Of a stretch of DNA of 64,000 bases, positions 1-64,000 are shown in pieces. Position 1 is the first letter of the stretch; every line of letters begins with the position of its first letter. A program made the translations under genes and the position numbers. The notes under the pieces are model-generated. The model was not told where the DNA came from. It ran no database searches and worked only from the letters and a program-made list of their open reading frames with translations. This stretch comes from an uncultured Litoreibacter sp. (lineage in GTDB: Bacteria; Pseudomonadota; Alphaproteobacteria; Rhodobacterales; Rhodobacteraceae). The stretch spans positions 806,001 to 870,000 of the forward strand of contig CANLQL010000001.1 in NCBI GenBank assembly GCA_947493265.1. Direction: 5' to 3'.

Positions 1-2
1 CG

Positions 3-806
3 TTTATTTCCTTTCAAGATCTTCCAACTGTTGATCAGATCATTTCGGTCGATATCACGATGGACAGCGATGAGTTCTGGTCACCGGAGGGCGATGTCGG
101 AACGCTTGATTTCTACGCTGTGCTTTTGCACGAGATCGGGCATGGCATCGGTCTTGACCATGTCAATGATATTACAGAGATCATGAACCCATTCGTTGCG
201 GGTGATACGCTGGGAACAGGCGATATCGAAGGCGCGCAGGAGATCTATGGTGACGCGTCCGGTGGTGGCGATCCAGGTGGTGGCGGCCTCGGCCCAACCG
301 GCGGCACATTAAGCGATGACGGTGGCAGCAGCGGCGGCGCAGCCGCGTTCCTCGGACTTGGATTGATCGGGATTGTTGCAGCATTGATCGGTGCGTTTAC
401 CGGCGGCGGTGCGGCAGCGGGTCTGGTTGTTTTGGCCGGGGAAAAAGCACCGGAAGACGAAGACGACGAATATACCGGGGAAGTTCGCACTGACCTGCAC
501 CAGCTTTTCGCGACAGCAGAAGCAGCGGAAGCGGCGCATCACCATCATGACGGGTGCCACTCGGAAGGTTCGTCCTTGCACGACATTATTCCGGCTATCC
601 CGGTTGCGGAAGCCGTGTGCGCAAGCTGCGGCCACGCGGGCTGCACCACATGCGGTCAGGAAGAAAATGACGTCGGTGAAATTGCGTCTTTGCTTGATTT
701 GATCCCAGCCACAGAGATGACCGAAATCCCTTGTGATACTTGCGGAATGCCGGGATGTGGCACATGTTCTCAGGAAGAGACTGCGGAGGACCTTGTGCTA
801 ATTTAG
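3..806 (+). CDS. Matrixin-like zinc metalloprotease with His/Cys-rich tail (5' end missing)
   Basis: The reading frame is open to the window's left edge, so the N-terminus is missing. Counting from the Met at 60, residues 24-34 read HEIGHGIGLDH, the HExxHxxGxxH zinc site of metzincins. The Met-turn (IMNPF) follows at 41-45, which places the protein with matrixins. A Gly-rich linker (68-93) leads to a hydrophobic stretch (about 94-127), probably a membrane anchor. The last 120 residues are acidic and carry a four-His run (160-163) and two copies of a CxxCGxxGCxTC motif (187-198 and 225-236). The protease class is clear. The tail function is unknown, and metal binding is an inference. It sits immediately upstream of the rplJ leader, with its own terminator. 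Confidence 0.8.
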   Translation, partial: FISFQDLPTVDQIISVDITMDSDEFWSPEGDVGTLDFYAVLLHEIGHGIGLDHVNDITEIMNPFVAGDTLGTGDIEGAQEIYGDASGGGDPGGGGLGPTGGTLSDDGGSSGGAAAFLGLGLIGIVAALIGAFTGGGAAAGLVVLAGEKAPEDEDDEYTGEVRTDLHQLFATAEAAEAAHHHHDGCHSEGSSLHDIIPAIPVAEAVCASCGHAGCTTCGQEENDVGEIASLLDLIPATEMTEIPCDTCGMPGCGTCSQEETAEDLVLI

Positions 807-873
807 AAATTAGCGCAAAATCCCGCTCAGACCCCTTCACATCTTGGGAAAAACCCATTAACAGCCCCCTATT

Positions 874-899
874 GGCCCGTCGTTAGATTCGTACGGGCC
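874..899 (+). terminator. Terminator after the metalloprotease gene
   Basis: A perfect 7-bp stem (GGCCCGT/ACGGGCC) with a 12-base loop is followed by TTTATT. It lies 68 bases after the metalloprotease stop and before the rplJ leader. Confidence 0.6.
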
Positions 900-975
900 T
901 TTATTCGTCCGAGACGGTGGGTGGCGTCAGCCTTAATTTTCCTGCCTGAGACGGGTTCAGACCAGTATTTCCGCG

Positions 976-1080
976 GGTGAAAGCTCCGGGTGGTTATGTG
1001 ACCCCGTTAATCGTGCGGACCAAACCACCGGAGCAATCCGGTTAGACTGAGCCGGGGAAATTTCCCCATAATTGGAGTAA
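976..1080 (+). promoter_or_regulatory. Probable L10 leader of rplJ-rplL
   Basis: The 100 bases before rplJ fold into a long stem: 983-995 pairs with 1023-1034 with one bulged G, enclosing about 27 bases. In bacteria the rplJ mRNA leader binds the L10(L12) complex and represses rplJL translation. The position and structure fit such a leader. The L10-binding kink-turn was not verified base by base. Confidence 0.5.
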
Positions 1081-1084
1081 AACT

Positions 1085-1603
1085 GTGGATAGAGCCCAGA
1101 AAGAAAAATTGGTCGAAGAGCTCGGCCAAATCTTTGAAAGCTCTGGCGTTGTGGTTGTAAGCCACTACGAAGGTCTTACGGTTGCTGAGATGCAAGATCT
1201 CCGGGGTCGCATGCGCGAAGCCGGTGGGTCTGTGCGTGTCGCCAAGAACAGGCTCGCCAAAATCGCTCTTGAGGGTCAGCCATGCGCAAGCATCGCTCAA
1301 TACCTCAATGGCATGACCGTTCTCGCCTATTCGGAAGACCCTGTGGCAGCTGCCAAAGTGGTTAACGACTACGCCAAGGAAAATGACAAGTTGTCGATCC
1401 TGGGCGGTGCAATGGGCGAAAGCGCGTTGGACGTCGCTGGTGTCAAAGCTGTGGCTGCTATGCCGTCTCGCGAGGAGCTTATTGCTTCCATCGTGGGCTG
1501 CATCGGGTCGCCTGCTTCTGGCCTTGCCGGCGCAATTGGCGCACCTGCATCGAACGTGGCAAGCATTCTCAGCACCATCGAGGAGCGCGCAGAAGCTGCG
1601 TAA
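1085..1603 (+). CDS. rplJ: 50S ribosomal protein L10
   Basis: This is the stalk-base protein of the large subunit. It anchors L7/L12 dimers and also represses its own operon by binding the mRNA leader. The 172-residue product is normal length, with the typical N-terminal segment ([19 protein letters not shown]) and [11 protein letters not shown]. The start is GTG at 1085, preceded by GGAG at a good distance. The C-terminal helix that binds L12 is Ala/Glu-rich. rplL follows 70 bases downstream, so the two are almost certainly cotranscribed with rpoB and rpoC. The usual upstream neighbour rplA is not here; a metalloprotease gene takes its place. Confidence 0.97.
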
Positions 1604-1673
1604 ACCTCGGCAAGATTTTCGTGGGTTGAAAAACACACGTTGGAACACATCTTAATAGAACGGAAACAGTATA

Positions 1674-2054
1674 ATGGCTGATCTGAAAAAACTGGCAGAA
1701 GAGATTGTTGGTCTTACCCTTCTCGAAGCACAAGAACTGAAAACCATCCTCAAAGACGAGTATGGCATCGAACCTGCAGCCGGTGGCGCAGTAATGATGG
1801 CTGGTCCAGCTGGCGGCGACGCTGGCGGTGCAGCTGAAGAAAAATCTGAATTTGACGTTGTTCTGGTCGCTGCTGGCGCACAGAAAATCAACGTCATCAA
1901 AGAGGTTCGCGCCATCACTGGTCTGGGCCTGAAAGAAGCAAAAGAGCTTGTTGAAGCTGGCGGCAAAGCTGTCAAAGAAGGCGTCGACAAAGCTGAAGCA
2001 GAAGACATCAAAGGCAAGCTGGAAGCAGCTGGCGCAGAAGTCGAGCTTAAGTAA
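1674..2054 (+). CDS. rplL: 50S ribosomal protein L7/L12
   Basis: This is the flexible stalk protein that recruits translation GTPases to the ribosome. At 126 residues it is normal length. The N-terminal dimerisation domain (residues 1-35) is followed by an Ala/Gly-rich hinge (about 36-55). The C-terminal factor-binding domain contains EKSEFDVVL and [20 protein letters not shown]. It lies between rplJ and rpoB, the standard order. Confidence 0.98.
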
Positions 2055-2092
2055 TTCGGGCGCAGCGTTGCTGCGACCCTAAAAAGATAGCT

Positions 2093-2115
2093 GGATCCGG
2101 TGTATTTCCGGGTCC
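2093..2115 (+). terminator. Hairpin in the rplL-rpoB interval (possible attenuator)
   Basis: An 8-bp stem (GGATCCGG/CCGGGTCC, one G-T pair) is followed by GGCTTT. The 240-base rplL-rpoB gap is where many bacteria partly terminate transcription so that stalk protein exceeds polymerase. The T-run is short, so this would be partial at best. Confidence 0.35.
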
Positions 2116-2296
2116 GGCTTTCCGCGTCTCAGAGAGGGCCTTTTCCACCAAAGGTCTTTTCTAAGGAGCGGTTACGGTTCGGGAGCACGCCCGTGGGACG
2201 GCGCGCAGGTATTGAACCAGACCCCCTTGATCCAAGTGGCATGTCCTCCGGCCCCGGGGGGAGGTGACCCGAGGAAACTGAAAGGCTGAGACGAGC

Positions 2297-5200
2297 ATGG
2301 CTCAAACATACGTTGGTCAAAAACGCATCCGTAAATATTTTGGCAAAATCCGCGAAGTACTGGAGATGCCAAACCTCATAGAAGTACAAAAATCCTCCTA
2401 CGACCTGTTCCTGAAATCCGGCGACACGCTGGAGCCAATGGACGGCGAAGGCATCAAAGGTGTTTTCCAGTCGGTCTTCCCGATCAAGGATTTCAACGAG
2501 ACCGCCATTCTTGAGTTCGTGAAATACGAGCTGGAAGAACCGAAATACGATGTTGAGGAATGTCAGCAGCGCGACATGACCTATTCAGCCCCGCTGAAGG
2601 TCACTCTGCGCCTGATCGTGTTTGATATCGATGAAGATACAGGTGCGAAATCCGTCAAAGACATTAAAGAACAAGACGTCTTCATGGGCGACATGCCTTT
2701 GATGACCCCGAACGGGACGTTCATTGTGAACGGCACCGAGCGTGTGATCGTATCCCAGATGCACCGCTCCCCCGGTGTGTTCTTTGATCACGACAAAGGC
2801 AAAACCCATTCATCCGGCAAACTTCTGTTTGCATGCCGCATTATCCCCTATCGCGGCAGCTGGCTGGACTTTGAATTCGACGCCAAAGATATCGTGTTCG
2901 CGCGGATCGACCGCCGCCGGAAACTTCCTGTTTCGACCCTGCTTTATTCGCTGGGCATGGATCAGGAAGCGATCATGGATGCCTATTATGACACCGTGAC
3001 ATTCCGCGAAGTGAAGAAAAAGGGCTGGGCCACCAAGTTCTTCCCAGAGCGCGTTCGCGGCACCAAGCCAACTGAAGATATCATCGACGCCAAAACCGGC
3101 GAAGTGATTGCGGAAGCTGGCAAGAAAGTCACGCCACGTGCGGTCAAGCAATTGATCGATGACGGCAAGGTCAACGAAATCCTGCTGCCATTTGAAGGCA
3201 TCATTGGCCGTTTTGTCGCCAAAGACATCATCAACGAAGAAACCGGTGAGATCTGGGTCGAAGCGGGTGATGAGCTGACTTGGGAACTCGACAAGAACGA
3301 AGAAGTTGTTGGCGGGACGCTGAAGACATTGCTCGACAATGGCGTGAAAGAAATCCCGGTTCTCGACATCGATAACATCAATGTTGGGCCTTACATCCGC
3401 AACACAGTTGCCGTGGACAAAAACTACGGCCGCGACACGGCGCTGATGGATATCTACCGCGTGATGCGTCCGGGCGAGCCACCCACCGTTGAAGCAGCGT
3501 CCGCGCTGTTTGATACGTTGTTCTTCGATAGCGAGCGGTATGACCTGTCTGCCGTTGGACGTGTGAAGATGAACATGCGTCTTGATCTAGATGCCGAAGA
3601 CACCGTGCGCACATTGCGTAAGGAAGACATCGTTTCCTGCATCAAAGCGCTGGTAGACCTGCGCGATGGCCGCGGTGACGTGGACGACATCGACCACCTT
3701 GGGAACCGCCGTGTGCGGTCCGTCGGTGAATTGATGGAGAACCAATACCGCGTGGGCCTTCTGCGTATGGAGCGCGCGATCAAAGAGCGTATGTCCAGCG
3801 TCGAGATCGACACTGTGATGCCGCAAGATCTGATCAACGCGAAACCAGCGGCTGCGGCTGTTCGTGAATTCTTCGGCTCCAGCCAGCTGTCGCAGTTCAT
3901 GGACCAAACAAACCCGCTGTCAGAAGTGACGCACAAGCGTCGTTTGTCCGCGTTGGGCCCAGGCGGTCTGACCCGCGAACGTGCAGGGTTTGAGGTGCGC
4001 GACGTGCATCCGACCCACTATGGCCGGATGTGTCCGATTGAAACGCCGGAAGGGCCGAATATCGGTCTGATCAACTCTCTCGCAACATTTGCGCGTGTGA
4101 ACAAGTACGGCTTCATCGAAACGCCATATCGTAAAGTGGTTGACGGTCAGGTGACGGACGAAGTCCAATACATGTCCGCCACGGAAGAAATGCGTCACAC
4201 TGTGGCGCAGGCCAACGCGAACCTTGATGACAACATGAAATTCGTCAACGATCTGGTGTCGACACGCCAGTCCGGCGAATACATGCTGCAATCAAACGCG
4301 AATGTTGACCTGATCGACGTGTCACCGAAGCAGTTGGTGTCCGTTGCGGCGTCTCTGATCCCGTTCCTGGAAAATGACGATGCGAACCGGGCCTTGATGG
4401 GCTCGAACATGCAACGTCAGGCGGTTCCGCTTCTGCAAGCCGATGCACCTTATGTGGGCACCGGTATTGAAGGCGTGGTTGCAACCGACTCTGGTGCGGC
4501 CATTCAAGCGGCACGCGGCGGTATCATCGACCAAGTCGATGCAACGCGGATGGTTGTGCGTGTAACCGATGCTCTGGAAGCCGGTGATCCGGGCGTGGAC
4601 ATCTACCGTCTGCGTAAATTCCAGCGCTCGAACCAAAACACCTGCATCAACCAGCGCCCGCTGGTGAAAGTGGGTGACAAGGTTGTCAAAGGTGAGGTCA
4701 TAGCCGATGGTCCGTCCACCGATATGGGTGAACTGGCACTTGGTAAAAACGTGCTCGTCGCGTTTATGCCTTGGAACGGTTACAACTACGAGGATTCCAT
4801 CCTGATCTCCGAGCGGATTGCCCGTGACGACGTCTTCACCTCGATCCATATCGAGGAATTTGAAGTCGCCGCCCGTGACACGAAGCTTGGCCCAGAGGAA
4901 ATCACACGCGACATTCCAAACGTTGGCGAAGAAGCTTTGCGCAACCTCGACGAGGCTGGCATCGTCTATATCGGTGCCGACGTGGAGCCGGGTGACATTC
5001 TGGTCGGTAAGATCACACCAAAAGGCGAAAGCCCGATGACACCGGAAGAAAAGCTTCTGCGTGCGATCTTTGGTGAGAAAGCTTCCGACGTGCGTGACAC
5101 ATCTTTGCGTGTGAAGCCGGGTGATTTCGGAACGGTTGTTGAGGTCCGCCTCTTTAACCGTCACGGCGTTGAGAAGGACGAGCGTTCGCTGCAAATCGAA

Positions 5201-6433
5201 CGTGAGGAAATCGAGCGTCTGGCCCGTGACCGCGACGATGAAATGGGCATTCTGGACCGCAACATCTACGCGCGTCTGAAAACCATCATTTCTGGCAAGA
5301 AAGCCGTCAAAGGTCCGAAAGGTGTCCCCTCCAACGTGGATATCACAGACGATCTGCTGGAAACGCTGAGCCGTGGCCAGTGGTGGCAGCTTGCCCTGTC
5401 TGACGAGAAAGATGCCTCCGAAGTGGAAGCTCTGAACGCGCAATACGAGGCACAGAAACGTGCCCTGGAAGCCCGTTTTGAAGACAAGGTCGAGAAGGTT
5501 CGCCGCGGCGACGATCTGCCTCCGGGTGTGATGAAAATGGTCAAAGTGTTCGTGGCGGTGAAGCGTAAGCTGCAGCCGGGCGACAAAATGGCCGGTCGTC
5601 ACGGCAACAAAGGGGTTATCTCCAAAGTTGTGCCGATGGAGGACATGCCGTTCCTTGAGGACGGGACGCCGGTCGACTTCTGTTTGAACCCGCTGGGCGT
5701 GCCATCGCGTATGAACGTTGGGCAAATCCTGGAAACGCATATGGGTTGGGCCGCACGCGGTCTGGGCCTGAAGATCGATGATGCGCTGGACGAGTTCAAA
5801 CGGTCTGGCGACAGTCAACCGGTGCGTGATGCGCTGCAACATGCCTATGGTGACGAGACCTTCCACGACGCGTTTGACGACATGTCTGAGGATGAAATGC
5901 TCGAATCTGCGGCTGCTGTACGTCGTGGCGTTCCAATCGCGACGCCGGTTTTCGATGGTGCAAAAGAAGCAGATGTGAACGACGCGCTTGCAAAAGCAGG
6001 GTTCGACACATCTGGTCAGTCGGTTCTGTTTGACGGACGCACAGGGGAGCAATTTGCCCGCCCGGTCACGGTCGGCGTGAAGTACCTGCTGAAACTGCAC
6101 CACCTCGTGGATGACAAAATCCACGCACGTTCCACCGGTCCTTACAGCCTTGTCACGCAGCAACCACTGGGCGGTAAAGCGCAGTTCGGTGGCCAGCGTT
6201 TCGGGGAAATGGAGGTCTGGGCACTGGAAGCTTATGGCGCGGCTTACACCCTGCAAGAGATGCTGACTGTGAAGTCGGACGATGTTGCGGGTCGGACGAA
6301 AGTCTACGAGAGCATCGTCAAAGGCGAGGACAACTTCGAGGCCGGTGTGCCCGAGTCGTTCAACGTGCTTGTAAAAGAAGTCCGGGGCCTCGGCCTCAAC
6401 ATGGAACTCCTGGATGCGGAGGAGGGGGAATAA
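2297..6433 (+). CDS. rpoB: DNA-directed RNA polymerase subunit beta
   Basis: This is the beta subunit of RNA polymerase, 1378 residues, in line with alphaproteobacterial RpoB. The rifampicin-binding cluster (about residue 525 onward: [20 protein letters not shown], then [10 protein letters not shown]) has the common sensitive-type residues. The catalytic-core motifs [11 protein letters not shown] and [13 protein letters not shown] are intact. It ends with the conserved region [22 protein letters not shown] that contacts beta-prime. rpoC starts 50 bases downstream in the same operon. Confidence 0.99.
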
Positions 6434-6482
6434 GCGCACTGCGCCTCCCCCAACTCTCTCCCACATTATGTAAGGAAAAAGC

Positions 6483-9400
6483 ATGAACCAGGAACTGACA
6501 ACAAACCCGTTTAACCCAGTGGCAGCGCCCAAGACCTTTGATGAAATCAAAGTGTCGCTGGCCTCCCCTGAGCGTATCTTGTCGTGGTCTTACGGTGAGA
6601 TCAAAAAGCCGGAAACCATCAACTACCGGACCTTCAAGCCGGAGCGTGACGGTCTTTTCTGCGCGCGTATCTTTGGTCCGATCAAAGACTACGAATGTCT
6701 GTGCGGCAAATATAAGCGGATGAAGTATCGCGGCGTTGTCTGCGAGAAATGCGGTGTGGAAGTCACTCTGCAAAAGGTCCGCCGTGAGCGTATGGGCCAT
6801 ATCGAGCTTGCCGCACCAGTGGCACATATCTGGTTCCTCAAGTCGCTTCCGTCCCGGATTGGCCTGATGCTGGATATGACGTTGCGCGATCTGGAACGTA
6901 TTCTCTACTTTGAGAACTACGTGGTGATCGAACCTGGTCTGACCGACCTGACTTACGGGCAATTGATGTCCGAGGAAGAATTCCTCGACGCGCAAGACGC
7001 CTATGGCATGGACGCGTTCACCGCCAATATCGGTGCTGAAGCGATCCGCGAAATGCTTGCCGCAATTGACCTGGAAGCAGAAGCTGATCAGCTGCGCGAA
7101 GATCTGAAAGAGGCGACAGGTGAACTGAAGCCCAAGAAGATCATCAAGCGTCTGAAACTGGTCGAGAACTTCCTGGAATCCGGCAACCGTCCGGAATGGA
7201 TGGTTCTGACCGTCGTGCCCGTGATCCCGCCAGAGCTGCGCCCGTTGGTGCCGCTGGATGGGGGTCGGTTTGCGACGTCTGATCTGAACGACCTTTACCG
7301 TCGTGTGATCAACCGGAACAACCGCCTGAAACGTCTGATCGAGCTTCGTGCGCCGGATATCATCGTGCGGAACGAAAAGCGGATGCTGCAGGAATCTGTG
7401 GATGCGTTGTTTGACAACGGCCGTCGCGGCCGGACCATCACGGGTGCTAACAAGCGCCCGCTGAAGTCCTTGTCCGACATGCTGAAAGGTAAGCAAGGTC
7501 GCTTCCGTCAGAACCTTTTGGGCAAACGCGTCGACTTCTCGGGCCGTTCCGTCATTGTGACGGGTCCGGAGCTGAAATTGCATCAGTGTGGTTTGCCGAA
7601 GAAGATGGCGCTGGAGCTGTTCAAGCCGTTCATCTATTCGCGCCTTGAGGCCAAAGGTCTGTCTTCCACTGTGAAGCAAGCCAAGAAGCTGGTCGAAAAA
7701 GAGCGTCCGGAAGTTTGGGATATCCTTGATGAGGTTATCCGAGAGCACCCGGTGATGCTGAACCGTGCGCCGACCCTGCACCGTCTTGGCATTCAGGCAT
7801 TTGAGCCCGTTCTGATCGAAGGTAAAGCCATCCAGCTGCACCCGCTTGTCTGTTCTGCGTTTAACGCCGACTTCGACGGCGACCAAATGGCGGTTCACGT
7901 GCCGCTGTCTTTGGAAGCACAGCTTGAAGCCCGTGTTTTGATGATGTCCACGAACAACGTTCTGTCACCGGCCAACGGTGCACCGATCATCGTGCCATCC
8001 CAGGACATGATCTTGGGTCTGTACTACATCTCGATGGAACGCGAGGGCATGAAAGGCGAAGGCAAAATCTTTGCCAATGTCGACGAAGTTCAGCACGCTC
8101 TGGACGCTGGTGAAGTGCATCTGCACGCCAAGATCCAGGCCCGCTTGCCGCAGATCGACGACGAGGGCAACGAAGTGCTGAAGCGCTTTGAAACCACACC
8201 GGGTCGTGTGCGTCTTGGTGCTCTTCTGCCATTGAATGCGAAAGCACCATTCGCGTTGGTGAATCGTCTTCTGCGTAAGAAGGAAGTTCAGCAGGTGATC
8301 GACACGGTCTACCGCTACTGTGGTCAGAAAGAGTCTGTTATCTTCTGTGACCAGATCATGACTGTGGGCTTCCGCGAAGCGTTCAAGGCCGGGATTTCCT
8401 TCGGGAAGGACGACATGATTGTGCCAGATACCAAATGGCCAATCGTTGACGGCACGCGTGAGCAGGTCAAAGAGTTCGAACAGCAATACATGGATGGTCT
8501 GATCACCCAGGGTGAGAAGTACAACAAAGTGATCGATGCCTGGTCGAAATGTAACGACCAAGTCACCGATGCGATGATGTCCAACATCTCAAGCACAGGT
8601 CGCGACGATGCCGGCGCTGAGAAAGAGCCGAACTCGGTCTATATGATGGCGCATTCCGGTGCGCGTGGTTCTGTCACGCAGATGAAGCAGCTGGGCGGTA
8701 TGCGCGGTTTGATGGCCAAGCCAAATGGCGAGATCATCGAGACGCCGATCATCTCCAACTTTAAGGAAGGTCTGACCGTTCTTGAGTACTTCAACTCCAC
8801 CCACGGTGCCCGGAAGGGTCTGTCGGATACGGCGTTGAAGACAGCGAACTCTGGTTACCTGACACGTCGTTTGGTCGACGTGGCCCAGGATTGCATCGTG
8901 CGTATGCATGATTGTGGGACTGAGAACTTCATCAATGCACAATCTGCGATCAATGATGGGGAAGTCATTTCTTCCATCGGCGAGCGTTTGTTGGGCCGGA
9001 CGGCCGCCGAGGATATCCTCGTGCCGGGTACAGATGAAGTGCTGGTTGCGCGTGGTGAGCTGATTGACGAACGGAAGGCAGATGCAATCGATGCAGCTGA
9101 TATTCCAACAGCCAAGATGCGTTCGCCGCTGACATGTGAAGCGGAAGAAGGCGTGTGCGCCATGTGCTATGGTCGTGACCTTGCACGCGGTACGCTTGTG
9201 AACACCGGGGAAGCTGTGGGCATCATTGCTGCGCAATCCATCGGTGAGCCGGGCACACAGTTGACGATGCGGACATTCCACATCGGCGGTGTTGCGCAAG
9301 GTGGTCAGCAGTCCTTCCTCGAAGCCTCGCAAGAAGGCAAGGTTGAGTTCCGCAATGCTTCTGTCCTTGAAAACCAAGCTGGAGAGCAGGTCGTAATGGC

Positions 9401-10718
9401 ACGCTCCATGGCGTTGGCGATCATCGACGACAATGGTGTGGAACGTGCGCTGCACAAGATCGGCTACGGCTCGAAACTGCATGTCAAAGACGGTGCCAAA
9501 GTGGTACGTGGCGACAAGCTGTTTGAGTGGGATCCTTACACCTTGCCGATCATTGCGGAAAAAGCAGGTCGCGCGAAATTCGTGGACCTCGTGAACGGCC
9601 TGGCCGTCCGTGAGGAAACCGATGATGCGACAGGTATGACGCAGAAGATCGTAACCGATTGGCGTGCTGCGCCAAAAGGCAACGATCTGAAACCGGAGAT
9701 CATTATCGAGGATCCAAAAACAGGTGATCCTGTGCGTCTCGACAATGACAATCCGGCGACATACCCGATGTCCGTGGACGCAATCCTGTCGGTCGAAGAC
9801 GGTCAGGAAATTGCGGAAGGGGACGTGGTTGCGCGTATCCCACGCGAAGGCGCGAAAACCAAGGACATCACCGGTGGTCTGCCACGGGTTGCGGAACTCT
9901 TTGAGGCACGTCGCCCCAAAGATCACGCGATCATCGCGGAAATCGACGGCTATGTGCGCTTTGGGAAAGACTACAAAAACAAGCGCCGTATCGCGATCGA
10001 GCCAGCTGATGAGACCATGGATAAGGTCGAGTACATGGTGCCTAAGGGCAAGCACATCCCGGTTGCCGAAGGTGATTTCGTCCAGAAGGGCGACTACATC
10101 ATGGACGGTAACCCAGCGCCGCATGACATCCTATCCATCATGGGTGTTGAAGCGCTGGCGGATTACATGATCGACGAAGTGCAAGACGTCTACCGCCTGC
10201 AAGGTGTGAAGATCAACGACAAGCACATCGAGGTTATTGTTCGTCAGATGCTGCAGAAGTGGGAAATCCAGTCCTCTGGGACAACCACGCTTCTGAAGGG
10301 TGAGCATGTCGACAAGGCGGAGTTTGATGCCGCCAACGAGAAGGCAATTGCAAAGGGCGGCGATGCTGCTACTGGTGAGCCGATCTTGTTGGGTATCACC
10401 AAAGCGTCCTTGCAGACACGCTCGTTCATCTCGGCGGCGTCGTTCCAGGAGACCACACGCGTGCTCACCGAAGCCTCGACACAAGGCAAACGTGACAAGC
10501 TGATCGGTCTGAAAGAGAACGTCATCGTGGGTCGTTTGATCCCAGCCGGGACAGGTGGTGCGACGCAGAAGATGCGCAAAATCGCGACAGATCGCGACAA
10601 TGTTGTCATCGAAGCCCGCAAAGCCGAAGCCGAAGCTGCCTTGGCCTTGGCCGCACCAGACGAAGCCCCAATGGAAGGGGCGGCGGATATGGTCGCCGAG
10701 GAAAGCCGCGACGAATAA
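6483..10718 (+). CDS. rpoC: DNA-directed RNA polymerase subunit beta'
   Basis: This is the catalytic beta-prime subunit, 1411 residues. The N-terminal zinc ribbon ([20 protein letters not shown]) lies near residues 70-88. The magnesium-chelating active-site motif NADFDGDQ is near residue 461. The second zinc site ([19 protein letters not shown]) and the trigger-loop region ([13 protein letters not shown]) are intact. The extreme C-terminus is acidic and Ala-rich. It is the last gene of the rplJ-rplL-rpoB-rpoC unit and is followed by a strong terminator. Confidence 0.99.
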
Positions 10719-10741
10719 GTCTCGGCAAATCACAAGACTTG

Positions 10742-10771
10742 AAAAGCCCCGCTTGAAAGAGTGGGGCTTTT
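10742..10771 (+). terminator. Terminator of the rpoBC operon
   Basis: AAAAGCCCC pairs perfectly with GGGGCTTTT (10742-10750 with 10763-10771), 24 bases after the rpoC stop. The A and T ends make it potentially bidirectional. Confidence 0.85.
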
Positions 10772-10833
10772 CCTATTTGCGGCCTGTGCATTCAGGTCTG
10801 GTCAGATCCAAGCTCTGGTGATAGCGCGGAGAT

Positions 10834-11703
10834 ATGGCGATTTCAGACAACACCAAAGGGGCCTTGTTCATGCTCGGCTCGATGAGCGCGTTCACGATAA
10901 ACGACGCGTTCATGAAGGCTCTGTCCGATGAATTGTCAGTGCATCAAGCGGTTTTGATACGGTCTGTCGTGGTTATCATTTTGTTGGCTGGCTTGGCGAA
11001 AGCCCAAGGGGCGTTTCGCGTTGAAATTGCCCGCGGTGACCGAGGGTTGATGCTTTTCCGGACACTGGCTGAGGTCGGCGCGGCCTTTTTCTTCATTACC
11101 GCGCTATTCAACATGCCGATTGCCAATGTGACGGCGATCATTCAGGCGTTGCCGTTGACCGTCACGCTGGCAGGCGCGGTATTTCTTGGGGAGGCGGTTG
11201 GCTGGCGTAGGATCAGCGCAATCATTGTCGGACTAATCGGTGTTTTGCTGATCGTCCGGCCGGGTGGCGACGGTTTCACGATCTATTCGGTCTATGCGCT
11301 TCTGGCTGTGGTCTGCGTCACGTTACGCGACTTGGCCGCGCGCAAAATGACCCGATCCGTGCCGACGATCCGCGTGGCGTTGCATGCGGTTATCGGGGTT
11401 GCGCTTTTTATGGCTGCGCTATCGATCGGGCGGGACTGGGCTCCGGTCAGCCAGAAGGCAGGGCTGCAACTGGCGGGTGCATCATTTTTCGTGATTGGCG
11501 GCTATATTTTCAGTGTCGCCACGATGCGCGTGGGCGAAATCGGATTTGTTGCGCCGTTTCGGTATTCCAGCCTGCTGGTTGCCCTGATTTTGGGATATCT
11601 GATCTTTGGTGACTGGCCAGATACATTGATGCTGATCGGCTCTGCGATCATTGTGGCAGCAGGTTTGTTCACCTTCTACCGCACCAGCAAGCTGAAGACC
11701 TGA
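10834..11703 (+). CDS. DMT-superfamily (EamA) transporter
   Basis: A 289-residue inner-membrane protein with about ten predicted membrane helices in two EamA repeats (roughly residues 7-137 and 150-285). The first repeat contains the family pattern around PIANVTAIIQALPLTVTLAG. Members export or import small metabolites; the substrate cannot be deduced. The ATG at 10834 has a GCGGAG ribosome site just upstream. It is probably transcribed alone, between the rpoC terminator and a convergent lipoprotein gene whose stop lies 2 bases away. Confidence 0.85.
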   Translation: MAISDNTKGALFMLGSMSAFTINDAFMKALSDELSVHQAVLIRSVVVIILLAGLAKAQGAFRVEIARGDRGLMLFRTLAEVGAAFFFITALFNMPIANVTAIIQALPLTVTLAGAVFLGEAVGWRRISAIIVGLIGVLLIVRPGGDGFTIYSVYALLAVVCVTLRDLAARKMTRSVPTIRVALHAVIGVALFMAALSIGRDWAPVSQKAGLQLAGASFFVIGGYIFSVATMRVGEIGFVAPFRYSSLLVALILGYLIFGDWPDTLMLIGSAIIVAAGLFTFYRTSKLKT

Positions 11704-11705
11704 TA

Positions 11706-12353
11706 CTACTGGCTGAGAACCGGATTTGGTTCCGCCACGTTTTCGCCGATAAATGTGCCGCCTGTGACCGACAAAATGATGTCGCCCGTGACGTCACCGG
11801 TGATCGACCCACCAACGATTTGTGCAGCTTGCGCGGGATTGCCCGTCGGGTCTTCGATCTCGGAAAATGCGCCGGTCATGTCCATATCAACCGTAGCATT
11901 CTGGGTCGCGCCCGCATTTTCAAACGTAAGAGTGCCTGTCAGGTCGGCTGTAATATTGGCTGACACATCGTAGGTGCCCGAAATCGTCAAGCTGCCACCC
12001 AGCTGTTGATAGCCTGTGGTGGAGAAATCTTCGGCCAACAGATTGTTCATGGAGCCTGTGACCGTGTTGGTCATGAATTGCGCAGCAAGTGCCATGTCGC
12101 CAACGATATTGGCGTCGCCGGTTGCCCCTGTCAGGTTGACACCAACCTGGCCCGCATAGTTTGCCGTTCCAGAATTTGGTAGGTTTGGGGTAAAGCTGGG
12201 CAGAACCGCCGCAGTGTCGAGATTCTGGACCAAAATGTCTTCCTTGGCCTCAAACAATATCCCTTCCGGCGACACGGTCGGGGCAGACCCGCCACCGCCA
12301 CAAGCGGTCAGCGTCAGGACGGCAGAAATTCCAATTCCTCGTAAACTTGCCAT
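11706..12353 (-). CDS. Small predicted lipoprotein, function unknown
   Basis: I chose the ATG at 12353, with AAGG about 9 bases upstream, over an in-frame TTG 7 codons earlier. The product (215 residues) begins with a short lipoprotein signal ending in LTAC followed by a Gly4 run, so it is probably membrane-anchored in the envelope. The rest is rich in Thr, Gly and Asn with repeating GSxxxSGTYDV- and GSITGDVTGD-like strands, suggesting a beta-barrel or beta-sandwich like the C-lobe domains of transferrin-binding-type lipoproteins. That resemblance is tentative. Confidence 0.65.
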   Translation of the reverse strand: MASLRGIGISAVLTLTACGGGGSAPTVSPEGILFEAKEDILVQNLDTAAVLPSFTPNLPNSGTANYAGQVGVNLTGATGDANIVGDMALAAQFMTNTVTGSMNNLLAEDFSTTGYQQLGGSLTISGTYDVSANITADLTGTLTFENAGATQNATVDMDMTGAFSEIEDPTGNPAQAAQIVGGSITGDVTGDIILSVTGGTFIGENVAEPNPVLSQ

Positions 12354-12519
12354 TAAGACATACCTTGGGTTCAACTTTCGCTAACCCTGTCTTCGCAGAT
12401 GTGGTCTACCAAATGATTAAGTTCTGCAAAGTTGTGATCCCGAGGCGATCTGACAAGGGTCGTCTAAACGGCTGAAACAGCGTGAAAACGTATAAAGCAG
12501 CCGCTTTGTTTACGGGCTG

Positions 12520-12548
12520 TTGACACCTTGCCCGCAAGCGCCTATTAC
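12520..12548 (+). promoter_or_regulatory. Likely sigma-70 promoter of the str operon
   Basis: A perfect -35 (TTGACA, 12520-12525), a 17-base spacer and TATTAC (12543-12548) lie 240 bases upstream of rpsL. The transcribed leader 12555-12790 has no gene. It contains a small hairpin near 12664-12676, a GC-alternating tract near 12749-12760, and the rpsL ribosome site. Confidence 0.7.
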
Positions 12549-12790
12549 GCGCCCAATCAGATGGGGGAACGCCCTGTCTGCACTCAAAATTTATGTGGTC
12601 ACGATCCGGGCGCCTTTAGTCTTGATCCTCTGTAAAACCACCGCGCGGATCCCAGGTAGGGTAACCCGCTGCGGGTCTTTCTTGTTTGCGGACGCGTGAA
12701 CCTGAAACAGAACGATAGCCCTTACGGGCACCGAATGAAGCGGGGCGCGCGCGCGTCCCAGAGAAGCAAGCAAACAAGGGGAAGTCCTTA

Positions 12791-13162
12791 ATGCCGACGA
12801 TCCAACAGCTGATCCGCAAACCGCGTCAGCCAAAACGTAAAGTCTCCAAGTCTCAGCACTTGGAGCAATGCCCGCAAAAACGTGGCGTATGCACACGTGT
12901 TTATACAACGACACCAAAGAAGCCGAACTCCGCGATGCGGAAAGTTGCCAAGGTTCGCCTGACAAACGGTTTCGAGGTCATCTCCTACATCCCAGGTGAG
13001 AGCCACAACCTTCAGGAGCACTCCGTGGTTCTGATCCGTGGCGGTCGTGTGAAAGACCTTCCCGGTGTCCGCTACCACATCCTGCGTGGTGTTTTGGATA
13101 CCCAAGGCGTCAAAGACCGTAAGCAACGTCGTTCGAAATACGGCGCTAAGCGTCCGAAGTAA
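12791..13162 (+). CDS. rpsL: 30S ribosomal protein S12
   Basis: This small-subunit decoding-centre protein, 123 residues, starts [13 protein letters not shown] as usual. The motifs TTPKKPNSA (about residues 39-47) and [10 protein letters not shown] (about 91-100) carry the two lysine/proline regions where streptomycin-resistance changes occur in other bacteria; both are wild type here. GGGGAAG precedes the ATG. It is the first gene of rpsL-rpsG-fusA-tuf. Confidence 0.98.
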
Positions 13163-13174
13163 GAGGAAGATTAG

Positions 13175-13645
13175 ATGTCACGTCGTCACGCCGCCGAAAA
13201 GCGCGAAGTTCTGCCAGACGCAAAGTTTGGTGACCGCGTTCTGACCAAATTTATGAACAACCTGATGATCGACGGCAAGAAATCTGCCGCCGAGCGCATC
13301 GTCTACAACGCGTTTGATCGTGTTGAAGACAAGATGAAGAAGTCTCCGCTGGAAGTGTTCCACGAGAGCCTCGACAACATTAAACCATCTGTAGAAGTTC
13401 GCTCCCGCCGTGTGGGTGGTGCAACTTATCAGGTGCCTGTCGAAGTTCGCCCCGAGCGCCGCGAGGCCCTTGCGATCCGCTGGCTGATCAAAGCCGCCCG
13501 TTCGCGCAACGAAAACACCATGGAAGAGCGTCTTGCAGGTGAATTGATGGATGCCGTGAACTCCCGTGGTTCCGCCGTCAAGAAACGTGAAGACACCCAT
13601 AAAATGGCCGACGCGAACAAAGCGTTCAGCCACTACCGCTGGTAA
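13175..13645 (+). CDS. rpsG: 30S ribosomal protein S7
   Basis: This 16S rRNA-binding protein nucleates assembly of the 30S head. It has 156 residues, the usual length, beginning [10 protein letters not shown] and ending AFSHYRW. Conserved segments include [19 protein letters not shown] and [10 protein letters not shown]. The gene begins 12 bases after rpsL and is followed 15 bases later by fusA. In enterobacteria S7 is the str-operon autoregulator; no such site was checked here. Confidence 0.98.
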
Positions 13646-13660
13646 TAGGAAGCACCTGAT

Positions 13661-15778
13661 ATGGCACGCGACTATCCTCTCGAGCGCTACCGGAACTTCG
13701 GCATCATCGCACATATCGATGCCGGCAAGACAACCTGTTCCGAGCGTATTCTGTTTTACACAGGCAAATCTCACAACATCGGCGAAGTTCATGATGGCGC
13801 GGCCACAATGGACTGGATGGAGCAAGAGCAAGAGCGTGGCATCACGATCACCTCTGCTGCGACGACGACATTCTGGGAGCGTACAGAAGACGGCAAGACG
13901 CCAGATTCTGAAAAGCACCGGATGAACATCATCGACACGCCCGGCCACGTTGACTTCACAATCGAAGTTGAGCGGTCTTTGGCTGTTCTTGATGGTGCGG
14001 TCACCGTTCTTGACGGCAACGCAGGTGTTGAACCACAGACCGAAACTGTTTGGCGTCAAGCTGACCGCTACAAGGTTCCGCGTATCGTGTTCGTCAACAA
14101 GATGGACAAGATCGGTGCGGACTTCTTCAACTGCGTTCACATGATCGAAGACCGGACCGGCGCGACAGCGATCCCGGTTGGTATTCCGATCGGTGCCGAG
14201 ACAGAGCTGGAAGGCCTGATCGACCTGGTGACCATGGAAGAATGGTTGTGGCAAGGCGAAGATCTGGGCGCGTCCTGGATCAAAGCTCCAATCCGCGACA
14301 ATCTGAAGGCGCAAGCTGACGAATGGCGCAACAAAATGGTCGAAGCCGCCGTCGAATTGGACGACGACGCGATGATGGAATACCTGGAAGGCAACGAGCC
14401 TGACGTCCCAACATTGCGCAAGCTTCTTCGCAAAGGCTGTCTTGAGCTGAAATTCGTTCCTGTTCTGGGCGGATCTGCATTCAAGAACAAAGGTGTTCAG
14501 CCGCTGCTGAACGCTGTTGTCGATTATCTGCCATCCCCGCTGGACGTTGTCGATTACATGGGCTTTGCGCCGGGTGATGAAACGGAAACTCGTAACATCG
14601 CACGTCGTGCTGATGACGACATGCCGTTCTCTGGTCTGGCGTTCAAAATCATGAACGACCCGTATATGGGGACATTGACGTTCACGCGTATCTACTCTGG
14701 CACACTTGCCAAAGGCGACACGCTGATGAACACCACCAAAGGCAACAAAGAGCGTATCGGCCGTATGGTTATGATGCACTCCAACAAGCAAGACGAAATC
14801 ACCGAAGCTTATGCAGGTGACATCATCGCGCTTGCGGGTCTGAAGAACACAACAACCGGTGACACATTGTCTGACGACAAGGCACAGGTGGTTCTGGAAA
14901 CGATGACGTTCCCGGATCCGGTGATCGAGATCGCAGTTGAGCCAAAAACCAAAGCTGACCAAGAAAAGATGGGCCTTGGCCTGCAGCGCTTGGCAGCAGA
15001 GGATCCATCCTTCCGTGTTGAGACTGATCTGGAATCCGGTCAGACCATCATGAAGGGTATGGGCGAATTGCACCTCGACATTCTGATTGATCGCTTGAAG
15101 CGTGAATTCAAAGTCGAAGCCAATATCGGTGCGCCTCAGGTGGCATATCGTGAAACCATTGGTCACGAAGTTGAGCACACTTACACGCACAAGAAGCAAT
15201 CCGGTGGTTCTGGTCAGTTCGGTGAGGTGAAGATGATCATCTCTCCAACAGAGCCGGGCGAAGGGTTCTCGTTTGAGTCCCGCATCGTCGGTGGTGCTGT
15301 TCCGAAGGAATACATCCCAGGTGTTGAAAAAGGCATCAACTCGGTCATGGATAGCGGCCCGCTGGCTGGCTTCCCTGTGATCGACTTCAAAGTTGCTTTG
15401 ATCGACGGTAAATTCCACGACGTTGACTCAAGCGTTCTGGCTTTTGAAATTGCGGCCCGCATGTGTATGCGCGAAGGCATGAAAAAAGCCGGTGCGAAAT
15501 TGCTTGAGCCAATCATGAAAGTCGAAGTTGTGACCCCGGAAGAATATACCGGCGGCATCATCGGCGACCTGACATCGCGTCGCGGGCAGGTTCAGGGTCA
15601 AGATGCACGCGGCAACGCGATTGCCATCGACGCCTTCGTTCCGCTGGCAAACATGTTTGGCTACATCAACACGTTGCGCTCCATGTCTTCTGGACGTGCC
15701 AACTTTACGATGCAGTTCGACCATTACGAGCCCGTCCCGAGCAACATCTCTGAAGAGATCCAATCGAAATTCGCATAA
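13661..15778 (+). CDS. fusA: Elongation factor G
   Basis: This ribosomal translocase GTPase has 705 residues. The G domain has G1 AHIDAGKTT (about 17-25), the switch-1 motif [10 protein letters not shown]3 DTPGHVDF and G4 [10 protein letters not shown]. Domains II-V follow at normal length, including the tip loop region of domain IV ([14 protein letters not shown]). It lies in the standard str order, 45 bases before tuf. Confidence 0.98.
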
Positions 15779-15823
15779 CGGTGGTGGGCGCAGTCCCACC
15801 CCCAGCATTAAAAGGAGGCCATC

Positions 15824-16999
15824 ATGGCTAAGGAAAAGTTTGAACGTAATAAGCCGCACGTAAACATTGGCACGATTGGTCACGTTGACCATGGTAAGAC
15901 GACGTTGACGGCGGCGATCACGAAGTATTTTGGCGACTTTCAGGCGTATGACCAGATTGATGGTGCGCCTGAGGAGAAAGCGCGCGGGATCACGATCTCG
16001 ACGGCGCATGTTGAGTATGAAACAGACGCGCGTCACTACGCGCATGTTGATTGCCCAGGCCACGCGGACTACGTCAAGAACATGATCACCGGTGCTGCTC
16101 AGATGGACGGCGCTATCTTGGTGGTGAACGCGGCTGACGGCCCGATGCCTCAGACCCGTGAGCACATCTTGCTGGGCCGCCAGGTCGGTATCCCGAAGAT
16201 GGTCGTTTACATGAACAAAGTTGATCAGGTTGACGACGAAGAGCTTCTGGAGCTCGTTGAAATGGAGATCCGTGAGCTGCTGTCCAGCTACGAATATCCT
16301 GGCGACGACATTCCTGTGATCCCTGGCTCTGCGCTGGCGGCGATGGAAGGCAACAACCCTGAGATCGGTGAGGAATCCATCCGCAAACTGATGGCGGCTG
16401 TCGACGAGTATATCCCGACACCTGAGCGGGCTGTTGACCAGCCGTTCCTGATGCCGATCGAGGACGTGTTCTCGATCTCTGGTCGCGGTACAGTTGTTAC
16501 GGGCCGTGTTGATCGTGGCGTGATCAATGTCGGCGACGAGATTGAGATCGTGGGGATCCGTGACACATCCAAGACCACATGTACCGGTGTTGAAATGTTC
16601 CGCAAGCTGCTGGATCGCGGTGAAGCTGGCGACAACATCGGCGCGCTTCTGCGTGGTGTGGACCGGGAAGGTGTTGAGCGGGGCCAGATCCTGTGTAAGC
16701 CGGGTTCCGTGAAGCCGCACACAAAGTTCGAGGCGGAAGCCTATATCCTGACCAAGGAAGAGGGTGGCCGTCACACGCCGTTCTTCGCGAACTACCGTCC
16801 ACAGTTCTACTTCCGGACCACAGACGTTACCGGCACTGTTGAGCTGCCATCCGGCACCGAAATGGTGATGCCAGGCGACAACCTGAAGTTCGACGTTGAG
16901 CTGATCGCGCCGATCGCGATGGAGCAAGGCCTGCGCTTCGCGATCCGCGAAGGCGGCCGCACAGTTGGTGCGGGCGTCGTGTCCAAGATCACTGAGTAA
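15824..16999 (+). CDS. tuf: Elongation factor Tu
   Basis: This GTPase delivers aminoacyl-tRNA to the ribosome. It has 391 residues with G1 GHVDHGKTT, switch-1 [15 protein letters not shown]3 DCPGHADY and G4 NKVDQVDD. It lacks the few extra switch-1-proximal residues seen in Escherichia coli EF-Tu, as is usual in this family. GGAGG lies just before the ATG. Roseobacters often carry a second tuf copy elsewhere, which cannot be seen here. It ends the str operon and is followed by two hairpins, the second a strong terminator. Confidence 0.98.
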
Positions 17000-17090
17000 T
17001 TTTGGAGCAGTGGGCGACAGGTGATCCCTAAAGGATCACCGAGCGCTCACACCCCTGACACGCTGGGGTATACCGGTTGAAGAAACAAAG

Positions 17091-17121
17091 AAGGCCGCTT
17101 CTGAAAAGAGGCGGCCTTTTT
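17091..17121 (+). terminator. Terminator of the str operon
   Basis: AAGGCCGC (17091-17098) pairs with GCGGCCTT (17111-17118), followed by TTT. A second hairpin (GGTGATCC/GGATCACC, 17020-17040) lies closer to the tuf stop. Confidence 0.85.
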
Positions 17122-17261
17122 GATGGGTCGGGGGCGGCTGTGCGGACTTTACTGCCGTTCGCTGCGGTCGCGCCAATAGTTGCTTTCCAGTAGTTTGAAC
17201 TTAAAGCATTGCTTCATCCGGTTACCTTCAAAAAGTCAAAATATGAAGTTACCTTTGGCGT

Positions 17262-18167
17262 ATGCAACGACCTAGTTTCTCTTTTCGGCAGGCCCAGTCT
17301 GCCTTTGATATCATATCAATTCTACAGTCGACCGAGAGCGAGAGGCTAGGAGAAGCCTACGGGAGAGACCTTGCAGAAATGGTTCAGGGCACAGCCTATC
17401 GATTTGAAAACGAGGCTTCTTCAAAATGCTATGAAGCGCTCGCATCCGCTGCTCTTGACTCAACCGAAGATGCTGAACTGGCAGTAGCAGTGCTAGTAGC
17501 GAATGATCTTCAGAGAGGCTTGTGGTCTGGCGATGCAAGGGAATTTGGCGAAGCGGCAGTTGAGCGAATTCAAGGCTCGTCTCCCAAACTCCGTTCTGCG
17601 ATTTTACGTGGGCTGGATGTATTAGAGGATTTCGAGCTCCGATACGAGCCGGCCAATTATTTGCTTCCGAGCATAAGCCGGTTGACGCGGCCAAAAGAAG
17701 AAATTCTACCGAAATTGCGCCATATTGCACGCGGCATGGACCCACGGACGCGCCAGAACGTGGCCGCGGCAGACTACGGCTATCGTACTGAAGAATATCT
17801 GGAGGCGTTGAACGATGTTCTCTCATCCGAGGACTGTAGATTTCCTAAGGGTGAATCAATGTCGCCAAGTGAAGTCGTCAATCTTGTTGCGTATGTGAGA
17901 GACACACCAGGTTTCGTAAGTTGCACAGCGCTTTTGCTTGCAAATGCAATCCCGACGCTTAACGAGAAAGAATGGTTTGCGTTTCGCTGGGAGGAACTTG
18001 CCGTTGACTACAATGCACTGCCCGACAGCGTGCGTGGTCCGATCTTGGCCGGTATCAGATACCTCTATGAGGCGGACAAAAATTTCTTGTGGTACTCCGA
18101 GAGGAAAGACTGGGATCCGGTGCAGAACTCAGAAAGCATGATCTTACCCGTCGATCTAAAGGACTGA
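17262..18167 (+). CDS. Hypothetical protein between tuf and rpsJ
   Basis: A 301-residue soluble, acidic, apparently mostly helical protein with no signal peptide or membrane helix. I recognise no domain. It begins at an ATG (17262) without a clear ribosome site. Its base composition and codon choice (more AT-rich, with codons such as CTA, GTA and AGA) differ from the ribosomal genes on both sides, which suggests recent acquisition. It sits alone between the tuf terminator and the rpsJ promoter, so it is probably not part of either ribosomal operon. Confidence 0.7.
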   Translation: MQRPSFSFRQAQSAFDIISILQSTESERLGEAYGRDLAEMVQGTAYRFENEASSKCYEALASAALDSTEDAELAVAVLVANDLQRGLWSGDAREFGEAAVERIQGSSPKLRSAILRGLDVLEDFELRYEPANYLLPSISRLTRPKEEILPKLRHIARGMDPRTRQNVAAADYGYRTEEYLEALNDVLSSEDCRFPKGESMSPSEVVNLVAYVRDTPGFVSCTALLLANAIPTLNEKEWFAFRWEELAVDYNALPDSVRGPILAGIRYLYEADKNFLWYSERKDWDPVQNSESMILPVDLKD

Positions 18168-18467
18168 GCGTAGGGCACCAATCGGGTTGATAGATCGAGA
18201 AGCGGCCATTCATGCAAGTCGCAGTATCTGTCGCTCAGGGCTCAAAGCGTACGTTCAATCACGGCAGTACCCGCTCGAATTCAAGCGCGGAGCGCGCCGG
18301 GCGTCGTCAGACTGCCGGACAGGGCTGGCGATTTGGCTGACTTTGGCGCTCCAAATGACGGGAAGATGTGCTTGGCTGATATGAAGCTCTGCAGCACGTG
18401 CCGTTGATTGCCATCCCCCGGTCTGGCGATGCCCGTCTCGGTCGTGTGAATTCCACCGTAAAAGGTG

Positions 18468-18496
18468 TTGCGACTCTCTAAAAGCCTGTCTATACG
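18468..18496 (+). promoter_or_regulatory. Candidate promoter of the S10 operon
   Basis: TTGCGA (18468-18473), a 17-base spacer and TATACG (18491-18496) lie just upstream of a strong leader hairpin and 125 bases before rpsJ. Each box matches consensus at four of six positions. The 300 bases between the upstream hypothetical gene and this promoter contain no gene. Confidence 0.45.
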
Positions 18497-18503
18497 CTCC
18501 TTA

Positions 18504-18543
18504 CGGAACAGGGGTACGCGACGCGTGCCCCTAACTTGTTCCG
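18504..18543 (+). promoter_or_regulatory. Extended leader hairpin upstream of rpsJ
   Basis: An outer 7-bp stem (CGGAACA/TGTTCCG) is stacked on an inner GC-rich stem (18511-18520 with 18522-18531, inner pairs opening into the loop), with a 5-base bulge on the 3' side. No T-run follows, so it is not a simple terminator. It lies between the candidate promoter and rpsJ, where the autoregulatory leader of S10 operons is found in gammaproteobacteria. Confidence 0.5.
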
Positions 18544-18620
18544 ACATAAGACGCGACGAGGGGTGCCGATGAGCGGTATTCGTCCAATCCGTTAAGACCT
18601 CATTTTGAGGGAATAGTGTA

Positions 18621-18932
18621 ATGGCACAGAGCCAAAACATTCGTATCCGCCTGAAAGCGTTTGACTACCGGGTCCTGGATGCATCTACCCAAGAGATCGT
18701 AAACACCGCAAAGCGCACCGGCGCTGATGTGCGTGGTCCGATCCCACTGCCCAACAAGATCGAGAAGTTCACCGTTCTGCGGGGTCCACACGTGGACAAG
18801 AAATCTCGTGACCAGTTCGAGATCCGGACGCATAAGCGCCTTCTCGACATTATCGACCCAACACCGCAAACCGTGGACGCGCTGATGAAGCTCGACCTGG
18901 CTGCTGGCGTTGACGTCGAGATCAAAGTTTAA
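18621..18932 (+). CDS. rpsJ: 30S ribosomal protein S10
   Basis: This 30S head protein (103 residues) also acts as the transcription antitermination factor NusE with NusB. The sequence shows [17 protein letters not shown] at the N-terminus and [19 protein letters not shown] in the middle, as expected. GAGGGAATAGTGTA precedes the ATG. It opens the first S10-operon block, rpsJ-rplC-rplD-rplW. Confidence 0.98.
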
Positions 18933-18947
18933 GGAGGGCATCTGGAT

Positions 18948-19820
18948 ATGTTGCGCTCTGGTGTAATTGCGAAAAAGGTCGGCATGACCCGCCTTTTCCT
19001 CGAAGACGGCAAGCAGGTTCCTGTGACCGTTCTTCAACTCGACAAACTTGAGGTTGTTGCCAACCGCACCATGGAAAAGGACGGCTACGCAGCTGTTCAG
19101 CTTGGTGCCGGGACTGCAAAAGCGAAACGCACATCGAAAGCGATGCGGGGTCACTTCGCGGCTGCAAAGGTAGAACCCAAGCGTAAAATCGCGGAATTCC
19201 GTGTGGCTGAAGAGAATCTGATCCCAGTGGGTGAAGAGATCATCGCTGCGCATTACTTCGAAGGCCAATTCGTTGACGTCGCTGGGACGTCCATCGGTAA
19301 AGGTTTTCAGGGTGCCATGAAGCGTCACAACTTCGGTGGTCTGCGGGCGACACACGGTGTGTCTATCTCTCACAGGTCGCACGGCTCCACGGGTCAGTGT
19401 CAGGATCCGGGCAAGGTTTTCAAAGGCAAGAAAATGGCCGGTCACATGGGTGCTGCCCGTGTTACCACGCAAAACTTGCAAGTTGTGAAAACAGACGTCG
19501 AACGTGGCTTGATTATGATCAAAGGCGCTGTTCCTGGCTCCAAAGGTGGTTGGGTGACTGTTAAAGACGCGGTGAAAAAGCCGCTGTCTGAAAACGTGAT
19601 CTTCCCAGCAGCGCTTGCGTCTGCTGCGAAAGAAGCCCTGAAAGCCGCTGAAGAAGCCGCCGCCGCCGCCGCCGCTGAAGAAGCAGCAGCCGCAGAAGCT
19701 GCAGCCGCAGAAGCAGCAGCAGCCGAAGAAGCCGCGCTGAAAGAAGCTGAAGCATCTATTGAAGCGGATGCCGCTGAAACAGATGCAGCGCCAGAAGGAG
19801 ACAAGTCCGATGAAAGCTGA
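18948..19820 (+). CDS. rplC: 50S ribosomal protein L3 with long Ala/Glu-rich C-terminal tail
   Basis: This early-assembly large-subunit protein has a core (about residues 1-215) starting [17 protein letters not shown] and containing [20 protein letters not shown] and KMAGHMGA. The product is 290 residues, about 80 more than the Escherichia coli protein. The extra C-terminus (about 218-290) is a low-complexity Ala/Glu/Lys helix with runs of four to seven alanines, ending in an acidic segment. Similar tails occur in other Rhodobacteraceae L3 proteins. The stop overlaps the rplD start. Confidence 0.96.
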
Positions 19821-20430
19821 TGCCATCAAACTGGACGGCAAGAAGGCTGGCTCCGTCGATCTAGACGACGCCATCTTCGGGCTGGAGCCACGTGCAGACA
19901 TCCTGCACCGTGTGGTTCGCTGGCAGCGCAACAACGCGCAAGCCGGTACGCATAAGGTGAAAACACGCTCGGAAGTGAGCTACTCCACCAAGAAGATCTA
20001 TCGTCAGAAAGGCACCGGCGGCGCACGTCACGGCGCACGCTCTGCACCGATCTTCCGGGGCGGCGGCGTCTACAAAGGCCCAACACCACGCAGCCACGGC
20101 CACGACCTTCCAAAGAAGGTCCGTAAGCTTGGTCTGATGCACGCGTTGTCTGCAAAGGCAAATGCTGGTGAGTTGGTCATTCTGGATACGGTTGAGATCA
20201 AAGACGTGAAAACCAAAGCACTGGCCGCGCAGGTCAAAGAGCTGGGTTGGAAACGCGCGCTGATCATCGACGGTGCCGACGTGAACACCGATTTCGCACA
20301 AGCTGCGCGCAACATTGCTGGTCTGGATATCCTGCCATCGATGGGTGCCAACGTGTACGACATTCTGAAACGCGACACTTTGGTCATCACCAAAGCCGGT
20401 CTCGAAGCACTGGAGGCTCGTTTGAAATGA
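19810..20430 (+). CDS. rplD: 50S ribosomal protein L4
   Basis: A 206-residue large-subunit assembly protein that in gammaproteobacteria also represses the S10 operon. The start [10 protein letters not shown] at 19810 is chosen over an upstream in-frame ATG (19759) because it has GAAGGAG upstream and matches the family N-terminus. The basic loop [20 protein letters not shown] and [11 protein letters not shown] are intact. The gene overlaps the rplC end by 11 bases and the rplW start by 4 (ATGA), indicating translational coupling. Confidence 0.97.
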
Positions 20431-20723
20431 GCGCGAAAGCAGAACATTACGACGTGATCCGCAAACCGATCATCACCGAGAAAGCAACCATGGCCTCTGA
20501 GGCCAACGCGGTTGTGTTCGAAGTGGCGATCGAGGCCAACAAACCACAGATCAAAGAGGCGGTCGAAAACCTCTTTGGTGTGAAGGTCAAAGCGGTCAAC
20601 ACGACAATCACCAAAGGCAAATCCAAGCGTTTCCGGGGCCAACTCGGCCGCCGTAAGGACGTCAAGAAAGCCTACGTCACGCTCGAAGAAGGCAATACGA
20701 TTGACGTGAGCACTGGTCTGTAA
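20427..20723 (+). CDS. rplW: 50S ribosomal protein L23
   Basis: This protein sits at the polypeptide exit tunnel and docks trigger factor and SRP. The start [11 protein letters not shown] at 20427 (98 residues) is set by the ATGA overlap with rpl[14 protein letters not shown] and [15 protein letters not shown] match the family. Unusually, rplB does not follow directly. A terminator comes 40 bases after the stop, and the last 24 bases of this gene are repeated about 1 kb downstream (21695-21718). Confidence 0.97.
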
Positions 20724-20763
20724 GAGACCTTCGTGGGAAAGCTCCCGCGGTATTAGACATTTG

Positions 20764-20794
20764 AAAAGCCCTGCTCTGCTGAGCGGGGCTTTTT
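20764..20794 (+). terminator. Terminator after rplW
   Basis: A 12-bp stem (AAAAGCCCTGCT/AGCGGGGCTTTT with one G-T pair) is followed by T. It would end the first S10 block before rplB, so rplB probably has another promoter. Confidence 0.8.
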
Positions 20795-20937
20795 GCTTTG
20801 TAGGCGACGCTTTGCCGGGGTTGGAATTTAGCACATGGATTTGGAACTTAGTTGCCGATCAGACGTTGAGGTGGCAAGACGCGTCACCGTTGTGATGCGC
20901 CCGTTTCAACCGGCAACATCTCAGCAAAGGAAATTAG

Positions 20938-21615
20938 ATGAAAATTCTGATGGTATTGACGTCCCATGATGAACTTGGGGACACAGGCAAGAAAACCGGC
21001 TTCTGGCTGGAAGAATTCGCGGCACCTTATTACGTGCTGAAAGACGCAGGCGCAGAGATTACGCTGGCATCCCCCAAAGGCGGGCAACCTCCGCTTGATC
21101 CAAGCAGCGACACGGAAGACGCGCAGACAGACGCAACGGATCGGTTCAAAAACGATGAGGCGGCGCAGAAAGTGTTGTCCGAAACGCATGTTCTGTCCGG
21201 GATTGATGACACTGAATATGACGCGGTGTTCTATCCGGGCGGACACGGCCCCTTGTGGGATCTCGCCGAGGACAAAGACAGCATTGCGTTGCTGCAAGCA
21301 TTCGACCGCAGCGACCGCCCGATCGGTGCTGTCTGCCATGCACCGGCTATCTTCAAAAACACCAAAGGCGAGGACGGAACGCCACTGGTGTCGGGCAAAA
21401 CTGTGACAGGCTTCACCAATTCCGAGGAAGAGGCCGTGGGCCTCACCGACGTCGTGCCGTTCCTGGTGGAAGACATGCTGAAAGCCAATGGCGCGGACTA
21501 CCAGAAAGGCGACGACTGGGCCTCTTTCGTGACCGTCGACGGCAAATTGGTCACCGGCCAAAATCCAGGCTCCTCCGAAGAGGCCGCCAGGAAGCTGCTG
21601 GATTTGTTACGGTAA
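20938..21615 (+). CDS. DJ-1/PfpI-family protein (Hsp31-like, type 1 glutamine amidotransferase domain)
   Basis: A 225-residue cytosolic protein of the DJ-1/PfpI superfamily. The nucleophile elbow GAVCHAPA (Cys near residue 138, followed by His) and the oxyanion segment YPGGHGPLWDL are present, with an acidic residue near the N-terminus (WLEEF). Relatives act as glyoxalase III, deglycase or chaperone; the long lid segment after residue 40 (DPSSDTEDAQTD) favours the Hsp31/glyoxalase III type. AAAGGA precedes the ATG. It is an insertion in the S10 operon between rplW and rplB, bracketed by copies of the rplW 3' end, each with a downstream terminator. Confidence 0.85.
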   Translation: MKILMVLTSHDELGDTGKKTGFWLEEFAAPYYVLKDAGAEITLASPKGGQPPLDPSSDTEDAQTDATDRFKNDEAAQKVLSETHVLSGIDDTEYDAVFYPGGHGPLWDLAEDKDSIALLQAFDRSDRPIGAVCHAPAIFKNTKGEDGTPLVSGKTVTGFTNSEEEAVGLTDVVPFLVEDMLKANGADYQKGDDWASFVTVDGKLVTGQNPGSSEEAARKLLDLLR

Positions 21616-21684
21616 GCTGAGCTTCAGCGTGCGAGCGTTGGAGTCCGCAAGGACGGCAAGCGAGCCGAGATGTCGCTTTAAGGA

Positions 21685-21718
21685 AGTAACACGTTTGACG
21701 TGAGCACTGGTCTGTAAG
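21685..21718 (+). repeat. Diverged second copy of the rplW 3' end
   Basis: Bases 21695-21718 are identical to 20701-20724, the last codons and stop of rplW. The preceding 10 bases still resemble rplW with about four substitutions. The copy reads in the same direction and flanks the PfpI-family gene, which therefore lies between direct repeats about 1 kb apart. Confidence 0.75.
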
Positions 21719-21741
21719 GACTGGTCCTTCAGAGAATTGGG

Positions 21742-21774
21742 AAGCCCCGGTCGCGAAAGCAGCCGGGGCTTTTT
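21742..21774 (+). terminator. Terminator after the PfpI gene and rplW-tail copy
   Basis: AAGCCCCGG (21742-21750) pairs with CCGGGGCTT (21763-21771), then TTT. It follows the second rplW tail by 24 bases, as the 20764 terminator follows rplW. The remaining bases up to 21944 hold no gene I can support. Confidence 0.8.
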
Positions 21775-21944
21775 CGTGTTCCGCTAGTACACGAGTTTGT
21801 TACGGAGGTAAGATCCGCTAAATATTCTAGAACCGTTGTTTTCTTCGATAGCCGGTATGAAATGGGCCGCAATGTTCGCGTTTAAATCAGATACTTTGTT
21901 GTCGCCCAGCTGAACCACTTGGCCAGCTATAAGGCGAAAAAATT

Positions 21945-22769
21945 CTAATGTTTTACTGCCAAAAAATCACCACATTGCCAGTAATTCGGCCAATCTCCGG
22001 TAGCTCGCCCCGAGCTTTCTAACGCCGCAAAAATCTCGTAACGTCCGTTAGAACTCCTGCCAGAAAGTTCGCCATCCTTTGCAGTAACAGTATAAGTGTT
22101 GTCTTCAACATTCTTCCTAGCTGACAATTCTCTGATGCGAAGGCGGTCCGAACCAATATTGGTTACGTCCCACATGAAAAAACCGTATTCTTGTTTCCCG
22201 TCGACGCAGCGGTATCGACCTGTCCAAACTCCCTCCCATTGATCTTTAGGCAATTGCGAAGGGTCCAAGGCCGCAAACAGTTTTGTTGAGTCCGCGAATT
22301 CGGTGATTTTTTCGCGTTGGGTCTTTAAGTCTAGCTTGGCAGCTTCGAGTTCAATACGTGATGCTTCTGCTAAATCTCTGAGTTCTGTGTTCAATACCTG
22401 CGCCTTGCCCAATTGGGCTTTTAAACGCTCTATCTCCTCCAAGGTGGCTACTTTAGACCCGTCAAGTTTTGAGGCAAGTTCACTTTGGTGAGCTAGTTGT
22501 GTTTCCAATGAAGAAATTTGCTCTTTTGATCGCAACAGCGTTAGTTCAGCTGCTTCTAAGCCCTCTCTCGCATCAGAGAGCTTCGAGGCGCTTTCTGTCT
22601 CCAATGCATTTGTCGCACGTGCTGCCCGCCACTCGCCAATAAAAATGCCTACACCAAAAATCGAAAAAATAATCGCAGCAATCCAACCCCAACTTCTCGA
22701 GTTAATTAGGTGAAATATCTGCGGTAGCGAAAGGTCCCCAAGTTCAACAGCTTTGTTCATAAACGTCAT
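21945..22769 (-). CDS. Membrane-anchored coiled-coil protein, function unknown
   Basis: A 274-residue protein encoded opposite to the ribosomal genes. Residues about 28-46 form one membrane helix (WIAAIIFSIFGVGIFIG). Residues about 55-165 are a long heptad-rich coiled coil with no Pro or Cys. The C-terminal 100 residues look like a beta-domain beginning WEGVWTGRYRC and ending NYWQCGDF; its two cysteines could form a disulfide if the domain is outside the cytoplasm. No named family is recognised. The AT-rich composition suggests transfer. The ATG at 22769 is used; Met4 is an alternative. Confidence 0.65.
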   Translation of the reverse strand: MTFMNKAVELGDLSLPQIFHLINSRSWGWIAAIIFSIFGVGIFIGEWRAARATNALETESASKLSDAREGLEAAELTLLRSKEQISSLETQLAHQSELASKLDGSKVATLEEIERLKAQLGKAQVLNTELRDLAEASRIELEAAKLDLKTQREKITEFADSTKLFAALDPSQLPKDQWEGVWTGRYRCVDGKQEYGFFMWDVTNIGSDRLRIRELSARKNVEDNTYTVTAKDGELSGRSSNGRYEIFAALESSGRATGDWPNYWQCGDFLAVKH

Positions 22770-22893
22770 CTACCTTAAACTATTCAAGAATGTTCTTTGA
22801 GTAGAATACTTTGATCTTTTGCATTCAAGCTTTGTTTCGGACTTCCCCCCTTGACCCCATCCCCCCCTTTTCCTAAACACCATCGATACCAAG

Positions 22894-22916
22894 GCCCCGG
22901 ATTCGTCCGGGGCTTT
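22894..22916 (+). terminator. TTCG-tetraloop terminator upstream of rplB
   Basis: GCCCCGGA-TTCG-TCCGGGGC followed by TTT forms a perfect 8-bp hairpin about 100 bases before rplB. On the plus strand it would stop any read-through from the rplW/PfpI side. Confidence 0.75.
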
Positions 22917-23016
22917 GCTATTGTCTGAAAAGACGCCAAAACCGGGGACCTTTGGGGCCCTATACATTACATAGGCGGGGCAACATCCTCGCCGTTCACA
23001 ACGGAAGACAGAAAGC

Positions 23017-23859
23017 ATGGCACTCAAGTCGTATAAACCGACGACGCCAGGCCAACGTGGGTTGGTTCTGATCGACCGTTCGGAACTTTGGAAAGGCCGC
23101 CCGGTCAAAGCTCTCACAGAGGGTTTGACCAAGAATGGCGGACGGAACAACACCGGACGGATCACGATGCGTCGCAAGGGTGGGGGCGCGAAACGCCTTT
23201 ACCGTATCGTAGACTTCAAACGGACGAAATTTGACGTCTCTGCAACTGTAGAGCGCATCGAATATGACCCGAACCGGACTGCATTTATCGCCCTGATCAA
23301 ATATGATGACGGCGAGCAGGCCTATATCCTGGCCCCACAGCGTTTGGCTGTTGGTGACAAGGTGATCGCATCCGCAAAGGCAGACGTTAAGCCGGGCAAC
23401 GCGATGCCCTTCTCCGGTCTGCCAATCGGCACAATCATCCACAACATCGAACTGAAACCAGGCAAGGGCGGCCAGATCGCTCGTGCAGCTGGAACATATG
23501 CGCAGTTCGTTGGTCGTGATGGTGGTTACGCGCAGATCCGCCTGTCCTCGGGCGAGCTTCGCTTGGTCCGTCAGGAATGCATGTGCACCGTGGGTGCTGT
23601 GTCCAACCCAGACAATTCAAACCAGAACTTCGGTAAAGCCGGTCGCAACCGTCACAAGGGCATCCGTCCGTCTGTGCGTGGTGTTGTCATGAACCCGGTT
23701 GATCACCCCCATGGTGGTGGTGAAGGCCGGACATCCGGTGGTCGTCACCCGGTTTCCCCTTGGGGCAAGCCGACAAAAGGTGCACGGACAAGAAACAAGA
23801 ACAAAGCGTCCAGCAAGCTCATCCTGCGCTCGCGCCACGCCAAGAAGAAGGGACGTTAA
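23017..23859 (+). CDS. rplB: 50S ribosomal protein L2
   Basis: This protein is needed for subunit association and peptidyl-transferase activity. It has 280 residues starting [15 protein letters not shown]. The conserved loop [19 protein letters not shown], containing the histidine important for peptidyl transfer in other bacteria, is intact. It opens the second ribosomal block, rplB-rpsS-rplV-rpsC-rplP, with only 3 bases to rpsS. No clear promoter was identified in the 100 bases before it. Confidence 0.98.
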
Positions 23860-23862
23860 GAT

Positions 23863-24141
23863 ATGTCTCGCTCTGTATGGAAAGGCCCCTTCGTCGACGC
23901 TTATGTGTTGAAGAAAGCCGCCGCGTCCAAAGAATCTGGCCGCAACGAAGTCATCAAAATCTGGTCCCGCCGGTCCACCATTCTGCCCCAGTTCGTGGGT
24001 CTGACATTTGGTGTCTATAACGGCCAGAAGCATATCCCAGTGAACGTTACCGAAGAAATGATCGGTCAGAAGTTTGGTGAGTATTCGCCAACTCGGACCT
24101 ATTACGGTCACGCCGCTGACAAAAAAGCAAAGAGGAAGTAA
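23863..24141 (+). CDS. rpsS: 30S ribosomal protein S19
   Basis: This 30S head protein, 92 residues, contacts S13 and 23S rRNA. It begins [19 protein letters not shown] and contains [20 protein letters not shown], both diagnostic. The gene lies 3 bases after rplB and 3 bases before rplV, clearly cotranscribed. Confidence 0.98.
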
Positions 24142-24144
24142 GCC

Positions 24145-24525
24145 ATGGGTAAGGAAAAGAACCCCCGCCGCGTGGCAGATAACGAAGCAATGGCAAAACT
24201 GCGCATGCTCCGGACTTCTCCACAAAAACTGAACCTGGTGGCTCAGCTGATCCGTGGCAAGAAAGTTGACAAGGCTTTGGCCGACCTGACTTTCTCCAAG
24301 AAGCGGATTTCTGACGACGTGAAGAAATGCCTTCAGTCCGCCATCGCGAACGCAGAAAACAACCACAACTTGGATGTGGACGAGCTGATCGTGGCGGAAG
24401 CCTATGTCGGCAAGAACCTGACCATGAAGCGTGGTCGTCCACGGGCCCGTGGCCGGTTCGGTAAGATCGTCAAGCCGTTTTCTGAGCTGACCATCAAGGT
24501 CCGTCAAATCGAGGAGCAAGCCTAA
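24145..24525 (+). CDS. rplV: 50S ribosomal protein L22
   Basis: This exit-tunnel protein of 126 residues contains [20 protein letters not shown]. Its beta-hairpin ([19 protein letters not shown]), which lines the tunnel at the macrolide site, is intact. The final base of the stop overlaps the A of the rpsC ATG. Confidence 0.98.
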
Positions 24526-25232
24526 TGGGTAATAAAGTCAATCCCGTCGGCATGCGCCTGCAGGTCAACCGGACTTGGGACAGCCGCTGGTACGCAAACT
24601 CTGCAGATTTCGGTGATCTTCTTCTGGAAGACGTCCGGATGCGCGAGTTCATCAAGACCGAGTGTAAGCAAGCTGGTATCAGCCGCATCATTATCGAACG
24701 TCCGCACAAGAAGTGCCGTGTGACAATCCACACAGCACGTCCGGGTGTGATCATCGGTAAAAAAGGCGCTGATATCGAAACGCTGCGCAAGAAACTGGCC
24801 GCGTTCACAGACAGTGAACTGCACCTCAACATCGTTGAAGTGCGCAAGCCTGAGCTTGACGCAGCTTTGGTTGGCGAGTCCATCGCGCAGCAGCTTGAGC
24901 GCCGTGTTTCCTTCCGTCGTGCAATGAAGCGTGCGGTTCAGAACGCCATGCGTATGGGGGCCCTGGGTATCCGGGTCAACGTCGCGGGTCGTCTGGGCGG
25001 TGCCGAGATTGCGCGGACAGAATGGTACCGTGAAGGCCGTGTGCCTTTGCACACTCTGCGTGCCGATATCGATTACGCACATGTTGAAGCGATGACAGCC
25101 TATGGCATCATCGGGATCAAGACCTGGATCTTCAAAGGCGAGATCATGGAACACGATCCACAAGCACGTGACCGTAAACAACAAGAACTTCAGGATGGTC
25201 CTGCGCCCCGTGGCGCTGGTGGCCGTCGCTAA
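24525..25232 (+). CDS. rpsC: 30S ribosomal protein S3
   Basis: This mRNA-entry-site protein has 235 residues. It has an N-terminal KH domain with the GxxG loop [11 protein letters not shown] (about residues 74-84) and a C-terminal domain with [20 protein letters not shown]. The start [12 protein letters not shown] overlaps the rplV stop by one base. The C-terminus ends in a short Gly/Arg segment. Confidence 0.98.
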
Positions 25233-25246
25233 GGGGGGCATGAAAA

Positions 25247-25660
25247 ATGCTACAACCAAAGCGTACCAAGTTCCGCAAGATGCACAAAGGCCGCATCAAA
25301 GGTGAAGCAAAGGGCGGGTCTGACCTGAACTTTGGCACTTACGGTCTGAAAGCAACCGAGCCTGAGCGTATCACTGCGCGTCAGATCGAAGCTGCGCGTC
25401 GTGCGATGACACGTCACATGAAACGTCAGGGCCGGGTCTGGATCCGGATTTTCCCTGACACACCTGTGACAGCGAAACCGATCGAAGTTCGGATGGGTAA
25501 AGGTAAAGGCTCTGTCGACCGTTGGACCGCAAAGGTCAAACCAGGTCGCGTGATGTTCGAGATCGACGGCGTCAACGATGCCATCGCCCGCGAAGCCCTG
25601 CGCCTTGCCGCGATGAAGCTGCCGATCAAAACCCGCGTCATCGTTCGGGAAGACTGGTAA
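25247..25660 (+). CDS. rplP: 50S ribosomal protein L16
   Basis: This protein near the tRNA A-site elbow has 137 residues, beginning [16 protein letters not shown] and containing [20 protein letters not shown] and [12 protein letters not shown]. It normally precedes rpmC, rpsQ and the spc genes. Here it is followed by a terminator and a sulfotransferase gene, so the operon ends at rplP. Confidence 0.98.
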
Positions 25661-25768
25661 CCGTCGAGCTTTGTTCGACGCGTGTGCGGCACGTGAGTTT
25701 TTACTGAAAACTCACTGAGAGCATTACCCGGAAGAAATTCCTGGTGCCACGTACCGACCAAAAATAAG

Positions 25769-25799
25769 ACCCCCTCCGTGAAAACGGTGGGGGTTTTTC
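25769..25799 (+). terminator. Terminator ending the rplB-rplP block
   Basis: ACCCCCTCCGT and ACGGTGGGGGT pair around GAAA (one mismatch or bulge), followed by TTTT. It comes 110 bases after rplP, where rpmC would normally begin. Confidence 0.85.
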
Positions 25800-25954
25800 C
25801 TTTTTCTGAATTGGAATTTCCAAACCGACAACACGGCCCGAACCAGCATTGACCTGAAGGTCTGGGCGGTAAATTGCGCCACGAATTAATCTGTTGCGTT
25901 CCTATAGGGTTCGGCGTCTCCTGCCCCTATGCTCAGTATTTCAGGGGGGCAAAT

Positions 25955-26830
25955 ATGACCAATCGCAAGCTCTATCTTGGTCCGTTGACCGACAACAGAC
26001 GGTGGGATTCGGTTAAAATTCGCCCTGACGACGTGTTTGTCGTCACGCCGCCCAAATGCGGAACCACGTGGATGCAGACCATCGTCGCCTTGCTTCTGGC
26101 CGGTGATCCAGAGGTCGAAACGGAGCTGTCTGTCAAAATGCCCTGGGTTGATATCCGCATCCGCGAGATGCCCGAGATCGCAGAGCGTTTGGAGGCGATG
26201 ACGCATCGCCGAAGCATGAAAAGCCACACGCCGATGGACGGGCTGCCACTTGATGACCAAGCGCAGTATTTCTGTGTGTTCCGCCATCCCCTGGATGCGC
26301 ATTTTTCGTTTCGCAAACATGTGCGCAACATTCCGATCTCGTGGTTTGATCACTGGTATCCGGAAGAGGATGCTGAAGGTGTTACGTTCCGCCGTTTCCT
26401 GGATGGCGGGCCGGAAGGCTACGATGCTGACGCGATGCCGCTTGCGCATATCCTTCGGCATTTCAAAGCTGCCACTGCGCTTGCTGACAAACCGAATGTC
26501 ACGCTTTTTCACTACGCTGATATGAGCCGCGATCTGCAGGCGACCTTCAAGCACGTGGCCAAATTGCTCGACATTGAGTGTCCGCCGCATGTGCTTGATC
26601 AGTTGGTGCGGGCGGCGGGTTTTGACAATATGCGCGCGAACGCCGAACGCTTTGCCCCATCCGGTGGCAAAGGGTTCATGAAATCAGACACCGATTTTTT
26701 CCACAGTGGTACCAGCGGCAAATGGGTCGGCAAGCTGACCGACGCAGAGTTGGACGCCTATGACGCAATGATGAATGCGCATCTGACACCGAAGGAGCGT
26801 GCGTGGCTTGAAAATGGTTCAGTAGGTTAG
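25955..26830 (+). CDS. Sulfotransferase domain protein
   Basis: A 291-residue PAPS-dependent sulfotransferase of the cytosolic (sulfotransfer_1) type. The 5'-phosphosulfate loop PPKCGTTWMQT lies near residues 31-41. A 3'-phosphate-binding segment (FRHPLDAHFSF) and the C-terminal GxxGxW-like GTSGKWVGKLTD follow. The ATG at 25955 follows AGGGGGG; an in-frame start 27 codons earlier lacks support. Substrates of bacterial members range from lipids to small alcohols, and nothing here identifies this one. It occupies the place of the missing spc ribosomal genes. Confidence 0.85.
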   Translation: MTNRKLYLGPLTDNRRWDSVKIRPDDVFVVTPPKCGTTWMQTIVALLLAGDPEVETELSVKMPWVDIRIREMPEIAERLEAMTHRRSMKSHTPMDGLPLDDQAQYFCVFRHPLDAHFSFRKHVRNIPISWFDHWYPEEDAEGVTFRRFLDGGPEGYDADAMPLAHILRHFKAATALADKPNVTLFHYADMSRDLQATFKHVAKLLDIECPPHVLDQLVRAAGFDNMRANAERFAPSGGKGFMKSDTDFFHSGTSGKWVGKLTDAELDAYDAMMNAHLTPKERAWLENGSVG

Positions 26831-26847
26831 GTCAGATTGCCGGGCCG

Positions 26848-28485
26848 TTAATATTCGAACGCACCGGCATCCGCATCGCTTGTTGTGCTGGGTGCGCCCG
26901 CTGCATCCCGCAACCGGGGGAAGCCGGGGCCGCGGGCATCGGTTCGCGGAACTGTTGGGACGCCAGCCGTACCGTTAAGCTGGCTGGACACCCGAGGGCG
27001 TGAGATAGGCAAGGGCAAAAACCCGCCTTCGTTGGAAAGAATCTGAGGGTCTTCAGGGGTGCCAAAAAGATCGAAGCTGTCGGGAAGTAGCGGTGTGCGA
27101 CCTGACGTTGATGTGCAGGGAACGTCGCTGACATTCCCGCCGATACTGTCGATCCGGCCACATTGCCCCCGTCTATTGCCGATAAACAGGCTGTTGCGCA
27201 CGCGCTGACGGTCGCCACTCAGGATATTCCAGGACCGGTTTGGGTTTTCATTCGAACTGAAGGTCACATGGTTCAGATCGACAGTTCCGCTGTTATTTAT
27301 GACGCCGCCATTGCCGCTGATGATGAAATTGCCGTGGAACGCAGCGTTTTCGATATCGAGTGTTCCGAAATTTGCGATCGCAGTTCCAAACCGTGCGCCG
27401 TTAAAGGCAAAAAGTGAACGTTTCACCGTGACGTCACCCCCCGTTGCGTTCGTTATTGCCCCGCCTCGAAAACTGGATCCGGTGACCTGATTGCGGGCAA
27501 ATAGACTATCGGTTGCCAGCATCGTGCCGGAGTTGAAAACCGCCGCGCCACCGTCCTGACCACCTACGGAGCGGGCAGTATTGTTGACCATGATCACCCG
27601 TTCGGTTGTCAGGATACCGTCGTTTCGAACCGCGCCGCCGCTGCCGCTTGTGCGGCCGCTGACCAAAGCAACAAACCGCAAACGAAGCGTGGCCCCGGCG
27701 CGCACCTGAAACACGCGGTCCAGATTGTTTGCGTCGATTTTGGTGAACCGGGTGTCCCGGCTCGGATTATCGCTGAGGGCGGGTAGGGTATCATTTCCGG
27801 GCCAGGCCAGACTGCGGGTTGCAATTTCCTGCGTCCCGTTTCGCCGCTCTATCGTGACATTTTCCGTGATGTCGAAATCTTCGATACGGTCATTGATCGC
27901 GTCCGTGGCCTCACTGCCTGTAAGGCTGATTGTGTAGCGTCCGTTTTGCAGAACGATCAGATCGTCCCCGCGGGATGCATTGGCCTCCATGATGGCGGCG
28001 CGCAAAGAACAGCCGCTGACACCGGAGGCAGCCGTCCCAAAGCAAATGTCGTCGCCGGGATTTATATCGACGAAATCGTCGCGGCGATCGACGACATAGG
28101 TGCTTGCAAGTCCAGACGCGAGGCCATCGCAGGCGTCAGGCAGATTGCTGACTTCTCGGGCAAACCGGCCTTCGCGGGGAAAGGTGCGTGGGCCAAACAA
28201 GCGTCCGTCTACAGAGATCGCGTAATTTGCAACTTCCGTGCAGCTTGGCACCAGCGCCGTGGCCACGTATTCGCCGTCTGACGCTTCGGCCATCGCTGTT
28301 GGTGCCCCGGCATCGATACTGATATCGACACTGTCTACCCGCGTGTTGGAGCGGACGCGTACCCGGAAATCTTGCGCGTTTACCGGCGGGTTATAGACCA
28401 GCGGGCTTGTGGTCAGATCATCGATTTCGACCGAACAAGCGGTCAGAAAAACAGCACAGAGCGCAATTGAAGTTAATCGATACAT
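26848..28485 (-). CDS. CSLREA-type beta-helix lipoprotein
   Basis: The ATG at 28485 has GGGGA 8 bases upstream; it is preferred over a TTG 5 codons earlier. The 545-residue product begins with a lipoprotein signal (ALCAVFLTAC). A CSLREA-like domain follows (STYVVDRRDDFVD through GCSLRAAIMEAN, about residues 125-170). The remainder consists of Asn/Gly-rich parallel-beta-helix turns (FNSGTMLATDSLFARN, INNSGTVDLNHVTFSSN). It ends in DADAGAFEY, the motif typical of choice-of-anchor Q beta-helix proteins. It is probably surface-exposed, perhaps binding or cleaving polysaccharide; no catalytic residues are recognisable. Confidence 0.75.
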   Translation of the reverse strand: MYRLTSIALCAVFLTACSVEIDDLTTSPLVYNPPVNAQDFRVRVRSNTRVDSVDISIDAGAPTAMAEASDGEYVATALVPSCTEVANYAISVDGRLFGPRTFPREGRFAREVSNLPDACDGLASGLASTYVVDRRDDFVDINPGDDICFGTAASGVSGCSLRAAIMEANASRGDDLIVLQNGRYTISLTGSEATDAINDRIEDFDITENVTIERRNGTQEIATRSLAWPGNDTLPALSDNPSRDTRFTKIDANNLDRVFQVRAGATLRLRFVALVSGRTSGSGGAVRNDGILTTERVIMVNNTARSVGGQDGGAAVFNSGTMLATDSLFARNQVTGSSFRGGAITNATGGDVTVKRSLFAFNGARFGTAIANFGTLDIENAAFHGNFIISGNGGVINNSGTVDLNHVTFSSNENPNRSWNILSGDRQRVRNSLFIGNRRGQCGRIDSIGGNVSDVPCTSTSGRTPLLPDSFDLFGTPEDPQILSNEGGFLPLPISRPRVSSQLNGTAGVPTVPRTDARGPGFPRLRDAAGAPSTTSDADAGAFEY

Positions 28486-28581
28486 TTGAAATCCCCGCAA
28501 ACCAATTGCCTTAAAAAACCAAAGTATACCACAGATGCAGTGTGTCTGTATCGGTTGCTCCGGCAGTTTGGTGTTACAACT

Positions 28582-29304
28582 TCATCCGGGCCCTTGCGCA
28601 GGGGGTTGATATCCGCCGATCAGGGGACAGCCCAAGGTGTCTTGTAGCGCTGCGACAAGCTCATCCACAGTCTCCGTGGAGACGAATTTACCCCCTGTGC
28701 GGTCCGCAAGGCATTTTGCGACGGTTTTGCCTTCCTCATAGGTTTTCTGCTCCGGACTGTTCCAGGCGAACGTGTCGACCTGAACCTTGAAGCCGATCAC
28801 ATGGACAGTGAGGTCGCGGGAGGTTTGAAATAGCTTTTCTCCGAGCGTGCAGGGGGCACCGCCGCAGGTTTCATTGCCGTCGGTGACCAAAACGATTGCC
28901 CCGGAATTTCCAAGGACTTCCGCTGCGCGCGCGACCGATGCGCTAAGCGGTGTCAGACCGCCGGGGGTTAGCTGGTCCACGTCCAGAATGATGTCGTGGC
29001 CGGCATCAGGGGAAGGCGGGAACCGCAGGTCAATATTTTCACATGGGCCCAGCGGACCCGGCCCGTAGATGATCAACCCGATATCCCTATAAGGCGTCAC
29101 TTGCGGCATCGCGCGGCGAACCGCATCACGGGCGTCCACGATGCGCGGTTTGTCTTGAATGTCGAAGCCCACTTCCGACATTGATCCCGATCCGTCGAAC
29201 ACGACCATCGCGTCCAGCGTGCATCCACCTGAGGCTGCCAGATACCCCATCGGGCCCGGCAATGTTGCCAGTGCAAGCGCAAGTAGGGGGGATCGGATCT
29301 TCAT
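28582..29304 (-). CDS. Secreted von Willebrand factor A (VWA) domain protein
   Basis: A 240-residue protein with a signal sequence (MKIRSPLLALALATLPGPMG). A VWA domain follows with a complete MIDAS metal site: DGSGSMS near residue 37-43, the Thr of LTPGGLTPL, and VLVTDGNETC. Four or more cysteines suggest disulfides in the periplasm or outside. VWA domains mediate metal-dependent protein binding; the partner is unknown. It is upstream of, and codirectional with, the CSLREA lipoprotein (gap 96 bases), so the two may be cotranscribed. The ATG at 29304 is preferred to an earlier in-frame start. Confidence 0.75.
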   Translation of the reverse strand: MKIRSPLLALALATLPGPMGYLAASGGCTLDAMVVFDGSGSMSEVGFDIQDKPRIVDARDAVRRAMPQVTPYRDIGLIIYGPGPLGPCENIDLRFPPSPDAGHDIILDVDQLTPGGLTPLSASVARAAEVLGNSGAIVLVTDGNETCGGAPCTLGEKLFQTSRDLTVHVIGFKVQVDTFAWNSPEQKTYEEGKTVAKCLADRTGGKFVSTETVDELVAALQDTLGCPLIGGYQPPAQGPG

Positions 29305-29521
29305 CCGCTTAGTCTTGCATCGCTGTTCCAAACTGCCAAGAAAGAACCCGCGTGTGGCCGCACAATTGTCAGGCGAAATTGCGGTGCGCTTGGGTCTTGC
29401 GTCAGGGGGGCAAAACCCCTAGAACCCGCCGGTGGCCTGCTGAGGTCCGACTCAAAAACGAAGAAATGCCGCGTTTGCCCTTTTCGCTTCATGGGGCAAT
29501 TCCGGCCAAAGGAGAAGCGAT

Positions 29522-29992
29522 ATGAAACTGAATGAACTGCGCGACAATCCCGGCGCAACAAAAACCAAAAAACGCATTGGTCGTGGCCCAGGCTCCGGTA
29601 AAGGTAAGACCGGTGGTCGTGGTATCAAAGGTCAGAAATCCCGCTCGGGCGTGGCACTGAACGGCTACGAGGGTGGCCAAATGCCACTTTACATGCGTTT
29701 GCCAAAGCGTGGCTTCAACAAGCCAAACCGCAAGAAATTTGCTGTGATCAACCTTGGTCTGATCCAGAAATTCATCGACGCAAAGACGCTGGACGCGAAA
29801 AAAGAGATCACGGAAGATATGTTGGTTGAAACAGGCGTCGTGCGCCGCAAACTGGACGGTGTCCGGGTTCTGGCCAAAGGCGAAATCACTGCAAAAGTGA
29901 AGCTGAACGTTACCGGCGCGTCGAAATCTGCAATTGAAGCTGTTGAAAAAGCGGGCGGTTCCTTGACCGTGGCGCAAGCGGCTGCTGAATAA
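29522..29992 (+). CDS. rplO: 50S ribosomal protein L15
   Basis: A late-assembly large-subunit protein of 156 residues. The N-terminus [14 protein letters not shown] and the Gly-rich [20 protein letters not shown] segment are standard. AAAGGAG lies upstream of the ATG. In most bacteria it follows rpmD; here the VWA gene, on the opposite strand, is upstream, so transcription must start in the 217-base gap. secY follows. Confidence 0.98.
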
Positions 29993-30037
29993 ACCTTGTG
30001 AGTGGGCCTTGCGCCCCTTACATATCTTAAAGTTTCC

Positions 30038-30070
30038 AGCGCCGCGACGGGAAGCCCCGGCCGCGGCGCT
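30038..30070 (+). other. GC-rich hairpin between rplO and secY
   Basis: AGCGCCGCG (30038-30046) pairs perfectly with CGCGGCGCT (30062-30070). No T-run follows, so it may be an RNA-stability or translation-control element rather than a terminator. Confidence 0.5.
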
Positions 30071-30097
30071 GTCATTATAAGACAGGGATAACTGCCA

Positions 30098-31462
30098 ATG
30101 GCATCCGCAGCCGAGCAAATGGCTCAAAACATGAGCTGGTCCGCCTTCGGGAAAGCGACCGAGCTTCGTCAACGCATCCTTTTCACCATCGGCCTGCTTT
30201 GTGTCTACCGCTTGGGGACGTATATCCCGGTGCCGGGCATTGATGCCGACGGTCTGCGCCAGTTTGTGGAGCAAGCAAGCGCCGGGATCGGTGGTATCCT
30301 GAACATGTTTACCGGCGGTGCGATTGGCCGCATGGGCCTCTTTGCGCTGGGCATCATGCCCTATATCTCGGCCTCGATCATTGTGCAGCTGATGACGGCG
30401 ATGGTGCCGCAGCTGGAACAATTGAAAAAAGAGGGCGAGCAGGGGCGCAAAAAGATCAACCAATACACCCGCTACGGCACCGTTTTTCTTGCGACATTGC
30501 AAGCTTATGGGCTTGCGGCAGGGCTTGAAGGGTCGGGTCTTGCATCTGAACCTGGTTGGTATTTCCGAATTTCCTGCATCGTGACGCTTGTCGGTGGCAC
30601 CATGTTCCTGATGTGGCTGGGTGAACAAATCACGGCCCGCGGCATCGGTAACGGTATCTCCTTGATTATCTTCGTGGGCATCATTGCCGAGGTTCCTGCA
30701 GCGCTTGCGCAGTTCCTGGCACAAGGCCGGTCCGGCGCGTTGAGCCCGGCTGTCATCATCAGCGTTCTGCTGGTGGTGATCGGTGTGATCACCTTCGTGG
30801 TCTTTATGGAGCGCGCATTGCGCAAGATCCATATTCAGTATCCGCGCCGTCAGGTTGGGATGAAAGTCTACGATGGTGGCTCCAGCCACTTGCCGGTCAA
30901 GGTCAACCCATCGGGCGTTATCCCGGCGATCTTTGCGTCGTCCCTGTTGCTTTTGCCGACAACTGTCAGCACGTTTTCGGGCGCGCAAACCAGCCCTGTC
31001 ATGGCAACGATCCTGGCGTATTTCGGACCGGGTCAGCCACTGAACCTGGCGTTCATGACGATCATGGTGATCTTCTTTGCGTATTTCTACACGTTCAACG
31101 TGGCCTTCAAGGTTGAAGATGTCGCCGACAACCTGAAAAGCCAGAACGGGTTTATTCCAGGCATTCGTCCGGGTCAGAAGACTGCAGAATATCTTGAATA
31201 CGTCGTGAACCGTATTCTTGTGCTTGGCTCCGGCTATCTGGCGGCTGTGGTGCTGCTGCCGGAAATTTTACGCGCGCAACTTGGCATTCCGTTCTATTTT
31301 GGCGGTACATCAGTTCTGATTGTGGTTTCTGTGACAATGGATACAATCCAACAGGTACAAAGCCATATGCTCGCGCATCAATATGAAGGTCTGATTGAAA
31401 AATCTCAGCTTCGTGGCAAAGGTGCGAAGAAGCGAGGGACAAAAGGACCGTCACGCAGATGA
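30098..31462 (+). CDS. secY: Protein translocase subunit SecY
   Basis: This channel of the Sec translocon has 454 residues and ten membrane helices. The plug region ([21 protein letters not shown]) and cytoplasmic loop motifs such as [10 protein letters not shown] are present. The C-terminal tail ends [16 protein letters not shown]. The stop overlaps the adk start by four bases (ATGA), so SecY and adenylate kinase are translationally coupled. Confidence 0.98.
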
Positions 31463-32103
31463 ACATTATTCTCCTCGGACCACCGGGTGCCGGCAAAGGC
31501 ACTCAGGCGCGCAAACTTGTCGATGAGCGCAACATGATCCAACTTTCAACCGGTGACATGCTGCGTGAGGCACGGTCTTCGGGCACCGAAATGGGCAAGA
31601 AAGTTGCCGCGATCATGGATGCGGGTGAACTTGTCACCGATGAGATCGTGATCGGCCTGATCGAGGAAAAGCTGCAGGGCGACCATGGTGGCGGGTTCAT
31701 CTTTGATGGTTTCCCGCGGACACTGGCACAAGCGGACGCTTTGGGTGAATTGCTCAGCGCGCATGACACGTCGCTGCATTCTGTCATCGCGATGGAAGTG
31801 AATGACGATGCGCTGGTCGAACGGATCACGGCACGCTCGACATGCGGCAATTGTGGAGAGGTCTATAACGACATCACCAAGCCGCAACCTGCTGACGGAA
31901 AATGCTCCAATTGTGGTGCGTCTGATTTCAAACGTCGCGCGGATGACAATGAAGAAAGCCTGCGCACGCGTTTGATGGAATACTACAAGAAAACCTCGCC
32001 GTTGCTTGGCTACTACCACGCCAAGGGCGATCTGAAATGGGTTCCTGGTCTGGGCGAAATCGACGAAGTGGCCGCCGGTATTTCAAAGGCTTTGGACAGT
32101 TAA
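31459..32103 (+). CDS. adk: Adenylate kinase
   Basis: It interconverts ATP + AMP and 2 ADP. It has 214 residues, with the P-loop [11 protein letters not shown] (about 7-17) and the AMP-binding segment [11 protein letters not shown]. The lid carries four cysteines (CGNCGEVY then CSNCG), indicating a zinc-stabilised lid rather than the hydrogen-bonded lid of enterobacteria. The order secY-adk-rpsM is normal. Confidence 0.98.
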
Positions 32104-32115
32104 TCCCACACGGGG

Positions 32116-32144
32116 TTGACCATCCGTTAAAACTGCCCTAATCC
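32116..32144 (+). promoter_or_regulatory. Likely promoter of rpsM-rpsK
   Basis: TTGACC (32116-32121), a 17-base spacer and TAATCC (32139-32144) lie 12 bases past the adk stop and 155 bases before rpsM. Both boxes are close to the sigma-70 consensus. Confidence 0.55.
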
Positions 32145-32299
32145 GCACCATCCCCTATGGGAATCGCAAGTCTGAGGTGTCGCTCACCGAAGTTTTGCAG
32201 ATCATATCAAGCCAAGCCCGCGGCCTCAAAAACCGTCGGGCTTAAATCGTGAAAAAAGGTTCCGGTGTTACGGAACCGCGACTGAAAAAGGACATAGCC

Positions 32300-32668
32300 T
32301 TGGCTCGTATTGCTGGCGTTAACTTACCTGATGGGAAACGCGTTCCTATCGCTCTGACATATATCACCGGAATTGGACACACATCTGCGAAAGCGATCAT
32401 CGAAGCCGTTGGCATCGACCCATCGCGCCGCATGAACGAGTTGACCGATGCCGAGATCCTGCAAATCCGCGAACATATCGACGCGACCTATTCGGTCGAG
32501 GGTGATCTGCGCCGCGAAGTGCAAATGAACATCAAGCGTCTGATGGACCTGGGCTGCTACCGCGGTCTGCGTCATCGCCGCAACCTTCCTGTGCGCGGTC
32601 AGCGTACGCATACCAACGCACGTACTCGCAAAGGCCCTGCAAAGGCCATTGCTGGTAAGAAGAAGTAA
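32300..32668 (+). CDS. rpsM: 30S ribosomal protein S13 (TTG start)
   Basis: A 122-residue head protein that contacts the P-site tRNA. The family N-terminus (M)[13 protein letters not shown] begins at a TTG at 32300, with AAGGA 7 bases upstream. An in-frame start at 32249 would add 17 residues that match no S13 and is rejected. [13 protein letters not shown] and the basic C-terminus [18 protein letters not shown] are intact. A TTG start on such a highly expressed gene is unusual. Confidence 0.95.
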
Positions 32669-32683
32669 GGGAGGGCTGATCTG

Positions 32684-33073
32684 ATGGCACGTGAAAAAGT
32701 CAAAACGAAGAAGAAGGTCCGCAAGAACATCGCAGCAGGCGTTGCGCATGTGAACTCTTCCTTCAACAACACAAAAATCCTGATCTCCGATGTGCAGGGC
32801 AACGCGATCTCCTGGTCGTCCGCTGGCACAATGGGCTTCAAAGGCTCCCGGAAATCCACACCTTATGCGGCGCAGATGGCTGCTGAAGATGCGGGCCGCA
32901 AGGCACAGGAACACGGCGTCAAAACGCTGGAAGTCGAAGTTCAGGGTCCAGGTTCTGGCCGTGAGAGCGCATTGCGCGCGCTTGCTGCTGCCGGGTTCCA
33001 GATCTCGTCCATCCGCGACGTGACACCGATGGCACATAACGGCTGCCGCCCACCAAAGCGCCGCCGCGTCTAA
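32684..33073 (+). CDS. rpsK: 30S ribosomal protein S11
   Basis: This platform protein has 129 residues, with [19 protein letters not shown] and [19 protein letters not shown]. It ends with the conserved [22 protein letters not shown] precedes the ATG. It lies 15 bases after rpsM and is followed by a hairpin before rpoA. Confidence 0.98.
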
Positions 33074-33085
33074 ATCACTCTCTTT

Positions 33086-33115
33086 CGCGAGGGGAAATTT
33101 CGCCCCTCGCGTTTG
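33086..33115 (+). terminator. Hairpin between rpsK and rpoA (possible partial terminator)
   Basis: CGCGAGGGG (33086-33094) and CCCCTCGCG (33103-33111) form a perfect 9-bp stem, followed by TTTGTCATTT. The T-run is interrupted, so it may only attenuate transcription into rpoA. Confidence 0.55.
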
Positions 33116-33180
33116 TCATTTCAACCTCGGGCGTTCCTGCCTTTGGACATGAGACAGGAACAAGTATGGAGGCGACACAC

Positions 33181-34197
33181 ATGATCCACAAAAATTGGGC
33201 AGAACTGATCAAGCCAACTCAGTTGGACGTCAAACCTGGCAACGACCCTGCGCGTAAAGCAACTGTGATTGCGGAACCGCTGGAGCGTGGCTTCGGTCTG
33301 ACAATGGGCAACGCATTGCGTCGCGTCTTGATGAGCTCTCTGCAAGGTGCGGCGATCACATCCGTTCAAATCGACAACGTTCTGCACGAGTTTTCCTCGA
33401 TTGCGGGCGTGCGCGAAGACGTCACCGACGTTGTTTTGAACCTCAAGGGCGTGTCGATCCGTATGGAAGTTGAAGGGCCAAAGCGTCTTTCGATCTCGGC
33501 CAAAGGTCCGGCTGTTGTTACCGCGGGTGACATCTCCGACAGCGCTGGCATCGAAATTCTGAACCGTGATCACGTCATCTGTCACCTCGACGATGGCGCG
33601 GACTTGTTCATGGAACTGACCGTCAACACCGGCAAAGGGTATGTGTCTTCCGAGAAGAACAAACCCGAAGATGCACCAATTGGCCTGATGCCGATTGATG
33701 CGATTTTCTCGCCTGTGAAAAAAGTCAGCTACGATGTGCAGCCGACCCGCGAAGGTCAGGTTCTGGATTATGACAAGCTGACCATGAAGGTCGAAACTGA
33801 CGGCTCGATCACGCCGGATGATGCTGTGGCTTATGCTGCGCGCATTCTGCAAGATCAGCTGGGCATCTTCGTGAACTTCGACGAGCCTGAAAGCGCCCGC
33901 GCACAGGACGACGAGGACGAGCTTGAGTTCAACCCACTGCTTCTCAAGAAAGTGGACGAGCTGGAACTGTCTGTACGCTCTGCAAACTGCTTGAAGAATG
34001 ACAACATCGTCTACATTGGCGATCTCATTCAGAAGACAGAAGCGGAAATGCTGCGGACACCGAACTTCGGTCGGAAGTCTTTGAACGAGATCAAGGAAGT
34101 GCTGTCTGGCATGGGTCTGCATCTGGGCATGGACATCGTCGACTGGCCACCAGAGAACATCGAAGATCTGGCCAAGAAGTTCGAAGACGCGTTCTAA
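33181..34197 (+). CDS. rpoA: DNA-directed RNA polymerase subunit alpha
   Basis: A 338-residue alpha subunit. The N-terminal domain (1-235) nucleates polymerase assembly and contains [20 protein letters not shown]. The C-terminal domain (about 255-320) has [13 protein letters not shown] and the helix-hairpin-helix around [16 protein letters not shown] that binds UP elements. The ATG at 33181 is chosen because GGAGG lies 8 bases before it and the protein then begins [12 protein letters not shown] as in relatives. An ATG 5 codons earlier overlaps that ribosome site. Confidence 0.98.
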
Positions 34198-34203
34198 GAA
34201 TTT

Positions 34204-34225
34204 GAGGGAGCTTTCGGGCTCCCTC
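34204..34225 (+). other. Hairpin just after rpoA
   Basis: GAGGGAGC and GCTCCCTC pair around a 6-base loop, 6 bases past the rpoA stop. There is no T-run, so it may stabilise the 3' end or pause polymerase rather than terminate. Confidence 0.5.
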
Positions 34226-34336
34226 GGAATGCCCACGCTGGTGGGGACTACTCGGGCAATACCGCCCCAAGGAGAGGCACGCGACACGCATCGCCAAGCC
34301 CGGACAAAGTATAGAAGTTGAAGAAGGAATAGAAAA

Positions 34337-34753
34337 ATGCGTCACGCACGGGGCTACCGCCGCCTGAACCGCACACACGAGCACCGCAAGGCGCTCTTCA
34401 TTAACATGTGTGGCTCTTTGATCGAGCATGAGCAGATCAAAACCACCTTGCCAAAAGCCAAAGAATTGCGCCCGATCATCGAGAAATTGGTGACGCTCGC
34501 AAAACGCGGCGACCTGCACGCACGCCGTCAGGCTGCGTCGCGCTTGGTCCAAGACAAAGACGTCGCAAAATTGTTCGACGTTCTGGGCCCACGCTACAAA
34601 GACCGCCAAGGCGGTTATGTGCGCGTTCTGAAAGCCGGCTTCCGCTATGGCGACATGGCCCCAATGGCCATCATCGAATTCGTCGACCGCGACGTCTCCG
34701 CCAAAGGCGCTGCTGACAAAGCCCGCGAAGAGGCCGAAGAAGCCGCTGAATAA
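34337..34753 (+). CDS. rplQ: 50S ribosomal protein L17
   Basis: This exit-tunnel-area protein, 138 residues, begins [20 protein letters not shown] and contains [17 protein letters not shown]. The C-terminus is a short Ala/Glu-rich extension. It is the last gene of the alpha operon, with a strong terminator 25 bases after its stop. Confidence 0.98.
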
Positions 34754-34777
34754 GCTGGTTTCGCTAGAGAATTAGAG

Positions 34778-34809
34778 AAAGCCCCGCAGGACACTGCGGG
34801 GCTTTTTTT
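34778..34809 (+). terminator. Terminator of the alpha operon
   Basis: A perfect 12-bp stem (AAAGCCCCGCAG/CTGCGGGGCTTT) with a 4-base loop is followed by a long T-run. It marks the end of the ribosomal genes. Confidence 0.9.
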
Positions 34810-34989
34810 GTTGGATGGCGGGTTTGAGGCCATATTTACAGATGCTGCACAAAGTACGAACGTCTGTTTGCGCTCGTGAATGGTGATCTCTAGACATCTC
34901 AAAACTCAGAAGAAAAGAGCATCGCCAATGAAACTTGTTGATGCGACACTTTCTTCCAGAGAAATGAAATCAATCGGAAGTCCATCACA

Positions 34990-35607
34990 TTGATCAAAAA
35001 ACATGACATCACTACTCTATCTGATGGCCTTAGAGCGTTGTTTGTTGACACTGACATTGAAGCAGCACACCGAATTTCAGCAAGTTGGCCTGTAGCTGTT
35101 TCAGTAGAGTGCCTACCCACCCAACGTGATTTGCCGGTAACCGCTTGGTTGCCTCAAGTGGTGGCCAATGCGCCAGATTCCACGGCTGGTCTTGTGAAGG
35201 TTTTGACGGCTATCAGCGACAAGCTCTACTGGCAGCAAACCTATTCCCAGGATGATCTGGGTCAGCATTTCCTGGACCGTTACGGCTGGTTCATGCTGGT
35301 TGGTTCCGACGCGCCCGTCAAAAACACCTCTATCCTCGCAGGCTTTTTGCTATTGGGTCCCGATGTCGAATATCCGGTCCACAAACACGCTGCCGAAGAG
35401 GTCTATGTGATCCTGTCGGGGAGTGCGTCATGGAAGATCGGTAATGCGGATTGGCAACTCAAATCCGCGGGCAGCATCATTCACAACCCATCTTGGCAGC
35501 CGCATGGTATGCGCACAGATCGATGCGAGCCGTTACTGATCGGTTTTTTATGGAATGCAGACGAAGTGGAAAAGTCGCAAATGGCGGCAAACGACGCACT
35601 CAAATAG
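34990..35607 (+). CDS. DMSP lyase family cupin (DddQ-like)
   Basis: A 205-residue cupin predicted to cleave dimethylsulfoniopropionate to dimethyl sulfide and acrylate. The segment YPVHKHAAEEVY (residues 128-139) lines up with the DddQ residues known for metal binding and catalysis (Tyr, His, His, Glu, Tyr). The later His of SWQPHGM (172) matches the remaining metal ligand. WQQTY and RYGWFMLVG upstream also fit. DddL is a related alternative. The frame begins at TTG 34990 with no clear ribosome site. A well-placed ATG at 34928 in another frame runs into a stop at the same point, so a natural frameshift or sequencing error near 34990 is possible. The gene is more AT-rich than its neighbours. 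Confidence 0.75.
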   Translation: MIKKHDITTLSDGLRALFVDTDIEAAHRISASWPVAVSVECLPTQRDLPVTAWLPQVVANAPDSTAGLVKVLTAISDKLYWQQTYSQDDLGQHFLDRYGWFMLVGSDAPVKNTSILAGFLLLGPDVEYPVHKHAAEEVYVILSGSASWKIGNADWQLKSAGSIIHNPSWQPHGMRTDRCEPLLIGFLWNADEVEKSQMAANDALK

Positions 35608-35836
35608 AAAAAGAGTGCGACAGCTTCGTCGACAAAAATTGCCCCTCGTTTCTTCGCGTCGTTGCTAGTGCTTAGTGCATCCTCGCACTGATCTACCGTC
35701 GGGATGTCTTGCAGCAGTCAACAAAGTTGCGCGAAATCGCTAAAGCAGCCATTTGCGCACCCGCAGCGAAAGCTCACTTTGTCTTCCAAAGCTGACATTG
35801 CATCCCCGCTCCACAATACCGTAACCTGTGCCTCCT

Positions 35837-37144
35837 ATGGCTGATCTCTTTGACACCAACGACACAGCGCGTCCGGCGAAGTCGCAACCGCTTGCGGATC
35901 GGTTGCGGCCCAAGAAACTAGCCGATGTGATCGGACAGGAGCAGGTTTTGGGCCCGGACAGTCCGCTTGGCGCAATGCTGGCGGCGGGTACGTTGTCGTC
36001 GTTGATTTTCTGGGGGCCGCCCGGCGTGGGCAAGACCACTATCGCGCGGCTGCTCGCGGATGAGACCGATCTGCATTTCGTTCAGATTAGCGCGATCTTC
36101 ACGGGCGTGCCGGACCTCAAGAAAGTGTTTGAGACCGCGCGGATCAGACGGCAGAACGGGCAGGGAACGCTGCTATTCGTCGATGAGATACACCGCTTCA
36201 ACAAAGCCCAGCAGGACGGATTCTTGCCGCATATGGAGGATGGCACCATTCTTCTGGTCGGGGCCACGACGGAAAACCCTAGCTTTGAGCTAAACGCAGC
36301 CGTGTTATCACGCGCGCAGGTGCTGGTTCTCGAAAGATTGACTCCAACGGATCTCGAACGCCTCGCGCAACGGGCGGAGAAAGAGTTGGACCGCGCACTG
36401 CCCCTGACCCCAGAGGCCCGCATCGCCTTGATCGAGATGGCCGATGGCGACGGGCGGGCACTGTTGAACCTGATCGAACAGGTGAGTGGTTGGAAAGCCG
36501 ACGAAAAGCTCGATACCGCTGATTTGTCCAAGCGGTTGATGCGGCGGGCGTCGCAATACGACAAGTCGGGGGACGCGCATTACAATCTGATCAGTGCCTT
36601 GCACAAATCCGTGCGGGGCTCCGACCCTGATGCGGCGCTTTATTGGTTTGCGCGTATGCTGACTGGCGGGGAAGACCCGCGCTTTCTGGCCAGGCGACTG
36701 ACCCGAATGGCGGTTGAGGATATCGGGTTGGCTGATCCGCAAGCCCAACGTGTCTGCCTTGATGCCTGGGAGACGTATGAACGGCTCGGCTCGCCCGAAG
36801 GTGAATTGGCGCTGGCGCAAAGTGTGACCTATCTGGCGCTCGCCCCGAAATCCAACGCAGGCTACGCGGCCTACAAAAACGCGATGCAGGCGGCGAAGAA
36901 AACCGGGTCCGAGCCGCCGCCGAAACATATCCTGAACGCGCCGACGTCTTTGATGAAAGATCAGGGGTACGGCGAAGGCTATGCGTATGACCATGATGCC
37001 GAAGACGGGTTTTCCGGCCAGAACTACTTCCCGGAGTCAATGAAACGCGGGGTTTACTACACCCCGGTCGAGCGCGGCTTCGAGCGAGAGCTGAAAAAGC
37101 GGCTCGATTACTTTGCAGGGCTTCGGGCGAAGCGTAAATCTTGA
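35837..37144 (+). CDS. rarA: Replication-associated recombination protein RarA (MgsA)
   Basis: An AAA+ ATPase related to clamp loaders that acts at stalled replication forks. At 435 residues it has Walker A GPPGVGKTT (about 61-69), Walker B FVDEIHRFNK, the sensor region GATTENPSFELN and the RarA C-terminal tetramerisation domain. It ends in NYFPESMKRGVYYTPVERGFE. The ATG at 35837 is used; a GTG three codons upstream is possible. crcB follows within 31 bases. Confidence 0.95.
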   Translation: MADLFDTNDTARPAKSQPLADRLRPKKLADVIGQEQVLGPDSPLGAMLAAGTLSSLIFWGPPGVGKTTIARLLADETDLHFVQISAIFTGVPDLKKVFETARIRRQNGQGTLLFVDEIHRFNKAQQDGFLPHMEDGTILLVGATTENPSFELNAAVLSRAQVLVLERLTPTDLERLAQRAEKELDRALPLTPEARIALIEMADGDGRALLNLIEQVSGWKADEKLDTADLSKRLMRRASQYDKSGDAHYNLISALHKSVRGSDPDAALYWFARMLTGGEDPRFLARRLTRMAVEDIGLADPQAQRVCLDAWETYERLGSPEGELALAQSVTYLALAPKSNAGYAAYKNAMQAAKKTGSEPPPKHILNAPTSLMKDQGYGEGYAYDHDAEDGFSGQNYFPESMKRGVYYTPVERGFERELKKRLDYFAGLRAKRKS

Positions 37145-37175
37145 CATCTGCGCTGCAAGCGCAGACAGAACGCCC

Positions 37176-37553
37176 ATGTTCTGGACCATGCTTCAAGTTG
37201 CCCTTGGCGGGGCGATCGGAGCCGCATTGCGGTTTCTCACCGGCGTCGGCGTATTTCGCCTGACGGGACCGGGGTTTCCCTATGCAATTCTGAGCGTGAA
37301 CATCTTGGGCTCGTTTCTGATGGGGGTCTTTGTGGTCTATGCGGCGCATCGCAGCGCCACGCATCTGTCGCCTTTCGTCATGACCGGCATTCTGGGCGGG
37401 TTTACCACGTTCTCGGCGTTCTCAATGGAATCCTACACACTCTTTGAACGTGGAGAGCTGGGGCAGGCGGCGATCTATGTCGGCGCGTCCGTGGTCTTTT
37501 CCATTGGGGCCTTGGCCGCAGGCGTTTTGATCGCGCGGGGGATGTTTGCATGA
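37176..37553 (+). CDS. crcB: Fluoride-specific ion channel CrcB/FluC
   Basis: A 125-residue inner-membrane protein with four helices that works as a dual-topology dimer exporting fluoride. The diagnostic motifs GAALRFLTG, NILGSFLMG and GGFTTFSAFS (the Phe-box and sodium-site region) are all present. Translation probably starts at MFWTMLQ (37176). The last codon and stop overlap the next gene (ATGA). No fluoride riboswitch is visible upstream, where the rarA coding sequence ends. Confidence 0.95.
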   Translation: MFWTMLQVALGGAIGAALRFLTGVGVFRLTGPGFPYAILSVNILGSFLMGVFVVYAAHRSATHLSPFVMTGILGGFTTFSAFSMESYTLFERGELGQAAIYVGASVVFSIGALAAGVLIARGMFA

Positions 37554-38608
37554 GCCGTGTTCAAATTCTGCATGTTGGCCCAGATGAGGCGGAGCAGCGT
37601 GTTGATCGCTGGTTTCGACGCCATTTTCCCCATGTCAGCCAAGGCCGGATCGAAAAGATGTGCCGCAAGGGTGAAATTCGTGTGGATGGCGGGCGGGTGA
37701 AGTCCAATTCGCGCGTGGGGCCAGGGCAGGCCGTGCGTATCCCGCCGCTACCGAGCGTGGAACAGGTGGAGGAAGAGTCCAAGGTCCAGCATATCTCCAA
37801 AGCTGATGCAGAGATGATCCGCAACTGCGTGATCTATAAAGACGATCAGGTGATCGCGTTGAACAAGCCAGCGGGATTGCCGGTACAAGGCGGTAGCAAA
37901 CAGACCCGGCATGTCGACGGTATGGCCGCAGCGCTGCAGTTTGACGCCGCCGAACCGCCACGTCTGGTGCACCGCCTGGACAAGGACACATCCGGCGTTC
38001 TGGTGATGGCGCGCACACAAGCGGCTGCCTCAAGCCTGACGAAAGCGTTCCGTCATCATGGTACGCGCAAGATTTACTGGGCGCTGGTTGCGGGGGTGCC
38101 TTATCCGAAAATCGGGACGATCAAATACGGATTGGTGAAGGCCCCGGGGCATGGCAAAGGCGGCGAGGGCGAAAAGATGCATTGCGTGCATCCGCGCGAT
38201 GTCGACGCGACGCCGGGCGCGAAACGGGCGCAAACGGACTATGCGACTTTGTGTTTCCTTGGTCAGCGGGCTTCGTGGGCGGCTTTGGTGCCGATCACCG
38301 GGCGCACCCATCAATTGCGGGCGCATATGGCCGAGATGGGTCATCCGATTGTGGGGGATGGGAAATACGGTGGCTCTGGTCAGGAAAATCAGGGTGACGG
38401 ATGGGGCGCGCAACTTGGCGATGAAATCTCCAAGAAGCTGCACCTGCACGCCCGGTCGCTGACGATCGAACATCCCAACACCGGGCAGATGCTTCATTTG
38501 ACGGCTCCGATGCCGGAGCACATGAAGCGCAGCTGGGACTTCATGGGATGGACGGAGAACGACGTTCCCGTTGACCCATTTGATGCGGATGAAGAATGGC
38601 AGAGCTGA
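37550..38608 (+). CDS. RluA-family 23S rRNA pseudouridine synthase (RluC-like)
   Basis: A 352-residue enzyme converting uridine to pseudouridine. An N-terminal S4 RNA-binding domain (about 12-75) precedes the catalytic domain, with HRLDKDTSGVLVMART carrying the catalytic Asp and with PITGRTHQLRAHMAEMGHPI. Family and length fit RluC (23S positions 955/2504/2580 in Escherichia coli), but the exact target is not provable here. It overlaps crcB upstream and the HAD gene downstream by 13 bases. Confidence 0.92.
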   Translation: MSRVQILHVGPDEAEQRVDRWFRRHFPHVSQGRIEKMCRKGEIRVDGGRVKSNSRVGPGQAVRIPPLPSVEQVEEESKVQHISKADAEMIRNCVIYKDDQVIALNKPAGLPVQGGSKQTRHVDGMAAALQFDAAEPPRLVHRLDKDTSGVLVMARTQAAASSLTKAFRHHGTRKIYWALVAGVPYPKIGTIKYGLVKAPGHGKGGEGEKMHCVHPRDVDATPGAKRAQTDYATLCFLGQRASWAALVPITGRTHQLRAHMAEMGHPIVGDGKYGGSGQENQGDGWGAQLGDEISKKLHLHARSLTIEHPNTGQMLHLTAPMPEHMKRSWDFMGWTENDVPVDPFDADEEWQS

Positions 38609-39276
38609 AGCTGGTCGTGTTTGACGTCGACGGCACGCTGATCGACTCCATCGCGCATATCGAAACAGTCATGGATCAGGCGTTTGATCTGCATGGGCTG
38701 GCGCGGCCAGAACTCGGTGCTGTGCGCAATCTGATTGGCATTTCGCTTGTGTCCCTTCTGGATCAGCTGCATCCCGGCCTCGACGATGCCAAGCTGATGG
38801 GATTGGCCAACAGCTACAAGGACCTCTTCAGTACCAGCAGCACCAGCTTGCCTTTTACGGAAACAGCGCCGCTTTTTCCGGGCGCGCAGGCCGCACTGGA
38901 TCGCCTGAAAGCGCAAGACCATATCCTGCTGGGTGTGGCGACGGGCAAATCCCGGCGTGGGCTGAACAGACTTTTTGATGCGCATGCACTGGACGGGTTC
39001 TTTCAGACAACTCATGTGGCCGATGATCATCCGTCAAAACCACATCCCGCGATGCTAGAGGCAACATTGCGCGACACCGGAATCGAGCCTGCGAATGCCG
39101 TGATGATCGGTGACACGACTTATGACCTGCAAATGGCAAGGTCTGCGGGGGTCACGGCGATTGGTGTTTCTTGGGGGAACCACCCGGTTGAGACCTTGCG
39201 GCCGCACGCAGATATCTTACTTGAGGATTTCGCAGCCCTTAATGACGCGCTGGACAATCTATGGAGCACCTCATGA
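38596..39276 (+). CDS. HAD-family hydrolase (phosphoglycolate phosphatase-like)
   Basis: A 226-residue HAD-IA phosphatase. Motif I is FDVDGTLIDS (about 8-17), motif II GVATGKS, the motif III Lys is in HPSKPHP, and motif IV is MIGDTTYDLQMA. The helical cap lies between residues 20 and 85. Such proteins often act as phosphoglycolate or repair phosphatases; the substrate is not determined. It overlaps the pseudouridine synthase gene by 13 bases and the ATP12 gene by 4 (ATGA), so it is part of one translationally coupled run. Confidence 0.9.
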   Translation: MAELKLVVFDVDGTLIDSIAHIETVMDQAFDLHGLARPELGAVRNLIGISLVSLLDQLHPGLDDAKLMGLANSYKDLFSTSSTSLPFTETAPLFPGAQAALDRLKAQDHILLGVATGKSRRGLNRLFDAHALDGFFQTTHVADDHPSKPHPAMLEATLRDTGIEPANAVMIGDTTYDLQMARSAGVTAIGVSWGNHPVETLRPHADILLEDFAALNDALDNLWSTS

Positions 39277-39980
39277 GTGAGTGGAAAGCAAAAAGGTTCT
39301 GGAAAGCGGCAAATTTCGTGCCTGAAACCGGTGGTTTTGCGATCCAGTTGGACGGTCGTCCGTTGCGCACTCCTGCGAATACACCCGTGGTTGTACCGAC
39401 GGAAGCGATGGCCAAGGCGGTTGCTGCTGAATGGGATGCGCAGGAAGATCAGATCGATCCGCTGTCGATGCCAATGACGCGATCTGCCAACGCGGCGCTG
39501 GACAAGGTTGCGCATCAGTTCGACGAAGTGGCTGAACTCATCGCCGCATATGGTGATACCGATTTGCTGTGCTACCGGGCAACGACCCCGGTCAGCCTGA
39601 TTGAACGGCAATGCGATGCGTGGGATCCGCTCTTGGCCTGGGCGAAAGAAAATTTCGGCGTCGAGATGACCGTGACCTCAGGCGTTATGCCGGTTTCGCA
39701 ACCATCCGCTACAACAACACGGTTTCGATCTGTTGTGGCGGAGCTGAATTCGTTCCAATTAACCGGATTTCACGATCTTGTTTCACTGTCAGGCAGTTTG
39801 GTGATTGGTCTTGCGGCAACGCGCGATCACGGCACCCCGGAAGAGCTGTGGAACACGAGCCGAATCGATGAGATTTGGCAGGAAGAACAGTGGGGCAAAG
39901 ACGATGAGGCCTCAATTCAGGCCGAAAAAAAGCGCGCAGCGTTTCTTCACGCCTACGAATTCTTTCATATTTGCGCTTAA
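39273..39980 (+). CDS. ATP12-family chaperone for F1-ATP synthase assembly
   Basis: A 235-residue homologue of ATP12, which in mitochondria chaperones the F1 alpha subunit. The start MSEWKAKRFW at 39273 is set by the ATGA overlap with the HAD gene and by GGAG upstream. The conserved central segment AYGDTDLLCYRAT and the region around WDPLLAWAKENFGV are typical of the family. Alphaproteobacteria and mitochondria share it; its bacterial role is inferred. Confidence 0.9.
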   Translation: MSEWKAKRFWKAANFVPETGGFAIQLDGRPLRTPANTPVVVPTEAMAKAVAAEWDAQEDQIDPLSMPMTRSANAALDKVAHQFDEVAELIAAYGDTDLLCYRATTPVSLIERQCDAWDPLLAWAKENFGVEMTVTSGVMPVSQPSATTTRFRSVVAELNSFQLTGFHDLVSLSGSLVIGLAATRDHGTPEELWNTSRIDEIWQEEQWGKDDEASIQAEKKRAAFLHAYEFFHICA

Positions 39981-40212
39981 ATCCCCGACAAGCCCCTTTT
40001 TTTCCGTCTTATTGTTGATGAGATCGAGAAAATCAGAAAAAAATCATCAATATTATTGGTTAACGTATCGTAAAGGCGGGAAGACTGCTTGACGAAATGG
40101 GGCAGAATGGGCCTTATTCCCCCTCATCGAGGGGAACGATGACCCTTAAAGAACACCTTTGCCAAAAATGGCAGGGACCCGCTTTCGGGCGGACTATCAG
40201 GAAGAGGTAAAA

Positions 40213-41232
40213 ATGAAAAATAGCATATTTCTTGGCGCGCTAACTGTCTCCAGCCTAATCGCTGGCGCAGCAGCAGCTGGTACAGTCGACGACGTGAAAG
40301 CGCGCGGCGTACTTAACTGTGGTGTTTCAACCGGTGTACCGGGTTTTGAAGCTCCAAACGCTGATGGCGAGTGGGAAGGCTTTGACGTTGACGTATGTCG
40401 CGCTGTTGCAGCCGCCGTACTTGGCGACAGCAAAGCAGTAGAATTCGTACCAACAACAGGTAAGACACGCTTCACAGCGCTGGCTTCCGGTGAGATCGAC
40501 ATGCTGTCCCGCGTGACAACATGGACATTCAGCCGCGACGTCGACCTGAAGTTTGAATTTGTTGGCGTAAACTATTACGACGGCCAAGGCTTTATGGTTC
40601 CAAAAGAACTGGGCGTAACTTCCGCGACTGAGCTGGATGGTGCGACTGTTTGTATCCAAACTGGTACAACAACAGAGCTGAACCTGGCTGACTACTTCCG
40701 CGTAAACAACATGTCTTACGAGCCTGTGCCAATCGAAACACAGACTGAAGCTTCCCAGCAGTACCTTGCTGGTGCATGTGACGCATACACAACTGACGCA
40801 TCTGCGTTGGCTTCTGTACGGTCTTCCTTCGCGGACGCTTCTGCGCATGTCATCTTGCCAGAAATCATCTCCAAAGAGCCACTCGGCCCACTTGTTCGCC
40901 ACGGCGACAACGAATGGGGCGACATTGTTCGCTGGACACTGAACGCACTGATCGCAGCTGAAGAGCTTGGCGTGACTTCTGCAAACATCGCCGAGCTGGC
41001 AGCAGCACCTGGCGACAACCCAGAGATCAACCGTCTGTTGGGTACAGAAGGTAGCCTGGGCGAAATGCTGGGCCTCGACGCTCAGTGGGCTGTTCGTGCA
41101 ATCTCCGCTGGTGGTAACTTCGGTGAGAGCTTTGAGCGTAACATCGGTGAGAAAACACCAATCGGCCTTGCGCGTGGTCTGAACGCACAGTGGACCGAAG
41201 GTGGTCTGATGTACTCCCCACCATTCCGGTAA
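40213..41232 (+). CDS. aapJ: General L-amino acid ABC transporter, periplasmic binding protein
   Basis: A 339-residue periplasmic protein with a signal peptide (MKNSIFLGALTVSSLIAGAAAA) and a bacterial extracellular solute-binding domain 3 (GVLNCGVSTGVPGFEAPN and TTELNLADYFR). The ATG at 40213 follows GAAGAGG. The length and downstream partners identify the AapJ/BztA type, which binds a broad range of L-amino acids. The 230-base upstream gap has an inverted repeat (TTGATGA/TCATCAA near 40016-40053) and a weak TTGACG-N18-CTTATT promoter candidate at 40089. A terminator separates it from aapQ. Confidence 0.95.
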   Translation: MKNSIFLGALTVSSLIAGAAAAGTVDDVKARGVLNCGVSTGVPGFEAPNADGEWEGFDVDVCRAVAAAVLGDSKAVEFVPTTGKTRFTALASGEIDMLSRVTTWTFSRDVDLKFEFVGVNYYDGQGFMVPKELGVTSATELDGATVCIQTGTTTELNLADYFRVNNMSYEPVPIETQTEASQQYLAGACDAYTTDASALASVRSSFADASAHVILPEIISKEPLGPLVRHGDNEWGDIVRWTLNALIAAEELGVTSANIAELAAAPGDNPEINRLLGTEGSLGEMLGLDAQWAVRAISAGGNFGESFERNIGEKTPIGLARGLNAQWTEGGLMYSPPFR

Positions 41233-41244
41233 AAACATAAAGCT

Positions 41245-41273
41245 AAGGGCGCGGTCATTCCGCGCCCTTTTCT
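41245..41273 (+). terminator. Intra-operon terminator between aapJ and aapQ
   Basis: A perfect 10-bp stem (AAGGGCGCGG/CCGCGCCCTT) with a 5-base loop is followed by TTC. It probably lets the binding protein be made in excess of the membrane components. Confidence 0.8.
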
Positions 41274-41367
41274 TATCAAGACCCAAGACGACGCTTAAAA
41301 AGAGCAGGCCACCCCGCGCAACGACGCACTCTGTACAATCGGCCTGACAAGACAGGGAACGTCCAAG

Positions 41368-42597
41368 ATGACGACAATCACTGACCCCCCCAAGGAGTCA
41401 TTCCGACTCTCTATGCTTCTTTACGATACGCGCTACCGATCCATGACAATTCAAGTGATCGCGCTTATCGGGTTTTCCGCCGCTGTCTGGTGGCTGGTCG
41501 GAAACACAATCCAGAACATGAACGCGTTGGGCAAAGACCTCAGCTTCAACTTTCTGGGAGAGCCCGCAGGCTACGATATCAACCAGCGGCTTATCGAATA
41601 TACCTCACAATCCACCCATTTCCGCGCCGCCATAGTTGGTGTTCTCAACACGTTGGTCATCGCCGTGTTGGGCTGCGCGTTGGCCACGGTTCTGGGGATT
41701 GTGATCGGTGTTTTGCGCCTGTCGAACAACTGGATCGTTTCGCGGATCATGACGGTCTATGTGGAGATGTTCCGGAACGTTCCGGTGCTGCTATGGATCG
41801 TCTTGGCAATGGCCATTCTGATCGAAACACTGCCTGCCCCACGAGACTACAAAGGGGATGACGCAACCGCGTCAATGTTCCTTGAGTCTGTTGCGGTGAC
41901 CAATCGCGGTATCTTCATCCCGGGCCCGTCATTCTCTAACGGATTTGCCAACAGCACGATCAGCTGGTTGCTTGTCGTCGGCGTTCTGGTCGCAAGTATC
42001 CTTGCGATCCGCTATGTCCGCGCGCAAGCCACCAAGAAGCAAGAAGCGACAGGTGTACGTCCAACGACATGGTATCTGCAGCTTGGTCTGCTTGTGGTGC
42101 CGGTTTCAATCGTCTGCATCGCTATGGGGCTGTTCTGGACATCACCAGAACTGAAAGGCTTCAACTTCAAAGGCGGTATCCACCTTCGTAACTCACTGAT
42201 TGCGTTGTGGTTGGCCCTGTCGCTTTATACGGCGGCCTTTATCGCAGAAAACGTTCGCGCCGGGATCATGGCGATCTCGAAAGGACAATCCGAGGCCGCT
42301 GGCGCTTTGGGTCTACGTCCCAACCGGATCATGAGCTTGGTGGTTTTGCCGCAAGCGCTGCGGGTGATCATTCCGCCGCTGATTTCGCAATATCTGAACC
42401 TGACGAAAAACTCGTCGCTGGCGATTGCTGTGGGTTACATGGACATCACCGGCACGTTGATGGGTATCTCGCTGAACCAAACCGGACGGGAGTTGGAAAC
42501 GCTGCTTTTGGGCATGCTGATCTACCTGACCATCTCGCTGCTGATCTCGGCCGCGATGAACGTCTACAACTCTCGCATGCAATTGATGGAGCGCTAA
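41368..42597 (+). CDS. aapQ: General L-amino acid ABC transporter, permease
   Basis: A 409-residue inner-membrane permease of the His/Glu/Gln family. The long first half, with an extra periplasmic loop, is typical of AapQ/BztB. The EAA loop (SKGQSEAAGALGLRPNRIM) that docks the ATPase lies near residue 310, followed by LPQALRVIIPPL. It is spaced one base from aapM, with which it forms the heterodimeric channel. Confidence 0.95.
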   Translation: MTTITDPPKESFRLSMLLYDTRYRSMTIQVIALIGFSAAVWWLVGNTIQNMNALGKDLSFNFLGEPAGYDINQRLIEYTSQSTHFRAAIVGVLNTLVIAVLGCALATVLGIVIGVLRLSNNWIVSRIMTVYVEMFRNVPVLLWIVLAMAILIETLPAPRDYKGDDATASMFLESVAVTNRGIFIPGPSFSNGFANSTISWLLVVGVLVASILAIRYVRAQATKKQEATGVRPTTWYLQLGLLVVPVSIVCIAMGLFWTSPELKGFNFKGGIHLRNSLIALWLALSLYTAAFIAENVRAGIMAISKGQSEAAGALGLRPNRIMSLVVLPQALRVIIPPLISQYLNLTKNSSLAIAVGYMDITGTLMGISLNQTGRELETLLLGMLIYLTISLLISAAMNVYNSRMQLMER

Positions 42598-42598
42598 G

Positions 42599-43903
42599 AT
42601 GAGTGACACACACGCACAAACTGTCGCCTATGTTCGCGAAACCATGCTGGAGCCTCAGGCGCCACCGGTTACGGTTGTCGGACCAATTGGCTGGGCGAAA
42701 ACCAACCTTTTTTCGAGCAGGCTGAACACGGTCATCACATTGATCGCGTTGGCATTTGTCTATCTGGTTCTGTCGATCCTGCTGCCTTGGGCATTCCACA
42801 ACACCTGGAGTGCAACATCCTTGCGGGATTGTCGGGAAATGACCGGAACCGATCACGGTGCGGCCTGTTGGGGCGTTATCCGTGACCGCTGGCAGCAAAT
42901 CCTGTTTGGCAACTACCCGGTAGACCTACGCTGGAGACCTATTCTAGATCTCGTCCTGCTTTTGGTCGCCTTGGCCCCGATCTTGTTCTCAAACGTGCCG
43001 CGTAAGCTACTTTGGTTTTCGGCAGCATATCCCTTCATCATGCCTTGGCTGATCTGGGGCGGTTCTGTTTGGGTGCCAGTGATGGCCGCAGTTGGCTTCA
43101 TCCTGGGCTACCTGTTCCTGAAATTCGGGGAGAAGGCCCTCGGCTCTCTCTTCGCGATGATTGGTGCTGTGGTTGTGGCGATTGTCTGGTGGCTGTTCTT
43201 CCTTGGGCCGGTCTCTGACATTTTTGCGTCCATCCTGCCAATCGGTCTGGAAAAACTGGGATCATCGCGTGACATTGGTGGGCTTATGCTGGCCTTTGTG
43301 ATCGGGGTTGTGGCGATAGGGCTGTCACTGCCCATCGGCATCGTTCTGGCGCTGGGCCGTCAGTCTGATCTGTTGATCGTGAAAACGCTTTGTGTGGGCT
43401 TTATCGAGTTCATTCGGGGCGTGCCGCTGATCACGCTGCTGTTTGTGGCGTCAACGCTGCTGAACATCTTCATGCCACCGGGGACAAACTTCGACATCGT
43501 TCTGCGGGTTATCATCATGGTGACGCTGTTTTCGTCGGCCTATATGGCCGAGGTTATTCGGGGTGGCTTGGCCGCTTTGCCGAAGGGTCAGTATGAAGGG
43601 GGCGACAGCCTTGGTTTGAACTACTGGCAGGCGCAACGTCTGATCATCATGCCGCAGGCTTTGAAGATTTCGATCCCGGGCATCGTGTCCACATTTATCG
43701 GTCTGTTCAAAGACACCACGCTGGTGTCGATTATCGGTCTGCTTGATCCGATTGGGTGGGCGACCGCTATTCGGGCCGACACAGACTGGATTGGTATCCT
43801 CTGGGAGCTTTATGCGTTTATTGCGCTGCTCTTCTTTATCATCTGCTTCGGCATGTCCCGTTACTCAATGTATCTTGAGCGCAAGCTTAAGACGTCACAC
43901 TAA
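42599..43903 (+). CDS. aapM: General L-amino acid ABC transporter, permease
   Basis: The second permease, 434 residues, has about eight to ten predicted helices. The binding-protein-dependent transport signature lies in its C-terminal half (IEFIRGVPLITLLFVAS, then the EAA region LPKGQYEGGDSLGLNYWQAQ). It follows aapQ by one base and precedes the ATPase gene aapP by 14, with AAAGGAGG in between. Confidence 0.95.
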   Translation: MSDTHAQTVAYVRETMLEPQAPPVTVVGPIGWAKTNLFSSRLNTVITLIALAFVYLVLSILLPWAFHNTWSATSLRDCREMTGTDHGAACWGVIRDRWQQILFGNYPVDLRWRPILDLVLLLVALAPILFSNVPRKLLWFSAAYPFIMPWLIWGGSVWVPVMAAVGFILGYLFLKFGEKALGSLFAMIGAVVVAIVWWLFFLGPVSDIFASILPIGLEKLGSSRDIGGLMLAFVIGVVAIGLSLPIGIVLALGRQSDLLIVKTLCVGFIEFIRGVPLITLLFVASTLLNIFMPPGTNFDIVLRVIIMVTLFSSAYMAEVIRGGLAALPKGQYEGGDSLGLNYWQAQRLIIMPQALKISIPGIVSTFIGLFKDTTLVSIIGLLDPIGWATAIRADTDWIGILWELYAFIALLFFIICFGMSRYSMYLERKLKTSH

Positions 43904-43917
43904 AGGAGGTCTGAACA

Positions 43918-44709
43918 ATGGCTGACATAGCAACTGACCGCACAATCGACCGTTCGAAAATGCAAGTTTCGGACGAGGTCGCAATTCAGATCACCGGTAT
44001 GAACAAGTGGTACGGGACGTTTCACGTCCTCAAGGAGATCGACCTGACCGTGCAACGCGGTGAGCGGATCGTTATCGCGGGCCCATCGGGTTCTGGTAAG
44101 TCCACGCTCATCCGCTGCATCAACCGCCTGGAGGAACACCAGGCAGGTCAGATCATCGTTGATGGGACGGAACTGACGTCGGATCTGAAAAACATCGACA
44201 AGATCCGGTCGGAAGTTGGCATGTGCTTCCAGCACTTCAACCTGTTCCCGCATCTGACCATTCTGGAAAACTGTACGCTGGCCCCGATCTGGGTTCGCAA
44301 GACACCCAAGAAGGAAGCCGAAGAAACGGCGATGCATTTCCTTGAGAAGGTGAAAATCCCGGAACAGGCTGACAAGTATCCAGGCCAATTGTCTGGTGGT
44401 CAGCAGCAGCGCGTGGCGATTGCGCGTTCCTTGTGCATGAAACCGCGGATCATGTTGTTTGACGAGCCGACCTCAGCGCTTGACCCGGAAATGATCAAAG
44501 AGGTGCTCGACACCATGATCGAGCTTGCTGAAGAAGGCATGACGATGCTGTGTGTGACCCACGAAATGGGCTTTGCCCGTCAGGTCGCGAACCGTGTGAT
44601 CTTCATGGATGCCGGTCAGATCGTTGAACAGAACGAGCCGGAAGAGTTCTTCAACAACCCCAAATCGGAGCGGACAAAACTGTTCCTCAGCCAGATTTTG
44701 GGTCACTAA
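43918..44709 (+). CDS. aapP: General L-amino acid ABC transporter, ATPase
   Basis: The ATP-hydrolysing subunit, 263 residues, has Walker [10 protein letters not shown] (about 60-68), the Q-loop [10 protein letters not shown], the signature LSGGQQQR and Walker [15 protein letters not shown]. It completes the aapJQMP importer. A strong terminator lies 22 bases after the stop. Confidence 0.96.
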
Positions 44710-44730
44710 GCCTCGGCAAAAAATTCAACG

Positions 44731-44758
44731 AAAAGCCCCGGCCGGTCCGGGGCTTTTT
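44731..44758 (+). terminator. Bidirectional terminator between aapP and the SixA-like gene
   Basis: AAAAGCCCCGG and CCGGGGCTTTT pair around a 5-base loop, with A and T runs on both sides. It lies between convergent genes and its 3' end touches the stop of the minus-strand gene. Confidence 0.85.
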
Positions 44759-45270
44759 TATGCCTCGTCCTGGGCCATCAAGTCTTTCGGAACGACGAAA
44801 TCAAGCAATTGTCCTTTGGAGAAGTCCATCTCCCGCCAGCTTTCAATATCAGCTTCCAGAACGGTTGTTGCCCCGGTCGGATATTGCGAAAACTTCGGGT
44901 GTTCAGGCCGGTTTGGAAGCAGCAATGTCGCCAGGGCTGAAATCCCGGGATTGTGCCCTACAACCATCAGATCACCGGGTGGTGCACGCCGGATTTCTGC
45001 CAGTATTGTGTCAGGCGTGGCGTGATAAAGCCCCACTTCGAATGACACGCTTGGCCGGTCGGGCATATTTTCGATGGCCAGTGCGCAGGTCCACTTTGCG
45101 CGTTCCGCTGTTGAACATTTCACGTTCACCGGGGCATGTCCCATGATCGTCAGCCAATTGCCTATTTTACTTGCGGCAAGTCTTCCACGATCTGTGAGCG
45201 GGCGATCATGGTCATCAAGGCTCAGATCGTCCCAATCGGATTTCGTGTGGCGGGTTAGGATCAGTTTCAA
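44758..45270 (-). CDS. Histidine phosphatase family protein (SixA-like)
   Basis: A 170-residue phosphohistidine phosphatase-type protein. The catalytic motif is RHTKSDW (RHG variant, as in SixA), and the second catalytic His is in VVGHNPG. SixA removes phosphate from histidine phosphotransfer domains or PTS proteins; the target here is unknown. It begins 3 bases after the upstream ferredoxin-like gene and is the third gene of a desaturase-ferredoxin-SixA run. Confidence 0.85.
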   Translation of the reverse strand: MKLILTRHTKSDWDDLSLDDHDRPLTDRGRLAASKIGNWLTIMGHAPVNVKCSTAERAKWTCALAIENMPDRPSVSFEVGLYHATPDTILAEIRRAPPGDLMVVGHNPGISALATLLLPNRPEHPKFSQYPTGATTVLEADIESWREMDFSKGQLLDFVVPKDLMAQDEA

Positions 45271-45273
45271 AGC

Positions 45274-45921
45274 TCACCTGTGAAATAGAGACATGTGATA
45301 AGCGGATTGTTCTGCCAACCTGCCATAGCTTTGCGACAGGGGGCAAGACTGCCTGACACCACAACCTAACATAATGTTTTCGCGCCCGTTTTCTGTATCA
45401 AGATAGGCATGACATTTTGGAACGTCATAGCCATCTGCCGTCAGCGCCTGCGCGTCGCAGGCTGTTAGGCAGGGTTTTTCGCAAGTGGTGCAAGGCATTT
45501 GCCCCGGCGCTGGCAGCTCTATCCGATCCCGCAAAGCCAAGGCACCGCGATAGGACACCATCAAGCCTGCTTTTTGATGAACCAGCAGTGAAACTGGGCT
45601 TTGCCACGCTTGCCCGGACTGAAGCGCCCAACGGAAAAACGGTTGGAAAGGCGGGCCGCCAAATGGAAATAACGGTGTTCCGTCCAGCGCATCAGCAAGG
45701 GCGCTGATGACCCGCAGGGACCACCGATCCATTGGATCTGGCGCGCCGTCTTGCCATTCGGGACTGGTCTTGAATGCGGGCCAGAACCCGGGTTCTTTTG
45801 GACCCAACAACAGAAGGGTTCGCGTGCCTTCCGGCAGATTGTCCATGTCTTTTGGATGAAACCCGCCAAAAACCTCAAGCTGGTGCTGAGCAAAACGCGC
45901 GTCCAGATCAGCCAGTGTCAT
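45274..45921 (-). CDS. Ferredoxin-like Fe-S protein
   Basis: A 215-residue protein whose first 140 residues lack a recognised domain. The C-terminus has a cysteine cluster: CTTCEKPCLTAC, then KCHAYL, then LGCGVRQSCPLSQ. The spacing resembles the Fe-S region of epoxyqueuosine reductase (QueG)-type proteins, suggesting one or two 4Fe-4S clusters, but this is not a full QueG. The ATG at 45921 overlaps the stop of the sterol-desaturase gene (ATGA), favouring it over a start 20 codons upstream. A redox partner role for the desaturase is an inference from that coupling. Confidence 0.75.
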   Translation of the reverse strand: MTLADLDARFAQHQLEVFGGFHPKDMDNLPEGTRTLLLLGPKEPGFWPAFKTSPEWQDGAPDPMDRWSLRVISALADALDGTPLFPFGGPPFQPFFRWALQSGQAWQSPVSLLVHQKAGLMVSYRGALALRDRIELPAPGQMPCTTCEKPCLTACDAQALTADGYDVPKCHAYLDTENGRENIMLGCGVRQSCPLSQSYGRLAEQSAYHMSLFHR

Positions 45922-46712
45922 TTTCGAAAGAAGGGCAGGGCGAGGCTCCAGCCCAGCTTTGAAGGTCGGTCGTCCTGCCATTGCAGGCCGATTGCCATAT
46001 CATCATGGCCGTCATCAGGCTGCGCTTTATAGGTTCCAAACATCTGGTCCCAAATCGACAGAGCAAATCCGTAATTCGTGTCATGCTCATCCCGGGTGAC
46101 AGAATGATGTACGCGGTGCATGTCGGGCGTTACCAGAACGCGCCGAACGATCGCATCCAGCCAAAGCGGCAATTTGATATTGGCATGGTTAAACATCGCA
46201 GACCCGTTAAGGATGATCTCGAACAGAATAATGCCCAAAGCCGCTGGCCCCAGCAGATAGACCAAGCCGATTTTCAGAACCATGGAAAAGGCGATCTCCA
46301 CGGGATGAAAGCGGATCGCCGTGGTGACGTCGATATCAACGTCTGAGTGGTGGACCCGGTGGAACCGCCATAAAAACGGGATTTTGTGGGTGATTAGATG
46401 CTGCGCCCAGATGATGAAATCGAAGATCAGGATCGTCAGCAGCACCTCCCCCCACAGGGGCAGGGCCAGTTGATTGAACAGACCCCAGCCGTTTTGATCC
46501 GCGTCTATCGCTGCGCCAACCGCCAACAGCGGCAAAGCGAATGCCAATGCGCGCAGGGTAAGCGTATCGATGATCGTGATGGCCCAGTTCGTCGACCAAC
46601 GGCGGGCGCGGGTCTGGCTTCGGCGTCGGCGGGGCGCAAAGGTCTCCAACGCTGCGAACAGCGCGAAAAGCCCCAGAAACACGCCCAGTCTTATGATCGC
46701 TTCGTTTTCCAT
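45918..46712 (-). CDS. Sterol desaturase / fatty acid hydroxylase family protein
   Basis: A 264-residue membrane di-iron oxygenase. Four or so helices frame the His boxes HLITH, HRVHHSD and HRVHHS. The last two are the HxxHH motifs that bind the iron pair. Substrates in this family include sterols, carotenoids, fatty acids and ether lipids; nothing here picks one. It is first in a minus-strand run with the ferredoxin-like and SixA-like genes. Confidence 0.88.
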   Translation of the reverse strand: MENEAIIRLGVFLGLFALFAALETFAPRRRRSQTRARRWSTNWAITIIDTLTLRALAFALPLLAVGAAIDADQNGWGLFNQLALPLWGEVLLTILIFDFIIWAQHLITHKIPFLWRFHRVHHSDVDIDVTTAIRFHPVEIAFSMVLKIGLVYLLGPAALGIILFEIILNGSAMFNHANIKLPLWLDAIVRRVLVTPDMHRVHHSVTRDEHDTNYGFALSIWDQMFGTYKAQPDDGHDDMAIGLQWQDDRPSKLGWSLALPFFRK

Positions 46713-46790
46713 GCGCTAGAACCTACGCTTTCGAAACCACTTCGCAAGAGACGCAGCGCCGCAGTGCGCGCACTTTTCAGTGAGCGCTCG

Positions 46791-47654
46791 CTAGTGCCGG
46801 ATAATGGAGCCTGCACCATGATCGGTAAACAGCTCCAGCAGGCAGGCATTGGGCGCGCGGCCGTCCAAGATAACAACCGCCCGAACGCCATCTGACAAGG
46901 CCTTCAGCGCGGTTTCGGTTTTCGGGATCATGCCGCCTGCGATAATGCCTTGTTTCGTAAGCGTCTTGATATGATCCGCCGACAGTTCCGTGACCACCTC
47001 GCCGCTGTCATCTTTGACACCCGCGACATCGGTCAGAAGCAGCAGGCGATCTGCTTTCAAAGCCCCTGCGATTGCCCCGGCGGCGGTGTCTCCATTGACG
47101 TTGAAGGTCTCACCATTGCGGCCGGTTCCCAATGGGGCCACGACCGGGATCAATCCGGAACTGGCCATTTCCTGAAGCACGGTTGGTGTGACTTCTACTG
47201 GCTCCCCCACGAAACCCAGTTTTGGGTTGGCGGGATCGCAAACGACCATGTTGGCGTCCTTGCCTGATAGGCCTACAGCCCGCCCGCCCTGTCCGTTGAT
47301 CGCTTGTACGATCCGCTTGTTGACAGTGCCTGACAAGACCATCTCGACGACCTCAACCGTCGCGGCGTCCGTGACCCGCTTGCCGTCGACGAATTCCGAC
47401 TTGATCGACAGTTTCTCAAGCATTTGGTTAATCATCGGCCCGCCACCATGGACGACAACAGGGTTTACACCGACCTGCCGCATCAAAACGACATCCCGCG
47501 CGAAGCTTTCCATCGCCTCGTCGCTGCCCATGGCGTGACCCCCAAGCTTGATGACCACCGTCGCACCTGCATAGCGCTGCAAATAGGGCAGGGCTTGGGA
47601 CAAGGTGCGGGCGGTGGCAATCCAATCGCGATTCATGGCGTCTTGCTTCTTCAT
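46791..47654 (-). CDS. argB: Acetylglutamate kinase
   Basis: It phosphorylates N-acetyl-L-glutamate, the second step of arginine synthesis. The 287-residue product has the amino-acid-kinase motifs [20 protein letters not shown] and [21 protein letters not shown]. An N-terminal helix (about 1-25) like that of hexameric, arginine-inhibited enzymes suggests feedback control. The ATG at 47654 is used rather than a TTG two codons earlier. In related genomes argB often neighbours yihA; here an SDR gene on the other strand separates them. Confidence 0.96.
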
Positions 47655-47778
47655 ATCCAAAAATTCCGTATAACTTGGAACCTGTTAGCCTGTGCAGCAC
47701 TTGCTGCCAAGTCTTGGCGCTTGCAAACCCGCCACAGAGCGCGCGTAATGGCAACAGACTTTACAAAGGAATGTGGTG

Positions 47779-48513
47779 ATGTCTGACGCGCGAAAGACGC
47801 TTTTGCTAACCGGTGCCAGTCGCGGGATTGGTCACGCGACCGTGCAACATTTCAATTCCCGAGATTGGCGGGTGATCACCTGTTCGCGCCATCCTTTCCC
47901 GCAAGAATGTCCTTGGGGCGGTGGCGCGGAAAATCATATCCAGATCGACCTGGCTGACCCCAAAAACACGATTGAGGCTATCGAAGAGATCCGGCGTAGG
48001 CTGGACGGGAAACTACATGCGTTGGTCAATAACGCCGGGATTTCACCAAAAGGGGACGGCGGGGCGCGTCTGAACACGCTTGATACGGATCTGCGCACCT
48101 GGGGCCATGTTTTTCATGTCAACTTCTTTGCCTCAGTGGTCTTGGCTCGTGGGTTGCGGGAAGAACTGGCAAGCGCAAAAGGATCGGTGGTTAATGTCAC
48201 GTCGATCGCAGGCAGTCGGGTGCATCCATTTGCTGGGGCTGCCTATTCAACGTCAAAGGCGGCTTTGGCTGCACTGACCCGCGAAATGGCCCATGACTTT
48301 GGTCCCTTGGGGGTCCGCGTCAACGCCATCGCCCCGGGGGAGGTCGAAACAGCGATCCTCAGTCCAGGCACAGACAAAATCGTAGAGACGCTGCCCATGC
48401 GCCGATTGGGCCAACCCGAAGAAGTCGCTGCGGCGATCTACTTCCTGTGCTCAGAGGAAAGCAGCTATATTTCGGGTACAGAGATCGAGGTTAACGGCGC
48501 GCAGCACGTTTGA
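47779..48513 (+). CDS. Short-chain dehydrogenase/reductase
   Basis: A 244-residue classical SDR with the cofactor loop TGASRGIG (about 9-16), NNAG, catalytic Ser in TSIAGS and YSTSK with the Tyr-x3-Lys pair. It ends in SYISGTEIEVNGAQ. An Arg following the second beta-strand (CSRHPF) hints at NADP preference. The substrate is unknown. AAGGA lies 8 bases before the ATG. It points away from argB and converges with yihA, with 2 bases between the stops. Confidence 0.9.
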   Translation: MSDARKTLLLTGASRGIGHATVQHFNSRDWRVITCSRHPFPQECPWGGGAENHIQIDLADPKNTIEAIEEIRRRLDGKLHALVNNAGISPKGDGGARLNTLDTDLRTWGHVFHVNFFASVVLARGLREELASAKGSVVNVTSIAGSRVHPFAGAAYSTSKAALAALTREMAHDFGPLGVRVNAIAPGEVETAILSPGTDKIVETLPMRRLGQPEEVAAAIYFLCSEESSYISGTEIEVNGAQHV

Positions 48514-48515
48514 CC

Positions 48516-49169
48516 CTATTCAAGCGTCGCGATCACACTACGCAGCGTCGGGATGCCTAGCCCTTTTTCGGAACTGGTCAGGATAATTTCGGGGTAGGCT
48601 GCAGGATGTTTGGCGAGCGATTGGCTCACTTGCGCAATCAGCTTTTCGTGCTCATGGGCTTTGATTTTGTCGATCTTGGTTAACACGACCTGAAACGTCA
48701 CGGCGGATCGGTCGAGCAGATCCAGTATCTCCTGATCGACCTTTTTGATGCCGTGACGCGCGTCGATCAGCACAAATGCCCGGCGCAGTGTTTGGCGACC
48801 AGAAAGATAGGCTTTTAGCAGCCGTTGCCATTTCGCGACCACCGCAACCGGCGCTTCCGCAAAACCATAGCCCGGAAGGTCCACGATGTAGTGGCTGTCC
48901 GTCAGGGTGAAGAAGTTAATTTCCTGCGTGCGGCCGGGTGTATTCGACGTCCGCGCCAGTGATTTCCTGCCAGTGATCGCGTTGATCAAAGATGATTTAC
49001 CAACGTTGGAGCGGCCGGCGAAACAAACCTCGATCCGGTCGGCGCGGGGCATGCCGTCCATCGCCACCACACCTTTGAGGAAGTCAGTTTCACCCGCAAA
49101 AAGCTTGCGCCCGAATTCTGCGGCATCCGGGTCCGGCTCCGGCGCGATTTGAAACGTGAAATCCGCCAT
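48516..49169 (-). CDS. yihA: Ribosome biogenesis GTP-binding protein YihA/YsxC (EngB)
   Basis: A 217-residue GTPase needed for late 50S assembly. The G1 motif GRSNVGKSSLINAI, the G3 region VDLPGYGFAEAP and G4 TKIDK are clear. The ATG at 49169 has GAGAGG 7 bases upstream. It is 41 bases downstream of yidC on the same strand, the order commonly seen in this family. Confidence 0.95.
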   Translation of the reverse strand: MADFTFQIAPEPDPDAAEFGRKLFAGETDFLKGVVAMDGMPRADRIEVCFAGRSNVGKSSLINAITGRKSLARTSNTPGRTQEINFFTLTDSHYIVDLPGYGFAEAPVAVVAKWQRLLKAYLSGRQTLRRAFVLIDARHGIKKVDQEILDLLDRSAVTFQVVLTKIDKIKAHEHEKLIAQVSQSLAKHPAAYPEIILTSSEKGLGIPTLRSVIATLE

Positions 49170-49210
49170 CAAGTGGCCTCTCTATGTCCGCTGTTTTTGC
49201 GCGCCTTGCG

Positions 49211-51031
49211 CTACTTTTTCTCAGCTGTCTTTTTCTTGAAGCTGGACAAGATGTTGCCGAAAATGTCGGGCTTGTATCCTTGGCTTCGCATGATCGCGTA
49301 TTGCTGGATGAAAGTGATGACGTTGTTGGCGATCCAGTACAACACCAGACCGGATGCGAACGTGCCCAACATGAACATGAAAACCCAGGGCATCCACGCA
49401 AAAATCATTGCTTGGGTTGGATCAGTCGGGGCCGGGTTCAGCTTTTGCTGCAACCACATGGACAGGCCCAAAATGATCGGCAGGACGCCAAGCGAGAAGA
49501 TAAAGAAGATCGATTCCGGGCTTGGAGTCGCATTTGGCAGCAGGCCAAACAGGTTCAGGATTGACGATGGATCGGGCGCGCTTAGATCGCGGATCCAGCC
49601 CAACCACGGGGCGTGGCGGAGTTCGATCGTGACAAAGATCACCTTGTAAAGAGAGAAGAAGATCGGGATTTGCAGCAAGATCGGAAGGCAGCCTGCGGCG
49701 GGGTTCACCTTCTCTTTCTTGTACAGCGCCATCATCTCGGCCTGTAACTTCTGGCGGTCATCGCCCGCCTTTTCCTTAATCTTCTCCATCTCTGGCTGAA
49801 GTTCTTTCATCTTCGCCATGGAAACGTAGGACTTATAGGCAAGCGGCAGCAGCAGGGCTTTGATGCCCAGCGTCAGGGCAATGATCGACCAGCCCATATT
49901 GCCGATCAGCTCGTTCAGCCAATGCAAAACAGCAAAAATAGGCTTTGTCAGGAAGAAGAACCAACCCCAGTCGATGGAGTCGAGGAACCCGTCGACACCG
50001 GCTTTTTCATAGTTGCGGATCGTTTCCCATTCCTTTGCGCCGGCAAAGAGCTGGGTATCAACCTCAACAGTCTGCCCGGCGGCAACGCTTTGAACAGGTT
50101 GACGAATTTCGGTTTGGTAGATGTCAGCGGAGGCGACGTATTTTACAACGGAGGTGAAATTTGACCCGGGATTTGGGATCAGCGTCGTCATCCAGTATTT
50201 GTCTGTGAAGCCAACCCAGCCGTTTTCGGCTACCTCGGTGACCTGTGCGCTTGCACCTTCGCGCGGCACGACATCAAGATCAGGTAGGTCATCGTAGTCG
50301 ATTTCCGACAATTCCCCGTCAGTCATGGCGACGACGCCTTCGTGGAGGATGAAGAAGCCGACTGTTTCAGGCTCTCCGTGGCGGGCGACGATGCCATAGG
50401 GTTGCATGTTAAAGGCGGACGCGGACGTATTTTCAACCGACTGTTTGACGGTAAACATGAAGTTGTCGTCGATCATCAATGTGCGGCGGAAAGTCAGGCC
50501 GACATCGTTGGTCCAAACCAGCGTGACGGGTGTGCTTGGCGTCAGAATATCGCCGCTTTCCACTTGCCAGGGTGTATTTGCGCCTGGAACTTGTTCAAAA
50601 GTCAGATCGCCCGCAGGGGCCCAGCCGTAAAGCGCGTAATACGCGTCTGCAGATCCGACCGGTGACAGCAGGGTCACAATCTCAGAGTCGGGGGCGAGCG
50701 TTTCTTTATACCGCTCCAGCGACAGATCATCGATCCGACCGCCAGTCAGTGAAATAGACCCTCTTAGTGTGTCGGTTTTGATCTGAAGACGTTCTGCAGT
50801 TGCAAGGGCCGCTTGCCGAGTTTCTGCTGGATTTGCAGGAACGAGGGTCGATGTCCCGGCGGCAGTACCCGCCACTTGCGGCGTTGTGTTGGCCGCAGGG
50901 GCGGTCTGTTCGACGACGGGCGCGTTCGGATCAACGACCGGCTGTTCCGGCGGAAAGAGAACGAACCAGACAAGGATCACCAAAAAGCTCAGCGCGGATG
51001 CGAGAATGAGGTTCTTATTCTGATCGTCCAT
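49211..51031 (-). CDS. yidC: Membrane protein insertase YidC
   Basis: This inner-membrane insertase works alone or with SecYEG. At 606 residues it has the N-terminal anchor (NLILASALSFLVILVWFVLF), a Pro/Ala/Thr linker, the large periplasmic beta-domain (about 75-370) and the conserved five-helix core. The core contains LPLAYKSYVSMAKMKELQPEM and GCLPILLQIPIFFSLYKVIF, the groove with its arginine nearby. It lies in the rpmH-rnpA-yidD-yidC neighbourhood, with ttcA and an EAL gene inserted. Confidence 0.97.
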   Translation of the reverse strand: MDDQNKNLILASALSFLVILVWFVLFPPEQPVVDPNAPVVEQTAPAANTTPQVAGTAAGTSTLVPANPAETRQAALATAERLQIKTDTLRGSISLTGGRIDDLSLERYKETLAPDSEIVTLLSPVGSADAYYALYGWAPAGDLTFEQVPGANTPWQVESGDILTPSTPVTLVWTNDVGLTFRRTLMIDDNFMFTVKQSVENTSASAFNMQPYGIVARHGEPETVGFFILHEGVVAMTDGELSEIDYDDLPDLDVVPREGASAQVTEVAENGWVGFTDKYWMTTLIPNPGSNFTSVVKYVASADIYQTEIRQPVQSVAAGQTVEVDTQLFAGAKEWETIRNYEKAGVDGFLDSIDWGWFFFLTKPIFAVLHWLNELIGNMGWSIIALTLGIKALLLPLAYKSYVSMAKMKELQPEMEKIKEKAGDDRQKLQAEMMALYKKEKVNPAAGCLPILLQIPIFFSLYKVIFVTIELRHAPWLGWIRDLSAPDPSSILNLFGLLPNATPSPESIFFIFSLGVLPIILGLSMWLQQKLNPAPTDPTQAMIFAWMPWVFMFMLGTFASGLVLYWIANNVITFIQQYAIMRSQGYKPDIFGNILSSFKKKTAEKK

Positions 51032-51141
51032 GTCGGTTTGCCACCTGTCTTTTCACACCGGGTTGTTCAATAACGTGGTGCACTAAAGGTCAAGCGGTTT
51101 TCGGCCTTATTCAGGCCGTTCTTGTGGATCAAATCCCGTAT

Positions 51142-52665
51142 TTATTGCTGTTTGCGCTTCAGAATTGGTGTTGGGGCTAGACGGTTCTGATAATTGGAAA
51201 TCCACGCCATCGTGTCGGCCAGCGGCATTGCCTTCGCAATCGCGTGTCCTTGCAGGTGACTGCAGCCAAGCTGTGACAGGATTGCGTGTTCCCCAATGGT
51301 TTCCACGCCTTCGGCCAACGCCGAGATTTGTAGCTGGTCGGCCATTGCGACAATTGCGGCGATCATTCGTTGCTGTTCCGGGTCTTCGTCGACATGTTTG
51401 ACAAAGGACTGGTCGATTTTGATACGCTCCACCCCGAATTTGCGGATATTCGCGACAGAGGCGTGTCCCGTGCCAAAGTCATCAAGGTCGATTTTGAAGC
51501 CCTGTTCGCGCAGCGCTTTGATATTTCGAACAATAATGTCGTCTTCTGTCGGTGATATTACGGTTTCCAGAACCTCAACCACCAGACGGGTTGGATCGAT
51601 CTCGAAGCGGTCTACGTCCCATTTGATCCGCTCAACAAGACTGGGGTTGCGCAATTCCTGGGTTGCGAAATTCACCGAAATTGAGGGAACAGAAAACCCG
51701 GCGTCATCCCAGCTTTTGAGGGCTTTCAGCGAATTGATCAGGATGGTTTCGCTCAGCAATTCCATCTGGTGGCCGTTTTCCAGATTTTGCAGAAAATCGA
51801 CAGGTTCGATGACGCCGCGGTTTGGATGCATCCAGCGGGCCAAAGCTTCGAAGCCGGTAATCTCCCCGGTATCGGTGCTGACTTGAGGTTGGAACCAGGG
51901 CACAATCTCCCCGTTTTTTAGGGCGTTTGTTGCTTCCTCCTGGGCGGCGCTGGACGCGCCAAGCGGTGGCGGCACGTCCTTGTTGTAGCCGCGGATCGCG
52001 TAGGGGGCATAGCTGCGGGCGTCGTCCAAAGCCGCGTGAGCTGCGTCAAAGAGCCTGACACTCGACGGTTTCGATACTTTGGAATTCAAAGCAAATCCGG
52101 CAGACGCCGTCAGGCGCAGGGAAATTCCATCGACAATCAACGGCTCAGCAATGGCAGATTGCAGCCTTTCAATCATGGAGATGACCGCGCCCAATTCCGG
52201 CGACCGAATATCGCAAAGTGCGACGGCAAATTGATTTTCGGAAATTCGCGAAATCTCATCATATTCGCGCAGGAATGACGCCATCTTCGTGGCGAGTTTC
52301 GGCATCGCGATGGACGCGATATCGCCGCCCCAAACCTGTTGAGTTTTGTCGAAATCATCCACTTCAAGGATCACGCAGGCCACTTTGCGCTTCGGATCAA
52401 GCATCGCTTTGTCCATCATCGCCAGAAGGTTCTTTTCATCGCCCAGCACGATTTCCGACCCGGTATAGCGGGTGCGCGTGCGGGTGGTAGACGGGGCGGT
52501 ACTGTCGAAGGCCAGGAACCCCGACAAGGCAACGGCCACCAGAAGGGCATTGCTTGGCCCATGCAAAATGGCGGCGACAATCAGCACTGGGATCGCACAA
52601 AGCGCCAGTCGTTTCAGTCGATGGATTAGTTTTGGTCGCAGAAGCTGCTGTGACAGTCGTTGCAT
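51142..52665 (-). CDS. EAL-domain c-di-GMP phosphodiesterase with degenerate GGDEF domain
   Basis: A 507-residue protein. The N-terminus has one or two membrane helices (about 15-55). A GGDEF-like domain (about 75-240) has lost the signature; the equivalent segment reads RISENQFAVAL, so it should not make c-di-GMP. The EAL domain (about 255-500) keeps its catalytic residues: FEALARW, EVLETVI, DDFGTGHAS, IKIDQSFV and AEGVET. It is therefore probably an active c-di-GMP hydrolase. The ATG at 52665 has AAGGGG upstream. It lies between ttcA and yidC. Confidence 0.88.
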   Translation of the reverse strand: MQRLSQQLLRPKLIHRLKRLALCAIPVLIVAAILHGPSNALLVAVALSGFLAFDSTAPSTTRTRTRYTGSEIVLGDEKNLLAMMDKAMLDPKRKVACVILEVDDFDKTQQVWGGDIASIAMPKLATKMASFLREYDEISRISENQFAVALCDIRSPELGAVISMIERLQSAIAEPLIVDGISLRLTASAGFALNSKVSKPSSVRLFDAAHAALDDARSYAPYAIRGYNKDVPPPLGASSAAQEEATNALKNGEIVPWFQPQVSTDTGEITGFEALARWMHPNRGVIEPVDFLQNLENGHQMELLSETILINSLKALKSWDDAGFSVPSISVNFATQELRNPSLVERIKWDVDRFEIDPTRLVVEVLETVISPTEDDIIVRNIKALREQGFKIDLDDFGTGHASVANIRKFGVERIKIDQSFVKHVDEDPEQQRMIAAIVAMADQLQISALAEGVETIGEHAILSQLGCSHLQGHAIAKAMPLADTMAWISNYQNRLAPTPILKRKQQ

Positions 52666-52719
52666 ATCGCACCCCTTTTCGCACAAGGGGCAGATTATGT
52701 TCCGGTTATGTTCAGCCTC

Positions 52720-53586
52720 TTAACGCAGGTCAGGAATATCGTTAGGATTTTCGGAAAACGCGCTGTCTTCTCGCAAGAGTGCTTGGAAATCAAAGAGTTT
52801 TGGGTCCAGCAGGTGCGACGGTCTTGCGTTGGTCAGTGCACGAAACATCTTTTGCCGCCGTCCGGGTGCCCGGGTTTCCCATGAATTCAGCAACTCCTTG
52901 ATCGCTTGCCGCTGCAACCCGTCCTGACTGCCGCACAGATCGCACGGAATGATCGGATAAGACATGGCTTTCGCAAATTTCGCGCAATCCTCTTCGGCGA
53001 CATAGGCAAGTGGCCGGTAGACGAACAGATCGCCCTCGTCATTTAGAAGTTTAGGCGGCATCGCGGCCAGTCGGGATCCGTGGAACAGGTTCAAAAAGAA
53101 CGTCTCAAGGATATCATCGCGGTGATGGCCAAGAACGACGGCGGTGCAGCCTTCTTCGCGGGCGATGCGGTACAGGTTGCCACGCCGCAGGCGGGAACAC
53201 AGCGCACAATAGGTCCGTCCCGTTGGAACCTTGTCTTTGACGATGGAGTATGTGTCTTGATACTCGATCCGGTGCGGGACTTTCATCTGCTCCAGAAATG
53301 CAGGCAGAACGGTGGCCGGGAAATTCGGTTGGCCTTGATCCAGATTGCAGGCCAGAATTTCAACGGGCAACAACCCACGCCATTGCAACTCGTATAGGGC
53401 TGCCAGCAGCGTGTAGCTGTCTTTCCCACCGGACAGACAGACCAGCCATTTGGCCCCACGTTCGACCATCCCGAAATCGTCAATCGCCTGACGCGTGTCG
53501 CGGATGATCCGCTTGCGCAGCTTCTTGAATTCGGTCGTTGAAGGCGCGCCTTCGAACAGGGGATGAATTTCGGTTTGATCTAACAT
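52720..53586 (-). CDS. ttcA: tRNA 2-thiocytidine(32) synthetase TtcA
   Basis: An Fe-S-dependent enzyme that thiolates C32 of tRNA. The 288-residue product has the PP-loop [10 protein letters not shown], the [10 protein letters not shown] CxxC pair and a third cysteine region PCDLCGSQ. The start [12 protein letters not shown] at 53586 matches family length; a longer in-frame extension overlaps yidD and is rejected. It follows yidD by 41 bases. Confidence 0.94.
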
Positions 53587-53627
53587 GAGCGCGCTTATAG
53601 GGGCTGGGTCGCCGCAGGGAAAGTGCT

Positions 53628-53849
53628 CTAGTCGGGAACATCGTCGACGCCCCGCCCACCCCAAGGATGACAGCGCGCGACGCGTTTGGCGGCCAGCCAG
53701 CTGCCTTTGATCCCACCGTGCTTTTGCAACGCTTCCAAAGCATAGGCTGAGCATGTCGGGTCATAGCGGCAGTTAAACCCGACCCAGGGGCTGAAAATCA
53801 GCCGGTACGCGCGGACGGGCAGGGCCGCGATATGGGCCAAGGGCGTCAT
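53628..53849 (-). CDS. yidD: Membrane protein insertion efficiency factor YidD
   Basis: A 73-residue membrane-associated helper of protein insertion. The core [27 protein letters not shown] contains the conserved CRYxPTCSxYA motif. The [22 protein letters not shown] region is also diagnostic. Its ATG overlaps the rnpA stop (ATGA). Confidence 0.96.
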
Positions 53850-54250
53850 GGGTGCAGTTTTTCCAACGCGCGGATCAGATCAGCTTTCAGGAGCGCGAAT
53901 TCGCGTGTGACCGTCGTTTCAGGCCGCCCGACCAGAACGTAGTCCCATCCCGTCAGGCCCTTTTGCGGCAATACATGTGCCGCGACTTCGCGCAGTCTTC
54001 GCTTGGCGCGGTTGCGGGTCACAGCGTTGCCGATTTTTTTGGAACAGGTGTAGCCGATCCTCATGGGCGCCTGATCGCCGCGATCACGGGCTTGCAGAAG
54101 AAATCCTGGTTGGCCTGCGCGTTTGGCGCGTGCGGCGGCCAGAAAATCACTACGTTTTTTCAAAACTTCCAGCGGGCAAACGGAAACCGCCGGAGGCGTT
54201 CTCGCGACCGGGACGGTATGTCCTGCCACGGGTGCCTCCGGCGGTGTCAA
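53846..54250 (-). CDS. rnpA: Ribonuclease P protein component
   Basis: The protein subunit of RNase P, which matures tRNA 5' ends. The conserved core starts at [15 protein letters not shown] and includes the RNA-binding RNR motif ([16 protein letters not shown]). The start is uncertain. The TTG at 54250 gives a family-like MTPPEAP N-terminus but no ribosome site. The GTG at 54229 has GGAGG 5 bases upstream and gives a 127-residue product. The gene begins just after rpmH, the usual order, and overlaps yidD. Confidence 0.93.
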
Positions 54251-54273
54251 AGCAATAGCAAAATCGGTGGCGC

Positions 54274-54411
54274 TTATGCGCTCAGCGATTTGCGTCCCTT
54301 TGCACGGCGTGCGTTCAGGATCTTGCGACCGGCTTTCGTCGCCATGCGCGCGCGGAAGCCGTGGCGGTGCTTGCGAACCAGGTTCGACGGTTGGTATGTA
54401 CGTTTGCTCAT
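54274..54411 (-). CDS. rpmH: 50S ribosomal protein L34
   Basis: A 45-residue large-subunit protein, read on the minus strand as [16 protein letters not shown] and continuing with [20 protein letters not shown] and a short GRKSLSA end. GGAG precedes the ATG. It is first in rpmH-rnpA-yidD, the cluster often found near the replication origin in bacteria. Confidence 0.97.
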
Positions 54412-54477
54412 ATCTGGAGCTCCTTGGCGTGTAAGCGCGCACGTGGGATTCGGCGCAGCTCAAGTGTTCGAACCCGC

Positions 54478-54506
54478 GTCATAGAGAGAGACCCTGACCA
54501 CGTCAA
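54478..54506 (-). promoter_or_regulatory. Likely promoter of rpmH-rnpA
   Basis: On the minus strand TTGACG (54506-54501), a 17-base spacer and TATGAC (54483-54478) lie 67 bases upstream of rpmH. The remaining gap to 54727 contains no further gene. Confidence 0.65.
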
Positions 54507-54727
54507 CGGTCAAACGACGCAATTTCGCCCCTGTTCTTGCAACAATTCCAGAAAATTTGACAGCGATTTACAGGGCAATTGTTACGAGAACCGGCAAAAC
54601 GGAAAGATTTCCTTCCGTCATCATCACTGATGATCAAGCAAGCGTGAGCCGCTATATCGTATTGGCTGCTTTGCAGGCATGACTAAGCCGGTATAACAGC
54701 ATGAAGGACGCCTCAAGGATGAGCGAT

Positions 54728-55468
54728 ATGACACAAGACCCGAGCGGGACGCCACAGACACCGTCTGCTTGGCGCAAGCGGCTGCCGCTTCTCGCTATTC
54801 TCATTGTCGGTGTTATCGGGGCAATCACCCTGAAAGATCATCTGAGCTTTGATGCGCTGCGCGACAACCGCGAAGCACTTATTGCGTTCCGTGACAGCAA
54901 CTACCTTGTCGCCGTTTTGGGGTTCATGGCTGTTTATGTCTTGATCGTTGCGTTCTCGTTGCCCGGTGCGTCCATCGCGACGCTGACGGGTGGATTTCTG
55001 TTTGCAACCTTCCCCGGCGCTTTGTTCAACGTCACGGCTGCAACCATCGGTGCATCACTGATTTTTCTCGCTGTGCGGATGGGGTTCGGGGCGAGACTGG
55101 GCGAGAAGCTGGAAAACTCCAAAGGTATGGTCAAGAAAATCAAAGACGGGATCGACGAAAACCAGTGGTCGGTTCTGTTTCTGATCCGTCTGGTGCCTGC
55201 CGTTCCGTTCTTTATCGCAAATATCGTTCCTGCCATGGTTGACGTTCCGCTGCGCCGGTTTGTGATTTCCACGTTTTTGGGCATCATACCTGGGGCTGTC
55301 GTCTACACATCTGTCGGCGCTGGCTTGGGAGAAGTGTTTGCGCGCGGAGAAACCCCAAACCTCGGGATCATTTTTGAGCCACACATCCTACTTCCGATCC
55401 TGGGTCTGTGTGGGCTTGCGGCACTGCCGATAGTTTTGAAAGCGGTGCGCGGAAAAGAAGGGCTGTAG
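54728..55468 (+). CDS. TVP38/TMEM64-family membrane protein
   Basis: A 246-residue inner-membrane protein of the SNARE-associated/VTT (DedA-like) superfamily. It has about five or six helices and the conserved segment SLPGASIATLTGGFLFATFPG followed later by FLIRLVPAVPFFIANIVPA. VTT proteins are linked to lipid scrambling or transport; this member's function is unknown. The ATG at 54728 has AAGGA 8 bases upstream; earlier in-frame starts are at 54701 and 54719. It lies 2 bases before a flavoprotein gene, a pairing seen widely in bacteria. Confidence 0.85.
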   Translation: MTQDPSGTPQTPSAWRKRLPLLAILIVGVIGAITLKDHLSFDALRDNREALIAFRDSNYLVAVLGFMAVYVLIVAFSLPGASIATLTGGFLFATFPGALFNVTAATIGASLIFLAVRMGFGARLGEKLENSKGMVKKIKDGIDENQWSVLFLIRLVPAVPFFIANIVPAMVDVPLRRFVISTFLGIIPGAVVYTSVGAGLGEVFARGETPNLGIIFEPHILLPILGLCGLAALPIVLKAVRGKEGL

Positions 55469-55470
55469 CC

Positions 55471-56889
55471 ATGAAGAAAATCAAAACCGACCTGCTGGTT
55501 ATCGGCGCAGGTTCTGGCGGTTTGTCGGTGGCGGCCGGAGCCGTGCAGATGGGCGCAAAGGTTGTGCTGCTGGAAGACCACAAAATGGGTGGTGATTGCC
55601 TGAACTACGGGTGCGTGCCGTCAAAAGCGCTGATCGCTGCGGGCAAACAGGCCTATCTGATGCAAAACGGCGCGCAATTTGGCGTCGCCAATGTCAAACC
55701 AAAGATCGACTATGCCGCTGCCAAAGATCACGTCCAGAAAGTGATCGACACGATTGCCCCCGTTGACAGTGAAGAACGGTTTGAGGGTCTGGGTGTCACG
55801 GTCATTCGCGAACGCGGCCGATTTGTGAACGAAAACACGGTTCAAGCCGGTGAGACTCAAATTACGGCCCGCCGCATTGTCGTGGCGACCGGATCTTCGC
55901 CCTTCGTGCCGCCAATCCCCGGCCTCGAGAACGTTCCTTATTTCACCAATGAAAGCCTTTGGGACCTGCGGGAGTTGCCAAAACATCTGTTGGTGATCGG
56001 TGGCGGCCCAATCGGTATAGAGATGGCGCAAGCGCATCTGCGGCTTGGCTCCAAAGTGACGGTGATCGAAGGCATGAAAGCTATGGGCAAGGATGATCCA
56101 GAACTTGCCGCCATCGTCGTCGACAAGATGCGCGAAGAAGGCATGGTCATCGAAGAAAACGCCATGGCCGAAGAGATTACCGGCAAAGCGGGCGCAATTA
56201 CGGTGAAAGCCAAAGACGGGCGTGTCTTCAAGGGGACGCATCTTTTGATGGCCGTGGGGCGTGCAGCCAATGTCAACGATCTGAACCTTGAACAGGCGGG
56301 GATCAAGTATTCACGCAGTGGGATTGAGGTTGATGACAGCCTCAGAACCTCCAACCGCAAAGTCTACGCAATCGGTGACGTTGCGGGGCAGCTGCAATTT
56401 ACCCATGTCGCGGGATATCATGCGGGCGTTGTCATCCGCTCTATCCTGTTCGGTCTGCCTTCGAAGGCGAAGCAAAACCACATTCCTTGGGCGACCTACA
56501 CGGACCCAGAACTTGCACAAGTCGGCTTGACCGAAAACCAGTCGCGCGAAGAGCATGGCATCTATTCAGAGGTCTACCGCTTCCCGTTCGATGAAAACGA
56601 CCGTGCCATTGCCGAGGGCAAGACAACAGGCCTGATCAAAGTGATGGTTGTTAAAGGTCGGCCCGTCGGGGCGTCGATTGTTGGTGCGGGTGCGGGTGAT
56701 TTGATCGGCGTTTGGGCACTTGCCATCGCCAACAAGATGAAAATGAGCCAGATCGCCGCGATGGTTGCCCCTTATCCAACCCTTGGAGAGGTTAACAAAC
56801 GAGCAGTGGGCGCCTATTTCTCGCCAAGGCTGTTTGAAAGCCCGCGCGTCAAGCAAGTTGTTGGATTGGTACAACGTTTTCTGCCATAA
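55471..56889 (+). CDS. Dihydrolipoamide dehydrogenase/mercuric reductase-like flavoprotein
   Basis: A 472-residue pyridine nucleotide-disulfide oxidoreductase. The FAD site is VIGAGSGGLSVA, the redox-active disulfide is CLNYGCVPSK, the NAD(P) site is VIGGGPIGIEMA, and the second FAD site is YAIGDVAG. The C-terminal motif reads APYPTLGE. A Tyr stands where lipoamide dehydrogenases have the catalytic His, as in mercuric-reductase-type enzymes, but no MerA-type C-terminal Cys pair is seen. So neither lipoamide dehydrogenase nor mercury reduction is assured. It is coupled to the TVP38 gene upstream. Confidence 0.88.
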   Translation: MKKIKTDLLVIGAGSGGLSVAAGAVQMGAKVVLLEDHKMGGDCLNYGCVPSKALIAAGKQAYLMQNGAQFGVANVKPKIDYAAAKDHVQKVIDTIAPVDSEERFEGLGVTVIRERGRFVNENTVQAGETQITARRIVVATGSSPFVPPIPGLENVPYFTNESLWDLRELPKHLLVIGGGPIGIEMAQAHLRLGSKVTVIEGMKAMGKDDPELAAIVVDKMREEGMVIEENAMAEEITGKAGAITVKAKDGRVFKGTHLLMAVGRAANVNDLNLEQAGIKYSRSGIEVDDSLRTSNRKVYAIGDVAGQLQFTHVAGYHAGVVIRSILFGLPSKAKQNHIPWATYTDPELAQVGLTENQSREEHGIYSEVYRFPFDENDRAIAEGKTTGLIKVMVVKGRPVGASIVGAGAGDLIGVWALAIANKMKMSQIAAMVAPYPTLGEVNKRAVGAYFSPRLFESPRVKQVVGLVQRFLP

Positions 56890-56913
56890 AGCGCAGAAAT
56901 TGGGAGGGGTCGA

Positions 56914-58317
56914 GTGATACACTCGTTATCAGGGCGGTTCTTGATCTTGTCGATCATCTTCGTGATGCTCGCCGAGGTTTTGATCTTCGTTCCGTCCATA
57001 GCGCGGTTCCGGCAGGACTATCTGTTGGCACGGGTTGAGAAGGCGCAGATTGCGTCGCTTTCAGTTCTTGCCTCCGAACGCAGCGTGGTGTCGCCAGAAC
57101 TGGCGCAAGAGCTTTTGGACAATGCGGGTGTCTACAATGTCAGATTGGCGCGTGACAGTGTCAGCACGTTGGTTTTGTCTTCACCGATCCCCGGCCAGAT
57201 CACCACCACCGTTGATTTGCGCGACGCGAGTGCATTCTACTTGATCCGTGGGGCAATGAAGCAGCTGATCGACCCGGCTGAAGGTGTCGTGCGCGTGCTG
57301 GGTGCCCCAACGATGGCCGCGGGTTCGATGATCGATGTCACGATGGATCAGGCCCCCTTGCGGGCGGCGATGGTCGATTATGGCTTGCGGATCTTGGTGC
57401 TATCGCTCGTGATTTCCGTCTTTTCCGCCGGGCTGCTGTTTTTGGCTGTGCGCCGGTTCATGGTCAAACCAATAGAACGGGTGATCAGCAATATGCAGGC
57501 CTATTCCGCTGCCCCTGAAGACGCGCGTCGGTTGATCATGCCCAACAACAGCCTGCGCGAACTGCGCGCGGCAGAAGAGGCACTGTATGGCTTGCAGACC
57601 CAATTGACCGGGTCTCTGAAGCAAAAGCAGCATTTGGCGCAATTGGGTGGGGCTGTGGCCAAGATCAGCCACGACCTTCGCAACATCCTGACCACCGCCA
57701 CGCTGCTGGCAGACCGGATGGAACGGTCAGAAGATCCGGCTGTAAAGCGCTCGGCCCCGAAACTGGTGAATTCCCTCAGCCGTGCGGTCAATCTTTGTGA
57801 AAGCACCCTGACATTTGGCAAGGCAGAAGAAGCACCGCCGAAGCTGGCGATGATCCCGCTGTCCAAGATTGTCGATGACGTGCTGCAAAGCGAGCGGCTT
57901 GCGGCATCAGAGCTTGTGACGCTCAGTGACGATTTGCCGGTGGGGCTGACGATCCGGGCGGATGGCGAGCAGATGTTTCGCGTGCTCAGCAATCTGGTGC
58001 GCAATGCGCGTCAGGCGATTGAAGCTACAAAACAACCTGGCGAGGTGAAGATTTCGGGCACCGAACTGGAAAGTAGCTGGATCATCGCTGTCTCTGATAC
58101 CGGGCCCGGCCTGCCCGAGAAGGCGAAAGCGAACCTGTTTACCCCTTTTGAAGGCGGTGTTCGGAAGGGCGGCACTGGTCTTGGGCTGGTAATCGCGGCC
58201 GAATTGATGCGTGGTCATGGTGGATCGCTGGAGCTTGAACGCTCCGACGAGACGGGAACGGAGTTCAAGATCCGCCTCCCGCGTGAAATGGTGAATGCGG
58301 TCGAACTTTCCGCGTAG
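56914..58317 (+). CDS. Sensor histidine kinase (orphan)
   Basis: A 467-residue membrane kinase. Helix 1 is near residues 8-28, followed by a periplasmic domain (about 30-155), helix 2 near 160-180 and a HAMP-like linker. The phospho-acceptor His is in KISHDLRNIL (about residue 253), with an N-box (NLVRNARQAIE) and G-boxes (DTGPGLP, GGTGLGL). The GTG start at 56914 follows GGGAGG. No response regulator is adjacent, so its partner is elsewhere. It follows the flavoprotein gene by 24 bases and may share its transcript. Confidence 0.9.
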   Translation: MIHSLSGRFLILSIIFVMLAEVLIFVPSIARFRQDYLLARVEKAQIASLSVLASERSVVSPELAQELLDNAGVYNVRLARDSVSTLVLSSPIPGQITTTVDLRDASAFYLIRGAMKQLIDPAEGVVRVLGAPTMAAGSMIDVTMDQAPLRAAMVDYGLRILVLSLVISVFSAGLLFLAVRRFMVKPIERVISNMQAYSAAPEDARRLIMPNNSLRELRAAEEALYGLQTQLTGSLKQKQHLAQLGGAVAKISHDLRNILTTATLLADRMERSEDPAVKRSAPKLVNSLSRAVNLCESTLTFGKAEEAPPKLAMIPLSKIVDDVLQSERLAASELVTLSDDLPVGLTIRADGEQMFRVLSNLVRNARQAIEATKQPGEVKISGTELESSWIIAVSDTGPGLPEKAKANLFTPFEGGVRKGGTGLGLVIAAELMRGHGGSLELERSDETGTEFKIRLPREMVNAVELSA

Positions 58318-58385
58318 TTTCTCCGCAAGCCGCAATAAGGGACTTGCAAACAGACAGGGGCGGCGTTACATCCCGCTCACCCCGC

Positions 58386-58462
58386 GCGCTGGTAGCTCAG
58401 TTGGATAGAGTACTTGACTACGAATCAAGGGGTCGGGGGTTCGAATCCTCCCCAGCGCGCCA
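58386..58462 (+). tRNA. tRNA-Arg (anticodon ACG)
   Basis: A 77-base cloverleaf with an encoded CCA end. The acceptor GCGCTGG pairs with CCAGCGC (58452-58458) and the discriminator is G. The anticodon stem CTTGA/TCAAG encloses loop CTACGAA with anticodon ACG, whose A34 would be deaminated to inosine to read CGN codons. The T-arm contains TTCGAAT. It sits at the boundary between housekeeping genes and an accessory region. Confidence 0.96.
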
Positions 58463-59060
58463 TTTTGTTGAGTTAAATTATTGTTTTATAATAATTTTCA
58501 CACTCTAACTTCTCACGGTTCCCCCAAAAATTCCCCCAGATCAATTGTCAATGTAAAGAAGTTAGTCCGAGTAGCTCAAGCAGACCTGGTCTGCTTAAAA
58601 GACGAATGTCTTGCCTAGGGGACTGTCACGCAACATTGAAACAATACACCAGCGGCGACAATGGTCCATCCGCGCCGGGGGCAATACTATTCTGCAAATG
58701 AACATGCTGCGATCGATCTAATGACCGCTCTGAGCCCTCTTTGCTAGTTTTCTGTGACGCGGCGAAAGTCGGCTTCTGGGCGGGCGAACCGAAAAACGAC
58801 ATAGCTGGACAAGGATCTCCCAATACTCAGCGTGGAGGCTTGCCAACCTTGGCCATCTCAAGAGTATAGGTGGCCTCAAAATTGGATCCAGAGTCACCAA
58901 CGTTGCAATTCCGACGCTAAGAGGCTAAGTGAGTGATACGAAAGTTGCGGTTCTCTGCGGCATAGGCGCATCAGCCTGCCAGAGCGAACAACAACCCTCC
59001 ATCATGAAAATTCAGCTGTCACGTCCTGTAGCGGGGATCTGATGTTTGGGAAGGTTGCCG
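58463..59060 (+). other. 600-base stretch without a supported gene, downstream of tRNA-Arg
   Basis: The first 80 bases are AT-rich and carry two CCCCCA-type tracts (CCCCCAAAAATTCCCCCAG near 58521), a pattern I associate with integration sites beside tRNA genes. No integrase, coding frame or second copy of the tRNA 3' end is visible here. The remainder looks like degraded intergenic DNA. Confidence 0.5.
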
Positions 59061-59372
59061 ATGTTATCGCGCACGACCACGTCAGTTGTGACATTTCTTA
59101 ATCCGTTTGTGGTCGCGGGATACACGGATGAACTGCCCCCGGACGAATACGAACTGTTGGCAGACGAAGACATCGTGCAGATCCACAGTTTTGCGTCATG
59201 CCGACGGACCGCAACGTTTCTATTGATCAATTGGCAGGCAGGAAAATCAGAGCTGCGCGCAACGGATCACCGTGACCTGGAGTTGGTTCTGGCGCAGGAA
59301 CGGGCCGCCGCGAACAAACACGAAATCAAAAATAGTGCGGCGGCGCTTTCTCCGTCAGAGGATCAAAAATGA
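59061..59372 (+). CDS. Small conserved hypothetical protein
   Basis: A 103-residue protein. The central block FVVAGYTDELPPDEYELLADED followed by SCRRTATFL resembles a family of 80-110-residue proteins common in alphaproteobacteria, especially Rhizobiales, with no known function. The ATG at 59061 has GGGAAGG upstream; a TTG five codons earlier is an alternative. The stop overlaps the next gene (ATGA), so the two are coupled. Confidence 0.65.
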   Translation: MLSRTTTSVVTFLNPFVVAGYTDELPPDEYELLADEDIVQIHSFASCRRTATFLLINWQAGKSELRATDHRDLELVLAQERAAANKHEIKNSAAALSPSEDQK

Positions 59373-59722
59373 CATTTCCAGAATGGACGAAACCCGGTGT
59401 TTACGGTGCCTTGGTTGGCGCAGTTGCTATCTCTATTCTTGGCTTCACTTGGGGCGGCTGGACAACCGCAGGAAGTGCGGACGAGATGGCCCAAAACCTT
59501 GCGACAGAGGAAGTCACATTGGCGATGGTGCCAGTTTGCCTAAATCTGTCAAAAGCTGATGCAGAACGCACTACAAAACTAGCAACACTTCAAGAAGCTT
59601 CAAGCTTTCAGCGGCGCAATGCGATGATGGAAACAGGCTGGGCCACGCTGCCGGGTACTGATGCTCCAAGCCGAGATCTCGCAGAGGCCTGCCTTGCGGG
59701 GCTTGAGTTAGATGGATCGTAA
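59369..59722 (+). CDS. Small membrane-anchored conserved hypothetical protein
   Basis: A 117-residue protein starting MTFPEWTKPGVYGALVGAVA. One membrane helix covers about residues 10-30 (ending FTWGGWTTAGSA). A conserved soluble part contains LVPxC-like VPVCLNLSKAD and EASSFQRRNAMMETGWATLPG. Similar proteins of the same length are widespread in Rhizobiales; none has a described role that I know. It is translationally coupled to the preceding gene and overlaps the start of the next. Confidence 0.7.
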   Translation: MTFPEWTKPGVYGALVGAVAISILGFTWGGWTTAGSADEMAQNLATEEVTLAMVPVCLNLSKADAERTTKLATLQEASSFQRRNAMMETGWATLPGTDAPSRDLAEACLAGLELDGS

Positions 59723-60551
59723 ATCACAAGTAACAGAGCCTCGCCGGCCGCATTCCATGACTGCACAATATCCCTGCGGGCACACCAAAAATCACTCCCT
59801 ATTCGTAAGTTTGATTGCCGCAGTCTTGCTGCTTGCGATACCAGCTTTTGCCCAAACCATTGCTCCGGCAATGCCTGATAATGCCAGAGCTAAAAGTTAC
59901 GGTGACGGTTGGGAATGTAACATTGGATACCGGCTGAACGAAAATGCCTGCATCGCTGTGATTGTGCCGCAAAACGCATACGACACGAACCGGTCCTACG
60001 GCATCGGGTGGGAATGTCTGCATGGGTTTCGCAGGACCGACGAAACTGCATGTGTTGCAATAGAGGTGCCTGAGGGTGGATATTTGGACCCGACAGGCGA
60101 ACGGTGGCGTTGTTTGCGCGGCTACATCAAGGTCGATGACACATGTCAGGAAATCGTGTTGCCAGCAAATTCATACTTAGCAGATGCCTCATATGGCCCG
60201 ACGTGGACGTGCGAACGCGGGTTTGAAGCAACAGGCGACCTGTGTACTGCCATTGTGGTTCCGGCCAACGCCTATCTTAATGGGTCAAGATACGGTCAGG
60301 CTTGGACATGTGAGCGTGGCTTCTTTGAACAGGCTGGTTTGTGCGCAGCCGTCGCGATTCCCGCAAATGCATTTTTCGACGACGCTACCTACGGCACAGG
60401 GTGGAAGTGCGAGCGTGGATACGAAGCCTCAGGCGAGACATGCGAATTGATCGACATTCCCGAACACGCGCATTTGGACAGGTCAGGTAACCGGTGGGAA
60501 TGCAACAGGAACTTCCAAAAATCAAAGGGACTGTGTGTGCTCAACAACTAG
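59712..60551 (+). CDS. Secreted protein with seven two-cysteine repeats
   Basis: A 279-residue protein. A signal sequence (about 29-48, ending AIPAFA before QTIAP) is followed by seven tandem units of 31-33 residues. Each unit has the pattern YG-x2-W-x-C-x-RG(F/Y)-x4-7-C and then a (V/I)P-x-(N/H)A(Y/H)L linker. Cysteine pairs are at 69/80, 102/114, 134/145, 167/178, 200/211, 233/244 and 264/275. One disulfide per unit is the natural inference, giving a rod-like extracellular or periplasmic protein. The function is unknown. The first ATG (59712) overlaps the upstream gene; Met16 (59757) is an alternative start. Confidence 0.75.
   Translation: MDRKSQVTEPRRPHSMTAQYPCGHTKNHSLFVSLIAAVLLLAIPAFAQTIAPAMPDNARAKSYGDGWECNIGYRLNENACIAVIVPQNAYDTNRSYGIGWECLHGFRRTDETACVAIEVPEGGYLDPTGERWRCLRGYIKVDDTCQEIVLPANSYLADASYGPTWTCERGFEATGDLCTAIVVPANAYLNGSRYGQAWTCERGFFEQAGLCAAVAIPANAFFDDATYGTGWKCERGYEASGETCELIDIPEHAHLDRSGNRWECNRNFQKSKGLCVLNN
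59892..60545 (+). repeat. Seven ~99-base coding repeats
   Basis: The units correspond to the two-cysteine protein repeats. Nucleotide identity between units is moderate (short shared words such as TGTGAGCGTGG / TGCGAGCGTGG and GTTCCGGCCAACGC / GTTGCCAGCAAATTC-like). They are therefore old duplications held by selection on protein, not a recent tandem expansion. Confidence 0.6.
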
Positions 60552-60634
60552 GCGCATAGCACTGCAACACCGACTTCAAAATGCGCATGTGAGGACAGTT
60601 TGTCCTTCGTGCCGACTATAAAGAGAGAACTATA

Positions 60635-61834
60635 ATGGAAACCAAATCTAATATTGTCGACACCATCCGCCGTCCTGTCAGGGGCGCGCAAGCGCCGCCA
60701 ATGACCAACGGCAATCCCACACTCGCAACTTCAAACCCGCAGGTCGCAGCACCACCATCGGCGGTCGTCTATTGCGAGGGGAACTTCGCTCAAATCGATG
60801 GCAAGACTGCGAATGGTCTTGTGCGCCATTCACAAGCGTATCGGATTCTTTCTGTCATCGACAGCGCCTATGTCGGACAAGACAGCGGATCCGTCCTCGA
60901 CGATACAATGAATCACATCCCTATCTTTGGTGATTTGGATGCTGCAGTTGCACATCAATCCGTCATTCCCGATACGTTGATCTATGGGATGGCCCCCTCA
61001 TCGGGGCGGCTTTCACCTGCGGATCGGGGCGTTGTTCTAAACGCAATTGAGCTTGGCATGAACATCGTGAGCGGGCTGCATGAATATCTGAGCGATGATA
61101 GAGAGATAGCCAACGCAGCATCTGAACGGAATGTCACGATCCGCGACATCCGCAAGCCGAAACCCAGCAAGGACATGCGACTATTCGATGGAAGTGTCGC
61201 TGGTGTAAAAGCGCTGCGCATTGCAGTTCTTGGGACCGATTGCGCCATTGGAAAGCGGACAACCGCAACTGTATTGGCGCATGCATTGAACGCAAAGGGC
61301 ATCAAGACAGTGCTTGTCGGCACGGGCCAGACCGGCCTGATGCAGGGTGCGAAATACGGGATCGCGATGGATGCTGTCCCTCCTCAGTTCTGCTGTGGCG
61401 AGCTTGAAGGCGCGATTGTTGCGGCTTCTGAAGCTGAACAACCCGATGTCATTTTGATTGAAGGTCAGGGCGCACTGAGCCATCCGGCGTTCTGCACATC
61501 CGCGTTTATCCTGCGCGGTAGCCAGCCGGATGCTGTCATCCTTCAGCACGCCCCTAAACGCGCACATCGCTGCGACTTTCCCAATATGCCAATGCCTGCC
61601 CCGACAAGTGAGATCGCCTTGATCGAAGCCTTTGCCGATACAAAAGTCATCGGTGTCACACTCAATCATGAGGGGATGTCCGACGCCGAAATCACCGACA
61701 CGATCGCTGCCCAATCACTCAAACTCGGGCTGCCGGTCACAGATGCATTGGCAAGGCCAGCTGCGCATCTGCTTGCTATGGTGGTCGCGGCATTCCCCGG
61801 ATTGACACAAAGGCCCGCTGTGGCGGTAATATGA
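60635..61834 (+). CDS. DUF1611 family protein (DgcN-like)
   Basis: A 399-residue cytosolic protein. A Rossmann-like N-terminal part (about 43-185) precedes a P-loop domain with LGTDCAIGKRTTA (about 199-211) and the later motifs GTGQTGLMQGAKYG and LIEGQGALSHPAF. This matches DUF1611, which includes DgcN, reported to N-acetylate D-glutamate before epimerisation to the L form by DgcA. An extra 40-residue Pro/Ala-rich N-terminus is unusual. The gene overlaps the racemase gene by four bases (ATGA). A role in D-amino-acid metabolism is inferred. Confidence 0.85.
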   Translation: METKSNIVDTIRRPVRGAQAPPMTNGNPTLATSNPQVAAPPSAVVYCEGNFAQIDGKTANGLVRHSQAYRILSVIDSAYVGQDSGSVLDDTMNHIPIFGDLDAAVAHQSVIPDTLIYGMAPSSGRLSPADRGVVLNAIELGMNIVSGLHEYLSDDREIANAASERNVTIRDIRKPKPSKDMRLFDGSVAGVKALRIAVLGTDCAIGKRTTATVLAHALNAKGIKTVLVGTGQTGLMQGAKYGIAMDAVPPQFCCGELEGAIVAASEAEQPDVILIEGQGALSHPAFCTSAFILRGSQPDAVILQHAPKRAHRCDFPNMPMPAPTSEIALIEAFADTKVIGVTLNHEGMSDAEITDTIAAQSLKLGLPVTDALARPAAHLLAMVVAAFPGLTQRPAVAVI

Positions 61835-62952
61835 GCTGCCCGCGCATCGAAGTGGATCTTGGCAAAATCCGGTGCAACACGCAGACACTTGTTAGGCGTT
61901 TAGGCCCGCGTGGGATCAGAGTAACTGGCGTAACCAAGGCTGTCTGCGGGCATCCTGCGATCGCTCAGGCTATGCTCGATGGCGGGGCCTCAGGGCTTGC
62001 AGATGCACGTATTAGCAATGTGCAAAGGCTAAGGGCAGCTGGCATGACAGGCTCTATCGCTCTGATCCGTACACCGATGTTAAGCCAGGCCGATCAAGTC
62101 GTTCGGTCCTGTGAAGCGAGCTATAACACAGAAATATTAGTCATTTCGGCACTGGCCGTCGCCGCGATCCGCAATGGTTCAGTCCACGGTATCATCTTAA
62201 TGGTCGAGATGGGCGATCAGCGGGACGGAATATTGCCCGAGAACTTGGCTGACATTACGCAGCAGGTCATGCAAATGCCTGGGGTAGCGTTGAAAGGGAT
62301 TGGCACAAACTTTGCGTGCTTAAACGGGCTTGCACCGACTGCGCTGCAATTGGCCGCTTTTTGCGATCTCGCGAATGAGATCGAGGGGGTATGCGGCCCA
62401 TTCCTTCAGATCGTTTCCGGTGGCGGGTCCAGCAATCTGCCGTGGGCGCTTGGCGAACACGCGACGGGTCGTGTCAACGACCTCCGTCTGGGTGAGGCGA
62501 TACTTTTGGGTGTCGAACCCGTGTCGGGCGACCAGATCGGCGGGATGTACACGGACGCTTTCACGCTTGCTGCCGAAGTTATTGAAACAGATGCAAAACC
62601 TACGCCTTTCCCTATCGCCCTGATCGATCCAATACCGAAACGACTTCGCATTGAGCCAACCAGGGGTACCTCTAAGCGCATGATCCTCTCGATGGGACAT
62701 CAGGACACTGACATTTTGGGGCTTTCAATGCCTGTTGGAAGCACATTGATCGGTGCAACCAGCGATCATCTTGTCATTGGAACGTCCCGACCTCTGCCAG
62801 CGGTGGGTTCCGAGGTGAGATTCCAGATGAATTACAATGCGTTGATGCACGCAATGGCCGCGCCCGACATCAAAGTAAGACTCTTGGGCGTTCACCCCAC
62901 AACACCAGCACGGCACACTCAGGGCAAGTCCGACCACTTGGCGCTGGTTTGA
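61831..62952 (+). CDS. PLP-dependent alanine/ornithine racemase-like protein
   Basis: A 373-residue fold-type III PLP enzyme. The N-terminal barrel begins IEVDLGKIRCNT and the PLP lysine is Lys36 in GVTKAVCGHP. The VCGHP context is that of the ornithine racemase (Orr)/YhfX-like subgroup rather than classical Alr. VSGGGSSNLPWAL lies in the phosphate-binding region, and the C-terminal beta-domain (about 245-360) is complete. It follows the DUF1611 gene with an ATGA overlap. The substrate is probably an amino acid or a modified amino acid, but its identity is unknown. Confidence 0.85.
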   Translation: MSCPRIEVDLGKIRCNTQTLVRRLGPRGIRVTGVTKAVCGHPAIAQAMLDGGASGLADARISNVQRLRAAGMTGSIALIRTPMLSQADQVVRSCEASYNTEILVISALAVAAIRNGSVHGIILMVEMGDQRDGILPENLADITQQVMQMPGVALKGIGTNFACLNGLAPTALQLAAFCDLANEIEGVCGPFLQIVSGGGSSNLPWALGEHATGRVNDLRLGEAILLGVEPVSGDQIGGMYTDAFTLAAEVIETDAKPTPFPIALIDPIPKRLRIEPTRGTSKRMILSMGHQDTDILGLSMPVGSTLIGATSDHLVIGTSRPLPAVGSEVRFQMNYNALMHAMAAPDIKVRLLGVHPTTPARHTQGKSDHLALV

Positions 62953-63001
62953 AACACCTCGCTTGGTCCAGTCCACCCTAAATCACAAAGGAAACTGAAA
63001 A

Positions 63002-63235
63002 TTGACGAAACTCACAAAAAGCAATCTGTTTAAGATGTATGACTCCAAACCGGAAACCGCGATGGAAAAGACGACGCGTGTCGTCAGACAAATGGTCGAA
63101 GAAGAAACGGAACAACGACTTGCTAAGATCTCTCGGCTACGCAGTACGCGCCTCGAAAGAGAAGCGAACACGCCATCCGAAACGACGGCGAAAACAGCGC
63201 GCAAATTGCGATCCTCAAGAACCGTTTCAAAATGA
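63002..63235 (+). CDS. Small charged conserved hypothetical protein
   Basis: A 77-residue basic protein starting at TTG (63002) with AAAGGA 9 bases upstream. The pattern KMYDSKPETAMEKTTRVVRQ followed by a Glu-rich and then Lys/Arg-rich segment resembles short uncharacterised alphaproteobacterial proteins. It is probably helical. It lies 49 bases downstream of the racemase gene, so it may be on the same transcript. Confidence 0.5.
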   Translation: MTKLTKSNLFKMYDSKPETAMEKTTRVVRQMVEEETEQRLAKISRLRSTRLEREANTPSETTAKTARKLRSSRTVSK

Positions 63236-63365
63236 TGATAGAGCTTCGGCGAAATTGCTTTGGGTCGAGTGCTTGGCTTGGCAACAGGCATTACAATCAG
63301 CATGAAATTGTCTTGCGCTGTTTTCAGAGCTTCCAATCGTCCCAACCGATAGCAAGGATCCATCC

Positions 63366-63647
63366 ATGACAAACGCGGAGTGTTCCCCAGAAAAAATTCA
63401 CTATATCTGCCAGACTTATGTCGAAACGAAGGCTGGGCGCGATGGACAGGCAGGCCTGAAAATTGCCAAGCAATTTGAATATTCCACAGCGTCAGAAGCG
63501 CAAAACAGAGCTGAACGAGAAGCTCAATCTAGCGAATGTGCAGGTGCTGACGCCTACATGGTTGCTGAAGATCCAACTAGTGGAGAAGTCGGTGACCCAA
63601 GCTTCCTTGTAAGGCTAGGCAATGTCCCCGAATTTGACGGTTATTAG
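63366..63647 (+). CDS. Small conserved hypothetical protein
   Basis: A 93-residue soluble protein. YICQTYVETKAGRDGQAGLKI, then EAQNRAEREAQSSECAGADAY and FLVRLGNVPEF, resembles short proteins frequent in Rhizobiales that carry an N-terminal beta-strand, a middle helix and a VRLGxVPEF end. No function is known. It starts at an ATG at 63366 and stands alone. Confidence 0.6.
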   Translation: MTNAECSPEKIHYICQTYVETKAGRDGQAGLKIAKQFEYSTASEAQNRAEREAQSSECAGADAYMVAEDPTSGEVGDPSFLVRLGNVPEFDGY

Positions 63648-64000
63648 ACTCCTGCAAGTAGTCGCGACCTGCCCGAAGGTCGTAATCGACGGCTATTGCT
63701 CGTCCCAAGTCCAGTGCACAAAAAAGCGGTCTTTGGTGCGAGCACAGCGAATTTACACTTTGTCCCGCATTGCGCCATCTAAAGACTTTGCGGCAAAGGT
63801 CCGCTCCGAGCCCAGAGTTCCATATGCTGCAGGCTGATCAATGGCCGCTTCTTTGTCCCGAAGATATTGGAAATGACGGTCCTTTCGATACTGTGTATCA
63901 ATCGAATTGTCATCGCGGCAAAGCCTGGTCACCGTAGAAATACGGATTGGTGTTTGCTCCCACACCTGCGATGAATAGAAATGACCGTCACACACCCAAA
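63648..64000 (+). other. Terminal 350 bases, no supported gene
   Basis: Only short overlapping frames occur here, none with a convincing start or composition. A local inverted theme (AAATGACGGTC at 63871 and GAAATGACCGTCA at 63979) may mark a degraded repeat. Confidence 0.4.

What the first reader, a model, noticed from the sequence alone, without database searches (positions are those of the whole stretch)
60635..62952. Coupled DUF1611 protein and PLP racemase: possible alternative D-amino-acid pathway
DgcN (DUF1611) is reported to act with DgcA, an enolase-superfamily racemase, to convert D-glutamate through N-acetylated intermediates. Here a DUF1611 protein overlaps instead a fold-type III PLP racemase of the ornithine-racemase type. 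That suggests either a non-homologous replacement of DgcA or a different substrate. The four-base ATGA overlap indicates coordinated production. The DUF1611 protein also has a 40-residue N-terminal extension.
Basis: partly seen in the sequence, partly recalled or inferred. Interest (0 to 1): 0.65.

Follow-up and report, generated by a model that had tools for sequence, protein, structure and literature searches.

The report
Coupled DUF1611 enzyme and amino-acid racemase
Two neighbouring genes, one for a probable amino-acid acylating enzyme and one for a vitamin-B6-dependent racemase, form a widely conserved but apparently unstudied pair that sits on mobile DNA here and exists beside, not instead of, the known D-glutamate pathway.

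Summary
In detail: a 399-aa DUF1611 protein (60635-61834) is followed, with a 4-base ATGA overlap, by a 373-aa fold-type III PLP racemase of the Orr type (61831-62952). The pair is not local: the overlap recurs in 79 of 80 Roseobacter-group loci and 27 of 28 more divergent loci. In 21 of 26 sampled same-phylum genomes with an Orr-type racemase, DUF1611 lies directly upstream, as in 8 of 9 genomes of a second phylum.

It is not a replacement of DgcA. The same genome holds a complete DgcN-DgcA pair elsewhere, as do 15 of the 21 pair genomes, own included; the two DUF1611 types are separate clades and did not swap partners in any locus tested. The paired racemases are also a clade apart from true Orr. 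A PLP racemase needs a free alpha-amino group, so the order of steps must differ from DgcN-DgcA.

Best reading: a mobile module in which the racemase makes the D-amino acid and the DUF1611 enzyme caps it. Substrate, acyl group and direction are inferred. Here the pair lies in a ~19.6-kb tRNA-Arg island. The searches run found no paper on it.

The parts
60635..61834 (+). DUF1611 protein (399 aa), DgcN-related, probable N-acyltransferase or other P-loop enzyme; first gene of the pair
   Evidence: PF07755/PF17396; fold matches 2obn, 2g0t, 7xrj
60635..60757 (+). N-terminal extension (about 41 codons), disordered in the model, its sequence not conserved outside the Roseobacter group
61232..61255 (+). 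P-loop GTDCAIGK (residues 200-207); G200, T201, D202, G206 and K207 are conserved in both DUF1611 types
61831..61834 (+). ATGA stop/start overlap of the two genes
   Evidence: conserved
61831..62952 (+). fold-type III PLP racemase (373 aa), Orr-related but in a separate clade
   Evidence: PF01168, NF040742 260.7 of 480 bits; tree
61936..61938 (+). codon of Lys36, the PLP-binding lysine by alignment with alanine racemases
59046..59372 (+). 108-aa ORF upstream (TTG start), seen also in other Roseobacter-group loci
59369..59722 (+). 117-aa protein with a hydrophobic N-terminal stretch; recurrent upstream neighbour of the pair, also in 5 of 18 non-Roseobacter loci
   Evidence: no Pfam match
59712..60551 (+). 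279-aa protein with repeated YGxGWxCxRGY-like units; marginal EGF_MSP1_1 match (28.8 bits, cut-off 27)
63002..63235 (+). small basic TKLTKxNLFK protein (77 aa, TTG start) downstream
   Evidence: no Pfam match
63366..63647 (+). 93-aa protein downstream, in 70 of 89 Roseobacter-group loci
   Evidence: no Pfam match
58386..58462 (+). tRNA-Arg (ACG) whose 3' end bounds the island that carries the pair
58449..58465 (+). 17-bp direct repeat at the left border (right copy outside the window at contig 1: 884055-884071)

Best explanation
The pair is a two-enzyme module. The PLP racemase inverts the alpha carbon of a free amino acid (shown: family, PLP lysine and other conserved family residues intact; inferred: active on an amino acid). 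The DUF1611 partner, a paralogue of the D-glutamate N-acetyltransferase DgcN, then acylates one enantiomer, most likely the D form, and so pulls the racemisation to one side (inferred). Because a PLP racemase must form a Schiff base with a free alpha-amino group, racemisation comes before acylation, the reverse of DgcN-DgcA. The 4-base overlap should make the two proteins in a fixed ratio, perhaps for a complex (inferred). The module is accessory and mobile, and works beside DgcN-DgcA and the housekeeping racemases. Its substrate is not known; the separate clade and marker residues argue against simple ornithine racemisation.
For: Near-universal adjacency and NTGA overlap. Partner choice: in 16 of 16 bacterial DgcN-type loci examined (own, 14 other pair genomes, characterised CF6-2) a DgcA match lies 9-166 bases away on the same strand and there is no Orr-type gene; a DgcA match is in 0 of 27 paired loci, 0 of 80 Roseobacter-group loci and 0 of 30 divergent loci. 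Separate DUF1611 clades, 100/100 and 100/99, yet 37 positions shared by nearly all rows of both types, including the P-loop, TGQ, EGQG, H283, H305, R309. Paired racemases are one clade, 100/99; W205 and E126 in 49 of 49 and R or K214 in 48 of 49, where the 8 rows without a DUF1611 neighbour have L, D and G. PLP lysine K36 in 57 of 57 rows. PLP racemases act through an external aldimine with the substrate alpha-amino group; enolase-type N-succinyl amino-acid racemases ligate the amide carbonyl to a metal (PMC8142540, passages). The one divergent locus with a gene between the two (L143) has an M20-family gene there, a family that includes N-acyl-amino-acid deacylases. Haloarchaea place DUF1611 directly before another racemase-type gene, dipeptide epimerase (4 of 4 regions read). 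Own alr and a MurI-like gene elsewhere.
Against: No activity is shown for either protein. The M20 gene is seen in one locus only and is below every NCBIfam cut-off shown; S51 peptidase (L088, L146) and N-formylglutamate amidohydrolase (L091) neighbours are sporadic; most pairs have no metabolic neighbour that names a substrate. A P-loop closest to dethiobiotin synthetase is not obviously needed for CoA-dependent acetylation. Vibrio plasmids hold DUF1611 relatives (56% and 38% identity) without the racemase, a phage has a DgcN-type DUF1611 with neither partner, and 4 of 26 genomes hold an Orr-type racemase without any DUF1611. The structure model of the racemase failed (mean pLDDT 46), so its pocket was not modelled.
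Confidence: 0.45

Rival explanations
1. The DUF1611 enzyme acylates the side-chain amine of a diamino acid (ornithine, lysine, diaminobutyrate) and the racemase then works on the side-chain-protected substrate, whose alpha-amine stays free. The reader's order (acylation first) would be kept with a new substrate.
For: The racemase family includes ornithine racemase (L109 and L112 pass the Orr cut-off). A free alpha-amine satisfies PLP chemistry. The M20 family includes acetylornithine deacetylase (weak model match).
Against: The DgcN pathway is described for acidic D-amino acids and their amides (PMC12363236, passage). Paired racemases are not in the true-Orr clade and differ at W205, K/R214, E126.
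Confidence: 0.18
2. In this clade the DUF1611 protein is an ATP-using ligase or carboxylase-like enzyme (dethiobiotin-synthetase-like P-loop) that activates or amidates the D-amino acid made by the racemase, and is not an acetyltransferase.
For: Nearest fold outside DUF1611 is dethiobiotin synthetase, Z 13.1 over 175 residues. P-loop residues are nearly invariant. Weak TIGR00347 bioD match, 17.1 of 83.3 bits.
Against: 7xrj, titled N-acetyltransferase DgcN-25328, has the same fold and the P-loop is shared with DgcN rows, so the P-loop does not by itself indicate ligation; the rows ranked after dethiobiotin synthetase are tied with it within 1 Z.
Confidence: 0.2
3. One reading: a non-homologous replacement of DgcA in the same D-glutamate route.
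For: DUF1611 first and racemase second, closely spaced, in both systems.
Against: DgcA and DgcN are present and linked in the same genome and in 15 of 21 pair genomes, own included; separate clades; a PLP enzyme cannot racemise N-acetyl-glutamate by its known chemistry. Six pair genomes show no second DUF1611, so a substitute role there is not excluded by gene content alone.
Confidence: 0.05
4. The two genes act in separate reactions and are kept together only as hitch-hikers in mobile stress-related islands.
For: Pair on a tRNA-Arg island here, on plasmids, and near extra GroEL/GroES or HflK/HflC genes in several loci.
Against: The flanks change while the pair and its 4-base overlap stay, across two phyla.
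Confidence: 0.08

Closest known systems
[quoted passage not shown]
   Same: DUF1611 first, racemase second, close together on one strand (7-base overlap in Pseudoalteromonas sp. CF6-2; 16 of 16 loci); same DUF1611 fold and P-loop
   Different: Racemase of a different fold and chemistry; DUF1611 in a separate clade, 171.3 of 480 bits for DgcN; both systems coexist in one genome
Ornithine racemase Orr (NF040742)
   Same: Fold-type III PLP family; K36, R131, R219, D312-H313 and Y335 in 57 of 57 rows
   Different: 260.7 of 480 bits; separate clade; W205, K/R214, E126; partner is DUF1611
Haloarchaeal DUF1611 - dipeptide epimerase pairs
   Same: DUF1611 directly upstream of a racemase-type gene; 4-base overlap in L151 and L153, 1-base in L152
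   Different: Dipeptide epimerase partner; the one row placed in the tree (L111) lies outside the pair clade; no overlap in L111
TM0796 (2g0t) and Ava_3511 (2obn), DUF1611 structures of unknown function
   Same: Closest solved relatives by sequence (2g0t 1.6e-47) and by fold (2obn Z 26.0, 2g0t Z 21.8)
   Different: No function assigned in the entry titles; partner genes not examined

Membership tests
DUF1611 (PF07755 + PF17396) | Pfam gathering scores 25 and 22.6 bits | tested here: met
   233.8 and 89.8 bits
DUF1611 (PF07755 + PF17396) | Two-domain fold of the solved members | tested here: met
   2obn Z 26.0, 2g0t Z 21.8, 7xrj Z 20.7 over 304-317 residues, model mean pLDDT 68
DgcN (NF041892 equivalog) | Curated cut-off 480 bits | tested here: not met
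   171.3 bits; the genome's other DUF1611 has 556.3
DgcN (NF041892 equivalog) | Linked to DgcA | tested here: not met
   No DgcA match at the pair locus; DgcA sits beside the other DUF1611
DgcN (NF041892 equivalog) | N-acetyltransferase activity on D-Glu and related D-amino acids | not testable with these tools
   Needs assay
Fold-type III PLP racemase (PF01168) | Pfam gathering score 24.1 bits | tested here: met
   88.1 bits
Fold-type III PLP racemase (PF01168) | PLP-binding lysine | tested here: met
   K36 aligned to the alanine racemase lysine region, invariant in 32 of 32 and 57 of 57 rows
Ornithine racemase Orr (NF040742) | Curated cut-off 480 bits | tested here: not met
   260.7 bits; L109 546.6 and L112 520.3 pass
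Ornithine racemase Orr (NF040742) | Groups with true Orr in a tree | tested here: not met
   Paired racemases form their own side of a branch, 100/99, 49 of 57 rows
Ornithine racemase Orr (NF040742) | Racemises ornithine | not testable with these tools
   Needs assay
DgcA (NF042940) | Match to the enolase-superfamily DgcA model | tested here: not met
   P0002 matches only PLP racemase models

The most novel reading that the evidence does not exclude
DUF1611 enzymes are the constant half of a translationally coupled racemase/acyltransferase module whose racemase half has been exchanged between two unrelated folds (enolase-type in DgcN-DgcA and haloarchaea, PLP-type here). The exchange reverses the order of the steps, so the PLP version makes an N-acyl-D-amino acid from an ordinary L-amino acid: a previously undescribed, horizontally spread D-amino-acid product in marine proteobacteria and a second phylum.
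Probability: 0.3. Interest if true: 0.7.

Novelty: new variant of a known kind. Interest (0 to 1): 0.5.

Why it matters
D-amino acids are a notable part of refractory marine organic nitrogen, and DgcN-DgcA is a recent addition to their turnover. Surveys that count 'dgcN' by DUF1611 similarity alone could mix a second system with an unrelated partner into that pathway. If the pair makes an N-acyl-D-amino acid, it is a new metabolite-forming module carried on islands and plasmids; if it acts on another substrate, it is still an untested enzyme pair with a strong, testable partner prediction.

Tried and rejected
Replacement of DgcA: rejected for this genome. Sole source of D-Ala or D-Glu: unlikely, since the genome has alr over the cut-off (225.3 of 168 bits) and one MurI-like match just under it (139.9 of 146.65). 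Defence system: no PADLOC match for the pair or three close neighbours; an AAA protein elsewhere in the island has only weak matches (best 22.7 bits, 1.5e-05). Phage gene: a scan for close relatives of the racemase in viral contigs found none; one 27.5% match in phage records; DUF1611 in 34 phage records, of Erwinia and Dickeya phages, none of which has a racemase match. Structure of the racemase: model too poor to use, so no pocket comparison. GroEL/HflKC proximity was not tested against a control and is reported as noticed only. Controls of the family searches: Orr rings in 1 of 14 named genomes (Thermotoga maritima), DUF1611 in 3 of 14 (also Synechococcus elongatus and Haloferax volcanii); whether the two genes are adjacent in T. 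maritima could not be seen, and the other two show DUF1611 without Orr. Literature: searches gave no paper on the DUF1611-PLP racemase pair (listings only, except the passages cited). The primary DgcN-DgcA paper is not held, so it is known here only through citing papers and recall. The library lacks most subscription papers, so absence from it is weak evidence.

Rows dropped or not seen: the tree and the comparison used 57 DUF1611 rows, of them 36 paired (every eighth Roseobacter-group locus plus the others, without L101, a duplicate of L096). One search aligned 32 racemases and 34 DUF1611 proteins out of the 81 Roseobacter-group pairs then held (one search returned the best 80 of 150 relatives). 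The racemase trees took every sixth of those 80 loci. One search left out ORFs under 80 aa. One search listed 60 of 102 plasmid records. L098 holds an N stretch in its N-terminal extension; L120 has no start codon in the traced frame. In one search match ends, not ORFs, were used for the overlap; one search replaces that count.
Full report
WHAT IS THERE. The window holds a 399-aa DUF1611 protein at 60635-61834 and a 373-aa fold-type III PLP racemase at 61831-62952, overlapping by ATGA. Pfam places them in PF07755/PF17396 and PF01168. Against the curated NCBIfam models they are clear relatives but far below cut-off: DgcN 171.3 of 480 bits, racem_Orr 260.7 of 480. A Shine-Dalgarno-like GAGAGA lies upstream of the ATG at 60635 (read by eye). 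The extension before the DUF1611 core is 37 residues longer than in the genome's own DgcN. It varies freely outside its first 22 codons, its sequence is not conserved outside the Roseobacter group and it is predicted disordered, so I see it as a linker or tether, not a domain.

THE HOST. The window is contig 1: 806001-870000 of a 3.52-Mb, 5-contig genome. I place it in the Roseobacter group by inference: its family includes a genome whose 84,850-base contig carrying the pair has the length and the match positions of the Phaeobacter porticola plasmid pP97_c, and the closest named loci bear Roseobacter-group titles.

THE SAME GENOME HAS DgcN-DgcA. A second DUF1611 lies on contig 4. It scores 556.3 bits for DgcN (cut-off 480); the next gene scores 493.8 for DgcA (cut-off 400); a D-amino-acid transaminase follows (387.9 bits for PRK06680, cut-off 320). 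The pair in the window is therefore an additional system.

HOW WIDESPREAD. Of 385 genomes of the window's class, 15 have an Orr-type racemase at E<=1e-20; of 398 genomes of its phylum, 14; 26 different genomes in all (three appear in both). A DUF1611 domain lies just upstream on the same strand in 21 of the 26; in one (G064) both genes are on cut contigs; four have no DUF1611. In the phylum of the genome that holds L084 (record titled Blastopirellula; Planctomycetota in the listing), 9 of 246 genomes have the racemase; all 9 have DUF1611, 8 directly adjacent and one separated by a single gene. L084 itself is 78% identical to the window protein, so it may be recent transfer or contamination. 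In the window's own family a close DUF1611 homologue (E<=1e-100) is in 43 of 394 genomes; the listed genome of the same genus has an 80% copy while genomes outside the genus have up to 90%: a patchy gene, as expected of a mobile one. Of 150 named relatives found, the best 80 were returned; they are 78-92% identical and all 80 have the racemase next door. On plasmids, 21 records match the racemase; 7 of them are listed with an adjacent DUF1611, four in Vibrio (42 of 102 DUF1611 records were not listed).

THE OVERLAP. A start codon inside the DUF1611 stop (NTGA) is found in 79 of 80 Roseobacter-group loci, 27 of 28 divergent loci (two of them Roseobacter-group plasmids) and 7 of 7 other Roseobacter-group loci, the window included. 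The 80th (L032) has a racemase match broken in two. The one divergent exception, L143, has an M20-family gene between the two.

TWO DUF1611 TYPES, TWO PARTNERS. I fetched the second DUF1611 of the 14 other pair genomes that have one. With the own genome and the characterised Pseudoalteromonas sp. CF6-2 locus, 16 of 16 have a DgcA match 9-166 bases away on the same strand and none an Orr-type gene. A DgcA match is in 0 of 27 paired loci, 0 of the 80 loci and 0 of 30 loci that include the second phylum. So 15 of the 21 pair genomes, own included, run both systems, and 6 have one DUF1611, the paired one. A phage DUF1611 (L124) scores closer to DgcN and has neither partner. In a maximum-likelihood tree of 57 rows the DgcN rows (with the phage row) and the paired rows (with two Vibrio rows that lack the racemase) are split by long, fully supported branches; haloarchaeal and Streptomyces rows lie outside both (several long branches, flagged by the program). 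Still, 37 columns are the same in nearly all rows of both types, among them the P-loop, T230-G231-Q232, E276-G277-Q278-G279, H283, H305 and R309; 23 columns are fixed differently. Which of these are catalytic in DgcN I do not know.

THE RACEMASE. K36 (the PLP lysine by alignment), R131, R219, D312-H313 and Y335 are in 57 of 57 rows, so the enzyme should be a working PLP racemase. In the tree the 49 paired rows, from at least two classes and the second phylum, are one side of a 100/99 branch; true Orr (Acetoanaerobium 546.6 bits, Ilyobacter 520.3 bits) and six other racemases, whose fetched stretches hold no DUF1611, are on the other. The paired rows have W205 and E126 in 49 of 49 and R or K214 in 48 of 49; the eight others have L, D and G. 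The added positive charge five residues from R219 hints at a substrate unlike ornithine, but the AlphaFold model was too poor to place it.

WHY NOT A DgcA SUBSTITUTE. PLP racemases work through an external aldimine with the substrate's alpha-amino group; in N-succinyl amino-acid racemases of the enolase kind the amide carbonyl is bound to a metal (PMC8142540, passages read). N-acetyl-D-glutamate has no free alpha-amine. Either the racemase comes first and the DUF1611 enzyme caps its product, or the acyl group goes on a side chain. I favour the first at about 0.45 against 0.18. The dgcN route is described as a newly identified irreversible racemisation pathway for acidic D-amino acids and their amides (PMC12363236, passage); the enzyme names and EC numbers are in PMC11747546 (passage). 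PMC10845958 (passage) mentions the route in Shewanella. The primary paper was not available.

HINTS OF AN ACYL PATHWAY. The gene between the pair in L143 is M20 family by Pfam (96.8 bits, cut-off 24.6); its best NCBIfam match is an M20 family peptidase model (467 of 503 bits), and N-acyl-amino-acid deacylase models match lower, all under cut-off. L146 has a family S51 peptidase overlapping the racemase stop by four bases, L088 the same family convergent, L091 an N-formylglutamate amidohydrolase nearby. Haloarchaeal DUF1611 genes precede dipeptide epimerases in 4 of 4 regions read, one with a D-aminoacylase upstream. These are few and could be chance; they are leads, not proof.

MOBILITY. The tRNA-Arg 3' end (17 bases, window 58449-58465) recurs at contig 1: 884055-884071, 76 bases past an integrase gene (882686-883978). 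The pair thus sits in an island of about 19.6 kb that runs out of the window. In Roseobacter-group genomes it travels with a 117-aa protein and a YGxGWxCxRGY-repeat protein (each in 66 of 81 loci) and small downstream proteins; the 117-aa gene is also upstream in 5 of 18 non-Roseobacter loci. GroEL genes are within the fetched stretch in 4 of 18 and 7 of 89 loci (two of the four are related loci), and HflK/HflC in L102, L106, L123 and L141.

VERDICT. No paper on it was found in the searches named, yet annotation already shows both names side by side, and the function rests on inference. I rate it a new variant of a known kind, interest 0.5.

Noticed in passing
window 58386-58465 and contig 1: 882686-884071 (L003, L142): A ~19.6-kb genomic island integrated at tRNA-Arg(ACG), with 17-bp direct repeats and an integrase; by eye it also carries a histidine kinase/response regulator, an IS1-like transposase (66.7 of 100 bits) and AAA proteins.
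   Followed up: partly
window 59369-60551 and 63002-63647: A conserved Roseobacter-group cassette of uncharacterised genes around the pair, including a protein with repeated YGxGWxCxRGY-like units.
   Followed up: partly
L054:550-1549 and similar loci: In some Roseobacter-group loci a BLUF blue-light sensor and a 2OG-Fe(II) oxygenase lie upstream of the cassette.
   Followed up: no
L089, L095, L098, L101, L104 (GroEL/ES); L102, L106, L123, L141 (HflK/HflC): Extra GroEL/GroES or HflK/HflC genes recur near the pair, often on plasmids; no control for chance was run.
   Followed up: partly
L143:6016-7464: An M20-family gene sits between DUF1611 and the racemase in one genome.
   Followed up: partly
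L146:7005-7751, L088:7889-8635: Family S51 peptidase gene next to the racemase in two distant genomes, once with a 4-base overlap.
   Followed up: partly
L107, L108, L116-L118: Orr-like racemases of 595-608 aa with a long C-terminal extension and no DUF1611 in the fetched stretch; in L108 beside D-amino acid dehydrogenase and, further up, agmatinase.
   Followed up: no
L124 (Dickeya phage vB_DsoM_AD1): A DUF1611 gene in jumbo phages of Dickeya and Erwinia; in AD1 it overlaps a gene annotated as putative asparagine synthase.
   Followed up: no
L141 (Vibrio coralliilyticus pVs58): A pair-type DUF1611 without the racemase, followed by hflK-hflC.
   Followed up: no
L095, L098, L103 at the racemase end: A small cysteine-rich (zinc-ribbon-like, by eye) protein with a CLRCxxxF...GxRxCxRCK motif overlaps the racemase end.
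   Followed up: no
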